From NCBI GenBank assembly GCA_011391085.1, contig JAABRD010000018.1, positions 1-64,000 of the forward strand: a stretch of DNA of 64,000 nucleotides. The letters are read 5' to 3'. The position numbers were made by a program, and so were the translations under genes. Origin of the DNA: Thiotrichaceae bacterium. GTDB lineage: Bacteria; Pseudomonadota; Gammaproteobacteria; Beggiatoales; Beggiatoaceae. The notes under the pieces are model-generated. The model did no database searches. It worked only from the letters and a program-made list of their open reading frames with translations, and had not been told where the DNA came from. Each line of letters starts with the position of its first letter. The stretch's first letter is position 1. This document shows, in pieces, positions 1-64,000 of this stretch.

Positions 1-448
1 GGTCAAAATATAATATTAAATTTAGGTTTAGACTTTACCCCTAGCACTTTTAGATGATTCATAAGGTTAATTCACAACTTATGATAAGTGCTTTTGACCC
101 TGTTTCTGTTAAGAGGCTTCAACTATCTATTTGCTTTCGCTAACCTTGTTTAATTCTGCTTAGGTGATGGTTTTAAACAGAGTCCCCTGATTCCATCTAT
201 CCCTTTGGTCTTTCCGCTATACACCTCAATACCTTTATAGAAGTTTGAAGGTCTGGAAGTAAGCACACCACCTCTCATCAGTGGCGGAGGAATCGCACCT
301 CATTTTTGACCTTCTTTCGTAACCACTTGGTTCTTGGTTACTTATTTCAGCACACGAATTAACAGAATGGTTCGTGAAATTCATTCTGAAAATTCTAAAA
401 TCCTGCAAATTCTGATTCAGACAAGCAAAATTTGTGTAAGATGATCTG
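1..448. other. intergenic, no gene seen
   Basis: No convincing reading frame is seen. Positions 381-420 hold half of the CTGAATCAG-type palindrome that recurs complete near 3047, 5323 and 6740. The rest is AT-rich with no recognisable signal. Confidence 0.5.
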
Positions 449-607
449 TTAAAACTGCGGTTGAACCTTAACCTCTAACTTAACTCCCGCCTGTTTCTGC
501 AACATGTGTAAGATGTCAAACAAATTCTTGGCATTGGGGTTGCCACTGGGTCTTAACAGACGGCGATGGATAAAATGTGGGCGAAAATTCAGGACGGGTA
601 GTTCCAT
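449..607 (-). CDS. 52-aa ORF, probable C-terminal gene fragment
   Basis: An open frame of 52 codons starts at ATG 607 and ends with TAA at 449. It encodes a basic, protein-like sequence that begins MELPVLNFRPHF and contains RPSGNPNAKNLFDIL. The frame stays open upstream of the ATG only to a stop at 629-631, and no good ribosome site precedes the ATG. This suggests the 3' remnant of a longer gene rather than an intact small protein. No family was recognised. The only neighbours are palindromic repeats and the DUF433/DUF5615 pair. Confidence 0.4.
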   Translation of the reverse strand: MELPVLNFRPHFIHRRLLRPSGNPNAKNLFDILHMLQKQAGVKLEVKVQPQF

Positions 608-748
608 TGAAAACTGTTTTTCTCGTTCTTACGCGGCCTGCGTGGGAATGCTGTGATGACGCGCCAGCGTCACGCGCCAAACGTTCCTATGCTGGCGCGT
701 GGGAACAAGAGTAAACCTCACACCCAGATTGCCGGACAACCCACCCGT

Positions 749-1105
749 TTACCAAGCACTCAAAAACTCCACCTGTCCTTGCATTTCTTCCGCAGATTTA
801 GTGGCTATCAACCTTAACAACTTTCGTATTTGATCGCCAACACCATGACGTTGTTGAGGAATGAAAATGATACCTGCATGAACCTTACCTTGTCTCAAAT
901 ACTCAGTATGTAATTGGTGAAAATCTCTGGTATTCGAGGTACAAAGCACCCGTTGTTGCGCCGTGGCAAATTCTAGTTGCGTGGCATCCGCAAGGCCGGT
1001 GCGTTCTTGTTCTAATACCGTCATCACGTCTATGCCTCGCGCCCGCAATCCAGTGACCAGCGGATGTGACATGACATCTTCATCCAGATAAAGACGAATT
1101 TTCAT
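749..1105 (-). CDS. DUF5615 PIN-like toxin
   Basis: A 118-residue protein of the DUF5615 PIN-like family, which are predicted ribonuclease toxins. The N-terminus has the acidic metal-site signature YLDEDV (residues 6-11), followed by a short alpha/beta fold with CTSNTRDF (about 55-62), matching the second acidic motif of PIN-like folds. It is the downstream gene of a pair with a DUF433 protein. The upstream stop and this start share one base (TAATG), so the two are translationally coupled. Family biology predicts RNA cleavage when released from its antitoxin; that activity is inferred. Confidence 0.82.
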   Translation of the reverse strand: MKIRLYLDEDVMSHPLVTGLRARGIDVMTVLEQERTGLADATQLEFATAQQRVLCTSNTRDFHQLHTEYLRQGKVHAGIIFIPQQRHGVGDQIRKLLRLIATKSAEEMQGQVEFLSAW

Positions 1106-1392
1106 TAGGCCACCTTTTTTAAAGAATAATATTCCCGCATTAAGTTGTCGTAGTAAGTTTCCTCGGCCAACAAGTCCGCCTCAATTTCTGATTGATTAGC
1201 ATGGTAGTAGGTTAGTGCCGCATAAACCTGAAACAAGGCCAACTGAGGATATTGAACGGCAATTTCCTCTGGACTGTAACCGCTTTTATACCATCCTGCA
1301 ATAGTTTTCACAAGCAGTCGTGTACCCTCAATCCGGGGGCGCCCCCCTAGAATCCCAGGCGTTTTGACAATAGTCGAATCAAAATTTTTCAT
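1105..1392 (-). CDS. DUF433 antitoxin
   Basis: A 95-residue DUF433 protein. Residues about 11-50 contain the typical PGILGGRPRIEGTRL stretch followed by a helix-turn-helix region (YSPEEIAVQYPQL). DUF433 proteins are small DNA-binding antitoxins paired with DUF5615 or other PIN-like toxins. They are thought to neutralise the toxin and repress their own operon. The gene overlaps the toxin by one base, with the antitoxin first, as expected. The ATG at 1392 is the only sensible start. Confidence in the family is high and in the function moderate. Confidence 0.83.
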   Translation of the reverse strand: MKNFDSTIVKTPGILGGRPRIEGTRLLVKTIAGWYKSGYSPEEIAVQYPQLALFQVYAALTYYHANQSEIEADLLAEETYYDNLMREYYSLKKVA

Positions 1393-1439
1393 CTCATGTT
1401 TACCCCATTGTTGAACACAGTTTTGTCCAGCCTCCTAAA

Positions 1440-2018
1440 TTATTTCCCCACCACCGTTTTAACCAAATTGATTAGAGTATTGACCAGTTGCTTTTTTTCC
1501 TCCTCCCCACCGACTACGGTATTAACCAACTCTCCCAACTGTTCTGCCGATAAGGTGACTCCCAATTTTTCAATTTCAATATGAATGAATTCTTTTTCAA
1601 TATGGATGAATTCTTTCCTTACCCCTGTCACTTTGACTGGACCTTCTACATTTATTGTTAGAGCCTTTTCTTTTTCATCTGTGGAATCTGTGACCGCTTT
1701 GTTATAACCGACCTTTTTCAGCATATTTAACATTTCCACAGAATTCATTCTCTCTGGCACTTCACACCCTTTTACCTTCATCAATTTTTTCACATAACTA
1801 CCCACTCCCCTAGACACATTGGTTCGTTGCCCTTCTTTATTTTTGACCCGCATCTCTGCTAATTCCGCCGGCGTATAACCACATAACAAGCCTCGCAGGG
1901 TTAATTGTTCAGTGAATGTCAGTGATTTTCCATTGACCTCGGCCAAGTCGTTTAATAAACGTTGCAAATCCCAGTGAATTTCTGCTTCTTTAAATTGTTG
2001 TTCGGTTGCTGTTGTCAT
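1440..2018 (-). CDS. hypothetical protein with HTH-like N-terminal region
   Basis: A 192-residue protein with no family recognised. Residues 35-80 (TEQLTLRGLLCGYTPAELAE, then a basic stretch with KKLMKVKG) look like a helix-turn-helix or effector-associated adaptor of the kind found at the N-termini of multidomain signalling proteins. Residues about 135-152 contain a tandem duplication of a KEFIHIE unit, matching a roughly 20-bp DNA duplication near 1580-1615. The C-terminal 40 residues are helical with a hydrophobic repeat. It stands alone between the DUF433 pair and an inverted repeat. It could be the surviving N-terminal module of a longer conflict-type protein. Confidence 0.6.
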   Translation of the reverse strand: MTTATEQQFKEAEIHWDLQRLLNDLAEVNGKSLTFTEQLTLRGLLCGYTPAELAEMRVKNKEGQRTNVSRGVGSYVKKLMKVKGCEVPERMNSVEMLNMLKKVGYNKAVTDSTDEKEKALTINVEGPVKVTGVRKEFIHIEKEFIHIEIEKLGVTLSAEQLGELVNTVVGGEEEKKQLVNTLINLVKTVVGK

Positions 2019-2159
2019 AGTGAGGGGGTTGCTAACATTGCTAATTAATTGCTGATTAAATGCTAACAGAAAAGGATTGCTTAAAGTTAGGAGGGCGTTC
2101 TATACTTAATAGTTGTATGCCTTTATTGGGCATTTTTCAATCAAATGTACTTTTTTGTC

Positions 2160-2277
2160 TGAATCACAGATTGACGCTGATGTTACAGATGACGCTGATT
2201 AACCATGCCGAATTTGGCCATGAGGTGGTTAACTCAATCTGCGTCATCCGTGTCATCTGCGTCAATCTGTGATTTAG
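2160..2277. repeat. long inverted repeat, GATTGACGC type
   Basis: Two imperfect arms of roughly 40 bp face each other. The left arm contains CACAGATTGACGCTGATG and the right arm CATCTGCGTCAATCTGTG. Between them are about 30 bases with a second small symmetry. It lies just upstream of the lipoprotein gene at 2308. It resembles the small non-coding palindromic elements scattered in many large bacterial genomes and could fold in RNA. No coding potential. Confidence 0.7.
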
Positions 2278-2307
2278 ACTAGACAATCTTACAAGGAGAA
2301 ATTTATT

Positions 2308-2886
2308 ATGTCAACCATAGCTATTACACGGCTATTTCATATTCAATGCTGGTCTCCGCCCAAGGGATTAAACATGGGTGGAGTGTGGGTTGCTTTCATT
2401 GCCACAGTAATGTTATTAGCAAGTTGTGCGACGATTGTTGGCAGTCCGACACAACCAATCACCATCAACAGCGTCCCTGGTTCTGCCAAAGTGGTCGTCA
2501 CCGATGAAAAAAGTGTGGTGGCTTTTCAGGGTGAAACTCCAGCCTCTGTGACCTTAAAAAAGAGTGATGGTAGCTATTTTGGTAAAAAAACCTTCAAAGT
2601 TGAAATTTCCAAAGAGGGTTATCAAACACAGATTGTAAAAGTGGATAGTAGTCCGAATGGCTGGTACATTGCGGGTAATTTGATTTTCGGTGGGTTGATT
2701 GGCTGGCTAATTGTTGACCCCTTCAATGGTGGAATGTACACCTTAAGTCCAGACCAAGTCAACGCTTCGTTGGGGGGAGGCGCCACGAGTCACTTTCAAT
2801 GGCAAGAAGGGAGCCTGGCTATCTTGTTGTTAGAAGAGGTGCCATCTTCGCTTCGCGATAAGATGGTGAAAGTGAGTGGCAAGTAG
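2308..2886 (+). CDS. PEGA-domain lipoprotein
   Basis: A 192-residue predicted lipoprotein. A hydrophobic segment (about 26-39) ends in the lipobox LASC with Cys40, followed by a short beta-rich domain resembling PEGA (about 50-110; INSVPGSAKVVVTD, TPASVTL, KEGYQTQIVKV). A second hydrophobic stretch lies at about 118-137 (GNLIFGGLIGWLIV). PEGA domains are small surface-associated modules. AGGAGA eight bases before ATG 2308 supports the long start, which puts 25 residues ahead of the signal segment. An internal ATG at 2374 would give a more typical signal peptide. The protein is probably anchored in the outer membrane facing the periplasm. Substrate unknown. Confidence 0.7.
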   Translation: MSTIAITRLFHIQCWSPPKGLNMGGVWVAFIATVMLLASCATIVGSPTQPITINSVPGSAKVVVTDEKSVVAFQGETPASVTLKKSDGSYFGKKTFKVEISKEGYQTQIVKVDSSPNGWYIAGNLIFGGLIGWLIVDPFNGGMYTLSPDQVNASLGGGATSHFQWQEGSLAILLLEEVPSSLRDKMVKVSGK

Positions 2887-2977
2887 ATTTTTCCAGTTTC
2901 TACGCACCCTCATACCAGATACCCGTTTTGAACAACATTCAGTCATGTCGAGTAGGCAAGAGTTTTCTTACCCACCC

Positions 2978-3136
2978 TCTTCTTGACTCTCAAAGTTTCT
3001 GGTGTGCAACGAGAAACCCGTTGCCCACCCTACCTAAATACTTCGTCTGAATCAGAATTTACCGAATTTTAGAATTTTCAGAATGAGATAGTTTTCATTC
3101 GGTCAATTCTCCAATTCTGAAAATTCTGATTCAGCC
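2978..3136. repeat. composite repeat: GGCAACGAGAAACC element plus CTGAATCAG palindrome
   Basis: Positions 2978-3034 hold a half-site of the dispersed GGTGGGCAAC element. Positions 3047-3136 hold a complete palindrome whose ends are CTGAATCAGAATTT and AAATTCTGATTCAG. The same composite recurs at 6671-6831, and the palindrome alone at 5323-5404. The palindrome end lies immediately before the open frame of the toxin tip at 3137. Confidence 0.75.
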
Positions 3137-3180
3137 CCACACCACCCAAACCTATTTATAGTCAGACCAAAACACGTTAC

Positions 3181-3573
3181 TTGTTCCACAATCTCTACCC
3201 CAATGACCCTCTTCAACCTGTAACCAGATTTGAACTGGCCCATCAGAATCATAAATGGTACACCGTCAACTTTACAGTAACCGTGACACGAACCGCCAGT
3301 GGTAAATATAACTTTGTCACCATAGCAGGAAAAATTTATGTTCATCATTATGCCGGTCATATTGACATAGCCCGCGGACAACCCGTACAATACGCTGGAG
3401 AAGCGCAATTTTCAGGCCGGACTAACCGTGGTACCCTACGTTGGTGGAATCATAAATCAGGTCACTATCGACCTGCCAAAGACGCGGCCATTCAAGCGGT
3501 ATTACCACTCGACAAATTTATCATCCCGTTTATTCATCACGGTAGAACTATGACAGAGGAATTATCTAAATGA
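3181..3573 (+). CDS. detached C-terminal tip of a polymorphic-toxin-like protein
   Basis: A 130-residue protein with TTG as the best start. The frame is open back to about 3134, where it meets the end of a palindrome, and no ATG lies in that stretch. Residues 50-105 contain GHIDIARGQPVQYAGEAQF and WNHKSGHYRP. They resemble a His-rich module that I recall from the extreme C-termini of very long secreted polymorphic toxins. The missing upstream part and the palindrome at the breakpoint suggest a toxin tip cut loose from its carrier. The next gene overlaps it by ATGA, as an immunity gene would. Toxic activity is inferred from resemblance only. Confidence 0.55.
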   Translation: MFHNLYPNDPLQPVTRFELAHQNHKWYTVNFTVTVTRTASGKYNFVTIAGKIYVHHYAGHIDIARGQPVQYAGEAQFSGRTNRGTLRWWNHKSGHYRPAKDAAIQAVLPLDKFIIPFIHHGRTMTEELSK

Positions 3574-3920
3574 AACTATCTGCAAATGATTATATCCCCA
3601 AACTAAGAAATACTCAGATTGAAAATGAATTAGCGCGGCAATTGCGACAGGAGTCGGAAGAGACGCGAGAGAAGTTTATTGATGAGTTGTTAACTTCATT
3701 TCAATTGCCGGTACGTTTAGCCGGTCTGGACCTCCTCAAACGAGTCTTAACCGACAAAAACAGTTTGTTACGCTGGCTAGAGATGGCTTTAACACAAGTT
3801 GACATCAGTGAAGTCAAGTATTGGTTGGCAGCATTAACTCCCAAATTAGGAAATAAACAGGTTCGTGCCATGGCCCGTCAGTGGCATGAGGAAGACAAAG
3901 TGTCATATTGGTTGCATTAA
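3570..3920 (+). CDS. small helical protein, possible immunity partner
   Basis: A 116-residue, mostly helical, charged protein of unrecognised family. Its ATG overlaps the stop of the preceding toxin-tip gene (ATGA), so the two are translationally coupled. No signal peptide or membrane segment is seen, so it is likely cytoplasmic. Its position directly after a polymorphic-toxin-like tip suggests an immunity protein, but nothing in the sequence itself proves that. A hairpin terminator at 4014-4062 follows. Confidence 0.55.
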   Translation: MKLSANDYIPKLRNTQIENELARQLRQESEETREKFIDELLTSFQLPVRLAGLDLLKRVLTDKNSLLRWLEMALTQVDISEVKYWLAALTPKLGNKQVRAMARQWHEEDKVSYWLH

Positions 3921-4013
3921 TTGGTTTGGAGTTCTGATTCGCTACGATATGAACCGATAAAATGAACTCGGTTTACTCTCCACTGGAGTCGCCTTAAACG
4001 GTCTTGAAAAATC

Positions 4014-4062
4014 AATGCCCCTGTCGTAAAATCATTTCGTGTGTGACGAGGGGCGATTTTTT
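4014..4062 (+). terminator. hairpin terminator with GCCCC stem
   Basis: An imperfect stem of ATxGCCCCTxGTC pairing with GACxAGGGGCxAT, followed by TTTTTT. Closely related hairpins follow the other accessory units at 5413, 6852 and 8584. Confidence 0.7.
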
Positions 4063-4069
4063 ATGCCAT

Positions 4070-4142
4070 GATTCCCCTCTCTATTCACAACCATTCTATT
4101 AAACCATAACAGACTTCCAGTCGAAGTCAATGAGAGGCCATT
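4070..4142 (+). promoter_or_regulatory. conserved leader of HEPN cassette 1
   Basis: These 73 bases match 6905-6977, the leader of cassette 3, with only two substitutions, although the proteins downstream are only about half identical. The leader ends in GAGAGGCC, a ribosome site seven bases before the ATG. The conservation suggests either a shared promoter/operator or recent gene conversion. No -35/-10 pair is clear enough to mark. Confidence 0.6.
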
Positions 4143-4643
4143 ATGACACTGACCGAGGACCCGCAAAAATTGCTAGAACTGCGGCAATCTTATTTAACCC
4201 AAGTCGACCAACTTTATCAACAGATACAAAAATGGGGAACGGGGAAAATGGAATTTGCGTTTACAGACAACTACCCCATTGATGACAAAACTGGGGAATA
4301 TCAGGCCCAGGTTTTGACCGCGAATCCAATCAAACAAAGCCAAGCGGTGTCTAATGGCACCGTCGATTTTTGGCCATGGGGCATCACGTTTCTTACTGAA
4401 GAAGGAATCCTCAAATCACATGGTGCCTTTGACGAAGAAGAACTTGTCTATATGCAAACCGATAAGTTGACATACACCGAAAGAAATGGCCAAGTTATAC
4501 CCTTGGATGAAGGATTTGAACAGGATGGCTGGTACTGGATGTTCGGTAAGTTAGGTGAAACCAAGATGCGTCGGCTAACCGAACCCGTTTTTTGGGAATT
4601 GATGCGGAAATGCACGGGTTATTCAACAGAGGAACTGCCATGA
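4143..4643 (+). CDS. HEPN-cassette protein A, copy 1
   Basis: A 166-residue protein of unrecognised family, first gene of the first of three tandem cassettes. All copies begin MTLT and have an amphipathic N-terminal helix (about 8-31, pattern LxQVxQxYQxIQxWG). Then come beta-rich segments with the conserved motifs DKTGEYQ, GITFxTEEG, EELxYxQxDKL and GWYW, and a C-terminal CTxYSxEEL. No catalytic signature, signal peptide or membrane helix is seen. Its stop overlaps the start of the HEPN gene (ATGA), so the pair is translationally coupled. It has no nucleotidyltransferase GS motif, so this is not an MNT-HEPN pair. A role as partner or antitoxin of the HEPN protein is inferred from context. Confidence 0.75.
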   Translation: MTLTEDPQKLLELRQSYLTQVDQLYQQIQKWGTGKMEFAFTDNYPIDDKTGEYQAQVLTANPIKQSQAVSNGTVDFWPWGITFLTEEGILKSHGAFDEEELVYMQTDKLTYTERNGQVIPLDEGFEQDGWYWMFGKLGETKMRRLTEPVFWELMRKCTGYSTEELP

Positions 4644-5230
4644 GTTTATCTAATCCGTTACCCGCTACTTTGCAAGCCGTGTCAGTGGTCACGAATGCTT
4701 ATGAGATCACTAGAAGAGTGTTGGAAAGAGAACCTTCCCATCCACAAGAAGAATGCCAACAAGCCTTACAAAATTTCCAGCGAAAATTGCGTGCGGATAC
4801 TCTCTTCGAAGCTAAAGAGTCTCTCTCATTACTCAAAACGTCCTCTGGAAAACTGAGTTCAGAACGTGAAGAAATTGAAGGTCTTCTGGTATTAGGTTTG
4901 TGGGCCACTTTCGAACGTTTTCTCAGAGACTATTTGTTGGAAAAAGGCGCCGTGCTAAAACAAATTCAGCCAACCCCGTTTGCCGATTCCCTGTATAAAC
5001 AGTTTGCCAAAAATGTGGAAAGATGGGAACCGCGGGACATTTTGGAGTTACTCAAAGACAGTTTGTTCACCACGCCAGTTTTAGCAGACTTGATTGGAGA
5101 AGCTAAACATATTTTGGATTACCGTAATAAGGTCGCCCACGCGAATCCCGGCAAACGAGAATCCCGACGCCCAGTTGACTCCTCTTACAAGAAGTTAAAC
5201 GAAATTATCAATATTCTCTTGCAATATTAG
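4640..5230 (+). CDS. HEPN-domain protein B, copy 1
   Basis: A 196-residue all-helical protein. Residues about 80-105 (GLLVLGLWATFERFLRDYL) form the long central HEPN helix, and about 170-182 carry ILDYRNKVAHAN with the R-x4-H signature of HEPN ribonucleases. HEPN proteins with this motif are commonly RNA-cleaving toxins or abortive-infection effectors. The start at 4640 was chosen because GAGGAA lies seven bases upstream and it overlaps the previous stop as ATGA; the same arrangement recurs in copies 2 and 3. A longer frame from 4592 would overlap gene A by 52 bases. Nuclease activity is inferred from the motif. Confidence 0.8.
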   Translation: MSLSNPLPATLQAVSVVTNAYEITRRVLEREPSHPQEECQQALQNFQRKLRADTLFEAKESLSLLKTSSGKLSSEREEIEGLLVLGLWATFERFLRDYLLEKGAVLKQIQPTPFADSLYKQFAKNVERWEPRDILELLKDSLFTTPVLADLIGEAKHILDYRNKVAHANPGKRESRRPVDSSYKKLNEIINILLQY

Positions 5231-5322
5231 CCAGAGTAGGGGACGTTAAGCGCGTCGGTGGGCGCCGTCACGCACCAAAGAACATGGGTGTCGGCAACCC
5301 CTTGCCAACTTATCCTAACACC

Positions 5323-5404
5323 GTCTGAATCAGAATTTTAGAATTTTCAGAATGAGATGGTTTTCATTCTGTCAATTCTCCAATTCTGAAAATTCTGATT
5401 CAGA
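5323..5404. repeat. CTGAATCAG palindrome, complete copy
   Basis: A perfect-ended palindrome of about 82 bp between cassette 1 and its terminator. Its inner part reads AGAATGAGATGGTTTTCATTCTG. Nearly identical copies lie at 3047-3136 and 6740-6831, and a partial copy at 381-420. It has no coding capacity. Confidence 0.8.
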
Positions 5405-5412
5405 CAATTTAT

Positions 5413-5457
5413 TGATAGCCCCGTTGTAGAATGACTCTGCAACGGGGCTATTTTTCT
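5413..5457 (+). terminator. hairpin terminator after cassette 1
   Basis: A 16-base stem, ATAGCCCCGTTGTAGA pairing with TCTGCAACGGGGCTAT (one G-T pair), followed by TTTTTC. It is the best-formed member of the hairpin family that closes the cassettes. Confidence 0.85.
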
Positions 5458-5573
5458 CTCCCAAAATCATTTATTTACCCCCCCCTTGACAACCGCCTCC
5501 AGCACCTCTATCATCATTGTTACTGAGAACCCTTTCATCAAACCATTGTCATTAATTTAACAGGAGGCCATTT

Positions 5574-6065
5574 ATGACACTGACAAAGAATCCGCAACAA
5601 TTGCGGAAATTGCAGAAATTTTATGAGATGCAAGTCCAACAATTTTACCAACGAATCCAGAAGTGGGGAAAAGATAAGGTTGAATTTGTCTTTACCCCAA
5701 ATTACCCCATTAGAGATAAAACTGGAGAGTATCAATCCAGTATATTAACCGCCAAAATCCTCCAGAAAAATGCCGATGAATTGGAAGGCATCGTGGATTT
5801 TTTTCCACAGGGTATCACGTTTTTTACGGAGGAGGGAGTGATTGAATTGCAAGGCCCTTTTAGTGAAGAAGAACTTATCTATGTGCAAAAGGATAAGTTG
5901 GCTGTTATCATGAGGGATAGCCAAACCTCGCCGCAGTTGGAGGATGGCTGGTACTGGAAATTCAAGGGTTCGCAGAGTAAAACTGAAATGCGTCCGTTTA
6001 CCAAAGATGTTTTTTGGGAACTCCTGCGCGAATGCACAGGTTATTCACAGGAGGAACTACCATGA
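5574..6065 (+). CDS. HEPN-cassette protein A, copy 2
   Basis: A 163-residue paralogue of the protein at 4143. It keeps MTLT at the start, the helix with QVQQFYQRIQKWG, DKTGEYQ, GITFFTEEG, EELIYVQKDKL, GWYWKF and the terminal CTGYSQEEL. It is slightly shorter because of a trimmed loop before GWYW. Its leader differs from those of copies 1 and 3 but keeps AGGAGG before the ATG. The ATGA overlap with the HEPN gene is preserved. The conserved core across the three copies marks the residues likely to matter for contact with the HEPN partner. Function unknown. Confidence 0.75.
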   Translation: MTLTKNPQQLRKLQKFYEMQVQQFYQRIQKWGKDKVEFVFTPNYPIRDKTGEYQSSILTAKILQKNADELEGIVDFFPQGITFFTEEGVIELQGPFSEEELIYVQKDKLAVIMRDSQTSPQLEDGWYWKFKGSQSKTEMRPFTKDVFWELLRECTGYSQEELP

Positions 6066-6658
6066 TCTTGCCTAATCCATTGCCCGCCACTTGGGAAGCC
6101 GTGCGGGCCGCACGCGATGCCATGACACTCGCTGGCCGAGTGTTTGAACCTCCTCCTTTTCGTCGGCAAGCACAGTGCCAACAAACTTTACAAGATTTTC
6201 AGCAGTACTTGCGTAAAGATACGGATTATGAAAGAAGTAAGGCGTTATCGTCGCTTGAACGACTGGACCGTGAGAGGAAACTGAGAGAACTGAAAAAGGA
6301 GATTAATGGACTCTTAGTGTTGGGATTATGGGCAACGTTTGAACACTTCTTGCGAGACTTTTTACAGGAGAGGTTAAAACCGCAGGGGCAACCCCCACCG
6401 CTTGCCGAGTCGCTGAGGTACAACCGTCTTTGTAACGATATTCAACGGTGGAATATGAGAGGCCTTTTGGACTTTCTCAAAGAGAATGTGTCTGACCCCG
6501 AGTTGCCCAAGCTGATTAAGGGTGCCAAAAACATTTTGGAATACCGTAATCAGGTCGCCCATGCTGACCCTCGGAGAAACAACAACAACATGGGAGCCGA
6601 CCTCGAATATGTTCATAACACTTTGAATAAACTGACTAATATCCTCTTGCAAAATTAG
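6062..6658 (+). CDS. HEPN-domain protein B, copy 2
   Basis: A 198-residue HEPN protein, paralogous to those at 4640 and 7475. The central helix reads GLLVLGLWATFEHFLRDFL and the catalytic-type motif is ILEYRNQVAHAD (R-x4-H intact). The N-terminus begins with the family pattern NPLPATWEAVRAARDA. The start at 6062 follows GGAGGAAC and overlaps the upstream stop as ATGA. The intact motif argues that this copy is still functional. Substrate RNA and trigger are unknown. A related hairpin terminator follows at 6852-6894. Confidence 0.8.
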   Translation: MILPNPLPATWEAVRAARDAMTLAGRVFEPPPFRRQAQCQQTLQDFQQYLRKDTDYERSKALSSLERLDRERKLRELKKEINGLLVLGLWATFEHFLRDFLQERLKPQGQPPPLAESLRYNRLCNDIQRWNMRGLLDFLKENVSDPELPKLIKGAKNILEYRNQVAHADPRRNNNNMGADLEYVHNTLNKLTNILLQN

Positions 6659-6739
6659 CTGAAGGCTAGTCTTCTTGAATCTCAAAGTTTTTGGTGGGCA
6701 ACGAGAAACCAGTTGCCCCTACCCTACCTAAATACTTCG

Positions 6740-6831
6740 TCTGACTCCGAATTGGAAGACATTTTAGAATTTTCAGAATGAGATGGTTTTCATTCTGTCA
6801 ATTCTCCAATTCTGAAAATTCTGATTCAGAC
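6740..6831. repeat. CTGAATCAG palindrome with GGGCAAC element upstream
   Basis: A copy of the palindrome seen at 3047 and 5323, here with a diverged left end (CTGACTCCGAATT). Positions 6671-6727 hold the same GGTGGGCAACGAGAAACC half-element that precedes the 3047 copy. The composite was therefore copied as a block together with the cassette. Confidence 0.75.
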
Positions 6832-6851
6832 AATCTCCCCCCTTGAAAAAT

Positions 6852-6894
6852 CAATAGCCCCATTGTACACTTGATATGTACGAGGGGCTATTTT
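6852..6894 (+). terminator. hairpin terminator after cassette 2
   Basis: Stem AATAGCCCCxTxGTAC pairing with GTACGAGGGGCTATT, followed by a short T run. Same family as 5413-5457. Confidence 0.75.
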
Positions 6895-6904
6895 GTTCTG
6901 CAAC

Positions 6905-6977
6905 GATTCCCCTCTCTATTCACCACCATTCTATTAAACCATAACGGACTTCCAGTCGAAGTCAATGAGAGGCCATT
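6905..6977 (+). promoter_or_regulatory. conserved leader of HEPN cassette 3
   Basis: Nearly identical (two differences in 73 bases) to 4070-4142. It includes CTTCCAGTCGAAGTCAATG and the GAGAGGCC ribosome site before the ATG. Cassette 2 lacks this leader. Confidence 0.6.
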
Positions 6978-7478
6978 ATGACACTGACGGAAGAACCGCA
7001 ACAATTGCGGAAATTGCAACAATTTTATGTTGCGCAAGTCGAACAATTTTACCAACAGGTACAAGAATGGGGGAAAGGTAAAATGAAATTTACTCTCTCA
7101 GAATATCCCCTTGGTGATAAAACGGGGGAGTATCAAACTCACCTGTTAATCGCCACACTCATCCAGAAACAGCCGGATGAATTAGGAAGCACCGTGTATT
7201 TCTTTCCACAAGGTATCACGTTTCTTACAGAAGAAGGAACCATTGAGTTGGAAGGCTCCTTCCGCAAAGAAGAACTTGTCTATAAGCAGAAAGATAAGTT
7301 AGAAGATACCGAGGAAGATGACCAAACCATGTCGTTAGACGACGGATTTGAGGAGGGTTGGTACTGGAAGTTCAGGGGGGATTCCCCTGGTAAAATTCAA
7401 TGGCGCCGCTTCACGGAGGCAGTTTTTTGGGAACAGGTGCGCGAATGCACTAGCTATTCGACGGAGGAACTGTCATGA
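6978..7478 (+). CDS. HEPN-cassette protein A, copy 3
   Basis: A 166-residue third paralogue of the cassette A protein. It retains MTLT, QVEQFYQQVQEWG, DKTGEYQ, GITFLTEEG, EELVYKQKDKL, GWYWKF and CTSYSTEEL. By eye it is about half identical to copy 1, with the differences concentrated in the loops. It shares the leader of copy 1 almost base for base. It is coupled to the next gene by ATGA. Nothing indicates decay. A role as the regulatory or antitoxic partner is inferred. Confidence 0.75.
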   Translation: MTLTEEPQQLRKLQQFYVAQVEQFYQQVQEWGKGKMKFTLSEYPLGDKTGEYQTHLLIATLIQKQPDELGSTVYFFPQGITFLTEEGTIELEGSFRKEELVYKQKDKLEDTEEDDQTMSLDDGFEEGWYWKFRGDSPGKIQWRRFTEAVFWEQVRECTSYSTEELS

Positions 7479-8065
7479 ACTTACACAATCCATTGCCAGA
7501 CACTTGGGAAGCCGTGCAGGCAGCCAGAGATGCCTTTGAAATCACTAACCGAATGGTGTTACAGCCGACTTCTTCTCATCCCACTTTACAAAAAATTCAG
7601 CACGAATTGCGCCACCAAACGGTTTATGAAGTGGGCAAATCTTTATCATCTCTTCCACTTCTTGACAGAAAAAAGAAATTTAAAGAACTGGAAAAGGAAA
7701 TCCATGGACTGTTAGTATTGGATTTGTGGGCAACGTTTGAACACTTCTTAGGAGAATATTTACTGGAAGTGTTAAAACCACAGAGTCAACCGGGTCAGCC
7801 TGTGCCCTTTGCTGAGTTGCTGAAATATAAGCGTCGCTGTGACGATCTGCAACGGTGGAAAATGGGAGACATTTTGGATTTTCTTAAAGAGAGTTCTTCT
7901 GATCCAAGAATGCCAAAGCTAATTGGGGATGCTAAAAATATCATGATGTACCGTAATTGGGTCGCCCATGCAGACCCCAGAAAAACGACTCGAACTCCCA
8001 CCGACCTTGAACTGACTTATAAAAATTTGAATGAACTCATTGAAATCCTCTTACAGACAGGATGA
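7475..8065 (+). CDS. HEPN-domain protein B, copy 3
   Basis: A 196-residue HEPN protein with GLLVLDLWATFEHFLGEYL in the central helix and IMMYRNWVAHAD (R-x4-H) near residue 170. The start follows GGAGGAACTGTC and overlaps gene A by ATGA. The gene ends one base before a PIN-toxin fragment, so the right end of the cassette array seems to have landed in, or recombined with, a resident vapC. RNase-type toxicity is inferred from the motif. Confidence 0.8.
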   Translation: MNLHNPLPDTWEAVQAARDAFEITNRMVLQPTSSHPTLQKIQHELRHQTVYEVGKSLSSLPLLDRKKKFKELEKEIHGLLVLDLWATFEHFLGEYLLEVLKPQSQPGQPVPFAELLKYKRRCDDLQRWKMGDILDFLKESSSDPRMPKLIGDAKNIMMYRNWVAHADPRKTTRTPTDLELTYKNLNELIEILLQTG

Positions 8066-8343
8066 TCAGTTAGGTGACTACGAAATTTTCCTTTCGGAAG
8101 TGGTTTTCCAAGAAATAGAACAAGCCCCAGCCGCTAAGAAACAATTCTTGTTAGACCTGATTGACAAATGTTCACCCACCGAATGCCACGGTTTCAGAAA
8201 TGGATGCGTTGATCAGTTGGAACTTGAAACATTTAGCTAATTTAAGGCGAATGACCCAAATTAACGAAATTAATTCAACGGAAGGCTACTCTAAAAAATT
8301 AGAACTTATTACACCTCTGGAGGTATCAGATGACTTATTATGA
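8066..8343 (+). pseudogene. broken PIN-domain (VapC-like) toxin
   Basis: Two out-of-frame pieces of one PIN toxin. From 8067 the first frame reads LGDYEIFLSEVVFQEIEQAP and LLDLIDKCSPTE. From about 8190 the second frame gives DALISWNLKHLANLRR and LELITPLEV, the typical PIN C-terminus. The N-terminal part with the first acidic residue is missing, and the middle of the domain seems deleted at the frame change. The 5' edge abuts the stop of the third HEPN gene. The 3' end overlaps the small gene at 8330 by 14 bases, an arrangement I recall from intact loci of this type. Confidence 0.7.
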
Positions 8344-8512
8344 TAAATCTTTAATAGAAGTATGGAGTTGGAAAGAAAAAGTGAACGAATCTTTCAGACA
8401 TTTAACTCTTTCTGAACAACTGACTAAATTGACCGAAAGTGCAGAAAAAAGACGGGGGGCAAAAGACCGGCGTGAATTGCCGACGGCGGTTGAAAAGAGG
8501 TTAGCTTACTAA
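8330..8512 (+). CDS. small TA-associated protein
   Basis: A 60-residue protein that begins MTYYDKSLIEVWSWKEKV, a pattern I recall in small proteins encoded directly after PIN toxins in cyanobacteria and other repeat-rich bacteria. GGAGG precedes the ATG at 8330. Since the toxin upstream is broken, this gene is probably a leftover partner. Its C-terminal part (KRRGAKDRRELP) is basic and may have drifted. Function unproven. Confidence 0.55.
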   Translation: MTYYDKSLIEVWSWKEKVNESFRHLTLSEQLTKLTESAEKRRGAKDRRELPTAVEKRLAY

Positions 8513-8583
8513 CAAAGAGAACCGCAAAATAAATACGGGCCATTTTCTAATCCACCTTACTGACGTCAACCCCCTTGAAAAAC

Positions 8584-8630
8584 CAATAGCCCCATCGTAC
8601 TCTTAAAGAGGTGACGAGGGGCTATTTTTG
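8584..8630 (+). terminator. hairpin terminator
   Basis: AATAGCCCCATCGTAC pairs imperfectly with GTGACGAGGGGCTATT, then TTTT. Fourth member of the local hairpin family. Confidence 0.7.
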
Positions 8631-8757
8631 GCGTGGATTAACCAGCCATCCCACTCCACCCCTGATCTTTAATTTAGAATTGAAATCCACCGGTAGCAAC
8701 GATGAGACCTTCATCAACTACGCACCATGTCATCATCTACTCAAATGAGGTCAAACC

Positions 8758-8967
8758 ATGAGAGAAGTAGTTAGCATCAATGAAGACCTGGTTAAACAAG
8801 CCTGGCAAATTCTCCAAGTCAAGAATTTCAATGAATTAGTCACATTGGCCTTAACGGAACTGGTCAAACAACATCAACCCTCACCACGGCCCAATTTAAT
8901 GGAGTTATATGGCCAAGGCGGAATACACGCGGATTATGACTACAAACAATTGCGAATTTCCCAATGA
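8758..8967 (+). CDS. VapB-type antitoxin
   Basis: A 69-residue antitoxin. The N-terminal ribbon-helix-helix region has VVSINEDLVKQAWQIL and NELVTLALTELVKQ, and the tail GGIHADYDYKQLR is the usual VapB toxin-binding end. GAGGT lies six bases before the ATG. It is followed by a damaged VapC, so the pair is probably inactive, although this antitoxin could still act on related loci. It would normally repress its own promoter. Confidence 0.75.
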   Translation: MREVVSINEDLVKQAWQILQVKNFNELVTLALTELVKQHQPSPRPNLMELYGQGGIHADYDYKQLRISQ

Positions 8968-9226
8968 GAATCACAAACAGGACGAATATTTAGTGGATAC
9001 GTCGGTTTGGATAGAATTTTTAAACGGGAAACCAGGGCCTGCCGTTGACCAACTCAAAATGTGGTTAACTACTGGGAAGATTGTGGGACTGACCGCCGCG
9101 ATTTATCAAGAAATTCTACAAGGTGCCGCTTCCGAGGCACATTTTCGGAAATTTCAAACTTATTTCAGTAGAACAACGGGTGATAGACACCTATCAAGCA
9201 GATCATACGTCACAAACATGCCATAA
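8964..9226 (+). pseudogene. vapC, frameshifted and truncated PIN toxin
   Basis: The natural start would be ATG 8964, overlapping the vapB stop as ATGA, and it reads MRITNR before going out of frame. The neighbouring frame gives EYLVDTSVWIEFL with the first PIN acidic residue, and YQEILQGA with the second. After FQTYFS a second shift is needed to reach VIDTYQA, and the C-terminal third with the last acidic cluster is absent. It is best read as a dead VapC with two shifts and a 3' loss. Sequencing error cannot explain the missing end. Confidence 0.7.
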
Positions 9227-9517
9227 AATCGATATTATTTTTATATAAATTTTACGGAAAAGCTATCAACATAAGTATTTTACTTATACCCATTTAGAAA
9301 AATCCTTATCACATACTTATAAAAATAAAATATTAAAATTCAGTTAAATTGTGTAAGCCACTGTATATAGAAAATTTTATATTATAACTAAAACATAAAT
9401 AAAAGTATTTGAACTGTTAATTTCCAATAGTAGGTATGGTTATATTTTTAGGAAAAATTTGCGTTTCTCCCCCAAAAGAGGTATCATTTCAATTTTAGAA
9501 CTTCAAGAGGACAAAAA
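9227..9517. other. AT-rich intergenic region before terC
   Basis: Strongly AT-rich, with no open frame of interest and no clear repeat. It probably holds the terC promoter. AGAGGA at 9507 is its ribosome site. Confidence 0.5.
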
Positions 9518-10273
9518 ATGGAATGGTTGTTTGACCCCAACGCCCTAGTCGCGTTGGCCACTTTAACCGCCTTAGAAATCATCTTAGGCATTGATAACAT
9601 TATCTTTATCGCCATCCTAGCTGGCAAATTACCCAAAGTTCAACAACATCTGGCCCGAACGATTGGGTTAGGGTTGGCCATGTTGACTCGTATCGCTTTA
9701 CTGCTGTCGTTGGTTTGGATGATGAAACTCACGGCGCCTTTGTTCAGTTTGTTTAGCCATGAAATCTCAGGACGAGATTTGATTCTCATCGTGGGTGGTC
9801 TGTTTCTGTTGGCAAAGAGTACCATGGAAATTCATGATAAGTTGGAAGGTGAGGAGGATGAAGGGGCTTCCAAAGTGGCGGTTTCCTTTACCAGTGTCAT
9901 CGTCCAAATCACGTTGCTAGATGTCGTCTTCTCCCTGGATTCCGTTATTACTGCGGTAGGTATGGCACAACAGGTTCAGGTGATGATTATCGCAGTGGTT
10001 ATCGCGGTCATCTTTATGATGTTCTTTTCAGGAACTATCAGTGACTTTGTAGAACAGCATCCAACAGTAAAAATGTTGGCCCTGAGTTTCCTTCTGATGA
10101 TTGGTATTGCCCTCCTTGGGGAAGGTCTCGATATGCACATTCCGAAAGGCTACATCTACTTTGCGATGGCTTTCTCAGTCGGTGTAGAAATGTTGAACTT
10201 GCGAATGCGCCGTCGTCAGGTGACGACCGCCTCACCTATCCACTTACGGCAGAAGTATAAGAGTAATAGATAG
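9518..10273 (+). CDS. TerC family integral membrane protein
   Basis: A 251-residue polytopic membrane protein of the TerC/YgdQ family, with about seven membrane helices. It carries the family acidic motifs LEIILGIDNIIF (about 19-30) and VFSLDSVITAVGM (about 139-151), thought to form a metal-binding site in the membrane. TerC-like proteins are linked to tellurite resistance and to metal export, notably manganese. An acidic loop (EGEEDEG, about 111-117) is cytoplasmic. It is monocistronic and ends at a strong hairpin terminator. Confidence 0.9.
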   Translation: MEWLFDPNALVALATLTALEIILGIDNIIFIAILAGKLPKVQQHLARTIGLGLAMLTRIALLLSLVWMMKLTAPLFSLFSHEISGRDLILIVGGLFLLAKSTMEIHDKLEGEEDEGASKVAVSFTSVIVQITLLDVVFSLDSVITAVGMAQQVQVMIIAVVIAVIFMMFFSGTISDFVEQHPTVKMLALSFLLMIGIALLGEGLDMHIPKGYIYFAMAFSVGVEMLNLRMRRRQVTTASPIHLRQKYKSNR

Positions 10274-10282
10274 TGTAATCCA

Positions 10283-10312
10283 TAGGAGTCCAAAACGTGT
10301 TTTGGACTCCTA
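10283..10312 (+). terminator. perfect GAGTCCAAAAC hairpin
   Basis: AGGAGTCCAAAAC and GTTTTGGACTCCT form perfect 13-base arms around a two-base centre, directly after terC. The same element recurs at 11627-11737 and 57243-57271, so it is also a member of a dispersed palindrome family. Confidence 0.8.
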
Positions 10313-10342
10313 ATTGCCTTATTTTTCATCAAGATAACAGTT

Positions 10343-11626
10343 ATGACAACCTTTTCGACTCTTATTGAAGACCAACTCCCCGCTTCCGCTTTATTAGGTC
10401 AAAACGGTCAAATTATCACTGATTTTACTCCCCAAGGCAATCTACCCATCCCCTTGTTACAAGGCACCGGTTTGCGCTTTCATTTAATTCCCCAAAGTAA
10501 GGTGATCACGGGGTTGCGCTTACGCTTCGGCACTTACTGTCGTCGCAACGATTGTCATCTCACTATCGTGATGAACGCGCAGTGGCAATGCCAAGTCCGT
10601 TTCCACGCCAGTTTATTGGCCGATAACCAATGGGTCGACATTGCTTTACCGATTCCACAACCTTGTCAGAAAGGGCAACCTGTAGAAATTTCTATTTATT
10701 CGGAAGACGCTACCGATAGTCAAAGGGTGGCACTGTGGTGTAGCAGAACCTTGCCTACCTTTGTTCCTACCTTGCCTCTCCTCTCTTCTCCGCCACTGAC
10801 TTTACCAGCAGTGTCTCAACCGCGTGTTAGCATCGTCATTCCGATCTTCAATAAAGCTTTATATACTTATAACTGTTTGTTGACCGTACTGGCTTGTGAC
10901 CCTGACATCAGTAAAGAAGTGATTATTGTCAACAATGCTTCCAGAGATGAGACGACTGAATTATTGAATCATTTACAAGGCGCCTTCATTATGATTCATA
11001 ATGAGGAAAATCAAGGCTTTGTTCAAGCCTGTCGCCAAGGGGCAAGCGAAGCCAACGGAGAATTTATCTTGTTTTTAAACAACGACACGCAAGTTCTCCC
11101 AGGTTGGTTAACCAGCCTCGTCAACTTGATGGATGCTGACCCTCAAATAGGTATCGCAGGGTCAAAATTGATCTATCCCAATGGTCGTCTGCAAGAAGCT
11201 GGCGGAATCATTTTTAGTGATGCCAGTGGTTGGAATTATGGACGTTTACAAGACCCGACGGACCCGCGATTTGACTACAGTCGAGAAGTCGATTATTGTT
11301 CGGGGGCCAGTTTGATGATAAGGAAGTCCGTTTGGGAACAGTTGGGCGGTTTTGACATGCGCTTTGCACCAGCCTATTATGAGGATACGGACTTGTGTTT
11401 TGCGACCTGGCAAGCGGGGTATAAAGTCTATTTTTGTCACACTTCGGAAGTGGTTCACCATGAAGGAATCACCGCTGGGACCGACTTAACACAAGGGTAT
11501 AAGGCTTATCAAGTGGTGAATCGGGAGAAATTTATGGAAAAATGGCAGACGGTTTTGGAATCGCAACATTATCCGCCGGGGACACCCGCAGAACGGGCGA
11601 TAGAGAGATTGACGAGAAATAATTGA
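10343..11626 (+). CDS. glycosyltransferase family 2 with N-terminal beta domain
   Basis: A 427-residue protein. Residues 1-140 form a beta-rich domain of unknown role. From about 160 a GT-A fold of family GT2 follows: RVSIVIPIFNKALYTY, EVIIVNNASRDET, then the nucleotide-sugar/metal motif FLNNDTQ (about 245-251), and YEDTDLCFATWQAGY with the ED acceptor-site acidic residues. Such enzymes transfer sugars from nucleotide donors to surface polysaccharide or O-antigen. No membrane helix is present, so it is likely cytoplasmic or peripheral. The N-terminal module may bind carbohydrate. The sugar is unknown. Confidence 0.85.
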   Translation: MTTFSTLIEDQLPASALLGQNGQIITDFTPQGNLPIPLLQGTGLRFHLIPQSKVITGLRLRFGTYCRRNDCHLTIVMNAQWQCQVRFHASLLADNQWVDIALPIPQPCQKGQPVEISIYSEDATDSQRVALWCSRTLPTFVPTLPLLSSPPLTLPAVSQPRVSIVIPIFNKALYTYNCLLTVLACDPDISKEVIIVNNASRDETTELLNHLQGAFIMIHNEENQGFVQACRQGASEANGEFILFLNNDTQVLPGWLTSLVNLMDADPQIGIAGSKLIYPNGRLQEAGGIIFSDASGWNYGRLQDPTDPRFDYSREVDYCSGASLMIRKSVWEQLGGFDMRFAPAYYEDTDLCFATWQAGYKVYFCHTSEVVHHEGITAGTDLTQGYKAYQVVNREKFMEKWQTVLESQHYPPGTPAERAIERLTRNN

Positions 11627-11737
11627 GGAGTCCAAAACAGGGTTTGGACAACGAGAAATGATTGAGGAGTCCAAAACATGTTTTGGACGAATTTAAATCG
11701 TCTGCTACCCAAAACAGGTTTTGGAACTCCAACGGTT
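11627..11737. repeat. cluster of GAGTCCAAAAC palindromes
   Basis: Three successive copies of the GAGTCCAAAAC/GTTTTGGAC element lie between convergent genes, separated by a repeated AACGAGAAATGATTGAG spacer. Likely a bidirectional terminator region that has expanded. Confidence 0.7.
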
Positions 11738-11750
11738 AAATGAGATTCAC

Positions 11751-12494
11751 TCAATGATTACCTCTCCGTTGTCGCACCGCCTCAAACAAACAAATTCCCG
11801 TTGCCACTGACACATTTAAACTCTCGACCTTCCCTTGCATTGGAATACTGACTAACACATCACAATTCTCCCGTGTCAACCGACGTAAACCAGACCCTTC
11901 GGCGCCTAATACCCAAGCCAATGGCCCAGTCAAACGTGCCGCAAAGAGAGAGGTTTCGCCACCTTGGTCGGCCCCCACAATCCATACCCCTTGTTGTTGT
12001 AACCAACGCAACGTATTGGCTAAATTCGTCACCTGAATCACCGGCACCCTCTCGGCGGCACCGCTGGCGACTTTATGGACGGTAGGCGATAATGGACAAG
12101 CGCGATGCTTAGGTACCACAACGGCATGAATCCCCGCCGCGTCTGCGGTTCGCAAACATGCGCCTAAATTATGCGGGTCTTGCACTTCATCGAGAATCAA
12201 TAAGAAGGGAGGTACAGACAAGTTCGCTAGACCCTCTTCTAAGGTCAAGGAGGTCTGAAGCTGACGGGATTGACAACGAATCAGAATACCTTGATGGACG
12301 CCACCGTCACTGAATTTATCTAACGTCTTCTTAGGTACCCGCTGAATGGCCAACCCTTGGGTCGCGGCCTGTTTCAATAGCGCATCAAATTTCGCATCGC
12401 TACGTCCCTCTTGTGTCCAAATTTCTATGACGCGACTCATATCCTGTTCAAATATCTGTCGCACCGCATGAAAACCAAAAACTTGTTCAGTCAT
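11751..12494 (-). CDS. rlmB: 23S rRNA (guanosine-2251-2'-O)-methyltransferase RlmB
   Basis: A 247-residue SPOUT methyltransferase. The N-terminal substrate-binding domain (1-75) is followed by the trefoil-knot domain with the family motifs NLGACLRTADAAG (about 108-120), VLGAEGSGLRRLTRE (about 193-207) and IPMQGKVESLNVSVATG (about 216-232). RlmB methylates the ribose of G2251 in the 23S rRNA peptidyl-transferase loop using S-adenosylmethionine. Length and motif spacing are normal. A run of four GAATAAT repeats lies just upstream of its start. Confidence 0.93.
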   Translation of the reverse strand: MTEQVFGFHAVRQIFEQDMSRVIEIWTQEGRSDAKFDALLKQAATQGLAIQRVPKKTLDKFSDGGVHQGILIRCQSRQLQTSLTLEEGLANLSVPPFLLILDEVQDPHNLGACLRTADAAGIHAVVVPKHRACPLSPTVHKVASGAAERVPVIQVTNLANTLRWLQQQGVWIVGADQGGETSLFAARLTGPLAWVLGAEGSGLRRLTRENCDVLVSIPMQGKVESLNVSVATGICLFEAVRQRRGNH

Positions 12495-12501
12495 TTTGAA
12501 T

Positions 12502-12529
12502 GAATAATGAATAATGAATAATGAATAAT
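12502..12529. repeat. GAATAAT heptanucleotide tandem repeat (4 copies)
   Basis: Four exact copies of GAATAAT begin eight bases upstream of the rlmB start codon. Related strings appear at 12664-12700 and upstream of asnB (50452-50482). It could alter the leader length by slippage. Confidence 0.75.
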
Positions 12530-12695
12530 AACTCCAGAGTTCAAAGCGTAGCTTTGTGACTCCTGGGTTTGTTTATGGTTTATCTGTGAATTATTTAACT
12601 TACTGAAAATAAAAGCAGTTAATCGTATTTAAAAGATTTTTGTAACCCGTACCTCTTGCTTAATAGACAATGGATAATAGATAATAAATAATACC

Positions 12696-12728
12696 GAATA
12701 ACGATTATAACATAGAAAATCGTTATTC
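12696..12728. promoter_or_regulatory. hairpin in the rlmB-comM divergent region
   Basis: GAATAACGATT and AATCGTTATTC form perfect 11-base arms with an 11-base loop, 33 bases before the comM start. It could be an operator or an mRNA leader stem. Confidence 0.5.
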
Positions 12729-12760
12729 ATTACTCCTCATTCATTGAAGAAGAAATCCAT

Positions 12761-14266
12761 TTGAGTTCCTTAGCCATTGTTCATAGTCGTGCCCAGGTAG
12801 GGATTCAAGCGTTGCCAGTCACCATTGAAGTTCATTTGACCAATGGTTCACCGCGCTTGTCTATTGTGGGTCTTCCAGAAGCGGCAGTCAAAGAAAGTCA
12901 AGACCGTGTGCGTAGTGCATTACTCAATAGTCAATTTGAATTTCCCCTCGCCCGTTTCACTATCAATCTAGCCCCTGCGGATTTACCCAAAGAGGGCGGA
13001 CGTTTTGACCTGGCGATTGCGTTAGGAATTTTAGCTGCCTCTCGGCAAATTCCAAAGGACATGTTGCATCAATACGAATTTTTGGGCGAATTGGCATTGA
13101 CGGGGGAGATTCGTCCTGTGCGCGGTGCGTTACCCGCGGCCTTGCAAGTGCGTAAGGCGCAACGTCACATTGTCATTCCCTTTGAAAATGCCGCGGAAGC
13201 GGGCAAGGTCAGTCAAGTGTCGATTTTGCCAGTGAGACACTTGTTAGAAGTGTGTAATCACTTGCAAAAGGTTGCCCCCATTACGCCTTACAATTCTGCC
13301 ACAGTCTCTTCTGTCACCCCGCGAATGATTCCAGATTTGAGTGATGTCAGAGGTCAACATCATGCAAAACGGGCTTTGGAAGTAGCGGCGGCAGGAGGAC
13401 ATAATCTGTTGATGTTAGGTCCACCTGGCACTGGCAAAACGATGTTAGCGACCAGAATCCCTGGCATTTTACCACCCATGACAGAAAGTGAAGCGTTGGA
13501 AACGGCTATTGTGATTTCTATCAGTAACAATGGCTTTGACGCTTCAACCTGGGGACTGCGCCCCTTTCGGGCCCCGCATCACACCGCTTCTGGTGTAGCC
13601 TTGGTGGGAGGCGGCAGTTCACCGCGGCCTGGTGAGATTTCGTTGGCCCATAACGGAGTCTTGTTTTTAGATGAACTCCCAGAATTTGACAAACGGGTTT
13701 TAGAAGTGTTACGTGAACCACTGGAATCTGGCCGAATCATTATTTCACGGGCGGCCCATCAAGCAGAATTTCCAGCGCATTTTCAATTGGTAACAGCCAT
13801 GAATCCTTGTCCCTGTGGTTACTTCGGAGATCCAGGAGGACGTTGTCAGTGTAGTCCAGAATTGGTGCGACGGTATCGGACTCGAATTTCGGGCCCCCTT
13901 TTGGATAGAATCGATATTCATATCGAAGTGCCTAATTTGCCCAGGGCCGAATTACGTGAAGACATGCTTAGGGAAACCAGTGCCGAAGTGCGTACCCGTG
14001 TGGTAGCTGCCCGGGAACGTCAAGTGCAACGGTGTGGAAAATCGAATAGTCAGTTGACCTCCCGGGAGATTGAAGAAGTATGTCGATTAAGTCCCAATGA
14101 TGAACGATTATTGGATGCTGCCATTGAACAATTGGGACTCTCGGCACGGGCGTGGCATCGGATTTTGAAGGTAGCCAGGACCGTGGCAGATTTGGCCGGT
14201 AGTGACAATATTCAAACGTCGCATTTGACGGAAGCAATTATGTATCGGCGGTTGGAGAGGAGGTAA
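12761..14266 (+). CDS. comM: YifB/ComM family Mg-chelatase-like AAA ATPase
   Basis: A 501-residue protein. The N-terminal lon-protease-like fold carries VGLPEAAVKESQDRVRSAL (about 37-55). The AAA+ core has Walker A GPPGTGKTM (about 227-235), Walker B VLFLDELPEF and the zinc-type CPCGYFGDPGGRCQC cluster. The C-terminal Mg-chelatase domain follows. ComM is a hexameric helicase that aids branch migration during natural transformation. The start is TTG at 12761, preceded by AGAAGAAA; the family N-terminus (SLAIVHSRA) agrees with that start. A comF homologue lies at 43519, but no uptake genes are present here. Confidence 0.92.
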   Translation: MSSLAIVHSRAQVGIQALPVTIEVHLTNGSPRLSIVGLPEAAVKESQDRVRSALLNSQFEFPLARFTINLAPADLPKEGGRFDLAIALGILAASRQIPKDMLHQYEFLGELALTGEIRPVRGALPAALQVRKAQRHIVIPFENAAEAGKVSQVSILPVRHLLEVCNHLQKVAPITPYNSATVSSVTPRMIPDLSDVRGQHHAKRALEVAAAGGHNLLMLGPPGTGKTMLATRIPGILPPMTESEALETAIVISISNNGFDASTWGLRPFRAPHHTASGVALVGGGSSPRPGEISLAHNGVLFLDELPEFDKRVLEVLREPLESGRIIISRAAHQAEFPAHFQLVTAMNPCPCGYFGDPGGRCQCSPELVRRYRTRISGPLLDRIDIHIEVPNLPRAELREDMLRETSAEVRTRVVAARERQVQRCGKSNSQLTSREIEEVCRLSPNDERLLDAAIEQLGLSARAWHRILKVARTVADLAGSDNIQTSHLTEAIMYRRLERR

Positions 14267-14414
14267 AGCTACGCTACCGTCTCTACTCCAGTTCGATACA
14301 CCGGAGTGGAGCCTTTAGCCCGCAGGAAGTGCCGCGAATGTAAACCAGGTGCTGATTCCCGCCGGCTAACGCCTTGACTCCGGTACCTAAAATGAGTTTT
14401 TCCTTCCAGTTTGT

Positions 14415-14494
14415 GTAGGGTGGGCAACAGTTTTATCGTTGCCCACCAAATTGAATTTTTAAGGTGGGCAAAAAACACCAGCCCACCCTACCTG
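14415..14494. repeat. GTAGGGTGGGCAAC palindrome
   Basis: Facing copies of AGGGTGGGCAACAG and its complement, with an inner CGTTGCCCACC. Its right end abuts the TerD fragment at 14496. Relatives are at 17535, 28538, 30281, 31719, 32097 and 35009. Confidence 0.75.
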
Positions 14495-14495
14495 G

Positions 14496-14588
14496 CTTCA
14501 TCTTTATTGAGGCACAGGTAAGGGAAGTTATCTAAGTGGCCTAAGTTGGCAAAATAGACTAAGCCCCGTTGACCCGTTTTGGTTTCAT
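14496..14588 (-). pseudogene. TerD-like gene fragment
   Basis: About 93 bases read on the minus strand match the middle of the intact TerD-like gene at 22222, encoding GQRGLVYFANLGHLDNF and PYLCLNKDE. No start or stop belongs to it, and it stops abruptly at a palindrome on one side. It is the smallest of three copies in the window and is clearly non-functional. Confidence 0.75.
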
Positions 14589-14634
14589 CAGATGACTTCA
14601 CTATTAACTTGCACCAGCGTGGGAGTAGAGCAAA

Positions 14635-15039
14635 CTAGATAAACTCTTCTTCCACAGCCCCCACAAAATAGAACCCATCCTGTTGACAAGCCTCTTCTAA
14701 ACGTTGCGGCTGTAACACTTCTAAACGCCAAAACGGTTGATGGTGTTGTAATTGGCTACGTTTCCCCACATACGGTTCTTTGGTGCGGCGGGCCCGGAAA
14801 TAGAAAATTTTTCCCGCAGGTGAAGGAGTCATAAAAATCTGACGTTCCTTCTTTTGCAAGGACAAAATCACGAGTTTCTCCTGACTAATCGCTTCCAATA
14901 AATATGAATCTTGCAATTTCCCAGCCTGTTCTTCGATAAAAAAACCGCCTGGAAAATCGCAATCCTCTTCTTCGTCAGGAAAGACCCAACCCGGTTTGGC
15001 TTTAGAACTGCGACAGAGATAGAGAACTTTATTTGTCAT
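14635..15039 (-). CDS. hypothetical protein, 134 aa
   Basis: A 134-residue cytoplasmic protein of unrecognised family. It has an acidic segment (PDEEEDCDF), a central beta-strand region (LVILSLQKKERQIFM) and an acidic C-terminus (GAVEEEFI). AGGAGA lies a few bases before the ATG at 15039. It follows the decayed DUF3990-like gene in the same direction with only about 11 bases between, and may have been its partner or immunity gene. Confidence 0.55.
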   Translation of the reverse strand: MTNKVLYLCRSSKAKPGWVFPDEEEDCDFPGGFFIEEQAGKLQDSYLLEAISQEKLVILSLQKKERQIFMTPSPAGKIFYFRARRTKEPYVGKRSQLQHHQPFWRLEVLQPQRLEEACQQDGFYFVGAVEEEFI

Positions 15040-15050
15040 ACGGTTCTCCT

Positions 15051-15458
15051 GATAACAGCGTTGCTATTGAGTAATCGTTCGACCATGTTGGATTCCTATT
15101 TGAATTGTTCTTCACCCTTGCCCAGGTGGTCTCCCACGATGGGCGCGTAAATGAGATTACGATGGAATAAATAGGTTCTGGTTTATCCTGGTGTCTTGAT
15201 CTGTCGTCGATAAGCATAAGTTTGGGCTGGTGTTGTAAGAATCAGTGGGTCTAAATCATAAAAATCTTGGTCTGAAATCGCAATTTCTAAAACGGTCAAG
15301 GATTTATATTTGTGCCAAGCGCATTCTTTAGCGGTGTAGAAAGATAGGGTGGTATAAAAACCACGACCTAGTTCACCTCCTCCTAAAGAAACCTCTAGTT
15401 GACCTGCTATTAGTTTATCTAGGTCTTCTTGACGACAGCCGTGATAGAAAATTATCAT
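15051..15458 (-). pseudogene. decayed DUF3990-like (ADP-ribosyltransferase-fold) protein
   Basis: The intact first part (91 codons, 15458-15183) begins MIIFYHGC and contains GRGFYTTLSFYTAKECA, typical of the DUF3990/ART-like fold in which the HG and GFY motifs line the NAD pocket. The frame ends early. In a shifted frame the DNA continues with YLFHRNLIYAPIVGDHLGKG, then an in-frame TAG, then MVERLLNSNAVI. These are the expected C-terminal parts, so at least one frameshift and one nonsense change have killed the gene. The family often acts as toxins. Confidence 0.6.
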
Positions 15459-15555
15459 CGTGTTTTACATGCTTCCAGAAAAATTTGGTGTGCTATTTGC
15501 GAAAAAGTTTCTGAATAACACCATGGCATCTACACCGTTGCCTGGGAACGAACCA

Positions 15556-15650
15556 AGTAGGGTGCGTCCCACGCACCTTTCTCAACTCCGCCTGTTCTGT
15601 GGAACTTGACCCACATTTGAGAATGGTGCGTAGGACGCACCTTACGCTGG
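15556..15650. repeat. GGTGCGTCCCACGCACC palindrome, copy 1
   Basis: Outer arms TAGGGTGCGTCCCACGCACC and GGTGCGTAGGACGCACC flank a short spacer. Other copies are at 16572, 18700 and 22119, all inside the TA hotspot. Confidence 0.8.
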
Positions 15651-15654
15651 CTGA

Positions 15655-16059
15655 TTATGCTACCCAATTTTCAATCACCAACCCCGGAACCCGTTCAAAA
15701 TGTTTAACATTATTGGTGACTAACACCAGTTGATTAGTTAACGCAATCGCCGCAATCATCAAATCCGCGTCTAACAAAATTTTACCTTGTCGTTTCAAAT
15801 CCGCCTTCAGTTGTCCGAATCGATTCGCCGCTGCTTCGTCAAATGGCAAGATTTTAAGGGTGTTCATCAGACGTTGAATATTGGCCAGATTGCGTTCCAG
15901 ATGACTTGAGTTATACGCACCAAAATATAATTCCGCTTGCGTAATAATCGAGTAACTCAAGGTTTCCAAACCCATTGTCATGGCTTTGGCCTCGACGTGT
16001 TTATCGCCTTTCAACCAGTAAATGAGGGTGTCAGTGTCTAGTAAAAAGTCTCGTTTCAT
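15655..16059 (-). CDS. vapC: VapC-type PIN ribonuclease toxin
   Basis: A 134-residue intact PIN domain. Acidic residues sit in FLLDTDTLIYWL (about 5-16), QAELYFG (about 41-47), DADLMIAAIAL (about 98-108) and VTNNVKHFERV (about 114-124). VapC toxins cut tRNA or rRNA in a metal-dependent way. The start overlaps the antitoxin stop by four bases (ATGA). All four motifs are present, so it should be active unless neutralised. Confidence 0.87.
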   Translation of the reverse strand: MKRDFLLDTDTLIYWLKGDKHVEAKAMTMGLETLSYSIITQAELYFGAYNSSHLERNLANIQRLMNTLKILPFDEAAANRFGQLKADLKRQGKILLDADLMIAAIALTNQLVLVTNNVKHFERVPGLVIENWVA

Positions 16060-16283
16060 AATTTGGGAAGCTGTCGTCCAGAGGTTCTCGCCAAATAAAT
16101 TTCTTCAATAATTTCGTTGGCCTCACGAACATCTTGCCAGATATCACATAAACCGGAAGTCGGTGACGAGACTTGAAGAGGGAAGAGAATTATTTTCACT
16201 TGAAGACCCTCTGGAAGTTGTACTGGGTCATCTAAGAAAATGGTATTATTTTTAACATGACCTTGAAAGATTTGTTGATACAT
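16056..16283 (-). CDS. antitoxin of the VapC at 15655
   Basis: A 75-residue small protein. Residues 1-35 form an AbrB/DUF104-like beta hairpin (YQQIFQGHVKNNTIFLDDPV, LPEGLQVKIILF), and a helical tail binds the toxin. It is the first gene of the pair and overlaps vapC as ATGA. Family members bind their own promoter. The family assignment is from pattern only. Confidence 0.7.
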   Translation of the reverse strand: MYQQIFQGHVKNNTIFLDDPVQLPEGLQVKIILFPLQVSSPTSGLCDIWQDVREANEIIEEIYLARTSGRQLPKL

Positions 16284-16731
16284 AGATTAATTCCTATGGT
16301 TTTTAAAACCAGTGAACCGAGGTGTGGGATTAGTCCTGACCTTTCCATTTAAAGATTATCTTATTTAGATTCCTCAGTCAATCAGTGTGCGAAAAGATTT
16401 TATGGTGTGCCTTTTACCCACCATAGTCTGGACATACCATTTTTGTCGTAATGGTTTGGAATGGGATTGGAATGGGACGGGCAAGGATAAACCATAAAAC
16501 CTACATAACTGTCTGGCTAGATAAAGAAGACTCCATTATAGATTATCGATGGCAATTCTGAAACCACGACAAGTAGGGTGCGTCCCACGCACCGTTCTCA
16601 ATTCCGCCCACTTCACCAGTTCTGGAGAATTTGACAGGCGCCTGATAATAGTGCCTGGGACGCTACGCAGGCTAAAGGATTCTTATCTGAGAACCATTTC
16701 TTAAATGTTCATTCATCGTTATTTAAAGTCA
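16284..16731. other. intergenic stretch with GGTGCGTGGG palindrome copy 2
   Basis: No gene is seen. Positions 16572-16673 hold a diverged second copy of the GGTGCGTCCCACGCACC palindrome, with its right arm altered to GTGCCTGGGACGC. The remainder (16284-16570) is featureless. Confidence 0.6.
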
Positions 16732-17175
16732 TCAGATAATAACCTGGCCCGTTTCCAAAAATTTTGCGGCAACCGAGGCGAAACTTTCCATAATTTGTCG
16801 ATGTACCGGTATTTGCATGTTAGCAATTTCGTGGGCCATCGGTTCAGGTAAGATAAAAATTAACAAATAGTCATCTCGCCCATTCTCCACATAAACCAAA
16901 ACCCTATCACTCGTTTTCCTACCTCGTCGTTGCCATTGTTTATTCCAGACCTCAAGTGGTCCTGGGATACTTAAAGGCGGAAGATGAACGTGTCTCAAAC
17001 GATATGATTTGCCATCTATTTTGGGCATCATATAGGCACCATCTTTACCAAATAGATAACTTCCATATTCATCTCGATTCTTTTTCCAGTGTTGGAAACT
17101 TTCCAGAAGAATCTTCTCGTCCAAATTATCTGCTTGTAGGGCCGCTCTTAAGGCTTTGGTTATGTTAACGGTCAT
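16732..17175 (-). CDS. YafO-like mRNA interferase toxin
   Basis: A 147-residue protein with the layout of the YafO toxin family. It has SYLFGKDGAYMMPKI (about 39-53, compare the FGRDALY region of YafO), LRHVHLPP (about 59-66), SDRVLVYVENGRDDYLLIFIL (about 88-108, one long strand pair) and a helical C-terminus. YafO cuts mRNA on the ribosome. The upstream gene at 17212 is the likely antitoxin. The ribosome site is weak, which is usual for a toxin expressed after its antitoxin. Confidence 0.65.
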   Translation of the reverse strand: MTVNITKALRAALQADNLDEKILLESFQHWKKNRDEYGSYLFGKDGAYMMPKIDGKSYRLRHVHLPPLSIPGPLEVWNKQWQRRGRKTSDRVLVYVENGRDDYLLIFILPEPMAHEIANMQIPVHRQIMESFASVAAKFLETGQVII

Positions 17176-17211
17176 TGACGAGGATAAAGAAAGCAGTGAG
17201 AGACACGCCGA

Positions 17212-17430
17212 TTATTTATGTTGGGTCATTCCCGCAAAGTGTTTCAGCACCGCGGTTTCAGTAAATTGTTCACTGCGATGCAGTTCCGCAAAAAACTGGA
17301 GTGTTTCAGGACTTTCTCCTGAAAAATTAGATAATGCTATTTCGTCTGTACAAGTAAACTGAGTGTCTTTGGTATTCTGGGATGGACGTATTAATAACTT
17401 TGGGGTAGTGGCAGTTTGCACGGTTAACAT
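17212..17430 (-). CDS. probable antitoxin of the YafO-like toxin
   Basis: A 72-residue protein. The start at 17430 was chosen because AGAGGT lies seven bases upstream; an in-frame ATG seven codons earlier lacks such a site. It is weakly structured at the N-terminus and helical at the end (PETLQFFAELHRSEQF). It does not resemble YafN closely. It lies 36 bases ahead of the toxin gene, in the normal antitoxin-first order. Role inferred from position. Confidence 0.5.
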   Translation of the reverse strand: MLTVQTATTPKLLIRPSQNTKDTQFTCTDEIALSNFSGESPETLQFFAELHRSEQFTETAVLKHFAGMTQHK

Positions 17431-17534
17431 GGTGTACCTCTGAATTTTCAAATGTCTGGTGGTTTCAATCTTAAATCCATTTTAAATCTAATTGGCTTAA
17501 ATTAGCAAAATTATCGAGGGTGAGTCAAGTAGCT

Positions 17535-17617
17535 AAGTAGGGTGGGCAACGCGCCTTACCGTTGCCCACCAAATGGCCTGAACGATGGGAAAATAAAAAG
17601 ACATTTGCCCACCCTAC
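17535..17617. repeat. GTAGGGTGGGCAAC palindrome
   Basis: Arms AGTAGGGTGGGCAACG and TTTGCCCACCCTACC with an inner GTTGCCCACC. It abuts the stop of the HigA gene. Confidence 0.75.
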
Positions 17618-17932
17618 CTAACTAGCCATCAACCAAGTATAAGCTGGAATACTTTCCAAGGTGTTCGCCTCGGCTTGTTGGACATAGTATAAATCCCAAC
17701 GCATTTGCAGATTCAGCCAAAAATCTGCTGACATTCCCAAGAATTTGGCCAAGCGTAAGGCCAATTGAGGAGTCATTCGCGTTTGACCGTTGATCAGGGC
17801 ATTCATTTTGGAGTAAGGCACCTGAAGAGTTTTAGCCAAAGCCCGTTGACTCAATTGCATGGGGATGAGAAATTCTTCTAACAACATTTCGCCGGGGTGG
17901 GTGGGTGGCCGGTGAGTAGGTACGCGAATCAT
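17618..17932 (-). CDS. higA: HigA-family antitoxin without a HigB
   Basis: A 104-residue XRE-type HTH antitoxin. It begins with the family signature RPPTHPGEMLLEEFL, followed by LSQRALAKTLQVPYSKMNAL and the C-terminal SADFWLNLQMRWDL. AGGAGA seven bases before 17932 decides the start. It is nearly identical to the HigA at 22815. Unlike that copy, it has no HigB upstream: the VapC at 17992 sits there instead, with only a 15-codon gene remnant between. It is probably orphaned by recombination and might still repress the other HigBA locus. Confidence 0.85.
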   Translation of the reverse strand: MIRVPTHRPPTHPGEMLLEEFLIPMQLSQRALAKTLQVPYSKMNALINGQTRMTPQLALRLAKFLGMSADFWLNLQMRWDLYYVQQAEANTLESIPAYTWLMAS

Positions 17933-17991
17933 AGAGGTTCTCCTGTTGGAATCCAATCGTACCGTTTGCCATCATTTTGAGGGCGTTCCAG

Positions 17992-18393
17992 TTAGTGAAA
18001 TACTTCACCCTCAAACGGATTTATCACCTGCAACCCAAAAATACCTTTAAAGTCGCTAACATTTGCGGTCATCAGAGGTAATCCCAGATACAAAGCGGTT
18101 GCCGCAATGACTGCATCGGGCAATTTAAGACGTTGGGTAGCCCGTAGTCTGATACATAAGTTAGCAATGGCTTCGTTGAGAGGGATTTCGGTAAAATAGC
18201 TTAATAACTCTTTAGTTTGGTCACGAGAGTGCGGTGTGTGTCCCTGCCAGCCCAAGATTTCAATCCGGGTAATGATAGAAACATAACTGCCTTGCACAAT
18301 CGCGGATGCCAATTGGCGTTTGGCCACTGCGTCTAAACTATCTCCAAGATGGTAAATGAGAATATTTGAATCAAAGACGTAACTTTGTGACAT
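17992..18393 (-). CDS. vapC: VapC-type PIN toxin
   Basis: A 133-residue intact PIN protein. Acidic positions are in YVFDSNILIYHL (about 5-16), ITRIEILGW (about 41-49), KLPDAVIAATALYLG (about 92-106) and MTANVSDFKGI (about 110-120). The gene lies five bases after the antitoxin at 18399. Predicted to be an RNase. It shows no decay. Confidence 0.87.
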   Translation of the reverse strand: MSQSYVFDSNILIYHLGDSLDAVAKRQLASAIVQGSYVSIITRIEILGWQGHTPHSRDQTKELLSYFTEIPLNEAIANLCIRLRATQRLKLPDAVIAATALYLGLPLMTANVSDFKGIFGLQVINPFEGEVFH

Positions 18394-18398
18394 TCACT

Positions 18399-18638
18399 TT
18401 ACCCTCGGTCCCATTCAGTGCGCATCTGTCGTAATTGTCGGTCAATGTCGGCACGTTCTAATTTGCCTAATGCGCCAGCCGTGCGTTGTAACATCGTTTC
18501 CACGGCCTGGGGAGTAAATTGGTTCGGTTCTTCAAAGTGAGTTACTACCTTCACGGGCATGTCGTCTAAGAGTGGAGGTGTGTCAGTTAACCAAATCAAT
18601 TGCCCTTGTTTGTAAATCGCTTCGTAACTTTTTAACAT
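18399..18638 (-). CDS. VapB-like antitoxin
   Basis: A 79-residue partner of the VapC downstream. A short beta N-terminus (YEAIYKQGQLIWLTDTPPLL) resembles DUF104/AbrB-type antitoxins, and the helical, charged C-terminus (RADIDRQLRQMRTEWDRG) is typical for toxin masking. Its start overlaps the frame that runs out of the broken TerD copy by seven bases, showing how tightly the two were joined. Confidence 0.7.
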   Translation of the reverse strand: MLKSYEAIYKQGQLIWLTDTPPLLDDMPVKVVTHFEEPNQFTPQAVETMLQRTAGALGKLERADIDRQLRQMRTEWDRG

Positions 18639-18699
18639 AAAGAAAGTCCCTTGGGAGAAAAAAAGAGTTTATAGATTATCAGCAGAAATTTCAAAGCTA

Positions 18700-18806
18700 A
18701 GTAGGGTGCATCCCACGCACCTTTCTCAATTCCGCCCATTTCACCAACTCTGAGGAACTTTAACCGGCGTTTGAGAAAGGTGCGTGGGACGCACCCTACG
18801 CTGGCT
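18700..18806. repeat. GGTGCGTGGGACGCACC palindrome, copy 3, inside a TerD gene
   Basis: Arms TAGGGTGCATCCCACGCACC and GGTGCGTGGGACGCACCCTA, near-perfect. It lies exactly where the TerD-like frame at 18810 loses homology to its intact paralogue. It is nearly the same sequence as copy 4 at 22119-22217. Confidence 0.85.
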
Positions 18807-18809
18807 GTC

Positions 18810-19144
18810 TCCCCAGTATCAATGCTCATCGTAATCGCTTTGCCCGCCGCGTTGCTGAGGGTTAAACGCATATCACTGTCTTTAAACCGGGCACTTTGGC
18901 CAGTTTGTACCATCCCGTAATCCCAGCAAAATAGCCAGACGGCTTTCATCTCGTCTAACTGGTTAATTTGCAAAATTTCTTCCTTCTCGCCACCGTCCTC
19001 GCCGACTCCTTCATCTTTATTGAGGCACAGGTAAGGGAAGTGGTCTAAGTGGCCTAAGTCGGCAAAATAGACTAAGCCCCGTTGCCCCGCCTTGGTTTGA
19101 TAAGCGGCGGCTAAATCAAAATCAACGGCGGTGGTCCAGTTCAT
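18810..19144 (-). pseudogene. TerD-like protein truncated by a palindrome
   Basis: About 112 codons match the intact TerD-like gene at 22222: FDLAAAYQTKAGQRGLVYF, PYLCLNKDEGVGEDGG, WLFCWDYGMVQTGQSARF and RLTLSNAAG. After the IDTGE stretch the frame runs into the palindrome and reads nonsense to a stop at 18632. The N-terminal 21 residues of the intact copy are also missing. TerD domains bind calcium and belong to tellurite/stress clusters. This copy lacks about a third of the domain and is presumably dead. Confidence 0.75.
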
Positions 19145-19211
19145 AGAGGAAAGGTGGACGAAAAGAACGCCCCCTACACTTGCTGAATTCTCTCGACACG
19201 AACTGTTACGT

Positions 19212-20318
<1,107 letters not shown>

Positions 20319-20346
20319 TCAATGGTTGACAAGAAATAGTTTCTCC

Positions 20347-21990
20347 TCAAAACAACGGTTTTTGCGTTACCGGCATGGCCTTATCTCTGGGCAAAACTTT
20401 GAGATGCTTATACCAGCCAAGTTGTTTAAGCAATTCTACTCGTTGCTGATGACTTTTTCTAAAAGCATCTGCCAATGACAAACTTGATTTAGGGGTTAAC
20501 CTGTTTCTGCTACCGACGCTGCCATTAACTCGACGACTAATTTTATAAATTCTCGCTTCGGGAAACGCTTCTTGAACTTTATCAAAATATTCGGGCAACT
20601 TACAGGTATAATTGAATAGCATAGCAGAAGCGGCTTTCTCAAAGGTTCGGTGATTAACTTCCAGGATGTCTATGAGTACGGCAAAATCTGCCGGCCGAAT
20701 CTTAGTCTGTTTCCCATTTATTGGCAAGTGCGTTTCATACCCAGAAGCATTCTGATAAATGGCGGTGGTGGCAATATCATATAAAGGTGCCATTCTCAGT
20801 TGTTTCTCTTCGGTCAGCACCGATAAATTTTTGGTATGCAGGTCTTCATGAACAATCAGCATAGAGTAAAAATAATATTGCAGTAACTGCAACCGTTCCG
20901 TGGCCGACGGCAACCAATTTTTCATTCTCCGAAAGAGTTTTTCGGAAGTGGTTTGATACTTCGATTCACTATCCTGACCCATCAACGTAGCAAATTCGGC
21001 ATGGGCAAATTTGTGTCCTTGATACCTATCGAAACGTTTAACCACATAGTGATATTCTTTATCGGTGGGCCGCTTCACGATTCCATTATAGGGCACTGCC
21101 AAACCCAATTCATTTTTAGCAAAAGTCATAAACAGATGTTCATTAATCGCCAAATGAGGGAAATAATAATCGCTCTGGTAGTCAGCTTTTTGAGGATGAT
21201 AGGGTTTGATAAAATAATAGGCAACGTCTTGGTCTTGAGGAGTACAAAGGTTTTGCTGATTCCAATCGACTACGACTGATAACTTATGTTGAAAACCAGA
21301 TAATCCAGAAGGCGTAAACCGGGACGCTACAGTTTCTAATGTTGACGTTGTAGGGAACAGTAAACTCTCCTCAATTGACAACGAGAGAGGCAAAATATTT
21401 GGAAAAACATTTTGACCAAGAATCTCCTCTTTGACTTTGGTATAGCGGACGGTTGGAACCTGGTTAATGGGGGAGGCATTAAGAGGTATTCTGGATAGTT
21501 GCAAATCACCGTAGGGGTGTTGTAACAAGGGCAATAAATCAAAGTCATTAGCTGAACCGGCGCGGATTTCCAGTAATTTTCTATCTTGGCCCTCGGGCAA
21601 CAGTTGTTCAAATGTAGGGAACAGTTTGACACTCTGAAAAGGCTTTTCAGTCAAGTCGAGGTCTGGCGAAATCGGCATCGTGTCAGTTTGCACCAGATAA
21701 TGGTTATCGTAAGCAAATTCATGTTGTCCTGCTTCAAAATTAAGATAACCAGCTAATTGATGTTTTTTATAAACGAATAAAAAGTTATTGAAATACAACT
21801 TTGGATTCATCAACCGATAGGTTTTCGAGTTTGTTCCAAACCGGGCCACTCGGCCAGCTTGTTGTAACTGTCGAAAATATTTCTGTACGGTCGCAGAACT
21901 CATTTGTAACTCTTTGGCTATTTGTTGGACGGTAATCTCTCGTGGCTGTTCCAAACAGCATTTGAGAATATTTTTAAGAGTTTGGTTCAT
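20347..21990 (-). CDS. HipA-family kinase toxin fused to N-terminal HTH
   Basis: A 547-residue protein. Residues 1-60 form a winged helix-turn-helix (ITVQQIAKELQMSSATVQKYF). The rest is a HipA kinase fold with SGLSGFQHKLS (228-238), YVVKRFDR (315-322), the catalytic loop HEDLHTKN (381-388, Asp383) and the metal-binding YDI (404-406). HipA kinases phosphorylate glutamyl-tRNA synthetase or related targets and cause dormancy. Normally a separate HipB supplies the DNA-binding domain and antitoxin; here the HTH is in the same chain and no HipB gene is next to it. The protein may repress itself. The conserved Asn before the loop is replaced by His381. Confidence 0.82.
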   Translation of the reverse strand: MNQTLKNILKCCLEQPREITVQQIAKELQMSSATVQKYFRQLQQAGRVARFGTNSKTYRLMNPKLYFNNFLFVYKKHQLAGYLNFEAGQHEFAYDNHYLVQTDTMPISPDLDLTEKPFQSVKLFPTFEQLLPEGQDRKLLEIRAGSANDFDLLPLLQHPYGDLQLSRIPLNASPINQVPTVRYTKVKEEILGQNVFPNILPLSLSIEESLLFPTTSTLETVASRFTPSGLSGFQHKLSVVVDWNQQNLCTPQDQDVAYYFIKPYHPQKADYQSDYYFPHLAINEHLFMTFAKNELGLAVPYNGIVKRPTDKEYHYVVKRFDRYQGHKFAHAEFATLMGQDSESKYQTTSEKLFRRMKNWLPSATERLQLLQYYFYSMLIVHEDLHTKNLSVLTEEKQLRMAPLYDIATTAIYQNASGYETHLPINGKQTKIRPADFAVLIDILEVNHRTFEKAASAMLFNYTCKLPEYFDKVQEAFPEARIYKISRRVNGSVGSRNRLTPKSSLSLADAFRKSHQQRVELLKQLGWYKHLKVLPRDKAMPVTQKPLF

Positions 21991-22118
21991 AATTAGTTAT
22001 TCATTCCTCTTCCTATTTCGGGCACTCTCCCTGTTTCAATTTGCATTCATCAAGCATTACGCCGACACCCTCTTTTATCAAGCAGTCTGGTTCTTGCCAG
22101 CGGTCTGAATTTCTCTGA

Positions 22119-22217
22119 GTAGGGTGCGTCCCACGCACCTTTCTCAAGTCCGCCCATTTCACCAACTCTGAGGAACTTTAACCGGCGTTTGAGAAAGGTG
22201 CGTGGGACGCACCCTAC
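22119..22217. repeat. GGTGCGTGGGACGCACC palindrome, copy 4
   Basis: Near-perfect palindrome with arms AGGGTGCGTCCCACGCACC and GGTGCGTGGGACGCACCCT. It lies immediately after the intact TerD-like gene and is almost the same as copy 3. Confidence 0.85.
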
Positions 22218-22221
22218 AACC

Positions 22222-22770
22222 CTATGGCTGCCGTCCCTGATACCTCACCAACGCCAGTAACTGGTCAACCGTTTTCAAGCCCTTCAAGGTCCCTGCCAAA
22301 CTGGTATTAATGAGTTTCGTTCCTCCCGGGCCACTGTTGTCCAGACCGGCTAGATAACAGACGTTACCCTTTTCACCGGTATCAATGCCCATCGCAATTT
22401 GCTGGCCCGCCGCGTTGCTGAGGGTTAAACGCACATCGCTATCTTTAAACCGGGCACTTTGGCCAGTTTGTACCATCCCGTAATCCCAGCAAAATAGCCA
22501 AACCGCTTTCATCTCGTCTAACTGATTAATCTGCAAAATTTCTTCCTTCTCGCCGCCGTCCTCACCGACTCCTTCATCTTTATTGAGGCACAAGTAAGGG
22601 AAGTTGTCTAAGTGGCCTAAGTCGGCAAAATAGACTAAGCCTCGTTGACCTGTTTTGGTTTGATAAGCGGCGGCTAAATCAAAGTCAACGGCGGTGGTCC
22701 AGTTCATGGAAATGGTGAGTTGTTTAGCGTCTATGAAGGTATCTTGACCTTTTTGTTTGAGTTGTTCCAT
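22222..22770 (-). CDS. TerD-like stress/tellurite-resistance domain protein
   Basis: A 182-residue protein, the most complete of three copies in the window. The TerD-type domain (about 24-160) shows FDLAAAYQTKTGQRGLVYF, an acidic calcium-type loop NKDEGVGEDGGEKEE, INQLDEMKAVWLFCWDYG and RLTLSNAAG. TerD proteins bind calcium and act in poorly understood stress and defence clusters. Here it neighbours HigA and HigB rather than other ter genes. The end (VRYQGRQP) abuts a palindrome, so the natural C-terminus may be slightly altered. Cytoplasmic. Confidence 0.72.
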   Translation of the reverse strand: MEQLKQKGQDTFIDAKQLTISMNWTTAVDFDLAAAYQTKTGQRGLVYFADLGHLDNFPYLCLNKDEGVGEDGGEKEEILQINQLDEMKAVWLFCWDYGMVQTGQSARFKDSDVRLTLSNAAGQQIAMGIDTGEKGNVCYLAGLDNSGPGGTKLINTSLAGTLKGLKTVDQLLALVRYQGRQP

Positions 22771-22814
22771 TTTAAATGACCTCGTTATTGTTGATTACCC
22801 TGGAGTCCAAATCT

Positions 22815-23129
22815 TCAGATTTGGACATTCGAAGCATAAGGGGGAATACTTTCCAAAGTTTTCGCCTCAGTTTGTTGGGCATAGTATAAATCCCAACGCA
22901 TTTGCAAATTCAGCCAGAAATCTGCCGACATTCCCAAGAATTTAGCCAAGCGTAATGCCAATTGAGGAGTCATTCTCGTCTGCCCGTTGATCAGGGCATT
23001 CATTTTGGAATAAGGCACCTGAAGAGTGTTTGCCAAAGCCCGTTGACTCAATTGCATGGGGATTAGAAATTCTTCTAACAACATTTCGCCGGGGTGGGTG
23101 GGTGGCCGGTGAGTAGGTACGCGAATCAT
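22815..23129 (-). CDS. higA: HigA-family antitoxin
   Basis: A 104-residue XRE-type antitoxin, start at 23129 after TGGAGA. It carries RPPTHPGEMLLEEFL, the HTH LSQRALANTLQVPYSKMNAL and FWLNLQMRWDL. It is almost identical to the copy at 17618 except for the last ten residues, which read into a GGAGTCCAAATC palindrome (ends YASNVQI). It lies 34 bases after higB, in the toxin-first order typical of HigBA. It would bind HigB and repress the operon. Confidence 0.87.
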   Translation of the reverse strand: MIRVPTHRPPTHPGEMLLEEFLIPMQLSQRALANTLQVPYSKMNALINGQTRMTPQLALRLAKFLGMSADFWLNLQMRWDLYYAQQTEAKTLESIPPYASNVQI

Positions 23130-23163
23130 AGATATTCTCCAGTTGGAATCCAATTACAAACGT

Positions 23164-23457
23164 TTAATGGTAGTCGATTATTTCCACTTGTGATGGGCCA
23201 TTGGGGGTCCAAATAAAGCAGAGACGATATTGGTCATTAAGACGAATACTATATTGTCCTTGTCGAGACCCAGTTAATGCTTCTAGTCGATTGCCGGGCG
23301 GAACCTTCAACTGTTCCAGTGAAGTCACCGAGTCAAGCTGGTCAAGTTTTCGTGCCGCGATTTTCCATAATGAGGTTGGGCAAAGGCGACGTGCGGCTTT
23401 GGTATGGCGGCCATTGAAAAGGTCTTCGGTACCGGTATTTTTGAAGGTTTGAATCAT
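23164..23457 (-). CDS. higB: HigB-type RelE-fold mRNA interferase
   Basis: A 97-residue RelE/HigB toxin. Family motifs are TEDLFNGRHTKAARR (about 10-24), PPGNRLEALTGSRQGQYSIR (about 53-72) and the C-terminal QYRLCFIW plus VEIIDYH. HigB cleaves mRNA in the ribosomal A site. The toxin gene precedes the antitoxin, as usual for HigBA. All key regions are intact. The ribosome site is weak. Confidence 0.88.
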   Translation of the reverse strand: MIQTFKNTGTEDLFNGRHTKAARRLCPTSLWKIAARKLDQLDSVTSLEQLKVPPGNRLEALTGSRQGQYSIRLNDQYRLCFIWTPNGPSQVEIIDYH

Positions 23458-23605
23458 AATTGAAAGAGTAACGGGTTGCCTTTTGCCAAGTTCAATAACA
23501 GTTAATCGTCCTGACCGCGCTGGAGTCCAAATCGGAAGAATTTGGGAATTGCGTCGAAATTCTTACGATTCGAACTCCAGCGTTTAGAGAATTGAAAGTT
23601 GTTTC

Positions 23606-24517
23606 TCAAGGGCCGCATTTGGCGATGGTCTTGACTTCGCCCACAAACTTCAGGACTGCTTCGGTCATCTTCTTAACGTCATCATCGCCTACTTTGGCTT
23701 CCTTCATTTCATAGGCGATGTCCGATTGGATGACCTCTTTCTCTTTGGCCAACAGACACAGTTTCTCTAACACCGTGGCATCGGACTTAAACTCTATCAC
23801 CTTGAATTCCTTGGCCTTATCAGCCACGTTTGACAAGGACTTGACTCTCAGCACATCATTCTTGCTAAAAAAGGGTAGAGTGTCCCATTCTGGTTTTTGC
23901 AGGGGTTGCTTCGTTGTTTTTTTCGCTTCTTTTGCGACTTCACAGGCTAGTTTCAAGTCAGGAAACTTGAGTCTTTCGAGACTATGACAGTGAGTATCCA
24001 GCGCGTTGGAATTGTCGGCTACACTTTTAAAAGTGCCAAACAGTTTTCTCAGAGTGTCTCGTTTAGCTACGATGTCACTCAAACCACTGACACTCTCAAA
24101 GTTGGTAAAATCCTTTTCCAACCAATCACGTTCAGGACGGTTACGCACAAACATGAGTGACACCGGGAGATTTTCTTTCGATTTGACGTTCTGCAACTCA
24201 TTCACGGCTACTGCTATATCACTCTCGCTTTGCAGATTACGCAATTCACTACACTCTGGTGAAGGTTTGTCAGTAGAGGAACTTGGTTCTGGACAATCCT
24301 CCTTTTTCCCCTTTAAGAGGGTCAAAAAGTCCGCATAGTGATTAGAAGGAGGTGGAACTGGTTTGACCACTTTCTTCATCTGTTCCCCTATCTTTTCCAA
24401 AGTTTCCTTACAGGGCGGACACCAATTTGTTAGCGATAATCCCGCTACTAAAACGATTGCAACGATACTCATAGAAAGCCACCATATTACTTTGCGGTTG
24501 TTGGATTTGTTGGACAT
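23606..24517 (-). CDS. single-pass membrane protein, unknown
   Basis: A 303-residue protein, last gene of the WXG100/GTPase cluster. One N-terminal membrane helix (about 10-29, VIWWLSMSIVAIVLVAGLSL) is followed by CPPC (33-36) and a helical, lysine-rich region outside the membrane containing several further Cys. It may be a signal anchor with a periplasmic body. It overlaps the previous gene by 31 bases, so it is in the same transcript. No family recognised. The CPPC could be a redox pair, but there is no thioredoxin fold. Confidence 0.6.
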   Translation of the reverse strand: MSNKSNNRKVIWWLSMSIVAIVLVAGLSLTNWCPPCKETLEKIGEQMKKVVKPVPPPSNHYADFLTLLKGKKEDCPEPSSSTDKPSPECSELRNLQSESDIAVAVNELQNVKSKENLPVSLMFVRNRPERDWLEKDFTNFESVSGLSDIVAKRDTLRKLFGTFKSVADNSNALDTHCHSLERLKFPDLKLACEVAKEAKKTTKQPLQKPEWDTLPFFSKNDVLRVKSLSNVADKAKEFKVIEFKSDATVLEKLCLLAKEKEVIQSDIAYEMKEAKVGDDDVKKMTEAVLKFVGEVKTIAKCGP

Positions 24518-25626
24518 AATATCTCCTTGTTAGTTGAAAATTCTTGAAAGAAGAAATCTATAACAGGCGTTATCTTCTTCTCATTTGAGAAACAATGGGT
24601 GATGTCATCCCAGTGCTTCTCAGAATCTGGAAACCGACACCACTTTGTTATCTGACCCGAAAGTTCCCCGTTGTCGTAATTATAGCCAATTACGTCCTGG
24701 CATATAAACGAAACAGTCTTGTTTTGCGTGCATGTTTCTTGGAATTTGGTTTTGTACTCACATTTCACATTGGACACCTTCTCACGAAGTTTCTCAATGA
24801 ATTTTTGCAGTTTCTGTTCTTCTGCTGCTTTCCTCTGCTTTGCGTCCTCCATTGCTTTTGCTTTCTCTTGAATGAGTTTTTGCTGTTCTGCCCACCACTT
24901 TACGGCCTCCTTTGCTTTCTCCCGAATGAATTTTTGCTGTTCTGCCCACCACTTTGCGATCTCATCTGCTGACGGCGGCTCCTTTTTTTCTGTATTGACC
25001 TCTATTGTCTCGTTGTCTGCTGGCTGCGGCGGCCCTTCCGACGTTGGACCTGCTACCGTTGGGCCTGCTACTATCGTCTCCTTTTCCGTCGACTGCGACT
25101 CAGGATTTTTTAGACTCCAAATAGCAATTCCAACCAGCAAAATCCCAATAACACTTCCTGCCCAGATGAGTTGATTGGTACGCCGTTTCCTCTCAGATTG
25201 ACTGAGACGCCGCTTCCTTGCGGGGGGCAAGTCACTAAAATCCTTTTCCCAGTCAACTAATTCGACACGTTTTACTAGCCCTCCTTTGCCCTCTTGTTCC
25301 CAGTCAACCTTCTCCGTAACCAGTGTTGCCAAATCCGCCAGCCGTCGTTCCAGTTGTACCATCACTTGTTGACGCTGAGTGTCAGAGAGACGGTTAACCT
25401 CAATCCCCGTTAACACCAAAATTTCTCTACCTGTGCGTCCTGACAACATTTGTGCGGCCTCCACACTGACAGCGAGATAATCTTCACCTTGTGGGCAATG
25501 ACGAGCGGCCGTCAACACTTCTCGGATAACTTCTTCACCTGACAGATCGCCAGTGGGGGCCACGATAAAACAATGGTTCCACTGGCCTGCGCGTGGGGTT
25601 TCAGCAATTAATTGGATTCTACTCAT
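24487..25626 (-). CDS. single-pass membrane protein with repeat stalk and Cys-rich tail
   Basis: A 379-residue protein of unrecognised family. An alpha/beta cytoplasmic domain (1-140) is followed by a basic strip (RKRRLSQSERKRR, about 138-150) and one membrane helix (about 153-168). Then come a Pro/Thr/Glu-rich linker, a lysine-rich coiled stalk containing a tandem KWWAEQQK repeat (DNA duplication near 24870-24960) and a C-terminal region with six Cys, probably disulfide-bonded in the periplasm. Its start directly follows the stop of the GTPase gene (TAAATG). It probably works with that GTPase. Confidence 0.62.
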   Translation of the reverse strand: MSRIQLIAETPRAGQWNHCFIVAPTGDLSGEEVIREVLTAARHCPQGEDYLAVSVEAAQMLSGRTGREILVLTGIEVNRLSDTQRQQVMVQLERRLADLATLVTEKVDWEQEGKGGLVKRVELVDWEKDFSDLPPARKRRLSQSERKRRTNQLIWAGSVIGILLVGIAIWSLKNPESQSTEKETIVAGPTVAGPTSEGPPQPADNETIEVNTEKKEPPSADEIAKWWAEQQKFIREKAKEAVKWWAEQQKLIQEKAKAMEDAKQRKAAEEQKLQKFIEKLREKVSNVKCEYKTKFQETCTQNKTVSFICQDVIGYNYDNGELSGQITKWCRFPDSEKHWDDITHCFSNEKKITPVIDFFFQEFSTNKEILCPTNPTTAK

Positions 25627-28515
25627 TTATCTAACTCCATGCCATTCAGGTAACTCAGGTGGACTGGGATAGCCGGAAAGACTTAAATGGGCCGTACCTG
25701 CCTTCTCGTTATCACTGTCTCGAAGCGACACTGAAACAGTGGGTAATTCAGGAAGTTCTTTGGTTACAGAACCTTCGTAATAGTCATTTCCCCAATCATA
25801 CTCGGTTACCTTAATACGAACAGTTACCTTGTCGTAAGGCTTTGCCGACAGAAAACCGCTACGCAGAGTTCCTGTTGATGAGTAAGATTCAGATTTCATC
25901 CCCTGGGCCGCCGCAATGACTGAACCATTCCAAGAAACACTAACATCCATTTCACTACTCTTTATTTCCCAGTCAATTCTCACTACTAACTGGATGTCGA
26001 TTGTGGCATTAGGGTCTATCTTACCCAAATAATCCTTGTAAGCTGCCACCTCCTGCTGCATGGTTTTCAGTGGTGCATCTTGCAGATATTTATCAAGATG
26101 TTCCACATCGCGGTATTTTTTAGCCACTTCATACCATTGTTGATCTTCTCTCGCATCGATCTGACGTTGCAACTCCGCTACTTTGACTTGGCCTTCGACA
26201 GACTGTAAGTCTGGCGGAAACTGGGCATAATCCTTGATGAATCGGTGGGCGTCATTAAAACGGTTATCTTGAAGCGCTTGTGCCACTCTTTCCGCGATTT
26301 GTTGGACTACCATTGTTTTGAACGTTTCTTTTAACTGATTTACCTGGTCACCCCCTGGGCGATTAGTCAGAGACTGGGCGGCTTCCGAGAAATTCCCAGA
26401 CTGCATATTGTTCTGGTAACCTTGATAAAACTGTTCCCAATCCCGTTGAGTGGCTACTTCTATCAGTCGCTTTGACAGTTGTTGATCCAGGGCAATTCGT
26501 TGAGTACGCATGTCCTCGGTTTCTACTTCAAGATGCTTAGGCAACGTGCGTAACTCCGCCAAAATTTGGTTGAGTTTATCTGGGTTTTGCAGATTTTCTT
26601 GCATGAGACTGGCAATTTGACGAACTGCCTCTTCATCTGCTTTGCGAAATTCGATAACCTCTTGTTGACGGGCAAACAATCGCTGTTCTAAGCCCGTTCG
26701 TTGGCCACGCATGTCCTCGGTTTCTACTCCAGGATGCTTAGGCAACGTGCGTAACTCCGCCAAAATTTGGCTGAGTTTATCTGGGTTTTGCAGATTCTCT
26801 TGCATGAGACTAGCAATTTGACGAACCGCCTCCTCGTCTGCTTTGCGAAACGCGATAATCTCTTGTAGGCGAGTAGACAGTTGTTGATCCAAGGCAATTC
26901 GTTGAGTACGCATGTCCTCGGTTTCTACTTCAGGATGCTTAGGCAACGTGCGTAACTCCACCAAAATTTGGTTGAGTTTATCTGGGTTTTGCAGATTCTC
27001 TTGCATGAGACTGGTAATACGCCGAACCGCTTCGCTATCTTCTCTCATCGACAGTTCATTCTTAGCCTGGAGTCCGATAGAACGTGCATCTACCGAATGT
27101 GTCCCATAACGATAGGAACGCAAATATGCCTCAGCATGGGTTGCGGCTGCTTGTAAATTGTTAGTCGCCACCGCCTTAGTTACCAACTCCCACAAGACGT
27201 TCTCTCGACGGTGTTGCAAATCGGCCAAAATATTTTCAGCCCGTTCTTGACTTAAAAAGGTTACATACGAAACCCGATGCTGAAAATAAGAGACTTTAAC
27301 ATATTTGTCGAACCAACTTTCAGCACTTTCCAGTTGTTGATCGGTTACCTGTGGATTGGCCGTCGTTACTTGGTGCTGACGATATTGAACATAATCCACT
27401 GTCGTTTCCGCTACTAACCCCAAAACAACAGTGGCAACACTGGTCCCCAACCAAGTTAACATTGTCTCTTTGCGACATTGTTGCAAGACCTTTTCAACCT
27501 GTTTCGCTGGTTCGGAACCGACCGGGAAGCGGTTTAACAATTCTGAACCCACTTTCCAACAGCGACGCCAATTTTTCTTGGCCAGATAGTCCTGTAAATC
27601 AATGGCATCGCGCCGTTGGGCTATCCAAATAAAGGCATCTTCTAACCCAAAAGACTGTAAGGGCACTGTTTGCAGAGGACGTTCCTCCACCTCGCCATTC
27701 TCTAGTCGCAAAAATTGACTGGGCCCTAACGCACTGACCGGAAATTCCTTAAAATTGCCCTCGGTCACGGAAGAGTGCAACACATCACGGAGTCCTCGAT
27801 GCGGGGGCGAAGGACTAGAACTGAGAAGTTCTTCCAACTTGCTATGTTCAAGTTCGGGATTGTTAAAATCTATCTGACTGTATCTATCCCACTTATTGAC
27901 CAACAACGCCACGGGCACGGGTAATGCCGCGCCTTTTTGTTTTTCACCGCGCAACAAGGTGAAGGACTGACTTAAATTATACAAGTTCTTATGCGCTTGT
28001 CTATACCGAGTCTTTTGCGATCCTTGGTGATGACCTAACATATCCCGATAAGGTGCTTCTGCAAGCACTAAAATGCCATCCATTTCCGTAAAGCGGTGTT
28101 GCAGATTTTTGGCAATTTCAGAACTACTGCACGTTGGATCAATCAACTCGCCTGAATAGTCCACCAATTCAATTCGAAAAGATTGATGAGTGGCGATGGT
28201 GAAATCATAATCAAACATGAAATGTTGATCGCCCTTTGAATTCGGCGGTGGAACGTCGCCGTTAGACAGATTATTAGTGGCTTGTGCCATCCAGTCTTTA
28301 TTGCGCTGTAAAGTTACCGCACGTTCATCGGGCTTATTTTTCTTACCTTTGGTAACTGGCACCTCAATGGGTCGCCAGGTACAGGTATGTCCCAATGGAT
28401 GTGGATCCCGCGGCATAGCCAATGCGGCCAGCACACAAGTTTTACCAGAGGCCGACAGTCCATAGACCGCTAGACGATAGACCTTTTTAGGTTGTTTGGA
28501 TTTGTTATGGTTCAT
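25627..28515 (-). CDS. membrane-anchored TRAFAC-type GTPase with 67-aa repeats
   Basis: A 962-residue protein. The N-terminal GTPase domain has G1 GLSASGKT (19-26), G3 DYSG (119-122), G4 NKWD (207-210) and G5 SAL (261-263). One membrane helix lies at about 352-368. Three tandem 67-residue repeats (about 495-690, core SLMQENLQNPDKLxQIL) and a C-terminal beta domain follow, predicted to be periplasmic. The layout of cytoplasmic GTPase, helix and long extracytoplasmic part recalls TssM/IcmF of type VI secretion, but I see no sequence match to it. It is the core of a cluster with a WXG100-like and two other membrane proteins. A role in a membrane complex is inferred. Confidence 0.7.
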   Translation of the reverse strand: MNHNKSKQPKKVYRLAVYGLSASGKTCVLAALAMPRDPHPLGHTCTWRPIEVPVTKGKKNKPDERAVTLQRNKDWMAQATNNLSNGDVPPPNSKGDQHFMFDYDFTIATHQSFRIELVDYSGELIDPTCSSSEIAKNLQHRFTEMDGILVLAEAPYRDMLGHHQGSQKTRYRQAHKNLYNLSQSFTLLRGEKQKGAALPVPVALLVNKWDRYSQIDFNNPELEHSKLEELLSSSPSPPHRGLRDVLHSSVTEGNFKEFPVSALGPSQFLRLENGEVEERPLQTVPLQSFGLEDAFIWIAQRRDAIDLQDYLAKKNWRRCWKVGSELLNRFPVGSEPAKQVEKVLQQCRKETMLTWLGTSVATVVLGLVAETTVDYVQYRQHQVTTANPQVTDQQLESAESWFDKYVKVSYFQHRVSYVTFLSQERAENILADLQHRRENVLWELVTKAVATNNLQAAATHAEAYLRSYRYGTHSVDARSIGLQAKNELSMREDSEAVRRITSLMQENLQNPDKLNQILVELRTLPKHPEVETEDMRTQRIALDQQLSTRLQEIIAFRKADEEAVRQIASLMQENLQNPDKLSQILAELRTLPKHPGVETEDMRGQRTGLEQRLFARQQEVIEFRKADEEAVRQIASLMQENLQNPDKLNQILAELRTLPKHLEVETEDMRTQRIALDQQLSKRLIEVATQRDWEQFYQGYQNNMQSGNFSEAAQSLTNRPGGDQVNQLKETFKTMVVQQIAERVAQALQDNRFNDAHRFIKDYAQFPPDLQSVEGQVKVAELQRQIDAREDQQWYEVAKKYRDVEHLDKYLQDAPLKTMQQEVAAYKDYLGKIDPNATIDIQLVVRIDWEIKSSEMDVSVSWNGSVIAAAQGMKSESYSSTGTLRSGFLSAKPYDKVTVRIKVTEYDWGNDYYEGSVTKELPELPTVSVSLRDSDNEKAGTAHLSLSGYPSPPELPEWHGVR
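26431..27033. repeat. three 201-bp in-frame tandem repeats
   Basis: Three units of 201 bp inside the GTPase gene, each encoding a 67-residue helical repeat. The units are very similar at the DNA level, pointing to recent duplication and possible length variation. Confidence 0.8.
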
Positions 28516-28537
28516 TGTTTCTCTGTTATGTTGTTAG

Positions 28538-28622
28538 TTTGGGGGGCAACGTGGTTTCTCGTTGGCCCACCCAAGCCCACTTTACAAGATAAATGGTGGG
28601 CAACAAAAGGACGTTGCCCGCC
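28538..28622. repeat. GTGGGCAAC palindrome
   Basis: A diverged copy of the GTAGGGTGGGCAAC element lying between the winged-helix gene and the GTPase gene, so the upstream half of the cluster may have its own termination or processing point. Confidence 0.6.
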
Positions 28623-28673
28623 CCACACCGGCTTCAGGTCAAGTCTATTTCTCCAAATCTCCATAAGAATATT

Positions 28674-28946
28674 TTAAGCCGCTTTGGCCATCATGCGACC
28701 CACCAGGAGTTGCCGTCCCGTCTCCGTAATGAGATATTTGGAAGTATTTTGATTCTCCACCGTGTCCCGTGTCAAGTAGCCCTCTTTCACCAAAGCCTGC
28801 AAAACGTGATATGGAGGAGGTATGGGTGCCACCTCAAGTTGGTCTATATGTCTAACAATGTTATGCCACGTTAGAACTCCATTGTGTTTGGCCACATAGT
28901 CGAGGATTTTCCAAGCGGATTGGAAAGATAAGCAAGCATCGTTCAT
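28674..28946 (-). CDS. small winged-helix protein
   Basis: A 90-residue protein with a winged-helix pattern: AWKILDYVAKHNGVLTWHNI, a recognition helix region PPYHVLQALVKEGYL and a wing NTSKYLITETGRQLL. This is typical of PadR/MarR-like DNA-binding modules. It lies three bases after the coiled-coil gene and precedes the GTPase gene. It could regulate the cluster. No ligand domain is present. Confidence 0.6.
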   Translation of the reverse strand: MNDACLSFQSAWKILDYVAKHNGVLTWHNIVRHIDQLEVAPIPPPYHVLQALVKEGYLTRDTVENQNTSKYLITETGRQLLVGRMMAKAA

Positions 28947-28949
28947 AAT

Positions 28950-29906
28950 TTATTCATCCTGTGTGGTTGGGTGGTACAAGTCTTTGTCGGTAAGACGATA
29001 TTCCTCTAAGGTTGCGGTATGCGTGTTATTCCATAAATCCTGCGCAACGTCTGGATCATCTGGTATACCAACCTTATATCCAAGAGATTCGTAATGTTGA
29101 AATTCTCGAATCTCATGCGTGTAGAAATTGATGTCATAAGCAGTTGGTGAAAGGGTGTTATTCAAGATCATTTTCAACCGGTTAATCATTCTAATATTTG
29201 GAATATAAGGGTCGAACCGTTCTACATGTTCTTTGACTTTTGCAACACCTTCTGGTGTTATCTTCACTCCTGCGGTAGAGAGTTTCTGCAAAGGTAATTT
29301 CAGTTGTTCTGGAAAAAAGGGGCGTCCACTACAAATACCTACGTGCGAACCAAACTGTTTCTGCCAATCCGCTGTTAAAGGTCTTGTAAAACATTCAAGA
29401 GTTTCCTTTGACCAGCCTTTTTCCAAGGTTCCACCCGTGATTTTTTGCCTAATTGGAATGACTGTTGCGGTCATTCTCGGCGCGGGAGGACTGGTCGCAA
29501 AATATTCCTCCAACTTGGCAACTGTATCTTCAAGGACTTGGGTAACCTCCTCATCCAATTGCGCTTTCATTCGAACGGCTTGCCGTTGATACTCTGAAAT
29601 AGCCTCCTCTATTCGCCGTTTCCAACTCAGGAAATTATCAAATTGTTCCTGTGCCTCTTTAAGTTGATCATAAGCGTCTGAACGGGCATCATCATCCAGC
29701 GAGTCATGCGCATGTGCCTGAAGAATAGCCTCTTGACAAAATTCCAATTGGCGTATATAGCCAAGTTGGGTTTCTTCAAGCCATTCTTGAATTTGCAGGA
29801 TTTTGAAAGCAACTGCCTCCAGTACCTCTCCCATATCACCATGGAATTGGGTGAGACGGGCTTTCAAAATGGCGATGGCTTCAGTGTTTCCATAAACCGG
29901 GTTCAT
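28950..29906 (-). CDS. coiled-coil protein with unknown C-terminal domain
   Basis: A 318-residue soluble protein. Residues about 15-140 are a long helical hairpin (LEAVAFKILQIQEWLEETQ, then AYDQLKEAQEQFDNFLSWKR), similar in style to the long helical N-termini of proteins paired with WXG100 partners. From about 155 a mixed alpha/beta domain follows, ending in a region rich in aromatic and acidic residues (FYTHEIREFQHYESLGY). It starts four bases after the stop of the WXG100-like frame. It could be the effector or partner carried by the WXG100 protein. No family recognised. Confidence 0.6.
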   Translation of the reverse strand: MNPVYGNTEAIAILKARLTQFHGDMGEVLEAVAFKILQIQEWLEETQLGYIRQLEFCQEAILQAHAHDSLDDDARSDAYDQLKEAQEQFDNFLSWKRRIEEAISEYQRQAVRMKAQLDEEVTQVLEDTVAKLEEYFATSPPAPRMTATVIPIRQKITGGTLEKGWSKETLECFTRPLTADWQKQFGSHVGICSGRPFFPEQLKLPLQKLSTAGVKITPEGVAKVKEHVERFDPYIPNIRMINRLKMILNNTLSPTAYDINFYTHEIREFQHYESLGYKVGIPDDPDVAQDLWNNTHTATLEEYRLTDKDLYHPTTQDE

Positions 29907-29909
29907 AGT

Positions 29910-30175
29910 TCATCGTGTTCGGTTGAGGTATTCGCGCAACACAGCAACTTGGTGCCCCAAAAATGGAATAAACTGATCGGCGGTTTCTAAAAAATGTTCA
30001 ACCATCTGTTTGGTCTGCGTATACTCTTCGGCAAATTGTTGATATTGCCAGGTACCCTCAGGTTTCCAAGTGCGCCATCCAATTGAGATATATTCTGTCT
30101 CAATTGGTCATTGAAATATTGGAGATGTTGGGCAAAACGTTCAATATCATCAAGGTCTGCAATGGCTTGTGACAT
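29910..30175 (-). pseudogene. WXG100-like protein, one frameshift
   Basis: The start at 30175 has GAGGA nine bases upstream and reads MSQAIADLDDIERFAQ and LQYFNDQLRQNISQLDG. At about 30077-30085 the frame must shift by one base, after which the DNA encodes WRTWKPEGTWQYQQFAEEY and FLETADQFIPFLGHQ, ending at TGA 29910. Together this is an 88-residue two-helix protein with the W-x-G-like turn of the WXG100/ESAT-6 superfamily. As written the gene is broken. A single sequencing error would restore it, so it may be functional in the cell. Confidence 0.65.
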
Positions 30176-30280
30176 GTCAAATTTCCTCAAGTGTTTGTTT
30201 TTTCAACGGTGGTGTTTTGATTAAAGACGATTATGGCTTATATTATACCCTAAATTTGGAGAAAACAACATCAATTTAAG

Positions 30281-30446
30281 TAGAGTGGCCATGCAGTTTC
30301 TCGTTGACCACCAAAGTAGGCTACTAAAGGGGCCATTGTCCGCCCTCTACATCTATGGCATTCCCGTTGCCAAAGACAATCTTCCCGTGACATACTTATG
30401 CAAGATACTCCTGGCCAAAGATTGATAAGAAATACCTTCCGCCATG
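30281..30446 (-). pseudogene. antitoxin C-terminal fragment beside a GTGGGCAAC palindrome
   Basis: Positions 30353-30446 on the minus strand encode MAEGISYQSLARSILHKYV and end with TGMP and a stop. This is a near copy of the C-terminus of the antitoxin at 31410. Positions 30281-30349 carry a diverged GTAGGGTGGGCAAC palindrome. The fragment and the full antitoxin flank the HigBA pair as direct repeats. Confidence 0.7.
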
Positions 30447-30490
30447 GAAAGCATTGCTTTGGCCATCTCAAAATGGATGCTTTGGCTATT

Positions 30491-30943
30491 TCATAAAAAA
30501 ACCGCCGGTGACACCCCAAAACGTTCCCCCAACTCGCAAATTTGCCGGGAGTTTAGCAACTGTTTTCCATTTAAAATCTCCTCTACCACAAAGTGGTCCC
30601 CCAACTCTGGTAAATCATGGGACGTTAACTCGTTTTGTTCCATCAGAAACTGTAACACCTCCTCCCCAGTCACTTCTGGCTTCGAATAATGTTCAGTTTC
30701 ATATTGTTCAATTAGCACTCGTAGAGTTTCCAGCAAACCTATCCAAGGATGAGTTTCATCGTCGGGGACCACTTCCAACAAGTGGTCAAATAAGGCTAAC
30801 AGACGTTGATATTCAGTGTTTGAATGGGGGACCCTCAATACTTGAGACAGAGGAGACCAGCTATTTATCAAATGACTGATTAATTCAGAAAGAGACAGTT
30901 GTTGAAGCGGTGCCACTAGCGTTTCGGTGGGGTAAAACATCAT
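30491..30943 (-). CDS. higA: HigA-family antitoxin (HigB2/HigA2 type)
   Basis: A 150-residue antitoxin. The first 40 residues are a variable helical extension. The rest matches the HigA type with ALFDHLLEVVPDDETHPWIG and the HTH VLQFLMEQNELTSHDLPELG, VVEEILNGKQLLNSRQIC, and the conserved ending RFGVSPAVFL. It follows higB by 20 bases. AGAGG precedes the ATG. It should neutralise HigB and repress the operon. Confidence 0.85.
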   Translation of the reverse strand: MMFYPTETLVAPLQQLSLSELISHLINSWSPLSQVLRVPHSNTEYQRLLALFDHLLEVVPDDETHPWIGLLETLRVLIEQYETEHYSKPEVTGEEVLQFLMEQNELTSHDLPELGDHFVVEEILNGKQLLNSRQICELGERFGVSPAVFL

Positions 30944-30963
30944 CGTAAAGGCCTCTCATTATT

Positions 30964-31266
30964 TTATCTATCGCATTCGGTTTTCCACTGACCCATATCA
31001 TACTCGGCATGAGTCATGACCGATTTAATATAAACCGTTTGAATACTATACAGAATTTTTACAATCACTCGGACTTTGTTACCGCCCACATTGAACACGA
31101 CACATTTTCCGACCTGGTCCACACTGTTTGAAAAGGTACGACGTAATTCCTCAAAATTTTGAAAGTGTGCTTTACTCAAAGTTTTATACCAACGTTCTAA
31201 AGCCGTTTTCGTGGTGGAGTGGTGCTGGCTAAATTCTCGCAGTTTGGCATAAGCAATGACGTGCAT
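30964..31266 (-). CDS. higB: HigB-type mRNA interferase (pfam HigB_toxin)
   Basis: A 100-residue toxin. The family motifs are MHVIAYAKLREFSQHH, LERWYKTLSKAHFQNFEELR, GKCVVFNVGGNKVRVIV and MTHAEYDMGQWK. The start at 31266 (AGGTGA upstream) fits the family; the frame extends 41 codons further upstream without similarity. It cleaves ribosome-bound mRNA. Toxin-first order with HigA. Intact. Confidence 0.88.
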   Translation of the reverse strand: MHVIAYAKLREFSQHHSTTKTALERWYKTLSKAHFQNFEELRRTFSNSVDQVGKCVVFNVGGNKVRVIVKILYSIQTVYIKSVMTHAEYDMGQWKTECDR

Positions 31267-31409
31267 TAAAGATTCACCTGGGCTGTCGTTATCAGGATAA
31301 GAAACAGTGTAGCATGAAAAATTTAAAATGGTCAACAAGGGGTTGAGGGCGGAATGGATTTTGTCAGTAGTTAATAAAACGGAATCCATTTGGTGCCCCC
31401 ATCAACCAA

Positions 31410-31694
31410 TTATGATATTCCCGTTGCCAAAGACCATCTTCCCGTGACATACTTGTGCAAGATACTCCTGGCCAAAGATTGATAAGAAATACCTTCCGCC
31501 AAGGCCAGGATCTGTAACGCTTCCCAATCATTTTCAGAAATAACCAAATGGAGGTCTTTCTGACTTTCCAAGGTGTATCTAGCATATTCTTGCAACTCTT
31601 GCGTGCGGTCGGCTAATTGACCCTTGGACTGCCATTCACCACGTTCAAACGAGTCTAGCAAATGTTGTTCTTCTGAAGTTAACTCAATCATCAT
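31410..31694 (-). CDS. orphan CopG/BrnA-like antitoxin
   Basis: A 94-residue protein. The C-terminal ribbon-helix-helix segment (ALAEGISYQSLARSILHKYV, TGRW) is typical of BrnA-like antitoxins, and the N-terminus (LTSEEQHLLDSFERGEW) is a helical toxin-binding part. No toxin gene is adjacent upstream; that space holds a palindrome. The start at 31694 is preferred because the longer frame begins in repeat DNA. A duplicate of its 3' end lies at 30353-30446. Confidence 0.7.
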   Translation of the reverse strand: MMIELTSEEQHLLDSFERGEWQSKGQLADRTQELQEYARYTLESQKDLHLVISENDWEALQILALAEGISYQSLARSILHKYVTGRWSLATGIS

Positions 31695-31820
31695 GATGCA
31701 CCGCCTAAATAGTTTTTGAGGGTGGGCCACGCAGTTTCTCGTGACTCACCCTATATCATCGGAATTACCTCAACCGTTCCAGTTCCCAAACTTTACCAAC
31801 CGGGCAACGAGAACTTCGAG

Positions 31821-32027
31821 TTAAGCCACCATCTCTGAGTCTGGTAGGGGTGGATTTGACGTTGGCAACGGCTTACGATACCGGGGTGGTCGAGAGACCA
31901 CGGGGCGATTTTGTAATTGCTGTTGTTCCTGATAATATTTACCCAAAGCATAGACATCATAGTTAAATTGGGCCGCCAGTTTGGCACTGTGTATACGAAT
32001 TTCTTCCACAATCGGGTCAATCCACAT
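31821..32027 (-). CDS. small TA-associated protein, 68 aa
   Basis: A 68-residue protein that begins MWIDPIVEEIRIHSAKLAA, followed by FNYDVYALGKYYQEQQ. I recall this pattern in small proteins encoded beside TA loci in cyanobacteria and sulfur bacteria. A perfect AGGAGG lies six bases before the ATG. The C-terminal part is proline-rich and likely disordered. Function unknown; antitoxin-like by context. Confidence 0.6.
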   Translation of the reverse strand: MWIDPIVEEIRIHSAKLAAQFNYDVYALGKYYQEQQQLQNRPVVSRPPRYRKPLPTSNPPLPDSEMVA

Positions 32028-32096
32028 AGTTAACCTCCTAAAACAAATTCAGTCTCTCAGGACTGGCAGTCCTAACGTCCCCCGTCCATTCAGTCA

Positions 32097-32187
32097 AGGT
32101 GGGGTGGGCAAGTGTTTATTGGTCTGCCGACCTCTAATTCAATTCTTCAAAGTGGTGGGCAACGATAAACTTGTTGTCCACCCTACA
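32097..32187. repeat. GTGGGCAAC palindrome
   Basis: Arms AAGGTGGGGTGGGCAAG and TTGTCCACCCTACATAG with an inner GTGGGCAACG. Another member of the GTAGGGTGGGCAAC family, between two small TA-type genes. Confidence 0.7.
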
Positions 32188-32200
32188 TAGACTAAACAAA

Positions 32201-32467
32201 CTAGAGATTAGCCTGAAGACGAGATGACCGCTGGCTAGTCAAAGCCACAATCTCGACTTGTCGTTGTTGTGCTTGGGCTTCTTGAACTAGACATTCGATG
32301 CGTTGTGCGGTTTGGTGGTCAAGCCATTCTTCACCACATAATTCACAAATCTGTGCCGGAACTTGTCGAATCACAATGAGACTACTACCCAAGTCAACCG
32401 TGGTGGTGGTATAACCAAAAACTTTTTGGCCACCACATAAAGCGCAAAAATTTACTAAGGGATTCAT
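32201..32467 (-). CDS. YgiT/MqsA-type zinc-finger antitoxin
   Basis: An 88-residue protein with two zinc-binding pairs, CALCG (8-12) and CELCGEEW (about 40-47), the hallmark of the YgiT/MqsA N-terminal domain, and a short C-terminal helix. It lacks the full HTH domain of E. coli MqsA. Its start overlaps the stop of the DUF4258 gene by four bases. It is predicted to mask the partner toxin. Confidence 0.78.
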   Translation of the reverse strand: MNPLVNFCALCGGQKVFGYTTTTVDLGSSLIVIRQVPAQICELCGEEWLDHQTAQRIECLVQEAQAQQRQVEIVALTSQRSSRLQANL

Positions 32468-32805
32468 TGAGTTTTCCTCGTTTTATAATCGGCTTCAAAA
32501 TAGTCTAAACTGGGTTGATAAGCCGTGATAATATAAACCATTTCATTGCACTCATCAACCGCGGCGACTACGTGCAATGGTATTCCTTCATGCCACCCTA
32601 GAAATAAGGCACTTGGATAAGGTCGGTCTTCTGGGTAATCTCGAACACGTTCTCCCAACCGCAACACTTCCAACACCGCCGATTGTCGAATATTACGTTG
32701 GAGTAAGCGTGAAAGGGTGTGATTCCGCCATTCGATGCGATTTTGTCGCAAAGCCTTTTGTAAGGCTTGGTCATTGAGTATTTTAGGGTTAGAATCGGTC
32801 ATCAA
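32464..32805 (-). CDS. DUF4258 toxin
   Basis: A 113-residue protein of the DUF4258 family (RelE/MqsR-like fold). It has LSRLLQRNIRQSAVLEVL, then DYPEDRPYPSALFLGW and the strand pair LHVVAAVDE and MVYIITAYQP with the terminal YFEADYKTR. Such proteins are predicted mRNA interferases paired with YgiT-type antitoxins, with the toxin gene first as here. The gene is intact. Confidence 0.8.
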   Translation of the reverse strand: MMTDSNPKILNDQALQKALRQNRIEWRNHTLSRLLQRNIRQSAVLEVLRLGERVRDYPEDRPYPSALFLGWHEGIPLHVVAAVDECNEMVYIITAYQPSLDYFEADYKTRKTQ

Positions 32806-32881
32806 TTTACCTGTTTTATCTGGTTCTCATATCCACCGGCTGAAGCCTCTAGTCCGGCGATTATTCCTTGTCTAGTCCATT

Positions 32882-34567
32882 TTACTCCATCCCACTCGCA
32901 TTCATCAACCACCACGCCGATATATTTTTTTGCCAGGCGGTCTGGTCTGGTGGTCTGAATCCTGTAACGACCATAGATTCTGCCTCCTCTCCCAACTGTT
33001 CCAACTCGGCTCCCGTTGCTTGATTAGCACTGTTGGCAAAAAACTGACTAACTAACTGGAGAGAGTCTTTCAGATGACTTTGCTGAAAACGAATGACCAC
33101 GGTGGCATCACGACGCATAAACAATCGTGGTTCTAATCCCACGGCTTTGAAACTTTGTCGATTCAAAACGGGACTGGCTTTTTTAAACAAAAATTGCGTG
33201 ACCGGGGTGATGTTAAAGTTTTGTGGTTCAACAACGTGTGCTTTGGCAAATTGTTGCAATTTGGTAAATAAGTCGTGTTTGACCCAGGAGTGAAGCGATT
33301 GTTCCGAGGCTTTTTCGGCCACCTTCTGGCCTAGTTTTTTCTCCATCAGCTGCCGGGCCGTTGTTTTTACCGCCGCTTTGGCCGCTGATTTAGCGACAGT
33401 TTTGGCACTACTGGTCAAAGCGGTGGCAGCACCAAAGGTGAAAATCGTCACCGCTAAATCTCCCATATCAGCCGTCGCAAAGGCTAAATCTCCTCCTGTC
33501 ACTCGACGACCCTGGGCGAATTTGCCAATGACACTGAGTGCGTCATAGCCAGGCACGTTGCTGAGAAGACCGCCAGACTTAGGATTTAATTCGTCGTTTA
33601 AGGCTGAATCACTGAGAGAAGCGTAATATTCCAACTCACTCGGATAATTAGCCCCTGCGTTGGCTAATCCTTCATAGAGTTTTGGGGTTAAGTCGGCTGG
33701 TAAGCGGAAGAATAACTGTTGAAACAAGGGTGTACGTCCCCATTCCAATAAGGCTACTAGCGTGTTTTCGTCGTCATTTAACACAGCATCAATAAAGGCT
33801 AGATGCAAGGATTTGGGATAAGCCTCGTTCCCAAATAGCACATCCGCCGGTGAATAACCTAAGCCACTTTTTGCGCCCCATTTGTTTAGCAATGCTTCGC
33901 CTTGGGGTAACGCTAATAAATCCCACAAGTGCGAGTCATTGACATAAAATTCAAGCGGTTGTTGACCGTGATTGACTACGCGCATGAATTTGGGCCATAA
34001 TTCTTGACGAAACGTGTAGCGAAAGGATTCCTTGTCAATCATTTGACTACGAAGGCTGGCGCCTTGTTCAAATAAGAAATTGAGGAGGGAACTTAATTGT
34101 TCCTCAGATTGCCCCAGGGTGTCATTTAACACTTCGGCTAACCAACGTTCATATTCTGCGGCGCCAGGATTATTGCGTGGAAATAGAAACAGGGCTTGAC
34201 TGCCTATTAGGCCACGTCGGGCGAGTCGGCAAATTAGGTTTCTATTTTTTTCAAGGGCTTGGGCCAGGGCAATGGCTTCGTCGCGGGCCGCATGTTGCAC
34301 AAACAGGCCCGTGATAACGTCATAACATTCGTCATTTATGAGGGATTTGGTAAAACGAGTTGGGGTGTCTGCCAAAACCAGAAGAGAAGCCGTTTCAGGA
34401 TGTTTTTCAATCCAGGGCATCCATTGCGGATGTTTTCCTAAGTTTTGCAACAAATAGCGTTGCTTTTCTAGGAGTTGCGGAGAGTTTTGTTGCAGAATTT
34501 GAAACCAGTCGGCATTAAGTGCAACAACTGTTTCAGCGGCAGTAGGAGTCCAGCCCGCTTGACTCAA
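32882..34567 (-). CDS. large protein, phase-variable 5' end (main frame)
   Basis: This continuous frame of 561 codons begins at a TTG without a clear ribosome site. It is soluble and helical with no recognised family. An Ala-rich hydrophobic helical zone at about 350-400 (LAVTIFTFGAATAL, then a KSAAKAAVK basic stretch) could insert in membranes, and two polar regions flank it. Upstream the same frame is open for 31 more codons and then enters a TTGTG tandem array. The natural start seems to be ATG 34806, encoding a membrane anchor, which is joined in frame only if the repeat number is 9 or 12. Here it is 10, so the gene is in the OFF phase. ON product length would be about 639 residues. Confidence 0.6.
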   Translation of the reverse strand: MSQAGWTPTAAETVVALNADWFQILQQNSPQLLEKQRYLLQNLGKHPQWMPWIEKHPETASLLVLADTPTRFTKSLINDECYDVITGLFVQHAARDEAIALAQALEKNRNLICRLARRGLIGSQALFLFPRNNPGAAEYERWLAEVLNDTLGQSEEQLSSLLNFLFEQGASLRSQMIDKESFRYTFRQELWPKFMRVVNHGQQPLEFYVNDSHLWDLLALPQGEALLNKWGAKSGLGYSPADVLFGNEAYPKSLHLAFIDAVLNDDENTLVALLEWGRTPLFQQLFFRLPADLTPKLYEGLANAGANYPSELEYYASLSDSALNDELNPKSGGLLSNVPGYDALSVIGKFAQGRRVTGGDLAFATADMGDLAVTIFTFGAATALTSSAKTVAKSAAKAAVKTTARQLMEKKLGQKVAEKASEQSLHSWVKHDLFTKLQQFAKAHVVEPQNFNITPVTQFLFKKASPVLNRQSFKAVGLEPRLFMRRDATVVIRFQQSHLKDSLQLVSQFFANSANQATGAELEQLGEEAESMVVTGFRPPDQTAWQKNISAWWLMNASGME

Positions 34568-34647
34568 GTGGGATGTTAACTCGTTTTGGAGAGGATTTGG
34601 TTTAGAAGTGGGTGAAAGTGTATTTTTTTGTTGACTGTTGTTTGTTT

Positions 34648-34806
34648 CTATGCTATACTGTTGTGTTGTGTTGTGTTGTGTTGTGTTGTGTTGTGTTGTG
34701 TTGTGTTGTGTGTGGGATTATTAATTTCAAAAATCCCCGTTTCATTAGCTACAAAAATTACCACTGCAATGACTGCAATAATCAGAATAAATTTTGGCGT
34801 TAGCAT
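34648..34806 (-). CDS. N-terminal membrane anchor of the phase-variable gene (OFF-phase peptide)
   Basis: ATG 34806 is preceded by AGGTGA with six-base spacing. It starts a hydrophobic segment (residues 5-20, KFILIIAVIAVVIFVA), then ETGIFEINNPT and an HNTTQ repeat from the TTGTG array, and hits TAG at 34648 after 52 codons. With one repeat fewer it would read on into the 561-codon frame at 34567. The frame calculation was done directly: ATG to main frame is 239 bases at 10 copies and 234, divisible by three, at 9. Confidence 0.7.
   Translation of the reverse strand: MLTPKFILIIAVIAVVIFVANETGIFEINNPTHNTTQHNTTQHNTTQHNSIA
34661..34710. repeat. ten perfect TTGTG pentanucleotide repeats (contingency tract)
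   Basis: Ten exact copies lie within a coding start region on the minus strand (unit CACAA, encoding the period-five HNTTQ). Pentamer tracts inside 5' coding regions change frame by slipped-strand mispairing, as in Neisseria opa genes. All three frames stay open through the tract; only one stays open after it. Confidence 0.85.
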
Positions 34807-35008
34807 AATTGTTCACCTGTGGATAAGTTAAATTCAGAAAGCCAGGACTGAGACTTTTAACAGGATATTAGGATTAAAATGAGTTGTCAAGTGGGGAAGG
34901 AAAAAAATTTTGGCAGGGAGTTAAATAGGTGATTCATAATATTCTAATATGATTTATATGAGGTGTGGAACTTCTTTTTTTTGCTCAAGATGTATCCATA
35001 GAGGGATT

Positions 35009-35043
35009 TGGTGGGCAACAGATAAATCTGTCGCCCACCTGAC
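35009..35043 (-). terminator. hairpin with GTGGGC(A)AC stem
   Basis: TTTGGTGGGCAACAG pairs with CTGTCGCCCACC around a short loop, just after the stop of the VIT-vWA gene on the minus strand. A half-copy of the dispersed palindrome, probably used as a terminator. Confidence 0.5.
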
Positions 35044-35055
35044 CTAACTACCTAG

Positions 35056-38000
35056 TTATTTCACCTCCCCCAATTCCGCCGTCGCCCCATTTTGCATGAC
35101 GACAAATGGGCGAAATTCGGATTGGATGCCTCCTTGATTGGGAACATAACGGAGAACATGTACGAGACCCATTCCGTAACCCATCGGTCCCATGTTATAG
35201 TAGTTCGCTTCAACCTTATAGGGAAACGCTTTGGGGTTGGGAATAGTAAAACATTCGGGGCCATAACCGGTGGTAATGTCCGCGTAGAGAGTGCCTCCGG
35301 TGGGTAATGCAGGTTGCGAATAAAACGCATGGTTTTGCTTCTTGTCATAGAGGTGAAAATCGACATCGTTGGCATCGGTTTCCCACATCAGCACAAAACG
35401 CAATTGTGGTTGTGTCACCTTGTCCCAATTAGCTGGTTTAACACTTCCCAAAGTGTCCAGCATATCGCGTTTTTCCAAGGTCGTTAGCATCAAAGCCATG
35501 GTTTCTTGGAGAATGCGTTGGATGTGTAAAAACCGCGGGTCAAATTGTCGTTGTAAGGCAGTTTGCAACGTCTCTATCGCTTCCTTATACTGTCTTCCTT
35601 CCCAATAGGCCAGGGCTAACAAGTAATGACCAGAAGGATGATCTGGGCGTTGTTCGACGGCTTTTTTGAACGTGTCGATGCTTAACCATGATTCGGTTTT
35701 GAGAGATAACAGTCTTTCGCCAGTCCAGCGACGCATGTCGGCACGGGCGGGGAAGTAGTCTATTAAAGAACCATAAGCGCGGGCCGCTTGAGTGGTGTCA
35801 CCCATTTTGGCATACCATTCGCCCAAGGCAATCAATGCCATGAGGTCTGCCAGATCAGTTTGTCGCCAGGCTTGAACGATTTTACCGGCACCGTTTAAGT
35901 CACCTTTGTCAAGCAAGTTACGAAATTCGGCATAGTGGCCGGTCCAGGCGGAAATGGGAGACGATTCTACTCTCTGTTCCGAATCCCCGGTCTGTACGTC
36001 TAATTCAGGCGTCGCCATTGATCGGACTTCATCGGGTGCTTCCATTCTGGAGGCCTCCATAATGGTCTCTTCTCTTGTCTCCTCCCTCCGGGAGGCTTCT
36101 AAGGGTAGTGACGCACCGTCGAACCTATCCGATTCTTCCCATGAGGCTGGCGGCGGCGGTATTTCGGGGGCCATTTGGGGTACAGATTCAGACAAACCGA
36201 TAGCATTGGCCTTTCCACTTTGCGCGGTGGTGGCTTCGTCGCTATCCGCTTTTTTATACATGTCGACATCTTCTTTGGCATCGACGTTCTTCTCTTCTTC
36301 CTTACCTTTATCTTTGGCAGCCTCCCCTTCTATTTCCTGTTTGCGACCAACATTGGCCTGCATGGCTTCGTTACTTTCAGAACCCACCGACTGCGGTTTA
36401 TTCTCTGAGACTGAGGGGGCTGGAGGAGAAGCGGGGGAAGCAGTGGAATCGCCGTTGCTGGGACGTGGACGAGTTTTAGAGGCTGCCAATGGCATTGGAC
36501 GGTCTTCAATCATGGGTGAAGGCGGTGGTGGAACTTCCAGGCCAGCGCGTTTGATGACGGTTAAACCGTCTATTCCTACCGTCAAAATGTCGCTGAGGGC
36601 TTGACGGTCAATATTATATCGACGATAATCTTCTTCGGTTTCCAACACCAGCAGAGAAGTATAGGGCGATAAAACTCTTTCTTTTACAGAAAGATGAGTG
36701 ACTTCATTGTGATAGGCACTTTTTAAATCTTTATCTGGGGTCGTGTCTTCCATGTCAAGTAGTCTATCGATGCGGGCGCGGCTCCATTCGCGTTTCAGTA
36801 AAATGGGATGCACCGGTTGTGGAGTGATAGAAAACGTTTGATCGGCCACTTGAATCGTGATCGGTTTGGCTTCTGGGGAAGCGGTGGGGGCTTGAGAGGA
36901 CAAGTCTGCAAAAATGATGAGTGGTTCATTGGCTTGCAAACTTTCCACTGTGGCGGGCCAAGACCAGGTGGCGTCCGTGACCGTGATGGGGAGGTCAGCA
37001 TAGACGCGATGGAGGAGTTTCTGTGCGAGTTGAACATCGCTAAGAGATTGTATAGAAGCGACCATTCCCGTGGTTTTCCCGGCGGCAACTAATTTGGTGG
37101 CCAACGATTTATTGCTATGGTAAGAGGGAATGAGAACATCTAAGCGGTCTAGCCAGGGAATCGTTTTAAACTGTTGAACCAGCATGGTTGCTGAGGTTTC
37201 GCCGGCGGTGATGACCAGGTCTGAAATCAGTAAGATTCTGGCGTGGTTTAGTTTTAAGTCTTTCAGAGGAGCCGCGACGGCGTCCAAACGAGAGGCGCCT
37301 AACGTGGGATACTCTTGCAATTTTTGCAAAAGGGGTAACTGGGTAGCAGAGGAGGTTGCAGTACCCACTTTGGTCACGATTTGGTCAAAGGTGTAGATTT
37401 CTAACTTTTCCACTTTTAACAGCGGTAACAGGGCTTTCAATCGCTTCACCGTGTCAGACCAAAATGGGGCTTGTGAGGCGGAGGTGTCTAGCAAGATGAC
37501 TAACGTTGACAGGGAAGAGGGCGTGGTTGGAGAGGATGTTGATGATTCTGGGAACGGGATAATTTTGGCAGCCACCAGTTGTTCACTACGCAGGGCCAGA
37601 CGGTCTGCTTGACTGGGTTGATAGGGCATTTTAAAATCGTCGGTGGGTTGATAGTCGCGTTTATCCACCGTGAGAACGTCACGTTTCGAAACCGTAGCGG
37701 AGAGGGCGCCTAGTTGAGTCGGTTGACGCGGGTTAAAAGAGTTGCTATCATAAAAGACTCGAATCAGTAACTGCTGAAGTTTGGGAAGTCCCTTGAGGGG
37801 CAACACGTAGTCCTGGGTGAGGCGTTGGGAATAGGAGAGGATCAGGAGTTTTTCGGATTGCGGTTCAATTGGAAAAATTCTGGCGTTGAATCGGTTACCA
37901 CTGTCGGTTTCTAACAAAGCGGGGTCTTGCCGACGGTGGAGAAAGTCTTCATAAGCCCGTCGGGCTTGTTGTTTTTCGACAATTTCACCTTCTTGCAGGG

Positions 38001-38295
38001 TTTCACCGATTTTCATGGCGAAACGGCTGATGGCGGCGTTGTCAGGGAGGATGATTTGAAAATGTCCTTCACGCCGGCGATTTTCGGGGTTGTAGAAGAC
38101 CATTTCTAATTCGGTAAAGGCCAAGAAGCCATCTAAAACCACTCGCGCTTCTAATTTGCGCAGTTGGAGGCCGGTGCCATCTGAGGCGGTGAGGGAGAGG
38201 GAAGCCTCGGAGGAGGCAAAGAGGTTGGAGGCAAAGAGGTTGGAGGTTAAGATGACTAAGAAGAAAGTAAAAAGGATGCGGATGAGAGTTTTCAT
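35056..38295 (-). CDS. exported VIT-vWA-TPR-DUF2135 protein
   Basis: A 1079-residue protein. A signal peptide (1-29, FTFFLVILTSNLFAS with a small NLFAS duplication) is followed by a VIT domain (about 30-160). A von Willebrand A domain (about 262-440) has the MIDAS motif DTSAS (270-274). A Ser/Pro/acid-rich low-complexity region (about 610-790) leads to TPR-like helices (about 800-940) and a C-terminal DUF2135/YfaP-type beta domain (about 975-1070, ETDANDVDFHLYD). AGGAGA precedes the ATG. VIT-vWA proteins are structural or adhesive. Here it is probably periplasmic or outer surface. It is monocistronic. Confidence 0.82.
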   Translation of the reverse strand: MKTLIRILFTFFLVILTSNLFASNLFASSEASLSLTASDGTGLQLRKLEARVVLDGFLAFTELEMVFYNPENRRREGHFQIILPDNAAISRFAMKIGETLQEGEIVEKQQARRAYEDFLHRRQDPALLETDSGNRFNARIFPIEPQSEKLLILSYSQRLTQDYVLPLKGLPKLQQLLIRVFYDSNSFNPRQPTQLGALSATVSKRDVLTVDKRDYQPTDDFKMPYQPSQADRLALRSEQLVAAKIIPFPESSTSSPTTPSSLSTLVILLDTSASQAPFWSDTVKRLKALLPLLKVEKLEIYTFDQIVTKVGTATSSATQLPLLQKLQEYPTLGASRLDAVAAPLKDLKLNHARILLISDLVITAGETSATMLVQQFKTIPWLDRLDVLIPSYHSNKSLATKLVAAGKTTGMVASIQSLSDVQLAQKLLHRVYADLPITVTDATWSWPATVESLQANEPLIIFADLSSQAPTASPEAKPITIQVADQTFSITPQPVHPILLKREWSRARIDRLLDMEDTTPDKDLKSAYHNEVTHLSVKERVLSPYTSLLVLETEEDYRRYNIDRQALSDILTVGIDGLTVIKRAGLEVPPPPSPMIEDRPMPLAASKTRPRPSNGDSTASPASPPAPSVSENKPQSVGSESNEAMQANVGRKQEIEGEAAKDKGKEEEKNVDAKEDVDMYKKADSDEATTAQSGKANAIGLSESVPQMAPEIPPPPASWEESDRFDGASLPLEASRREETREETIMEASRMEAPDEVRSMATPELDVQTGDSEQRVESSPISAWTGHYAEFRNLLDKGDLNGAGKIVQAWRQTDLADLMALIALGEWYAKMGDTTQAARAYGSLIDYFPARADMRRWTGERLLSLKTESWLSIDTFKKAVEQRPDHPSGHYLLALAYWEGRQYKEAIETLQTALQRQFDPRFLHIQRILQETMALMLTTLEKRDMLDTLGSVKPANWDKVTQPQLRFVLMWETDANDVDFHLYDKKQNHAFYSQPALPTGGTLYADITTGYGPECFTIPNPKAFPYKVEANYYNMGPMGYGMGLVHVLRYVPNQGGIQSEFRPFVVMQNGATAELGEVK

Positions 38296-38372
38296 AGTGA
38301 ATCTCCTGGAGGATGTGAACTATTGAATATTGGGTAATGTTGCAGTATACAAATAATCCCATAAGCGGTTTT

Positions 38373-38520
38373 GGAGTACGGAATTGATTCCGTTTTGGAG
38401 TACGGAATTGATTCCGTTTTGGAGTACGGAATTGATTCCGTTTTGGAGTACGGAATTGATTCCGTTCCAATCGGAATTTATTCCGCAATTCAACGGAATA
38501 AATTCCGTACTCCAAAACCA
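38373..38520. repeat. 24-bp tandem repeat (4 copies) with facing inverted copy
   Basis: Four copies of GGAGTACGGAATTGATTCCG plus TTTT run from 38373 to 38468. An inverted relative (CGGAATAAATTCCGTACTCC) follows to 38520. Each unit contains its own palindrome GGAATTGATTCC. It sits in the divergent space before the VIT-vWA and DUF3301 genes. A related cluster is at 53639-53770. Confidence 0.85.
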
Positions 38521-38632
38521 AATTATAGACCTACAAGGTTTTGAAAACTTCATAGGTCTCGCTGATTTTTATTAACCATTAAACAGGTGCATGCCCCCAA
38601 AGTGGGACACACCTTGGAGGTTTGACAAAGCA

Positions 38633-38950
38633 ATGAGCATCGTTATATTACTGTTGGTTCTACTCGCCTGGTTTTGGTTCGATTCTTTCCGTGCCCAAGA
38701 AGTGATCAAGACTATGAGTAAACAAATTTGTTCTCAATTTGATCTGCAACTGTTAGATGACACGGTGACGTTGATGAGGATGCGATTAAAACGTGATAAC
38801 CGTGGCAAATGGGGTTGGCAAAGAACCTATTTCTTTGAATTTTCTGATAGCGGCAATAATCGTAAGCAAGGTGTCATTGTCATACGTGGTCTGGCCATGG
38901 AAATGTTGGAACTCCCCGGCCATCTGGATCGCCTCATTTCACCCGTCTAA
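38633..38950 (+). CDS. DUF3301 membrane protein
   Basis: A 105-residue protein with one N-terminal membrane helix (about 3-18, IVILLLVLLAWFWFDS) and a compact beta domain (LDDTVTLMRMRLKRDNRGKW, then TYFFEFSDSGNNR). The start at 38633 was chosen because DUF3301 proteins begin right at the helix. GGAGG lies 12 bases upstream, rather far. A start at 38591 would add 14 polar residues. It overlaps the end of sspB on the opposite strand by 17 bases. Function unknown in the family. Confidence 0.75.
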   Translation: MSIVILLLVLLAWFWFDSFRAQEVIKTMSKQICSQFDLQLLDDTVTLMRMRLKRDNRGKWGWQRTYFFEFSDSGNNRKQGVIVIRGLAMEMLELPGHLDRLISPV

Positions 38951-39329
38951 GCACTGGTTTAGCGCGTGGTGGTGGCTTCGGCGGTTCGGGTGGTTGTGAA
39001 TCTTCCTGATTTCCTGCTGTCTCTTCATCCTGAAAGAACATTCCTTTGCCGTTTTCTTTGGCATAAATGGCTAACACCGCTTGAGGAGGAACAAATACGG
39101 AGAAGACGCGCCCCGAGAACCGCGCACTGAAGCTAATCCATTCGTTGTCCATCGTCAAACGTTGAACCGCCCTGGGAGAAATATTTAAGATAATTTTCCC
39201 TTTTTCCACGTATTGGCGCGGTACTTGTACTTGCTCAATATCTGCATTGACTAGCAAGTAGGGGGTAAAGCCGTTGTCCATAATCCATTCATGCACGGCA
39301 CGCACTAGATAAGGCCGCATTGAGGTCAT
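38934..39329 (-). CDS. sspB: ClpXP adaptor SspB (stringent starvation protein B)
   Basis: A 131-residue protein. Its SspB fold begins MRPYLVRAVHEWIMDNGFTP and contains VNADIEQVQVPRQYV, ILNISPRAVQRL and WISFSARFSGRVF, the surface that binds ssrA tags. The tail is proline-rich (EPPKPPPRAKP), with a C-terminal basic end (PVLRRVK) like the ClpX-docking tail. SspB delivers ssrA-tagged proteins from stalled ribosomes to ClpXP. The gene overlaps sspA by four bases, a classical operon. Confidence 0.93.
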   Translation of the reverse strand: MTSMRPYLVRAVHEWIMDNGFTPYLLVNADIEQVQVPRQYVEKGKIILNISPRAVQRLTMDNEWISFSARFSGRVFSVFVPPQAVLAIYAKENGKGMFFQDEETAGNQEDSQPPEPPKPPPRAKPVLRRVK

Positions 39330-39955
39330 TTTGGTATCTCTCGTTCAAGGTTGTTTAAACTGGTTTTAAAACTCTCTCGCTGAAACATCCGTTGGGCATA
39401 CTCTTGTAAGGGCTCAGGCTGGCGAGAAAGATCAATTTTAAAAGTGGTTAATCGCCACAATAAGGGGATGAAATAGCAGTCTAATAGCGAATATTCATCC
39501 GACATAAAATAAGGCTTCTTGGCGAAGACATGCGCAATAGCGACTAAATTTTCGCGCAATTGTCTTCTGGCTTTAGCTGATCTTCTTTCGCCACCATTGA
39601 GTAAAGCGTCAACTAGCCCATAGAGGTCTCGTTGCATTCGGTAGCGAAAGAGGCGATTGTTGGCGCGTGCCACCGGGTCCGCCGGCATCAAGGGTGGATG
39701 CGGATAACGTTCCTCTAAGTATTCCATGATGATTTGGGTATCATACAAGACCACGTCGCGGTCCACCAAAGTAATAATCTCATTATAGGGATTGAGTCTC
39801 TGTAACTCTTCAGTGGTGTTGGAAGGGTCTATGATTTGATAGTCATATTCAACGTTTTTTTCCGCCAGTACGAGACGTACACAGTGGCTTTCAGAACATG
39901 TCCCGTTATTTGAATATAGCGTCATTATCGCCGGTCTGTTAGCTAACCGAGTCAT
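39326..39955 (-). CDS. sspA: stringent starvation protein A (GST-fold RNAP-associated regulator)
   Basis: A 209-residue protein. The GST N-terminal domain has MTLYSNNGTCSESHCVRLVL and NPYNEIITLVDRDVVLYDTQIIMEYLEERYPHPPL in pieces; the helical C-terminal domain includes FMSDEYSLLDCYFIPLLWRL. SspA binds RNA polymerase with sigma-70 and alters transcription under starvation and acid stress. The catalytic Ser/Cys of true GSTs is not expected. Start at 39955 or at an internal ATG ten codons on (MTLYSNNG, the more typical start). It lies downstream of petABC, the usual gammaproteobacterial neighbourhood. Confidence 0.92.
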   Translation of the reverse strand: MTRLANRPAIMTLYSNNGTCSESHCVRLVLAEKNVEYDYQIIDPSNTTEELQRLNPYNEIITLVDRDVVLYDTQIIMEYLEERYPHPPLMPADPVARANNRLFRYRMQRDLYGLVDALLNGGERRSAKARRQLRENLVAIAHVFAKKPYFMSDEYSLLDCYFIPLLWRLTTFKIDLSRQPEPLQEYAQRMFQRESFKTSLNNLEREIPK

Positions 39956-39988
39956 TCATTTACTTCTCCATGGTAGTGGTGGTGAAAA

Positions 39989-40006
39989 ATCGATTGTACA
40001 ATCGAT
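39989..40006. promoter_or_regulatory. perfect 18-bp palindrome upstream of sspA
   Basis: ATCGATTGTACAATCGAT is a perfect palindrome, 34 bases before the sspA start, followed by an imperfect GTACAA...TTGTAC pair. It could be an operator for sspAB. No regulator can be named. Confidence 0.5.
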
Positions 40007-40123
40007 GGTACAAAGGGAACCTTGTACTTGTTCTTATGGGGTGGTGTTGTAGTTCTAGCCATCCCAGGAGTCGCCCGGCAAAGCTACGCTTTGAACTCCT
40101 GGGACTGGGAACTGCACTACCTG

Positions 40124-40858
40124 TTAATGTACATCTCGCCAGTATTCTTTCTTGAGGAGGTAAGCCACAATGGTGAGGATGACGAGGTAAATCAATACCC
40201 AGATGCCTAAGCGTTGTCTTTCCAGTTTGGCAGGTTCACCCACGTATTCCAGGAAAGTGACGAGGTTGAGAACGTCTTTACGATAGTTCTCAGCTTTCGC
40301 CGCATCGGCTTGATTCACCGGTTCCAAAGACTTGATCACTTGGTGCGATTGCCCCCCTTCGGTGACGGTCTCATAGACAGGTTTTTGCAAGCCCTGCCGT
40401 TCCCAAAGCGCATGTGGCATGGCCACGTCTTTGAAAATGAGGTTGTTGACGCCAAATGGACGGGCTGGGTCCACGTAAAACGCCAATAGGTAGTTGTAAA
40501 TCCAGTCCACGCCACGCGACCGGGCGGTGACACTCAGGTCTGGAGGGGCTACCCCAAACCAGTTGACACCATCTGCCTTGGTCATGGCAATGGTCATGGT
40601 TTCCCCGATTTTATCGGCAGTGAACATGAGATTTTGCTTGACTTCATCTTCCGTCATGCCCGAATCTTTGCCCACTCGTTCAAACCGGGAGTAGTTGAGG
40701 GAATGACATCCCATACAGTAATTGACATACAACTTGGCGCCCTCTTGCAGGGCCGCTTTGTCGGTAATGTCAGTAGGCGCCTTTTCCAGGTGAAGTTCCG
40801 TGGACGCGATGGCCATCGCAGGTAACAGTAAAGCTAAAGTGAAGATGATGCGTTTCAT
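40124..40858 (-). CDS. petC: cytochrome c1 of the bc1 complex
   Basis: A 244-residue protein. A signal sequence (1-19, MKRIIFTLALLLPAMAIAS) precedes the heme-binding CMGCH (48-52); the distal Met is in DVAMPH, and a C-terminal membrane anchor reads LGIWVLIYLVILTIVAYLLK. Cytochrome c1 passes electrons from the Rieske cluster to soluble cytochrome c. Last gene of petABC; its start overlaps the petB stop (TAATG). Confidence 0.95.
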   Translation of the reverse strand: MKRIIFTLALLLPAMAIASTELHLEKAPTDITDKAALQEGAKLYVNYCMGCHSLNYSRFERVGKDSGMTEDEVKQNLMFTADKIGETMTIAMTKADGVNWFGVAPPDLSVTARSRGVDWIYNYLLAFYVDPARPFGVNNLIFKDVAMPHALWERQGLQKPVYETVTEGGQSHQVIKSLEPVNQADAAKAENYRKDVLNLVTFLEYVGEPAKLERQRLGIWVLIYLVILTIVAYLLKKEYWRDVH

Positions 40859-42084
40859 TAGTCAGTTAACCTCTCTGGTACAGGTTTGGTTTTGTCCCAC
40901 ACGGAATAGAATGGCATGAGGAGGAAGAAAGCAAAGTAAATGACGGAAAGTATCCGTGACAGCAGTGTGAAAGTGGGTGTAGGTGCTTGCATACCCAAGT
41001 AACCCAGTCCGAAGAAGCTGACTACAAAGAGAAATAAGGCAAGTTTATAGACCATCCCTTTGTAACGAATCGATTTTACGGGACTACGATCTAGCCACGG
41101 AAGGAAGAACAGGACGACAATAGAGGCGCCCATGGCTACCACGCCCCCCAGCTTATCAGGAATAGCCCGCAAAATGGCATAGAAGGGTGTGAAATACCAC
41201 AGCGGTTCAATGTGTAGCGGTGTATTCATGGGGTCGGCGGGGAAGAAATTATTCTTTTCCAGGAAGTAGCCACCCATTTCTGGCGCATAGAAAATAGCCA
41301 GCGCAAACAAGATGAGAAAGATACCTACGCCAAAAATATCCTTGACCGTATAGTAGGGATGGAAGGGAATCCCGTCCAGATACCAACCCTTCTCGTTCTT
41401 GGGTTGCTTTTTAATTTCGATGCCGTCAGGATTGTTAGAACCCACATGATGTAAGGCCAGGATGTGGACAAACACGAGACCTAACAAGATAATGGGCATG
41501 GAGACCACATGATAGGCAAAGAAGCGGTTCAAGGTCACGTCAGAGATCACATAGTCACCACGAACCCACACGGCGAGGTCTTCACCAATATAAGGAATGG
41601 CACCGAACAGAGAAATGATGACTTGGGCGCCCCAGTAAGACATTTGTCCCCAGGGGAGGAGATAGCCCAGGAAAGACTCGGCCATCAGGGCCATGTAGAT
41701 ACACATACCGATAATCCACAGCAGTTCCCGCGGCTTACGATAAGAACCGTAGAGGAGCGCACGAAACATGTGCAGATACACGGCAATGAAGAAGAAGGAC
41801 GCGCCAATGGCGTGCATGTAGCGAATCAGCCAGCCGTATTCGACATCCCGCATGATGTATTCCACGGAAGCAAAGGCTAAGGTGGCATCTGGTTTATAAC
41901 TGCCAGCCAGGAAGATGCCAGTGACCATTTGTAAAACCAGCACCAAAATGGCTAAGGAGCCAAAATAGTACCAGAAATTAAAGTTCTTGGGGGCATAATA
42001 TTTAGCCAAATGCTCATTCCATTGTTGACTCAAAGGATAACGAGCATCTATCCATTCTAATGAAGCGGTCAGTAAATTATTCAT
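40858..42084 (-). CDS. petB: cytochrome b of the bc1 complex
   Basis: A 408-residue membrane protein with eight helices. Heme ligands are the His residues in RYMHAIGASFFFIAVYLHMF and in AYHVVSMPI and HILALHH. The Qo-site motif is PLWY (in HIEPLWYFTPFY), a variant of the PEWY/PVWY motif that is normal in many proteobacteria. It oxidises quinol and drives the Q cycle. It is 14 bases from petA and overlaps petC by one base. Confidence 0.95.
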   Translation of the reverse strand: MNNLLTASLEWIDARYPLSQQWNEHLAKYYAPKNFNFWYYFGSLAILVLVLQMVTGIFLAGSYKPDATLAFASVEYIMRDVEYGWLIRYMHAIGASFFFIAVYLHMFRALLYGSYRKPRELLWIIGMCIYMALMAESFLGYLLPWGQMSYWGAQVIISLFGAIPYIGEDLAVWVRGDYVISDVTLNRFFAYHVVSMPIILLGLVFVHILALHHVGSNNPDGIEIKKQPKNEKGWYLDGIPFHPYYTVKDIFGVGIFLILFALAIFYAPEMGGYFLEKNNFFPADPMNTPLHIEPLWYFTPFYAILRAIPDKLGGVVAMGASIVVLFFLPWLDRSPVKSIRYKGMVYKLALFLFVVSFFGLGYLGMQAPTPTFTLLSRILSVIYFAFFLLMPFYSVWDKTKPVPERLTD

Positions 42085-42098
42085 CGTGTTTAAACTCC

Positions 42099-42734
42099 TT
42101 AAGCGCCGTCTTGGTCAACGCCAATTAAAATGCGCGTATCGCTAAGATATTTATGGGGCGGAACAACAAGGTTAGTGGGTGCAGGAACACCTTGATAAAC
42201 TCGTCCTGCTAGGTCAAAAAAGGAACCGTGACAAGGACAAAAGAACCCGCCTTTCCAATCAGACATCAGGTCTTTCGCCGACGGATCGTCGGCAGTCACA
42301 TAACTTGGGGAACAACCCAAGTGGGTACAAATGCCAACGACCACCAGATATTCCGGCTTGATAGACCGTTGTTCGTTTTTGGCATAAGCAGGTTGTTGTG
42401 GCTCCTCAGACGTCGGATCACGCAATTTACCCGTCAAGGTGGCTAACTCAGTCAAATTTTGTGGAGTCCGTTTGACAATCCAAACGGGTTTGCCGCGCCA
42501 TTCAACAATGATTCTCTGACCGTCTTCCAGTTTGCTAATATCGGCTTCCACAGGGGCACCTGCGGCGCGAGTTTTCGCACTGGGTTGTAACGATAGAATA
42601 AAGGGGACAGAAGCAAAGCCGGCCCCGATGCCGCCTACCACAGTGGTAGCGGCAATCAGGAACCGGCGCCTGCCTTTGTCGTCAGTGCCCTGTTCGGGGC
42701 TGACTTGAGATGGAGTTACGCTATGAGCGCTCAT
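42099..42734 (-). CDS. petA: Rieske iron-sulfur protein of the bc1 complex
   Basis: A 211-residue protein. An N-terminal Tat-like basic start (KGRRRFL, about 21-27) and one anchor helix precede the Rieske domain with the cluster ligands CTHLGC and CPCHGS. It takes the first electron from quinol and swings to cytochrome c1. The twin-arginine-like sequence suits the Tat export route known for Rieske proteins. First gene of the operon. Confidence 0.95.
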   Translation of the reverse strand: MSAHSVTPSQVSPEQGTDDKGRRRFLIAATTVVGGIGAGFASVPFILSLQPSAKTRAAGAPVEADISKLEDGQRIIVEWRGKPVWIVKRTPQNLTELATLTGKLRDPTSEEPQQPAYAKNEQRSIKPEYLVVVGICTHLGCSPSYVTADDPSAKDLMSDWKGGFFCPCHGSFFDLAGRVYQGVPAPTNLVVPPHKYLSDTRILIGVDQDGA

Positions 42735-43518
42735 TAGTTAATAGTCTCCTCAGTTAGTGGATAGTGTTATTTAATTATCGTAAAATCAATTGTGAAGCAG
42801 AATTATTGCATTTCCGTTTTTAAAACTTTAGTTTTAAGACCCCACTTTGCGCAAAGTGGTGCTAAAAAACTCAGTTTCTTGAAGAAACTTAGTTTCTGTA
42901 TATGGTGTAAAGTGAGTCAAACATGTCATCCCGTCTTTCCGTTGCAAATTTCCAGTCCATCCAATCATTTTCCAAGTTATATGAAGCTGATTGGGTTTGA
43001 AATTCTCTATCAAATTCCAGAAAATCTTTACCATACTTTTTTTCAAAATAGTCAATTTCCATGAAATATTCAGAATATTTGCTGTTTCACCAGCAATATG
43101 GTTATTTCGCTTAGAAATATTTCCTTGAAAATTTGAAGATTGGCAAACACTTTGTCTTGTAGGACATTTGAAATCATTTAGCACTCTCCTCCCTATTTGT
43201 AAATATATGGTAGTTAAACATTTTACATAGATATTCAATGGTATTGCTTTGATGAAATATTATATCACAACATTTTAAAAAATCTCAACAACTTTCATTT
43301 TACCTTTAAAAACAAGTAGTTGCTTTTACAATTCCAGGCTAAATTTACATATAGTTCATCAGCGTTAATGAATTTAGTGAAATTATAAACCGACTCTTTT
43401 TCATAAGTCAACCATATTTTTTTATGACAGACCAAAAATTATTTTGATTGATGAAATTATTTTAGATTTTCATCATTTCGACTTTTATTTTTGGGATAAA
43501 AGAGAAACTCAGCTTTTG
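42735..43518. other. AT-rich intergenic region between comF and petA
   Basis: About 780 bases without a convincing gene. Positions 42825-42905 hold a cluster of short inverted repeats (AAACTTTAGTTTTAAG, ACTTTGCGCAAAGT, AGAAACTTAGTTTCT), the same AAACTTAGTTTC element as at 56063. A 134-codon minus frame at 42834-43238 is AT-rich and has no protein-like features. The petA promoter probably lies at 42740-42790. Confidence 0.5.
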
Positions 43519-44166
43519 TTACCGTCTTGCACAACACCACGCATCCACTCGCGCCACACCTTTTTGTAAAAACATCTCTGCCAACTCATTTACGGTTGCC
43601 CCTGTCGTCATCACATCGTCTATGATGGCAATATGTTGCCAACCCGACTCCACTCGTTGCACCTGAAATGCCCCTTTCAAATTGATTTTGCGTTGCTTGG
43701 CAGGCAAACTGGTTTGCGGTGGTGTGTTTCGACACCGTTCACAGGCGGTATAATCTAAGGGAATTTGGGTATATCTGACAATCCGTTTAGCCAGTTCCAC
43801 AGATTGATTATAGCCACGTTCATGCAAGCGTTTCGGGTGCAATGGTACAGGAATTAACACATCAGGACGTTGATGTAAATCAAGATGGTGTGCCATCACA
43901 TCCCCTAACAAATTTAACACCGCCAAATTACGATTGAATTTCGCCACCTGAATTAACTTGTTGACAGGGTACTCGTAAGAAAAAATAGCTTGAGTATATT
44001 GAAACAGAGGAGGGACATCTTGACATTCTTTGCAGACGCCTACCACCCGTAAAGCACGGGCGCAATGAATACATGCGGTGTGCTGATACGGTAAATCTGC
44101 CAAACAACCCTCACAAATCGACTGTTGACTGGTCCCGGCGCAAAGGAAGCAAATTTGGGAAAACAT
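43519..44166 (-). CDS. comF: ComF family phosphoribosyltransferase-like protein
   Basis: A 215-residue protein. Two N-terminal Cys pairs form a zinc site (CFLCAG, CEGC, plus CIHC and CKEC). A phosphoribosyltransferase-type domain has LIPVPLHPKRLHERGYNQS and the PRPP loop IAIIDDVMTTGATVNE. ComF is needed for natural transformation in several bacteria. The start at 44166 puts the Cys cluster at the N-terminus as in the family; the frame upstream is repeat DNA. Confidence 0.9.
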   Translation of the reverse strand: MFSQICFLCAGTSQQSICEGCLADLPYQHTACIHCARALRVVGVCKECQDVPPLFQYTQAIFSYEYPVNKLIQVAKFNRNLAVLNLLGDVMAHHLDLHQRPDVLIPVPLHPKRLHERGYNQSVELAKRIVRYTQIPLDYTACERCRNTPPQTSLPAKQRKINLKGAFQVQRVESGWQHIAIIDDVMTTGATVNELAEMFLQKGVARVDAWCCARR

Positions 44167-44218
44167 AGCGAGTAAATTACGAGGAAATAATAGAGTTGAA
44201 GTGGCAAAAAAATTAAAG

Positions 44219-44550
44219 TAGTGGTGGACTAGAGGCTTTAGCCGGGAGTCGTGCCCCTGCCACCGGCTGAAGCCTCTAGTCCCGCGTGGCAATAAAAAAC
44301 AAAGGTGGACTAGAGGCTTCAGCCGGAGGGTGGCACTGTGATTTCAATTATGTTCCGCGCCCACCGGCTAAAGCCTCTAGTCCACCGTACCTTAACTTAG
44401 TGGCAATAAAAAACAAAGGTGGACTAGAGGCTTCAGCCGGAGGGTGGCACTGTGATTTCAATTATGTTCCGCGCCCACCGGCTAAAGCCTCCACTCCACC
44501 GTACCTTAACTTATATGGCATGGAGGCGTAAGCCTCTAGTCCACCTAGCT
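44219..44550. repeat. ACTAGAGGCTTCAGCC palindromes with a 114-bp tandem duplication
   Basis: The palindrome GTGGACTAGAGGCTTCAGCC and its complement recur several times. A full 114-bp unit starting at 44286 is repeated at 44400-44513 with only a base or two changed. The array lies between convergent ends of comF upstream DNA and the histidine-kinase gene. Related palindromes are at 32836-32866. Confidence 0.85.
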
Positions 44551-44594
44551 TTGTCACGCGCAAAGCTACGCTTTGGACTCCTGGCTGGGCAAAG

Positions 44595-47012
44595 CTACGC
44601 TTTGGACTCCTGGCTTGCTTCTGGTCTGGGGAACCACTTTTCTAACATCTGACTCAGTGAGGCTTGGGTAACAGGTTTGGTTAGAAAATCATTCATCCCT
44701 GCTTCCAAACACCTTTCGAACCGGTCTGTCAACGTATCTGCGGTCATTGCAATAATAGGAAGCTGCTTATCCGGCAGACGTTGACGAATTTGTTGAGTGG
44801 CCGCATAACCATCTAAGACAGGCATTTGGAGGTCCATAAGAATTAAGTCATACTCTTGACTAGCACTCATCTCCACCGCTTCTTGCCCATGATTGGCGAT
44901 ACTGATTTGACAACCGAGTTTATTCAACATGATTTTGGCCACCAACTGATTCGTGCGATTATCTTCCACTAACAGAACCCGGACCACCTTGGGTGTGATG
45001 GAAGGCAGAGACATCAAATTGGGCCGAGAGGCATTCAGGCCCGGTTGGGACACGGGCAACGTCAGTCTGAACCAAAAAGTACAACCTTGATTCACTTGCG
45101 CTTCCACGCCAATCGTGCCTCCCATCAATTCCACCAATTGGCGAGAAATGAACAATCCCAAACCGGTACCACCATATTTGCGACTGGTAGAGGCGTCCAC
45201 TTGATTAAACTTGCCAAACAGTTTTCCCAATTTCTCTTTAGCAATCCCAATGCCTGTGTCTTTCACCGCGAAATATAAGTGGGCGTGTTGATTTTTTAAC
45301 TGTTCTAATTGAATTTGAAGAGTGACACTACCTCGGTCCGTAAATTTCAGCGCATTGCTAACCAGATTCAGCAGAATTTGTCGCAACCGATTGCCATCTC
45401 CAATCACCCATTTAGGCACTTCGGTGGCACTTTGCAGAATCAAAGGCAAATCCTTTTCGCGGGCTTTGACACTCAGCAGTTGCATAACGTCGTTTACCGT
45501 TTTAGTTAAGTCAAACGGAATCGCTTCCAATTCCACTTTACCAGCTTCTATTTTGGAAACGTCCAGCAAGTCATTGATAAGTACCAATAGAGTTTTACCC
45601 GAATCGTAAATCACTTGCAAATGTTGCTTCTGTTCCGGTTGCAAAGAAGTCTCTAAAAGTAACTCGGTCATCCCTAAAATACCGTTTAAGGGGGTGCGCA
45701 ACTCATGGCTAACATTGGCCACAAATTCACTTTTAACCTGATTAGCCTCTTCTGCCTTCGCCCGTTCTTTCTCCAGTTCCGCATTCAAAAGTTCCAACAC
45801 CTCGGTACGCTGGCGGACTTTTTTCTCTAAACCGACGTTCGCATGTTCAATCTCGCGCAACGCGGCTTGCAACCGTTCGACCATCTGCCGAAACGCCGAA
45901 TATAAACCGCTGATTTCATCTTGCTGACGGTGCGGTTGATAAGTAGCTACTCCATCGGGGGTTTGTTCCACTGGGTCTTTTAACAACTTATCAATGCCAA
46001 TATTCATCTCCCCATAAGCAATTTGATTAGCCACGGCAATGGCCTCTTCCAAGGGACGAAAGGTAGCCTTGATATAGTAGAACAGTAAACTCAACGTCAC
46101 CAATATGACACCCAAACTGCTAACCAGACTGCTGACCAAAGTTTGGTGCAAATCATCCACGCTGTGTTGCAAATTATTGATACCCAAGACGTAACCCACT
46201 GGTTGCCCCTGGAAATCGATTAACGGGATGGGGAAAGTGATATGTAAATTATCCTCAATGGTATATTCGTCCCGATCTGAGGTATATTGTTTAATCAAGG
46301 TGGTGACCACGGGTGCCGAAAATTCGTAAAAGATCGTATCACCGACTGTAATATCGGTGGGCAAATTCTCAAACCGCTTGGCTTCTTGAAAGACACTTTG
46401 TTTAATTCCAATGGCGTATTGTGTACCAAACGTGTCATGCAAGTTCTTTAAAATTTTGTGAATGCCAACCCCCAACTCCACAGAACCGACGTGTGTACCT
46501 TGATAAGCGATGGGGAAAACCACGCGGGTGCCAGGGCCAGCACGTCCTACTTCGAGACCGACAATCGGCTTTTGTTGCTGATTGGCCAACACGACCGTAT
46601 GCCGAAAAGCTGATAAATCATCTCCAAATTCCTTGGGTTGATGGAGACGTAAGAAACTGGTTGCAGGTGGCAAATGAAATTGAAACTGGGCAATATCATA
46701 TTCTGGTTTCAAATGACGGTCATAATAGTCTTGCAACAGATCAAAGAGTGCTTGCCTTTTCCTTTTGGCAAAGAGTTTGACCATCTCTTGATTGACCGTC
46801 AACGTTTGTACCGCCATGGACAAATCATCGAGTTGTTGTTGCACCGCCAGTTGAAAAGTTTGGGTCACCTGAGTAGCCAATTGTTCCTTCGTGAAGGACA
46901 GATTTTTGTCAAAATCATAGTAGAGTTTCAGCAAATTAAGACAGGTTAGCATACTGATGCTGAACAAGACGATGGTGACAATTTTAGATTTGATAGAAAG
47001 TCTTTTTAACAT
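44595..47012 (-). CDS. hybrid sensor histidine kinase with receiver domain
   Basis: An 805-residue membrane kinase. Membrane helices at about 10-30 and 296-315 bracket a double-Cache type periplasmic sensor (about 35-290). HAMP (about 316-385), a coiled coil, HisKA with HELRTP (phosphorylated His436), the ATPase N-box ([14 protein letters not shown]) and DTGIGI, GGTGLGL follow, and the C-terminal receiver domain has the phospho-acceptor Asp727 (LMDLQMP) and Lys in TKP. The signal is unknown. The next gene is a methyltransferase after a MITE-like repeat. It would need an external phosphotransfer or output protein, none of which is nearby. Confidence 0.92.
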
Positions 47013-47057
47013 AATTTAGAGATCAGTAAAATATGGAGGTTCAAGTTCTTTCGTAAA

Positions 47058-47225
47058 TCGGTAGTGATGCAATGTGGGTGAAATGTCTGAACTCTGATTA
47101 GAATGATTTTCAGATGGACTATGATTAGTCAAGCCTCCTTTCATAGCCTTCATTTAATCATCTAAATCACAGTTCAAGACCTAAGAGAAACCGCACGATA
47201 TTTCACCCAGATTGCATCACTACCT
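47058..47225. mobile_element. MITE-like long palindromic element
   Basis: Terminal arms GGTAGTGATGCAATGTGGGT and ACCCAGATTGCATCACTACC enclose about 120 bases that are themselves symmetrical (TCTGAACTCTGATTAG facing CTAAATCACAGTTCAAGA). The length of about 168 bp, the terminal inverted repeats and the lack of coding capacity fit a miniature inverted-repeat element. No target-site duplication is clear. Confidence 0.7.
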
Positions 47226-47291
47226 AATTTCTTAATTTGATGGCATTGCGGCGTTACACTCCACTGCTACTTTAATTTCTTGCACATAAGA

Positions 47292-48071
47292 TTATCCCTT
47301 CTCCATTTTCTTTTCCGCCACCACCGTCCAAGACATTCCATTAGTATGTTGCAACCGGAGATTGGATAACGGCAGATTGGCTACCAATTGTAACACCTCC
47401 TCCCGCTTCCAATAATTGGCAATGGTAGGTAACAATTGGTCAAACACAATCGCCTCAATATGTCGAAAGGACATTTGTTGGAGGAGTTTGAAATATTCTT
47501 TCTGCTGGGGAAACAGTAACCAAATTTTTAACAACGCTGTCAGTATCTTCGACAGCAACCTCGTCAAGGGCAGGGGGAGACGAGAAGTGATTGCAAAACG
47601 CACCGGGTTGACCCATTTTAAGAAACGTTCATTGCCTTCATACGCATATATCCAAAGAATCAGAGTTCCACCCGGTTTCACCGCCCGGACGAGGTTCTCT
47701 ATCGCCCGACGAGGGTCTGCCAGGTGATGTAACACCCCAATGCAGAAGACAATATCAAATTCATTTTCAAACGTTATCTCATAAATTGATTGTAGGGCAA
47801 CCGTGGTCTGAGGGAATCGATTCAAATTCTGTTTCGCCACGGCCACGGTGCGTTCATCATAGTCAAACGCATAACTCGATTGTGCCCCAGTTAACAGTGG
47901 CCAGTAACTATTTCTGCCTATGCCACAACCGGCATCCAGGAAAGTTTTACCTTGAAAAAAATCTAACTGCACGGGTGCAATCCAACGGCAGAATTGTTCT
48001 TTGTGAATGGGAAGAATATCGCGATAAATATTCCATTCGTAACCAAATTGATGTTGTGTACCGGTGGTCAT
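47292..48071 (-). CDS. SAM-dependent methyltransferase, class I
   Basis: A 259-residue class I methyltransferase. Motif I is FLDAGCGIGRNSYW (about 40-53), motif II AFDYDERTVAVA and motif IV FDIVFCIGVLHHLADP. The C-terminal part holds a hydrophobic helical stretch (about 170-195, LLSKILTALLKIWLL) that could contact membranes. Such enzymes with this layout often modify surface-polysaccharide sugars or lipids. Its placement near asnB and two glycosyltransferases supports that, but the substrate is unknown. Confidence 0.82.
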   Translation of the reverse strand: MTTGTQHQFGYEWNIYRDILPIHKEQFCRWIAPVQLDFFQGKTFLDAGCGIGRNSYWPLLTGAQSSYAFDYDERTVAVAKQNLNRFPQTTVALQSIYEITFENEFDIVFCIGVLHHLADPRRAIENLVRAVKPGGTLILWIYAYEGNERFLKWVNPVRFAITSRLPLPLTRLLSKILTALLKIWLLFPQQKEYFKLLQQMSFRHIEAIVFDQLLPTIANYWKREEVLQLVANLPLSNLRLQHTNGMSWTVVAEKKMEKG

Positions 48072-48211
48072 GTTTAAGTACCTATTCGTTTTCCAGATGG
48101 TGAGGAAGTTTGGGTGATAAGTAAAGACTCGCAGTCACGAAAGAACTGCAATTCCTGATACTTCTGTCACACATACATCATCACCATCGAAATGGAAAAG
48201 AAGTTTGTCCA

Positions 48212-48394
48212 TTAGGAAAATAACCCTAAACATTTCTTGATGTGCCTGACTAAAGTGTCATCAATTTCAACATGTCTTGGCACTGGTTGTTTCAAGTGAG
48301 TCTTCGGGTTAACATAAATGTCGTGTCGTGAACCATGTCTTAGTAAAACACAGCCTTGTTCGAGAAGATAGCGTATCAACTCTGTGCGCTTCAT
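48212..48394 (-). CDS. hicA: HicA mRNA interferase toxin
   Basis: A 60-residue HicA. A double-stranded-RNA-binding fold has the catalytic His in LLRHGSRHDIYVNP (about 17-30) and PVPRHVEIDDTLVRHI (about 37-52). HicA cuts mRNA independently of the ribosome. It overlaps hicB by four bases. Intact. Confidence 0.9.
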   Translation of the reverse strand: MKRTELIRYLLEQGCVLLRHGSRHDIYVNPKTHLKQPVPRHVEIDDTLVRHIKKCLGLFS

Positions 48395-48582
48395 AAGCTA
48401 ATCTCTTTGAGTCGGTATCTATCTGGCACTTCTTCCATTACCATCATCTGATACGCATCCTTCAAGTTTTCTTCAAGTTCTTCCAGTGTTTCCCCCTGTG
48501 TCATAATATCTGGGTATTCCAGCAATTTACCCAACCAAAATAGGTTAGATTGCCAATAAATCATGGTCAATTTCGTATTCAT
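48391..48582 (-). CDS. hicB: HicB antitoxin
   Basis: A 63-residue short HicB with the partial RNase H-like fold: WLGKLLEYPDIMTQGETLEE and LEENLKDAYQMM. It lacks a C-terminal DNA-binding domain. The start at 48582 overlaps the asnB stop as ATGA, so the TA pair is translationally joined to asnB, an odd arrangement. The order antitoxin then toxin is the less common hicBA. Confidence 0.85.
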   Translation of the reverse strand: MNTKLTMIYWQSNLFWLGKLLEYPDIMTQGETLEELEENLKDAYQMMVMEEVPDRYRLKEISL

Positions 48583-50444
48583 AGATTGTTTTTCCTCCAC
48601 GCATTAAACACCCACAGATTCCACAAAAACATCTTCTGGTCTGCCTGATGTTGCGTGTGTTCTAGCCATTTGGCCTGCATAAATGGGCGTGAAAATAAAG
48701 CCAACTTCTGACTGTCAAAATCAAAATGAAATTGTTGCTGTTCAAACCACTTCCCAATCGGTACTCCAAATCCCTTTTTGCGCCGATAAATAATGTCTTT
48801 GGGTAGCAACGGTTCGAGGGCTTTTTTCAAAATGTATTTGGTTTGACCGTGACGAAATTTATACTCGCTAGGCAACCGGCGAATAAAGTTTACCAGATCA
48901 ATGTCTAAAAACGGGGAACGGGCTTCCAAAGACACTAGCATACTCGCCCGGTCTAATTTTACCAAAATATTATCTTGCAAGTACAGTTTGGTATAAAATT
49001 GCAACGTCTTGTCAACCAAATTGTCTTGTGAACACGCCTCCCATTGTTCCAACGCTTCTGAAAAAATCTCCTCCAATTCCGTCTTCTCCCCAAACAATTC
49101 CGCCAATTCGGTGGGCGTCAACGTGGCCATCCAGACAGGGTTCCAAAAAGGGGGAGGATGACTCAAACCACGTAAAGTTCGCTTTATTTTAAATTCTAAA
49201 CTCATGTAGTGATGGGACACAGGCCAGCGGGCGAACAGCATAGAAATCCCGGTATGAATCGGTTTGGGTACGAACTGATGATACAGTTTCGCCCACCGTA
49301 ACGCCCGAAAAGGGTCATACCCGGCAAACAATTCATCTCCTCCATCCCCACCCAATGCCACGGTAACCGTTTGCCGGGCATGACGACAAAGTAGATAGGT
49401 GGGTAACAGAGAACTGTCGCCCATTGGTTCATCTAAGCGGGAGAGAATGTCAGGTAATAACGCTTTACTGTTTTCCAAAGACAGGGTTTCCAAATAATGC
49501 GTTGTTCCCAACCTCTGGGCCACCTTGAGGGCGTAAGCAGATTCATCAAAATCCGGTTCCGTGAACCCCACGCTAAAGGTCTTCACCGTGTCTCCCCCCA
49601 AATGCCGAGTCATCAACGCTGCCACCGCGGAGGAATCGATGCCACCACTGAGGAAGACGCCCAGTGGAACATCCGACATAAGGCGTCTTTGCACCGCTTG
49701 ATCCAGCAATTCTCGCAGTTGTTCACCCCATTCCTGTTCAGGCTGTTTCGGCAAAGTAGTCATAGGTTCTAACACAAAGTCCCAATATTTGGTTATGGTC
49801 ACCGTGTGAGTGTCGAGGTGATACCACAACGAATGACCCGCGGGGAGTTTGTAAATGCCTTGATAAATCGAATGAGGCGCAGGGATGTAGCCGTAAGCGA
49901 AATATTTTTTCAAGGCCAAAGTGGAATAGGTCGGATGTAACTGAGAATGACAAATAACGGCACTCACTTCGGAAGCAAATGCGAATAAGTCAGCTTGTTG
50001 AGTATAAAACAACGGTTTCTTCCCAAACCGATCTCGACTACCAAATACAGTTCGAGTTTCTCGATCATAAATGACAAACGCCCACATGCCATTGAGTCGA
50101 TTGGGTAAATCCTTTCCCCAGGCGCGATAACCATGTAACAACACTTCCGTGTCAGAATGGTCGGTGAGAAAATGATAACCAACTGCTTCCAATTGTTTGC
50201 GTAAGGAGAGATGATTATAAATTTCTCCATTGAAGACAATTCCCACTTTGCCATCGGCGGTCCACATCGGTTGTTGGCCGCCGGCTAAGTCCACAATAGA
50301 GAGACGTCGATGCCCAAGATACACTCGTTGGGCCGCGTCATACCAAAGCCCTTCAGCATTGGGGCCGCGATGCGTAAGTTGCGTTGTCATTCGTTGCAGG
50401 TCTTCGAAGGTACCTGCGCCAATAAAACCGGTGATGCCACACAT
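48579..50444 (-). CDS. asnB: asparagine synthase (glutamine-hydrolysing)
   Basis: A 621-residue enzyme. The N-terminal glutaminase domain starts with Cys2 (MCGITGFIG), with RGPNAEG and the NGEIYNH motif. The synthetase domain has the PP-loop LSGGIDSSA (about 265-273) and GGDGGDELFAGYDPF. It makes asparagine from aspartate, glutamine and ATP. Paralogues of this length often sit in exopolysaccharide clusters, as here near glycosyltransferases. GAATAAT-type repeats lie just upstream. hicBA is appended at its 3' end. Confidence 0.93.
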   Translation of the reverse strand: MCGITGFIGAGTFEDLQRMTTQLTHRGPNAEGLWYDAAQRVYLGHRRLSIVDLAGGQQPMWTADGKVGIVFNGEIYNHLSLRKQLEAVGYHFLTDHSDTEVLLHGYRAWGKDLPNRLNGMWAFVIYDRETRTVFGSRDRFGKKPLFYTQQADLFAFASEVSAVICHSQLHPTYSTLALKKYFAYGYIPAPHSIYQGIYKLPAGHSLWYHLDTHTVTITKYWDFVLEPMTTLPKQPEQEWGEQLRELLDQAVQRRLMSDVPLGVFLSGGIDSSAVAALMTRHLGGDTVKTFSVGFTEPDFDESAYALKVAQRLGTTHYLETLSLENSKALLPDILSRLDEPMGDSSLLPTYLLCRHARQTVTVALGGDGGDELFAGYDPFRALRWAKLYHQFVPKPIHTGISMLFARWPVSHHYMSLEFKIKRTLRGLSHPPPFWNPVWMATLTPTELAELFGEKTELEEIFSEALEQWEACSQDNLVDKTLQFYTKLYLQDNILVKLDRASMLVSLEARSPFLDIDLVNFIRRLPSEYKFRHGQTKYILKKALEPLLPKDIIYRRKKGFGVPIGKWFEQQQFHFDFDSQKLALFSRPFMQAKWLEHTQHQADQKMFLWNLWVFNAWRKNNL

Positions 50445-50514
50445 GGGGGAATGAATAATGAGTGAATGAATAATGAATAATGGAGTTATCTATGTGGGAC
50501 TAAATCCTTCTAAT

Positions 50515-50592
50515 GTAGGGTGGATTAAGCGAAGCGTATCCACCTCCCGTTCGAAAGGTTGGTGGATACGCTTCGCTTAATCCACCCTACCT
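50515..50592. repeat. GTAGGGTGGATTAAGCGAAGCG palindrome
   Basis: Near-perfect arms TAGGGTGGATTAAGCGAAGC and GCTTCGCTTAATCCACCCTA with an inner TATCCACC pair. It lies between asnB and the glycosyltransferase, both on the minus strand. A distinct dispersed palindrome family. Confidence 0.85.
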
Positions 50593-50638
50593 GAAATACC
50601 AGGGTCGTTATACACTGGTACTTAAGTTCGTCAATCCA

Positions 50639-51598
50639 TCACTTGATATTTAACCTCCTCCGCACACTATAAGTTGGCTTGTTCTGCGATTCATGATAGG
50701 TTCGTACCAACAGTTCTCCAATCAATCCCAAAAAAATGGACTGCACACCCAAAATCACAAACATAGCAGCCAGATGAAGGAGAGGGCTGGTAATCATAAA
50801 TAGCCCATACGCAAACTTTTGCCATAAGAGGAGAAGCACTAACAAGAGGCTGGCCAGAATTAAAGTCACGCCCACTCCACCAAAGAGATAAATCGGTTTT
50901 TGGGCATAACTGCTTAGGAATTTGACCGTAAATAAATCCAGAATGACCTTGAACGTGCGTTCCAGTCCATATTTGGATTGACCATGACGACGAGGGTGAT
51001 GTTGCACCGGTAATTCAACAATTTTGGCACCCACTTGGGCCGCATAAGCGGGGATGAAACGGTGCATTTCACCATACAGTTTGTAACCGGTGAGAACTTC
51101 GCGTCGATAGATTTTGAGAGTACAGCCATAATCATGTAAATGTACTTTGGTTACATAAGAAATCAGGGCGTTAGCCAGTTTAGAAGGCAAGGTGCGACTT
51201 AGCCACTTATCTTGCCGATGCTTCCGCCAACCGCTGACGACATCGTAACCTTCATTGAGTTTTGCTAACAGCAACGGAATATCCGCCGGGTCGTTTTGTA
51301 AATCGGCATCCATAAATATCACCGCATCTCCCTTCGCTTGATCTATGCCCGCCGCAATGGCGACAGTTTGACCATAGTTACGAGTCAACTCGATCACTTT
51401 CACCTTATCATCTTGGTGGGCCAGTTGTTGCAAACAGGAGAAACTGTTATCAATGCTACCGTCATCGATAAAGATGATTTCATATTCACCACTCATAGAA
51501 TTTAGAGTGGCCGTGAGTTTATCGTGTAGCAATTTTAAATTATCTTCCTCGTTATACACGGGGATGACGATAGATAAAGAAGAAATGGTTTTCATCAT
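50639..51598 (-). CDS. polyprenol-phosphate-type glycosyltransferase (GT2)
   Basis: A 319-residue protein. A GT2 catalytic domain has SIVIPVYNEEDNLKLL, IIFIDDGSIDNS and the DADLQNDP metal motif, followed by two C-terminal membrane helices (about 225-250 and 262-290). It resembles ArnC/GtrB-type enzymes that charge undecaprenyl phosphate with a sugar on the cytoplasmic face. The start at 51598 puts the GT domain at the N-terminus; the longer frame begins with TTG seven codons earlier. Confidence 0.87.
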   Translation of the reverse strand: MMKTISSLSIVIPVYNEEDNLKLLHDKLTATLNSMSGEYEIIFIDDGSIDNSFSCLQQLAHQDDKVKVIELTRNYGQTVAIAAGIDQAKGDAVIFMDADLQNDPADIPLLLAKLNEGYDVVSGWRKHRQDKWLSRTLPSKLANALISYVTKVHLHDYGCTLKIYRREVLTGYKLYGEMHRFIPAYAAQVGAKIVELPVQHHPRRHGQSKYGLERTFKVILDLFTVKFLSSYAQKPIYLFGGVGVTLILASLLLVLLLLWQKFAYGLFMITSPLLHLAAMFVILGVQSIFLGLIGELLVRTYHESQNKPTYSVRRRLNIK

Positions 51599-51712
51599 TG
51601 GGCTGTTCTTACAAGGCAATGGGAGTATTAAAAGATAACGTGATTTGAGTTTAGTTGTATGACCTTATATCGCTATCCATATTGATATTTCTATAAATTT
51701 ATACATTATCCG

Positions 51713-51744
51713 CTGGAACGCAATAAAAATTATTGCGCTCCAGA
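51713..51744. terminator. GGAGCGCAATAA hairpin
   Basis: CTGGAACGCAATAA pairs with TTATTGCGCTCCAG (one mismatch) around a four-base loop. It lies in the divergent space between the glycosyltransferase and the gene at 51905. It is a possible dispersed palindrome rather than a true terminator. Confidence 0.45.
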
Positions 51745-51904
51745 TGAGAATGTTTAGAATGAGAATGTACAAATTCACAAGAATATCACTATAATAATAT
51801 AAAAATAATGGTTGCACATAAGGTCTTTATGATCCATGATACCATAACAAAATAATTTTGCGTAACTTTTTACATTTGTCACAATATTACCAGACCTATA
51901 TTAT

Positions 51905-52258
51905 ATGCCTCTACCTCTCATTCACACCGCCCTTCCCAAACGCCGTTACCAATATGGGGAATTTACGATGGTGGTCTTAGGAGAAATTGACAGCCGTGAT
52001 GATATTCCCTATCAATTTCTCATGGCCGTTATTCCCCCTGATGCAAATACGCCAGAATTGTTTATCAGCGTCGAAAAATGTTCTCGTCAGGCGTCCCACG
52101 ACGGCAAATATCAAATGCGTATTATCGCCGCACAGATGAGTCAAATGCTGGGTAAATCAGATAATTGGGGTGACTTGGACACCTTTGTTAACGATGCCTT
52201 AGCGGTTCTTTCCAAGTTATTAAACTTGACAGATGAACAACCGATGGTTATCTTGTGA
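51905..52258 (+). CDS. hypothetical protein, 117 aa
   Basis: A 117-residue cytoplasmic protein of unrecognised family. It has a beta-rich first half (YQYGEFTMVVLGEID, YQFLMAVIPPD, LFISVEKC) and a helical second half (DLDTFVNDALAVLSKLLNL). No ribosome site is strong. A GAGTCCAAAGC palindrome separates it from the protease gene. It looks like an intact conserved small protein. Confidence 0.6.
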   Translation: MPLPLIHTALPKRRYQYGEFTMVVLGEIDSRDDIPYQFLMAVIPPDANTPELFISVEKCSRQASHDGKYQMRIIAAQMSQMLGKSDNWGDLDTFVNDALAVLSKLLNLTDEQPMVIL

Positions 52259-52338
52259 AATATTTAGAACCAGGAGTCCAAAGCGTAGCTTTGAACTTCT
52301 GGACTCAGGTTCCTAATTTCATTCAATAGAGGCACACT

Positions 52339-53628
52339 ATGTTCAAAAAAATGAGTATGTTATGGCTTGGCAGTCTGGCACTTGCCCAAACTGGCGTGGT
52401 CGCAGATGATGAAGATGTGTTCAAGGAGGCGTTGAAGTACACCGTCAAGGTGGAAACGCGAGTTGACACCCCCTTTTTTGAAGACCAGAAGGGATCCTTT
52501 AATGCCGCAGGCTTTCTTGTGGATGCCGAACGTCGGTGGATTATGACAAATGCCCATGTCGTTGCGCGTTCCCCTTCCCATGTTTCGGTTGCCTTTCACG
52601 AAGAGGAGACGTTTCATCCCGTCGAAAAATTTTATGTGGATCCCTATTTGGATTTGGCCATTCTAAAATTGCCAGGCGAGACTAAATTAGACCGTCCCGT
52701 GGCTTCCCTAGAATGCGGTTCACCACCATCAATAGGACATCCGGTGGGGGCACTGGGACACCCGTGGGGATTATTTTTCACTGGCACTCGTGGCGTCATT
52801 TCTGGAATCACGGATAAAGTTGGGGCTGAGTTTCTGCAAACTGACGCGCCCATCAATGAGGGTAACTCTGGCGGACCTCTGATTAGTATGAAGTCCACCA
52901 AGGTGGTGGGCATCAATACCTCCTCTGTCAGCAAGATCGGTGACCAAAATACCAATTTTGCGACTCCCATCAAATATGCTTGTCGCGTTCTTCAGTTGTT
53001 ACAAACGGGTCAAAATCCCTCACCTCCGCAAATGCCAGTGTTGTTTCTGATTGATTTGGACGATACGAATCAACTGATTGTGGCCAGTACCAACTTGGGT
53101 ACCGATTTGATTGGCTTGCAACAGGGTGACAAAATCGATTCAGTAGTTGGTGAGACTGGACCGATTCAAAATGAGAGTCACCTCATTCATGCGCTTCGAG
53201 GTCACTTGGACAAATTCACGTTACAAGTGATTCGTGACGGTAAATCGTTGGAACTGTCTGGCAAACTGAATCCAATCCCACGTATCACGGATCGGGTAGG
53301 TATTTCCGTGTCAGGCGTCTTAATTGCCCCGTGGGGGATACGTGACTGGTATGAACTGAAATTGCCGCGTTTCATGGTTCACTATGTAGAAGCCGGTTCT
53401 GTGGGAGACAATGAGAAAATTCAAGTGGGAGACAGTCTCGTTGCCTTGGACGGCAAGGAAATCAATGACCTCAAAGAGTTGTTTGCCCATTTGCAAGCGG
53501 CCCAAACGAAAGCAAGTGGTGTACGGATGAAGTTGAAACGTTTTAGTAGTCTCGATGACCGTTTGTATGATTATTTGGAACGGACGTTGACGGTGGAGGA
53601 GTTGAAATATATTGGGGCATCTCCTTAA
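52339..53628 (+). CDS. periplasmic HtrA/DegP-like serine protease
   Basis: A 429-residue protein. The signal peptide (1-22) ends near QTGVVADD. A trypsin-like protease domain has the triad His73 (NAHVV), Asp105 (YLDLAILK) and Ser177 (GNSGGP). Two PDZ-like domains follow (about 230-310 and 335-420; the second has IQVGDSLVALDGKEI). HtrA proteases degrade misfolded envelope proteins. The spacing of the triad and the two PDZ domains fits DegP. The first PDZ domain is diverged. Confidence 0.87.
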   Translation: MFKKMSMLWLGSLALAQTGVVADDEDVFKEALKYTVKVETRVDTPFFEDQKGSFNAAGFLVDAERRWIMTNAHVVARSPSHVSVAFHEEETFHPVEKFYVDPYLDLAILKLPGETKLDRPVASLECGSPPSIGHPVGALGHPWGLFFTGTRGVISGITDKVGAEFLQTDAPINEGNSGGPLISMKSTKVVGINTSSVSKIGDQNTNFATPIKYACRVLQLLQTGQNPSPPQMPVLFLIDLDDTNQLIVASTNLGTDLIGLQQGDKIDSVVGETGPIQNESHLIHALRGHLDKFTLQVIRDGKSLELSGKLNPIPRITDRVGISVSGVLIAPWGIRDWYELKLPRFMVHYVEAGSVGDNEKIQVGDSLVALDGKEINDLKELFAHLQAAQTKASGVRMKLKRFSSLDDRLYDYLERTLTVEELKYIGASP

Positions 53629-53638
53629 TATTATGCCA

Positions 53639-53770
53639 GGCGGAATGAATTCCGGACTCCAACGGCAAAGAAGTTGGAGTCCGGCAAAGAAGTTGGAGTC
53701 CGGAATTTATTCCGTTTCAAAACGGGCGGAATAAATTCCGGACTCCACGGAATGAATTCCGGACTCCAAC
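53639..53770. repeat. GGAATTTATTCCG / GGAGTCCGG repeat cluster
   Basis: Direct repeats of AAGAAGTTGGAGTCCGG and inverted copies of CGGAATGAATTCCGGACTCC. Same family as the cluster at 38373-38520. From 53771 to 54046 no feature is seen apart from the probable transketolase promoter region. Confidence 0.8.
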
Positions 53771-54061
53771 AGCAAATTCTGTCACACTGGCCAACAAAAA
53801 TCCCATATTAATATACCTTAATGGGGTATAAAAATATTCATTTGTAAAAAACCTAAAAGTGTTTCAACAAACGCTTTTCTTCTGACCTATTTTGTCATAT
53901 CATAATAACTCTTTTTTTATCCATTGCCAAACGAAAACGTTTAGGTGGTAATAATTGAGATGTAGATAAACCAAGAATGACGGATTGCTGTTAAAATGGT
54001 TATCTTATTGAATAACCAGTTATTTTTTATCAACCCTATTAACCATACAGGGAGGAAATAA

Positions 54062-56053
54062 ATGCCTTCGCGTAGAGAACTTGCAAATGCCATTCGTGTG
54101 TTAAGCATGGATGCCGTTCAAAAAGCCAATTCTGGACATCCTGGCGCACCCATGGGGATGGCCGATATTGCAGAAGTGTTGTGGAATGATTATTTAAGAC
54201 ATAACCCGGCCAATCCCAAATGGCCCAATCGTGACCGTTTTGTATTGTCCAATGGTCATGGTTCCATGCTGATTTATTCCTTGTTGCATCTGACGGGTTA
54301 TGAGGTGTCTATAGAAGACCTCAAGAATTTCCGTCAAATGCACTCGAGGACCCCAGGCCATCCAGAATATGGTTACACGCCTGGCGTGGAAACCACGACG
54401 GGGCCGCTAGGTCAAGGTGTTACCAATGCAGTTGGTATGGCCATTGCTGAAAAAGTGTTGGCGGCCCAGTTTAATCGGCCTGGGCATAACATTGTTGACC
54501 ATCGTACTTTTACGTTTTTAGGCGATGGCTGTATGATGGAAGGAATTTCCCATGAGGCGTGTTCCCTAGCAGGCACGTTAGGTTTGGGCAAATTGATTGC
54601 TTTTTATGATGACAACGGCATTTCCATTGATGGCGAAGTGGAAGGTTGGTTCACTGACAACACGCCAGGACGCTTTGCTGCGTATGGTTGGCATGTGATT
54701 GAAAATGTCAACGGTCACGATGCTGAAGCTATCAAGCAAGCCTTGGAAGATGCGATGTCACATAATGACAAGCCGACCTTGATTTGTTGTAAAACCATCA
54801 TCGGTTGGGGGTCGCCCAATAAACAAGGTAAGGAAGAATGCCATGGGGCACCATTGGGCGAAAAGGAAGTGGAACTGGTTCGGAAAACCATCGGTTGGGA
54901 ACATCCCGCTTTTGTCATTCCTGACGCTGTTTACAAGGCGTGGGATGCCAAAGCCAAGGGGGCCAAAAAGGAGGTGGAATGGAATGACAAATTTAACGCT
55001 TACAAGAAAGTCCATCCAGAGTTAGCGGCGGAATTGATGCGGCGTTTGAATGGCGAATTACCAGCCCATTTCTTGGAAAAAGCCGACACGATTGTCGAAA
55101 GCGTGGATGCTAAACAAGAAAAAATCGCCACCCGGAAAGCGTCCCAAAATGCCTTGGGTGCCTACGGCCCCTTGTTGCCAGAACTGCTGGGGGGTTCGGC
55201 GGACTTGGCAGGGTCGAATCTCACGATTTGGCCAGGGTGCAAAGGCATCAAAGAACATTCCAATGGTAATTATGTTCATTATGGGGTCCGTGAATTTGGG
55301 ATGTCTGCCATCATGAACGGTATCGCCCTGCACGGTGGTTTCATCCCTTACGGTGGCACCTTCCTCGTCTTTTCTGACTATGCCCGCAACGCCCTGCGCA
55401 TGTCGGCCTTGATGAAAATTCGAGTTATCCAGGTCTATACGCACGACTCGATTGGATTAGGTGAAGATGGTCCAACCCATCAACCGATTGAACATGTCGC
55501 CAGCTTACGACTGATTCCTAACATGTCTCTGTGGCGGCCCTGCGATGCGGTAGAAACGGCAGTGGCCTGGAAAGTGGCTATCAAACGTCAAGACGGTCCT
55601 ACTTGCCTCATTTTGTCTCGGCAAAACTTACCTCATCAACCACGTACTGTCGAACAACTGGAACTGATAGAAAAAGGTGGCTATACTCTACTAGACAGTG
55701 GTGGTACCCCAGACGCCATCATCATCGCCACCGGTTCGGAAGTAGAACAAGCCGTCGGCGCCGCCCAAAAATTGAAAGAGAAGGGCAAAAAAGTGCGCGT
55801 CGTCTCGATGCCTTGCACAAACATTTTCGACGTCCAAGACGCGGCCTATCGTGAATCCGTCTTGCCTGCTAAAGTCACTGCGAGAGTGGCGATAGAAGCC
55901 GGCGTAACAGACATCTGGCTAAAATACGTCGGTCTTCAAGGCAAAGTCATCGGCATGAACCGCTTTGGCGAATCGGCCCCAGCGGGCGTGCTGTTTAAGG
56001 AATATGGATTTACCGTGGACAACGTCGTGAAGACGGTGGAAGCGGTGCTTTAA
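54062..56053 (+). CDS. tkt: transketolase
   Basis: A 663-residue thiamine-diphosphate enzyme. The N-terminus has [13 protein letters not shown], the TPP/magnesium motif [18 protein letters not shown] (about 156-173) and the Pyr-domain Glu in [13 protein letters not shown]. It moves two-carbon ketol units between sugar phosphates in the pentose-phosphate and Calvin cycles. GGAGG eight bases before the ATG is strong. The following gene is gap, and the pair is typical of the proteobacterial tkt-gap-pgk cluster; pgk is not found in the window. Confidence 0.96.
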
Positions 56054-56062
56054 GTGATAAGA

Positions 56063-56127
56063 AACTAAGTTTCTGCGAGAAACTTAGTTTCTCAACCATG
56101 CCACTGCACCCAAAGAAACTAAGTTTC
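56063..56127 (+). terminator. AAACTAAGTTTC hairpins between tkt and gap
   Basis: AGAAACTAAGTTTCT and AGAAACTTAGTTTCT form a stem around GCG, with another AAGAAACTAAGTTTCTT downstream. Similar to the element at 42880-42900. It may attenuate read-through into gap. Confidence 0.6.
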
Positions 56128-56207
56128 TTGTTGCATAAACGAGAATCTCAATTAAATTTCTTTCTGAAATCATAACCAACTCAACTCATCACAGGAGAAT
56201 AATACAC

Positions 56208-57221
56208 ATGGCAATAAAAGTTGCAATCAATGGTTACGGACGTATCGGACGCAACATCTTACGGGCCCTTTATGAATCAGGCCGTAATAAAGAAATCCAA
56301 ATCGTTGCCCTCAACGATTTAGGCGATGCTAACACCAATGCCCACCTCACCAAGTACGACACCGTACATGGGCGTTTCAAAGGCGACGTCAAAGTCGAAG
56401 GCGACTACATGATTGTCAACGGTGACAAGATTCGCGTCGTAGCAGAACGTGACCCCTCCAAATTGCCTTGGAAAGACCTCGGAGTCGATGTCGTCCATGA
56501 ATGCACGGGTCTGTTCACCACCAAAGCGAAAGCCGGTTTGCATGTCAACGCGGGTGCTAGGAAAGTCATCATCTCCGCGCCAGGCGGAAAAGATGTGGAT
56601 GCCACCGTCGTTTATGGCGTTAACCATCAAGTCCTCAAAGCCAGTGATACGGTCATTTCTAATGCGTCTTGTACCACCAATTGCTTGGCCCCCTTGGTCA
56701 AGCCATTGCATGACAAAATTGGTTTACTGCGTGGCTTGATGACCACCATTCACTCCTACACCAACGACCAAGTGCTTACCGATGTTTACCACTCCGACTT
56801 GCGCCGGGCCCGTTCCGCTACCCAATCGATGATTCCTACCAAGACTGGCGCGGCAGCGGCGGTTGGTTTAGTGTTACCGGAACTGAATGGCAAATTGGAT
56901 GGTTTCGCCATGCGCGTCCCTACCATCAACGTGTCAGTGGTTGACCTCGTTTTTGATGCGGCCCGGCCGACCAGCGTGGAAGAGATTAACAGCATTTTGA
57001 AAGCCGCTTCAGAAAACGAATTGAAGGGCATTCTGGCTTATAATACCGACCCACTGGTCTCCATGGACTTCAATCACACCCCCACGTCCTCCAACTATGA
57101 TTCCACTCAAACTCGTGTCATCGACGGCACTTTAGTGAAAGTGTTGTCCTGGTATGACAATGAATGGGGCTTCTCCAATCGGATGTTGGATACGACAGTG
57201 GCGTTGATGAACGCGAAGTAA
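56208..57221 (+). CDS. gap: glyceraldehyde-3-phosphate dehydrogenase, type I
   Basis: A 337-residue enzyme. The NAD-binding start [15 protein letters not shown] (about 7-21) and the catalytic Cys in [13 protein letters not shown] (about 150-162) with His in TTIHSYT are intact. It interconverts glyceraldehyde-3-phosphate and 1,3-bisphosphoglycerate in glycolysis and the Calvin cycle. CAGGAGA precedes the ATG. A hairpin and a defence operon follow where pgk would be expected. Confidence 0.96.
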
Positions 57222-57242
57222 ATCAGTTTTTCCCATCATTTT

Positions 57243-57271
57243 AGGAGTCCAAAACTATGTTTTGGACTCCT
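57243..57271 (+). terminator. GAGTCCAAAAC hairpin after gap
   Basis: AGGAGTCCAAAACTATGTTTTGGACTCCT in two arms, near-perfect. Same palindrome as after terC. It separates gap from the defence operon. Confidence 0.75.
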
Positions 57272-57325
57272 TCATGAAGATTGGATAGATAGTGTTGACT
57301 TTTATAAACGAACAGGACTTAAATA

Positions 57326-58447
57326 ATGAAACTATTGAGATTGTATATTCAAGATAGCGGAATCTTTAACCGTACTCTGATAGACTTCACCCATGAAGGC
57401 AAACCACAAGACCTCTTGTGTCTAGCCGGAGTCAATGGCTCTGGTAAAACGACCGTTATGGAACTGTTGTTCCACTTGGTCACCTTGTTGACCCCCACTC
57501 TCTCTTTGCGAAGCATCTTCTTTGATAGACTCAAGTCCCATATTTTCACTCGAACCCAATTTGCACAGTTAGATGTTCTGTTCGACGAAAAAGTACTGTC
57601 CTTAGTGATAGGTGACAAGGATAATATTGTGCGAGACGAAACCAATCCCGCCCAGGCATTTATTATTGAATCAGAGTTAGGTTCACTCATTTCTCGGTTT
57701 GAAGATACTGTCGTAAAAATTCCCGATGAAAAGGAACCAGACACTACTGTAGAAGATGAAATTAAACGACTGCTGGATACAGAACGCTTTTCTAAAAGAC
57801 TCGTTGAAAGGTTAAACACCGACATTTTTCAATCGCTATTACAGCAGATTGAAACTGCACTTTCTGATAAAAATCAAACTCAGAGAGAGGGGGAAGACTT
57901 GCCTTCTATTTATTTCTTTAATGCGCATGACCGAGAAATACAAGACATACGTTATGATTCTGTTCCGAATAAAAAACCAAGATATAAACTGGCCCGTAGA
58001 TACCATCCCAAAAAGGATGATCTGAATGGAACGTTTATCTATAATGACTATGCCTATCCGAAAGAATTTGAGGCAGTAAAGAATTGGGTCAATCAGCTTG
58101 TACTTGTGGATAAGCAAATTGTTGAAATTGATAGACCTAATCTTAAGACACTCGTCCATCCTACTAAGAAGAGTAGCACTCATGGTCTTGAACTGTTAAG
58201 TTCCGGTGAAGAGAGTTTGTTGATTATAGCCACTGAAATTTATCTGAAAGTCTCCAGAGGTTCAGTCGTCATTATAGATGAAGTCGATCAAAGCCTTCAC
58301 CCTGAATTTCAGGAAAAGATTATGGTCCTTCTTACTCAACTGCAAAAAGATAAAGGCTGTCAAATCATCGTCTCTTCCCACTCAGATATTGTTTGGAAAT
58401 GTTTCGATTCTAAAGGTTTGATTGATTTAACTGAAATGGTGATGTAA
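57326..58447 (+). CDS. AAA/ABC-type ATPase, PARIS AriA-like
   Basis: A 373-residue ATPase of the OLD/RecF/AAA_15 group. Walker A is GVNGSGKT (35-42), the ABC-type signature LSSGE (291-295), Walker B VVIIDEVDQSLHP (about 314-326) and the H-loop SSHSD (350-354). It lacks a nuclease domain; the next gene supplies a TOPRIM protein. An AAA_15 ATPase followed by a DUF4435 TOPRIM protein is the composition of the PARIS anti-phage system (AriA, AriB). PARIS responds to phage anti-restriction proteins. The match is by architecture and is inferred. First gene of a five-gene operon. Confidence 0.78.
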   Translation: MKLLRLYIQDSGIFNRTLIDFTHEGKPQDLLCLAGVNGSGKTTVMELLFHLVTLLTPTLSLRSIFFDRLKSHIFTRTQFAQLDVLFDEKVLSLVIGDKDNIVRDETNPAQAFIIESELGSLISRFEDTVVKIPDEKEPDTTVEDEIKRLLDTERFSKRLVERLNTDIFQSLLQQIETALSDKNQTQREGEDLPSIYFFNAHDREIQDIRYDSVPNKKPRYKLARRYHPKKDDLNGTFIYNDYAYPKEFEAVKNWVNQLVLVDKQIVEIDRPNLKTLVHPTKKSSTHGLELLSSGEESLLIIATEIYLKVSRGSVVIIDEVDQSLHPEFQEKIMVLLTQLQKDKGCQIIVSSHSDIVWKCFDSKGLIDLTEMVM

Positions 58448-58448
58448 G

Positions 58449-59396
58449 ATGACGCCATCGAATTCCATTAGTGATGCAAAATATAACTTTCTTCTTGAAG
58501 AAAATGGCTTTCGTGCGGCCCTGCGTTCTGCTATTCTTAAAGCGGGCCGAAAAGAAGTCATCTTTGTAGAAGGATATGATGACAAAGCTATATTTGAAAT
58601 AATATTTCGTGAACATTCTGAAAGACTTTTTTTCCTTGATGTCAGCCTGGAACAGCCTAAGAGAACCTCTCACCCAAATGTCGTTGCCATTGGGGGATGT
58701 GAACAGGTCAAGTCTTTGCTGATTGATTTTGTTAGGTTTCTACCTCAAGACAAAAGATTCTACGGTGTGATTGATAGAGATTTGAAAACGGATCAAGAAA
58801 TTGAGGCTGAAAGGAATAAGGCTTGCTATGACAGACGGTTATTTATTTGTTTCGAACGATATACTTTGGAAAACTATTTTTTTCACATAGACATCTTAAA
58901 AACGTTTATTCATGGAAAAACTATCGTTCACAAAGAACTGATACCACTGGCAAATGATGATGCCAAACTGGAAGAAATAATGGCCGATATTATTTCTTGT
59001 TCAGCAAAAATTGCGGCAGCGAATTTGACTATTCGATTCTTTGACAACACCGTCGAATTTGTGGAGGGGGCCATTGATTGTGGTGATGATGAAATAGAGA
59101 AACGTGTTCATCATAGGTTAAGGGCTAAATGCGAGGGTTATGTAGAAGCACTTGTCAATGCCAAATTCCAACTCATGAAAGACTTTATCATGCAATCATA
59201 CCCTGAGAATGTCCAAAAGTTTGCCAGTGCTAAAACTTATTTTGCTTCTCAATTTAACCGACGGTTGAAGGCTGATTATGAGGTTAGTTTACAATTGAAT
59301 AATCATAAATCAGAGTTGGCCATGATTTTAAAGGATCATCCCCCGCTACCTAATGACTTCAACGAACTTTTAAGGTTTCTTGGAGTGATTTCATGA
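58449..59396 (+). CDS. DUF4435 TOPRIM protein, PARIS AriB-like
   Basis: A 315-residue DUF4435/OLD-like TOPRIM protein. The acidic TOPRIM motifs are VEGYDDKAIFE (40-50, Glu41) and GVIDRDL (106-112, Asp109 and Asp111). The family ENYF segment follows (FERYTLENYFF, about 135-145). A helical C-terminal half completes it. In PARIS, AriB is the effector nuclease released from AriA when a phage trigger is sensed, and it cuts host tRNA. It starts one base after the AriA-like stop. Confidence 0.8.
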   Translation: MTPSNSISDAKYNFLLEENGFRAALRSAILKAGRKEVIFVEGYDDKAIFEIIFREHSERLFFLDVSLEQPKRTSHPNVVAIGGCEQVKSLLIDFVRFLPQDKRFYGVIDRDLKTDQEIEAERNKACYDRRLFICFERYTLENYFFHIDILKTFIHGKTIVHKELIPLANDDAKLEEIMADIISCSAKIAAANLTIRFFDNTVEFVEGAIDCGDDEIEKRVHHRLRAKCEGYVEALVNAKFQLMKDFIMQSYPENVQKFASAKTYFASQFNRRLKADYEVSLQLNNHKSELAMILKDHPPLPNDFNELLRFLGVIS

Positions 59397-60676
59397 TTGA
59401 GAATGGTCAAGGAATTGACTGGAATTTTAAGAAATATGATAGACCGCGAAGCGGAAATTTTTGGCTTGGTACCACCAAACTCTCGGCGAAACAAATCATG
59501 CTAACTCAAATCAAACTAACCAACTTCAAATGTTTCAAATCAGAGACAATATTCCCTCTCAGCCAATTTAATTTATTAACTGGTGTGAATGGTAGCGGCA
59601 AATCTACCTTATTGCAATCTTTGTTGCTGATGCGTCAGTCAATTGAAGATGATAGGTACACGACGAGACTCGTCTTGAATGGGAGTTGTGTCAATTTGGG
59701 CAACTTTGATGATGTGAGAAATCGTGAAGTGTCAGCGAATGAACCGATGGTTTTTGAATTTAGCGCAAGTGGGGATTCAACCCATTCTATCCGTTACCAT
59801 TTTGACCATAATTATCCGTCTGATGACATGAGTATATCGATTTCAAGGGTTACCAAAGATGATGACGTGATTTTTGATTGGACGGACTCCTTGTTGGGAA
59901 TCAAATCCCTTGAAAGATTCTTGTATAAATTGGAGGCGTTGGAAAAAAGATGGCCTATGTTTTATCAAGAGGATTTATATTTTATGTTTGAAGAAACCCA
60001 TTTTATCTCCGCCGACCGAATTGGCCCACAAGACTCTTATCAAAAAGTCGCCTTACCTAAATTTACTCACGTTGGCGCGAAAGGAGAATTTACAGTCAAC
60101 TTGCTAAACAAAATGCGAGATGAATGGGTTGCAGAGACACTCTGTTTGGGAGAAGGTTCGAAAACTCTAATGACTCAAACGGAGGCTTGGCTTGGCAAGA
60201 TTCTAAGTCCAGTCACACTGGAAATTCCCCCTTCAAAAACGAATTTGCTAGAACTTTTCATTGGGGGGACGAAACCTACCAATGTAGGATTTGGCTACAG
60301 TATCATTTTACCAATTATCGTGTCTGGATTAATTGCTAAACCTGGCGAGAAATTGATTGTCGAAAATCCCGAAATCCATTTGCATCCGAAAGCGCAAACC
60401 GCGTTGATTCAATTTTTAGTCGCGGTGGCTAAGACGGGTGTACAGGTGTTTGTGGAATCGCATAGTGACCATGTGTTGAATGCGTTGCGGATTGTTGTGT
60501 TTGAGAAACAACTTACTCCAGAGGAGTTGAGTATTCTTTATTTTCAAAATGACATTACGTCCATTTTAGTTGATAGAAAAGGGAAATTACATCGAAAAAC
60601 TGCTGAAGGTGCGACTGCTAGAATACCCAAAGGTTTTTTTGATGAGTGGACTAATTCAATGGCTAAACTTTTCTAA
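59393..60676 (+). CDS. DUF3696 AAA ATPase
   Basis: A 427-residue ATPase. Walker A is GVNGSGKS (64-71); the family segment is IVENPEIHLHPKAQTAL (Walker B type) with FVESHSDHVLNALR. It resembles DUF3696 ATPases found in defence neighbourhoods. The start at 59393 overlaps the TOPRIM stop as ATGA and has GGAG eight bases upstream. An internal ATG at 59498 (MLTQIKLTNFKCF) is the more typical family N-terminus, and the first 35 residues look unlike the family. It is paired with the next gene. Confidence 0.75.
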   Translation: MIENGQGIDWNFKKYDRPRSGNFWLGTTKLSAKQIMLTQIKLTNFKCFKSETIFPLSQFNLLTGVNGSGKSTLLQSLLLMRQSIEDDRYTTRLVLNGSCVNLGNFDDVRNREVSANEPMVFEFSASGDSTHSIRYHFDHNYPSDDMSISISRVTKDDDVIFDWTDSLLGIKSLERFLYKLEALEKRWPMFYQEDLYFMFEETHFISADRIGPQDSYQKVALPKFTHVGAKGEFTVNLLNKMRDEWVAETLCLGEGSKTLMTQTEAWLGKILSPVTLEIPPSKTNLLELFIGGTKPTNVGFGYSIILPIIVSGLIAKPGEKLIVENPEIHLHPKAQTALIQFLVAVAKTGVQVFVESHSDHVLNALRIVVFEKQLTPEELSILYFQNDITSILVDRKGKLHRKTAEGATARIPKGFFDEWTNSMAKLF

Positions 60677-60690
60677 ACCAAGAAAATGTT

Positions 60691-61659
60691 ATGGATATAT
60701 TTTTCAATGAGTTATCGATTCGACTTACTTCTGATGCCGAAGAAGCCCGCGAATGGCTAGAAAATTTGGCCAAATTAGGTCAGTTGTTAAAAAGGATTAT
60801 TGAATCACTGGAGGAGGATTCTTTTACCTTTAGAAGAAACGAAGACTTTGCACTGCAAAAAATTACTGATACGCAGACTATCAGCGATTTTTTGCAATCC
60901 GAGTTTGATTTTAGTGACCCTGTTTATGTTTTTTTGTTGGGAATTTTTGATTCACCTTATATCACCGAAGATGACCCTCAGAGAACGAAGTATGACTTGA
61001 CTTCTATCACTATTAATCATACAGACTATGAAGTAACAGGCATTGCGGCTGCCTATTTGAAAAACTCGTTGGCGGTGAGTTTAGATAGTGGTATAGAATG
61101 GGACACTTGCCGACTAGAGGTATTGATAAACCAACTCAATGAAGCAGGAGAAATTATTTCTGAACTAAAACCGGTAAAGCACGCCTGTAAAAGACAGCAT
61201 ATCATCGATTGCCATTTATCATTTTTAGCAACTTTATATGATTGGGCATCTTATAAGCCTGTGTTTGCCCCTGAAAATGAAAAACAGAATATCTTGTCTT
61301 TAAAAGAAATATATAGCTTGTGTTTGGGTGAAGATGAGGATGTTGGGGACGTTTGGGAAAATTTTTATCAAGAAATTTCTCACCTTGGCACGAATCAAAG
61401 AATTGATAAAATTACAAAAATTGTGAACTGTATTGCTGAGATACAAAGATGGAAAAAAGCCACTGGCAGTTTAGAAAAACGCAACCGAGATAGAACAATA
61501 TACACCATACCAAACTCAGATTTTATCGTTTCAGTCGATACCCAGCATGGAGAATTTGAAATACATAAGAATCAAAAAGGGAATAATCACTTAGGTGCCA
61601 TTTCTTTCGATGGTAAAGAGTTTAAAAATAAAAAAGACGACCGTTCTCTAAAGCTATGA
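60691..61659 (+). CDS. unknown partner of the DUF3696 ATPase
   Basis: A 322-residue protein of unrecognised family, 14 bases after the DUF3696 gene. It has a helical N-terminus (EAREWLENLAKLGQLL), a central alpha/beta region with CKRQHIIDCHLSF and a C-terminal beta-rich stretch (YTIPNSDFIVSVDTQHGEFE, then HKNQKGNNHLGAI). The last part looks like small beta modules found at the ends of some bacterial toxins, recalled rather than tested. No nuclease motif is certain. Its place in a defence operon makes it the likely effector or sensor of the DUF3696 ATPase. Confidence 0.6.
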   Translation: MDIFFNELSIRLTSDAEEAREWLENLAKLGQLLKRIIESLEEDSFTFRRNEDFALQKITDTQTISDFLQSEFDFSDPVYVFLLGIFDSPYITEDDPQRTKYDLTSITINHTDYEVTGIAAAYLKNSLAVSLDSGIEWDTCRLEVLINQLNEAGEIISELKPVKHACKRQHIIDCHLSFLATLYDWASYKPVFAPENEKQNILSLKEIYSLCLGEDEDVGDVWENFYQEISHLGTNQRIDKITKIVNCIAEIQRWKKATGSLEKRNRDRTIYTIPNSDFIVSVDTQHGEFEIHKNQKGNNHLGAISFDGKEFKNKKDDRSLKL

Positions 61660-61684
61660 TAACAAAAGCTATAGGACCCCCTCC

Positions 61685-64000
61685 ATGCCACTCAGTTGGA
61701 ACGAAATCAAAACTAGAGCCCAAAACTTTTCTCAAGAATGGGCGAATGAATCGCGAGAAGAAGCGGAAGCGAAGTCGTTTTGGGACGATTTTTTTCAAGT
61801 CTTCGGAATCTCACGGCGCCGCGTTGCTACGTTTGAAAAATTAGTCAAAAAACTAGATAACAAACCCGGCTTTATTGATTTGCTGTGGAAAGGGGTGTTG
61901 TTAGTTGAACATAAATCCCGCGGCAAAAATTTAGATAAAGCGGAACAACAGGCTAAAGATTACTTGGCCGGGTTAAGCGAAGCGGAGTTACCGAAATATA
62001 TTCTCGTCTCGGATTTTCAATATTTTCGCTTGTATGATTTAGAGAATGACAGTCACACCGAATTTGAATTGAAAGAGTTGGTGCAACATGTTCATTTGTT
62101 TGATTTTATCGCGGGCTATGAGAAACGCACTTATAAGGAGGAAGACCCGGTCAATATTCAAGCTGCCGAATTGATGGGTAAATTGCATGACCGGCTGGAG
62201 GAGGTGGGTTATCGTGGCCATGACTTGGAAGTGTATTTGGTACGGTTGCTGTTTGGTCTGTTTGCCGATGATACCAATTTGTTTGATAAAGGGATTTTTT
62301 GGCAATATTTGGAAGTGCAAACGAAACCTGATGGTAGTGATTTGGCCATGCACTTGGCTTTGATTTTTCAAGTTCTCAACACTCCCCCGGCCAAGCGATT
62401 GATCACGTTGGAGGAGAGTCTGACGCAGTTTCCTTACGTCAATGGTAAATTGTTTGAGGAGTCATTACCGCTGGCGGCCTTTGATAGTCAAATGCGAACG
62501 ATGTTATTGCAAGCCTGTGCGTTGGATTGGGGACAGATTTCGCCGGCCATTTTTGGGTCGATGTTTCAGGCGGTGATGAATCCCCAGGAACGTCGTCATG
62601 TTGGTGCCCATTACACTTCGGAGAAGAATATTCAGAAGTTGATTAAGCCGTTGTTTTTAGACGAGTTATACAGTGAATTGGCACGGGCGAAAGGTAATAA
62701 AACGCAATTGCAAGCGTTGCATCAGAAGTTGGCAACGTTGCGATTTTTGGACCCGGCATGTGGGTGTGGCAATTTTTTGGTCATCTCGTATCAGGAATTG
62801 CGGGAGTTGGAACTTCAAATTTTGCGCGATTTGCATAAAAGTGGACAAGGTTTTTTAAACATTCGGGAGATTATTCATGTCGAGGTGGATCAGTTTTATG
62901 GCATTGAAAGTGACGAGTTTGCCTGTCAAATTGCGCAGGTGGCGATGTGGTTGGTTGACCATCAAATGAATTTAAAAGTGAGTCAGGAGTTTGGGCAGTA
63001 TTTTGTGAGATTGCCCTTGACGAAAGCGGCTACCATTGTGCATGGTAACGCCTTGCGAATGGACTGGGAAAGTCTGGTACCGAAAGCGCAATTGCATTAT
63101 ATTCTGGGCAATCCGCCGTTTGTGGGGAAGCAACTGCAAAATGCGGCACAGAAGGCCGATATGGAATTAGTTTTTACTGGAGTGCCGGGCGCCGGCGTTT
63201 TAGATTATGTGACGGCTTGGTATTTGACTGCGGCTAAATATATTCAAGGCACGACGATTCGCTGTGCGTTTGTTAGCACCAGCAGCATTGCCCAAGGGGA
63301 ACAAGTGGGGGTGTTGTGGAATGAACTTTACCACCGTTATCATCTCAAAATTCAGTTTGCCCATCGTACTTTTGCTTGGAAAAACGAAGCGAAAGGCAAT
63401 GCGGCAGTGCATTGTGTGATTATCGGTGTTGGTGCCCGCGACAGGGATGACAAACGCTTGTTTGATTATGAAAATATCAAAGGTGAACCGACGGAACGGA
63501 AGGTGAAAAATATCAATCCATATTTAGTGGAAGGGAGAGATTTGATTTTGATAAAAAGAGAAAAACCGATTTCTCAAGTGTCTGAAATGATTTATGGGAG
63601 TAAACCCACCGATGGGGGAAATTTGTTGATGACAGAAGAGGAAAAGGAGGAGTATCTTAAAAAAGAGCCTCAAGGTGAAAAATGGATAAAACCGTTTATA
63701 AGTGCCAAAGAATTTTTGAACGGTGAAAATCGTTGGTGCTTTTGGTTGCTAGACATTCAGCCCAACGAACTCAAACAATTGCCATTGCTACTAAAACGAG
63801 TAGAACAGGTAAAGAAAATGCGTTTGGCAAGCACTAAATTACCTACCGTAAAATTGGCCCAGTTTCCCACGCTTTTTGCCGAGATAAGACAACCTAAATC
63901 TGATTATATTGTTGTTCCTCTACATTCATCAGAAAATAGAAAATATATTCCCTTTGGCTTTTTTAATTCAAACCATATCATTGCGAATAGTTGTAGTTGT
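61685..64000 (+). CDS. MmeI-like type IIG restriction-modification enzyme (3' end beyond window)
   Basis: 772 codons are open from ATG 61685 to the window edge without a stop. The N-terminal nuclease domain has Asp65 and Glu75-His-Lys77 (GVLLVEHKS), the D-x(n)-ExK pattern of MmeI. A helical spacer leads to an N6-adenine methyltransferase of gamma-class order, with motif I DPACGCGNF (from 356) and motif IV NPPF (from 476). The target-recognition domain begins near 590. Such single-chain enzymes both methylate one strand and cut at a distance. About 150 C-terminal residues are probably missing. Last visible gene of the defence operon, 25 bases after the preceding stop. Confidence 0.88.
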   Translation, partial: MPLSWNEIKTRAQNFSQEWANESREEAEAKSFWDDFFQVFGISRRRVATFEKLVKKLDNKPGFIDLLWKGVLLVEHKSRGKNLDKAEQQAKDYLAGLSEAELPKYILVSDFQYFRLYDLENDSHTEFELKELVQHVHLFDFIAGYEKRTYKEEDPVNIQAAELMGKLHDRLEEVGYRGHDLEVYLVRLLFGLFADDTNLFDKGIFWQYLEVQTKPDGSDLAMHLALIFQVLNTPPAKRLITLEESLTQFPYVNGKLFEESLPLAAFDSQMRTMLLQACALDWGQISPAIFGSMFQAVMNPQERRHVGAHYTSEKNIQKLIKPLFLDELYSELARAKGNKTQLQALHQKLATLRFLDPACGCGNFLVISYQELRELELQILRDLHKSGQGFLNIREIIHVEVDQFYGIESDEFACQIAQVAMWLVDHQMNLKVSQEFGQYFVRLPLTKAATIVHGNALRMDWESLVPKAQLHYILGNPPFVGKQLQNAAQKADMELVFTGVPGAGVLDYVTAWYLTAAKYIQGTTIRCAFVSTSSIAQGEQVGVLWNELYHRYHLKIQFAHRTFAWKNEAKGNAAVHCVIIGVGARDRDDKRLFDYENIKGEPTERKVKNINPYLVEGRDLILIKREKPISQVSEMIYGSKPTDGGNLLMTEEEKEEYLKKEPQGEKWIKPFISAKEFLNGENRWCFWLLDIQPNELKQLPLLLKRVEQVKKMRLASTKLPTVKLAQFPTLFAEIRQPKSDYIVVPLHSSENRKYIPFGFFNSNHIIANSCSC

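Follow-up and report, generated by a model that had tools for sequence, protein, structure and literature searches.

The pentanucleotide tract at positions 34661-34710 of the window (the whole 64,000-nucleotide stretch of Thiotrichaceae bacterium DNA analysed here) is best interpreted, with somewhat better than even confidence, as part of a translational phase-variation (contingency) locus that would be OFF in the assembly. DNA polymerase would slip on the CACAA array and thereby add or remove five-base units, each unit gained or lost shifting the reading frame. Copy numbers divisible by three would yield a helical protein fused to a membrane anchor (ON), and at all other copy numbers translation would end just behind the anchor (OFF), so that the assembled genome with its ten copies would represent an OFF allele. 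We infer the slippage in living populations, its reversibility and its benefit. Most likely this is a known mechanism acting in a new gene family that has no match in the databases. The features concerned are the following:

34862..34890, minus strand: sigma-70-like promoter TTGACA-17-TATCCT, a consensus match and not proof of function
34711..34806, minus strand: ATG start and membrane anchor at the N-terminus (MLTPKFILIIAVIAVVIFVANETGIFEINNPT); in the related loci L033, L034, L035, L036 and L037 anchor and core share one frame
34661..34710, minus strand: (CACAA)10 pentamer tract (TTGTG on the plus strand), located in the linker that connects the anchor with the core
34648..34806, minus strand: 52-codon frame read from ATG 34806 at ten copies, stop included
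32882..34717, minus strand: main frame of 611 open codons plus stop; the core is formed by the 561 codons from TTG 34567
28516..32881, minus strand: segment between the core gene and the 962-residue gene, containing a DUF4258 gene and another with weak similarity to MqsA (below the Pfam cut-off)
25627..28515, minus strand: gene whose 962-residue product has a Walker-A-like motif, GLSASGKT (recognised by eye)

The tract and the split reading frame

The ten perfect repeats of the preliminary description were confirmed by counting and by Tandem Repeats Finder, which places the tract at 34659-34711 with 10.6 copies and 100% match. ATG 34806 is likewise present with AGGTGA at 6 nt spacing upstream, and modelling of the frame over 0-15 CACAA copies bore out the stop after 52 codons at ten copies. 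The main frame differs in phase from the ATG 34806 frame at ten copies and contains no ATG, GTG or TTG from its upstream stop (34720-34718) to TTG 34567. Within the modelled range anchor and core are joined at 0, 3, 6, 9, 12 and 15 copies only, i.e., the copy number chooses between a full-length protein and an early stop. Nine copies yield the 639 residues given earlier, but twelve yield 644 and not the same 639. The tract is a non-triplet repeat between start codon and main frame, and its site lies within coding sequence because the gene of the nearest relative (L033) is fused there. It was also claimed that all frames are open through the tract. This is true, but automatic, because no frame of a CACAA repeat contains a stop, and we dropped it as evidence for a contingency locus.

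A promoter search of the region found four sites against 1.3 expected. The 3' end of the match TTGACA-17-TATCCT lies 56 bases ahead of ATG 34806, and TTGACT and TATCAT of L033 align with it. L033 does not share the AGGTGA of the window and has TTATCCATAAAAATT ahead of its ATG.

Exact CACAA arrays of five or of three copies were not found elsewhere in the 5.77 Mb assembly of the window's genome. A sample of 2,657,323 bases of this genome (46%; 5,238 masked) contains perfect pentamer arrays of three (8), four (1), seven (1) and ten copies (1), of which the ten-copy array is the window tract and the seven-copy array a relic of the same locus. Tetramer arrays of the same sample have three (74), four (2) and nine copies (1). 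Besides the window tract and the (AAAAC)7 relic, only (ACAG)9 reaches at least five copies, and the window tract is an outlier among the 4- and 5-mers of this sample. Modelling of a 740 kb sample as an order-3 Markov chain gave no pentamer array of at least three copies in three runs; the real 740 kb sample has one three-copy pentamer array in addition to the window tract.

Heptamer arrays, however, are frequent in the 46% sample (159 with at least three copies, 23 with at least five, the longest with 14). This abundance speaks against uniqueness of the tract, and this genome may have a general mutational tendency to grow arrays. Frames were read, three each, for ten of 16 heptamer arrays of at least five copies, and seven later arrays were only listed; two of the ten are in frame within long frames, most others stand just before long frames, and we accepted no switch among them. 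The in-frame cases, with CTATCCG/CTATCCA units inside long open frames, are located at L087:15280-15328 and L091:8502-8536 (contig C85), where gain or loss of one unit would break the frame. The longest heptamer arrays are (GGATAGT)14 (L166:12542-12639, contig C69) and (CCACTAT)9 (L171:15788-15850, contig C56), and (TCCATTC)8 at L165:10104-10159 (contig C68) precedes a frame open for 419 codons.

Two other sites of the same genome resemble the window locus. (ACAG)9 at locus L089 (contig C85, tract 90540-90575) begins 21 bases behind ATG 10519, which has the Shine-Dalgarno sequence AGGAGA, and separates it from an intact 2275-codon RCC1-repeat frame (L089:10519-17252). The frame of this ATG differs in phase from the long one and stops after 20 codons; the long frame has an upstream TTG (10425) clear of the tract, and its true start is not proven. 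We regard this array as a second switch candidate. A run of 12 G at L124:798-809 (contig C53, 140798-140809), in an apparent hydrophobic-protein gene, separates two frames, that of ATG 299, closed by a stop after 183 codons, and one open for 575 codons. The two halves presumably belong to one gene, and the run is a candidate for either a third switch or a homopolymer error; a search for relatives of this gene was swamped by TPR matches. Both candidates are out of frame, like the window locus, and as putative switches they make a general repertoire of slippage switches more likely than a single accident.

Anchor and core in related genomes

Homologues are patchily distributed and occur in 12 of the 57 genomes searched, including the window's own. 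A scan of the named genomes gave 17 loci from genomes titled Thiomargarita, Thioploca, Candidatus Parabeggiatoa or Thiotrichaceae; the relatives compared are represented by one genome per species. The nearest relative found, L033 of Thiomargarita sp. SulCav_PC08_66, matches the window's core at 94% identity across the full 561 residues and encodes one unbroken protein of 629 residues, beginning MLTPKFTLIIAVIAIVIFVANETGIFEGNNPAENTIQQYSIETN. A translated search with the intact protein matched the window in two frames which meet at the tract. Four further loci (L034, L035, L036 and L037) encode unbroken anchor-core fusions with 44-47% identity to the L033 protein. The membrane anchor consequently belongs to the long frame, as had been proposed, given the whole gene of L033 and these in-frame fusions.

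N-termini were compared for 16 of the 17 loci, i.e., all but the C-terminal fragment L045. Anchor and core are in frame in six of the seven anchored loci: complete in L033-L037, and with stop codons later in the gene in L038 (T. nelsonii). The seventh, L039 (SulCav_FS08_3), is 78% identical over 225 residues; its frame is broken at the same site as the window tract, its match ends at residue 227 and the gene is truncated. The nine further loci have signal-peptide-like N-termini, as judged by eye, and the homologue in genome G022 is split.

The conserved TATAGC is directly preceded by (CACAA)10 CAG in the window and by (TACAA)2 CAG in L033. L037 (Ca. Parabeggiatoa sp. nov. 3) has CACAA CACAT CACAA CACAA CAG in this place, with four units and in frame, and L039 has (CACAA)2 TGATGATAGC, with two units and out of frame. 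(AAAAC)7 AAAT precedes TATAGC in L193, a copy on contig C78 of the window's own genome. This copy (L193:15089-15593, about 35089-35593 of the contig) is a dead duplicate of the promoter-anchor-linker region: promoter-like and linker regions are kept, the start codon carries an insertion and no match to the core was found there. Evolutionary change of the unit number is thus supported between species and copies (L033 2, L039 2, L037 4, L193 7, window 10), with the reservation that the two-unit cases are weakly periodic. Single-base shuffles (500 each; five periods tried per linker, nine linkers) reached period 5 in none of 500 cases for the window, L037 and L193, and gave p 0.036 for L033 and p 0.076 for L039. 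Period 5 was not detected by this test in the linkers of L034, L035, L036 and L038 (p 0.25-0.57). Other periods stood out in L036 (period 4, p 0.002) and L038 (period 6, 0/500). Six AGATAA units are found in this linker of T. nelsonii (L038:5806-6006), where the frame is kept.

Short arrays thus grow repeatedly in this linker, the pentamers being either one old array or several new ones. Long pentamer arrays also arise or persist here without function, as (AAAAC)7 in the dead copy L193 shows.

The core consists of a helical domain and a conserved C-terminal motif around NxSAWW, and has no match in Pfam, NCBIfam or PADLOC (model alignment of 13 of the 17 loci plus the window, leaving out L038, L039, L045 and L047). 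The structural model of the L033 protein has a mean pLDDT of 57.7, with a low-confidence helix at 5-22 and a helical domain at about 61-400 (block pLDDT 62-91), the linker being unstructured and the C-terminal part unreliable; the best Foldseek hit to this model has E 0.33, and none reaches 0.001 or less. The domain probably lies outside the cytoplasm, because a lysine precedes and acidic residues follow the anchor and because the second subfamily has signal-peptide-like N-termini, both judged by eye. The 3' end of the core recurs in SulCav_PC08_66 as two 60-base end pieces and a 133-residue C-terminal fragment (L033:9145-10139, L045:6001-6399), and these tail pieces lie close to segments matching the window at 31.8-32.2 kb, which looks like a joint duplication of tail and modules.

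Compared with L033, the core has no stop or indel in 561 codons and differs by 51.5 synonymous and 36.5 nonsynonymous changes (dN/dS 0.187, with 78% of sites nonsynonymous). The downstream frame is thus intact and under purifying selection, with the window branch alone contributing 12 changes. Polarised with L039 over 225 codons, this branch has six synonymous and six nonsynonymous changes (binomial p 0.03 against a neutral expectation of 78% nonsynonymous); outside this count, 12 synonymous and 5 nonsynonymous changes are unassigned, and 12.5 and 6.5 fall on the relative's branch. The linker behind the tract evolves fast (dN/dS 0.77, 31 codons). Synonymous divergence is uneven, with dS of 0.86 in the anchor (31 codons) versus 0.15 in the core, and recombination may have kept the core young.

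The homologue of the 962-residue gene directly follows the anchored gene in three genomes (G016, G031 and G032), and its product is a possible functional partner of the anchored protein. The segment 28516..32881 is not present between the two genes in these genomes. The window's 962-residue gene lies about 4.4 kb downstream of the core, behind small toxin-antitoxin-like genes; a DNA match to it is located about 3.3 kb downstream of the core in L033, and none was found in the 16 kb examined near the SulCav_FS08_3 locus. The 962-residue protein has no Pfam P-loop match, and its first 328 residues have no solved relative (best E 0.52). A tandem repeat of period 201 with 2.7 copies (26483-27030) lies inside this gene.

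Switch, decay or error

The preliminary reading of a phase-variable protein in the OFF state is supported in its frame break, its anchor and its copy-number arithmetic, all in the light of the intact L033. However, two facts also fit simple decay: the SulCav_FS08_3 locus is both out of frame and truncated, and (AAAAC)7 stands in the dead copy, where switching serves no purpose. The main rival, which we consider a real possibility though short of an even chance, is accordingly a recent one-way inactivation, in which a slippage-prone linker expanded out of frame and left a dead gene that has not yet gathered further damage. The broken orthologues of SulCav_FS08_3 and T. nelsonii agree with it, as do the dead 5' duplicate with its own seven-unit pentamer array, the extra segment that separates the core from the 962-residue partner gene and the patchy occurrence of homologues (12 of 57 genomes, own included). 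The heptamer arrays are common in the genome and therefore slightly raise this alternative. Against it, 561 codons have neither stop nor indel and dN/dS is low, although the low value for the whole branch is compatible with very recent inactivation. A frameshift moreover needs far fewer than ten perfect copies, an array of this length should remain unstable, and an out-of-frame array of nine tetramers is equally placed in the intact 2275-codon frame.

Draft assemblies can miscount repeats, and a true count of nine or twelve would leave the gene intact. We regard such an assembly or sequencing error as improbable, as ordinary short reads are longer than the tract of 50-53 bases; a perfect non-triplet array of 9-12 copies in a coding frame would be a slippage site in any case. 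Equally hard to sustain, and if anything the most doubtful of the alternatives, is the idea of two products by design, an anchor peptide and a core protein started at TTG 34567, with the repeat as a spacer. The 561-codon frame does open with this TTG, but no clear Shine-Dalgarno sequence precedes it, most other relatives carry LIKAGW or a similar sequence and no start at its position, and the five complete anchored relatives are fusions.

Phase variation, the reading we prefer, has against it that the two units of L033 are presumably too few to slip often. A much wider version appears unlikely to us, in which several genera of giant and filamentous sulfur bacteria would have kept a pentameric contingency site of ancient origin whose unit drifted (CACAA, TACAA, CAAAA) and which would belong to a wider set of switchable exported proteins in this lineage. 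Polyploidy has been proposed for Thiomargarita. If the cells are polyploid, a single cell could hold alleles of several lengths, which would make the site a dosage dial and not an on/off switch.

Comparison with known systems

Most known cases of repeat-driven phase variation come from host-adapted bacteria. If the phase-variable reading is true, it would suggest that envelope switching pays in mats and biofilms too, e.g., against phage or predators, and the tract would provide a marker of envelope switching that can be counted in reads from uncultured populations. In the tetranucleotide contingency loci of Haemophilus influenzae the reading frame depends on tetramer arrays; the (ACAG)9 locus of the window's genome is like these loci in its layout and differs from them in gene content.

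Similar in layout are the opa genes of Neisseria, in which a CTCTT pentamer array in the code of the leader peptide restores or disrupts the frame by its copy number, with switching reported at about 1e-3 per cell per generation (PMC3745409). As far as this account goes, both systems have a pentamer array in the 5' coding part of a gene for an exported protein (in the window, a predicted one), whereas repeat unit, gene family and lineage are different. The opa array lies in the leader code, and the window array follows the anchor, in what a low-confidence prediction shows as a linker. An outer-membrane beta-barrel homologous to Opa was not found: the protein has no Pfam or NCBIfam match, and the L033 model is helical without strands (mean pLDDT 57.7).

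Titles and abstract openings of the open-licence literature yielded no repeat-driven phase-variation locus for Beggiatoa, Thiomargarita, Beggiatoaceae or sulfur-oxidizers, and the passages of two of these papers mention phase variation in general terms only (PMC4679880, PMC4853749). TAACTGA and other heptamer repeats of Beggiatoaceae are, by the title of the report, intergenic with possible regulatory roles (PMC4679880). As far as this source describes them, they share with the window tract the tandem arrangement of short repeats and the bacterial family, but unlike these intergenic heptamers the pentamer of the window splits a reading frame.
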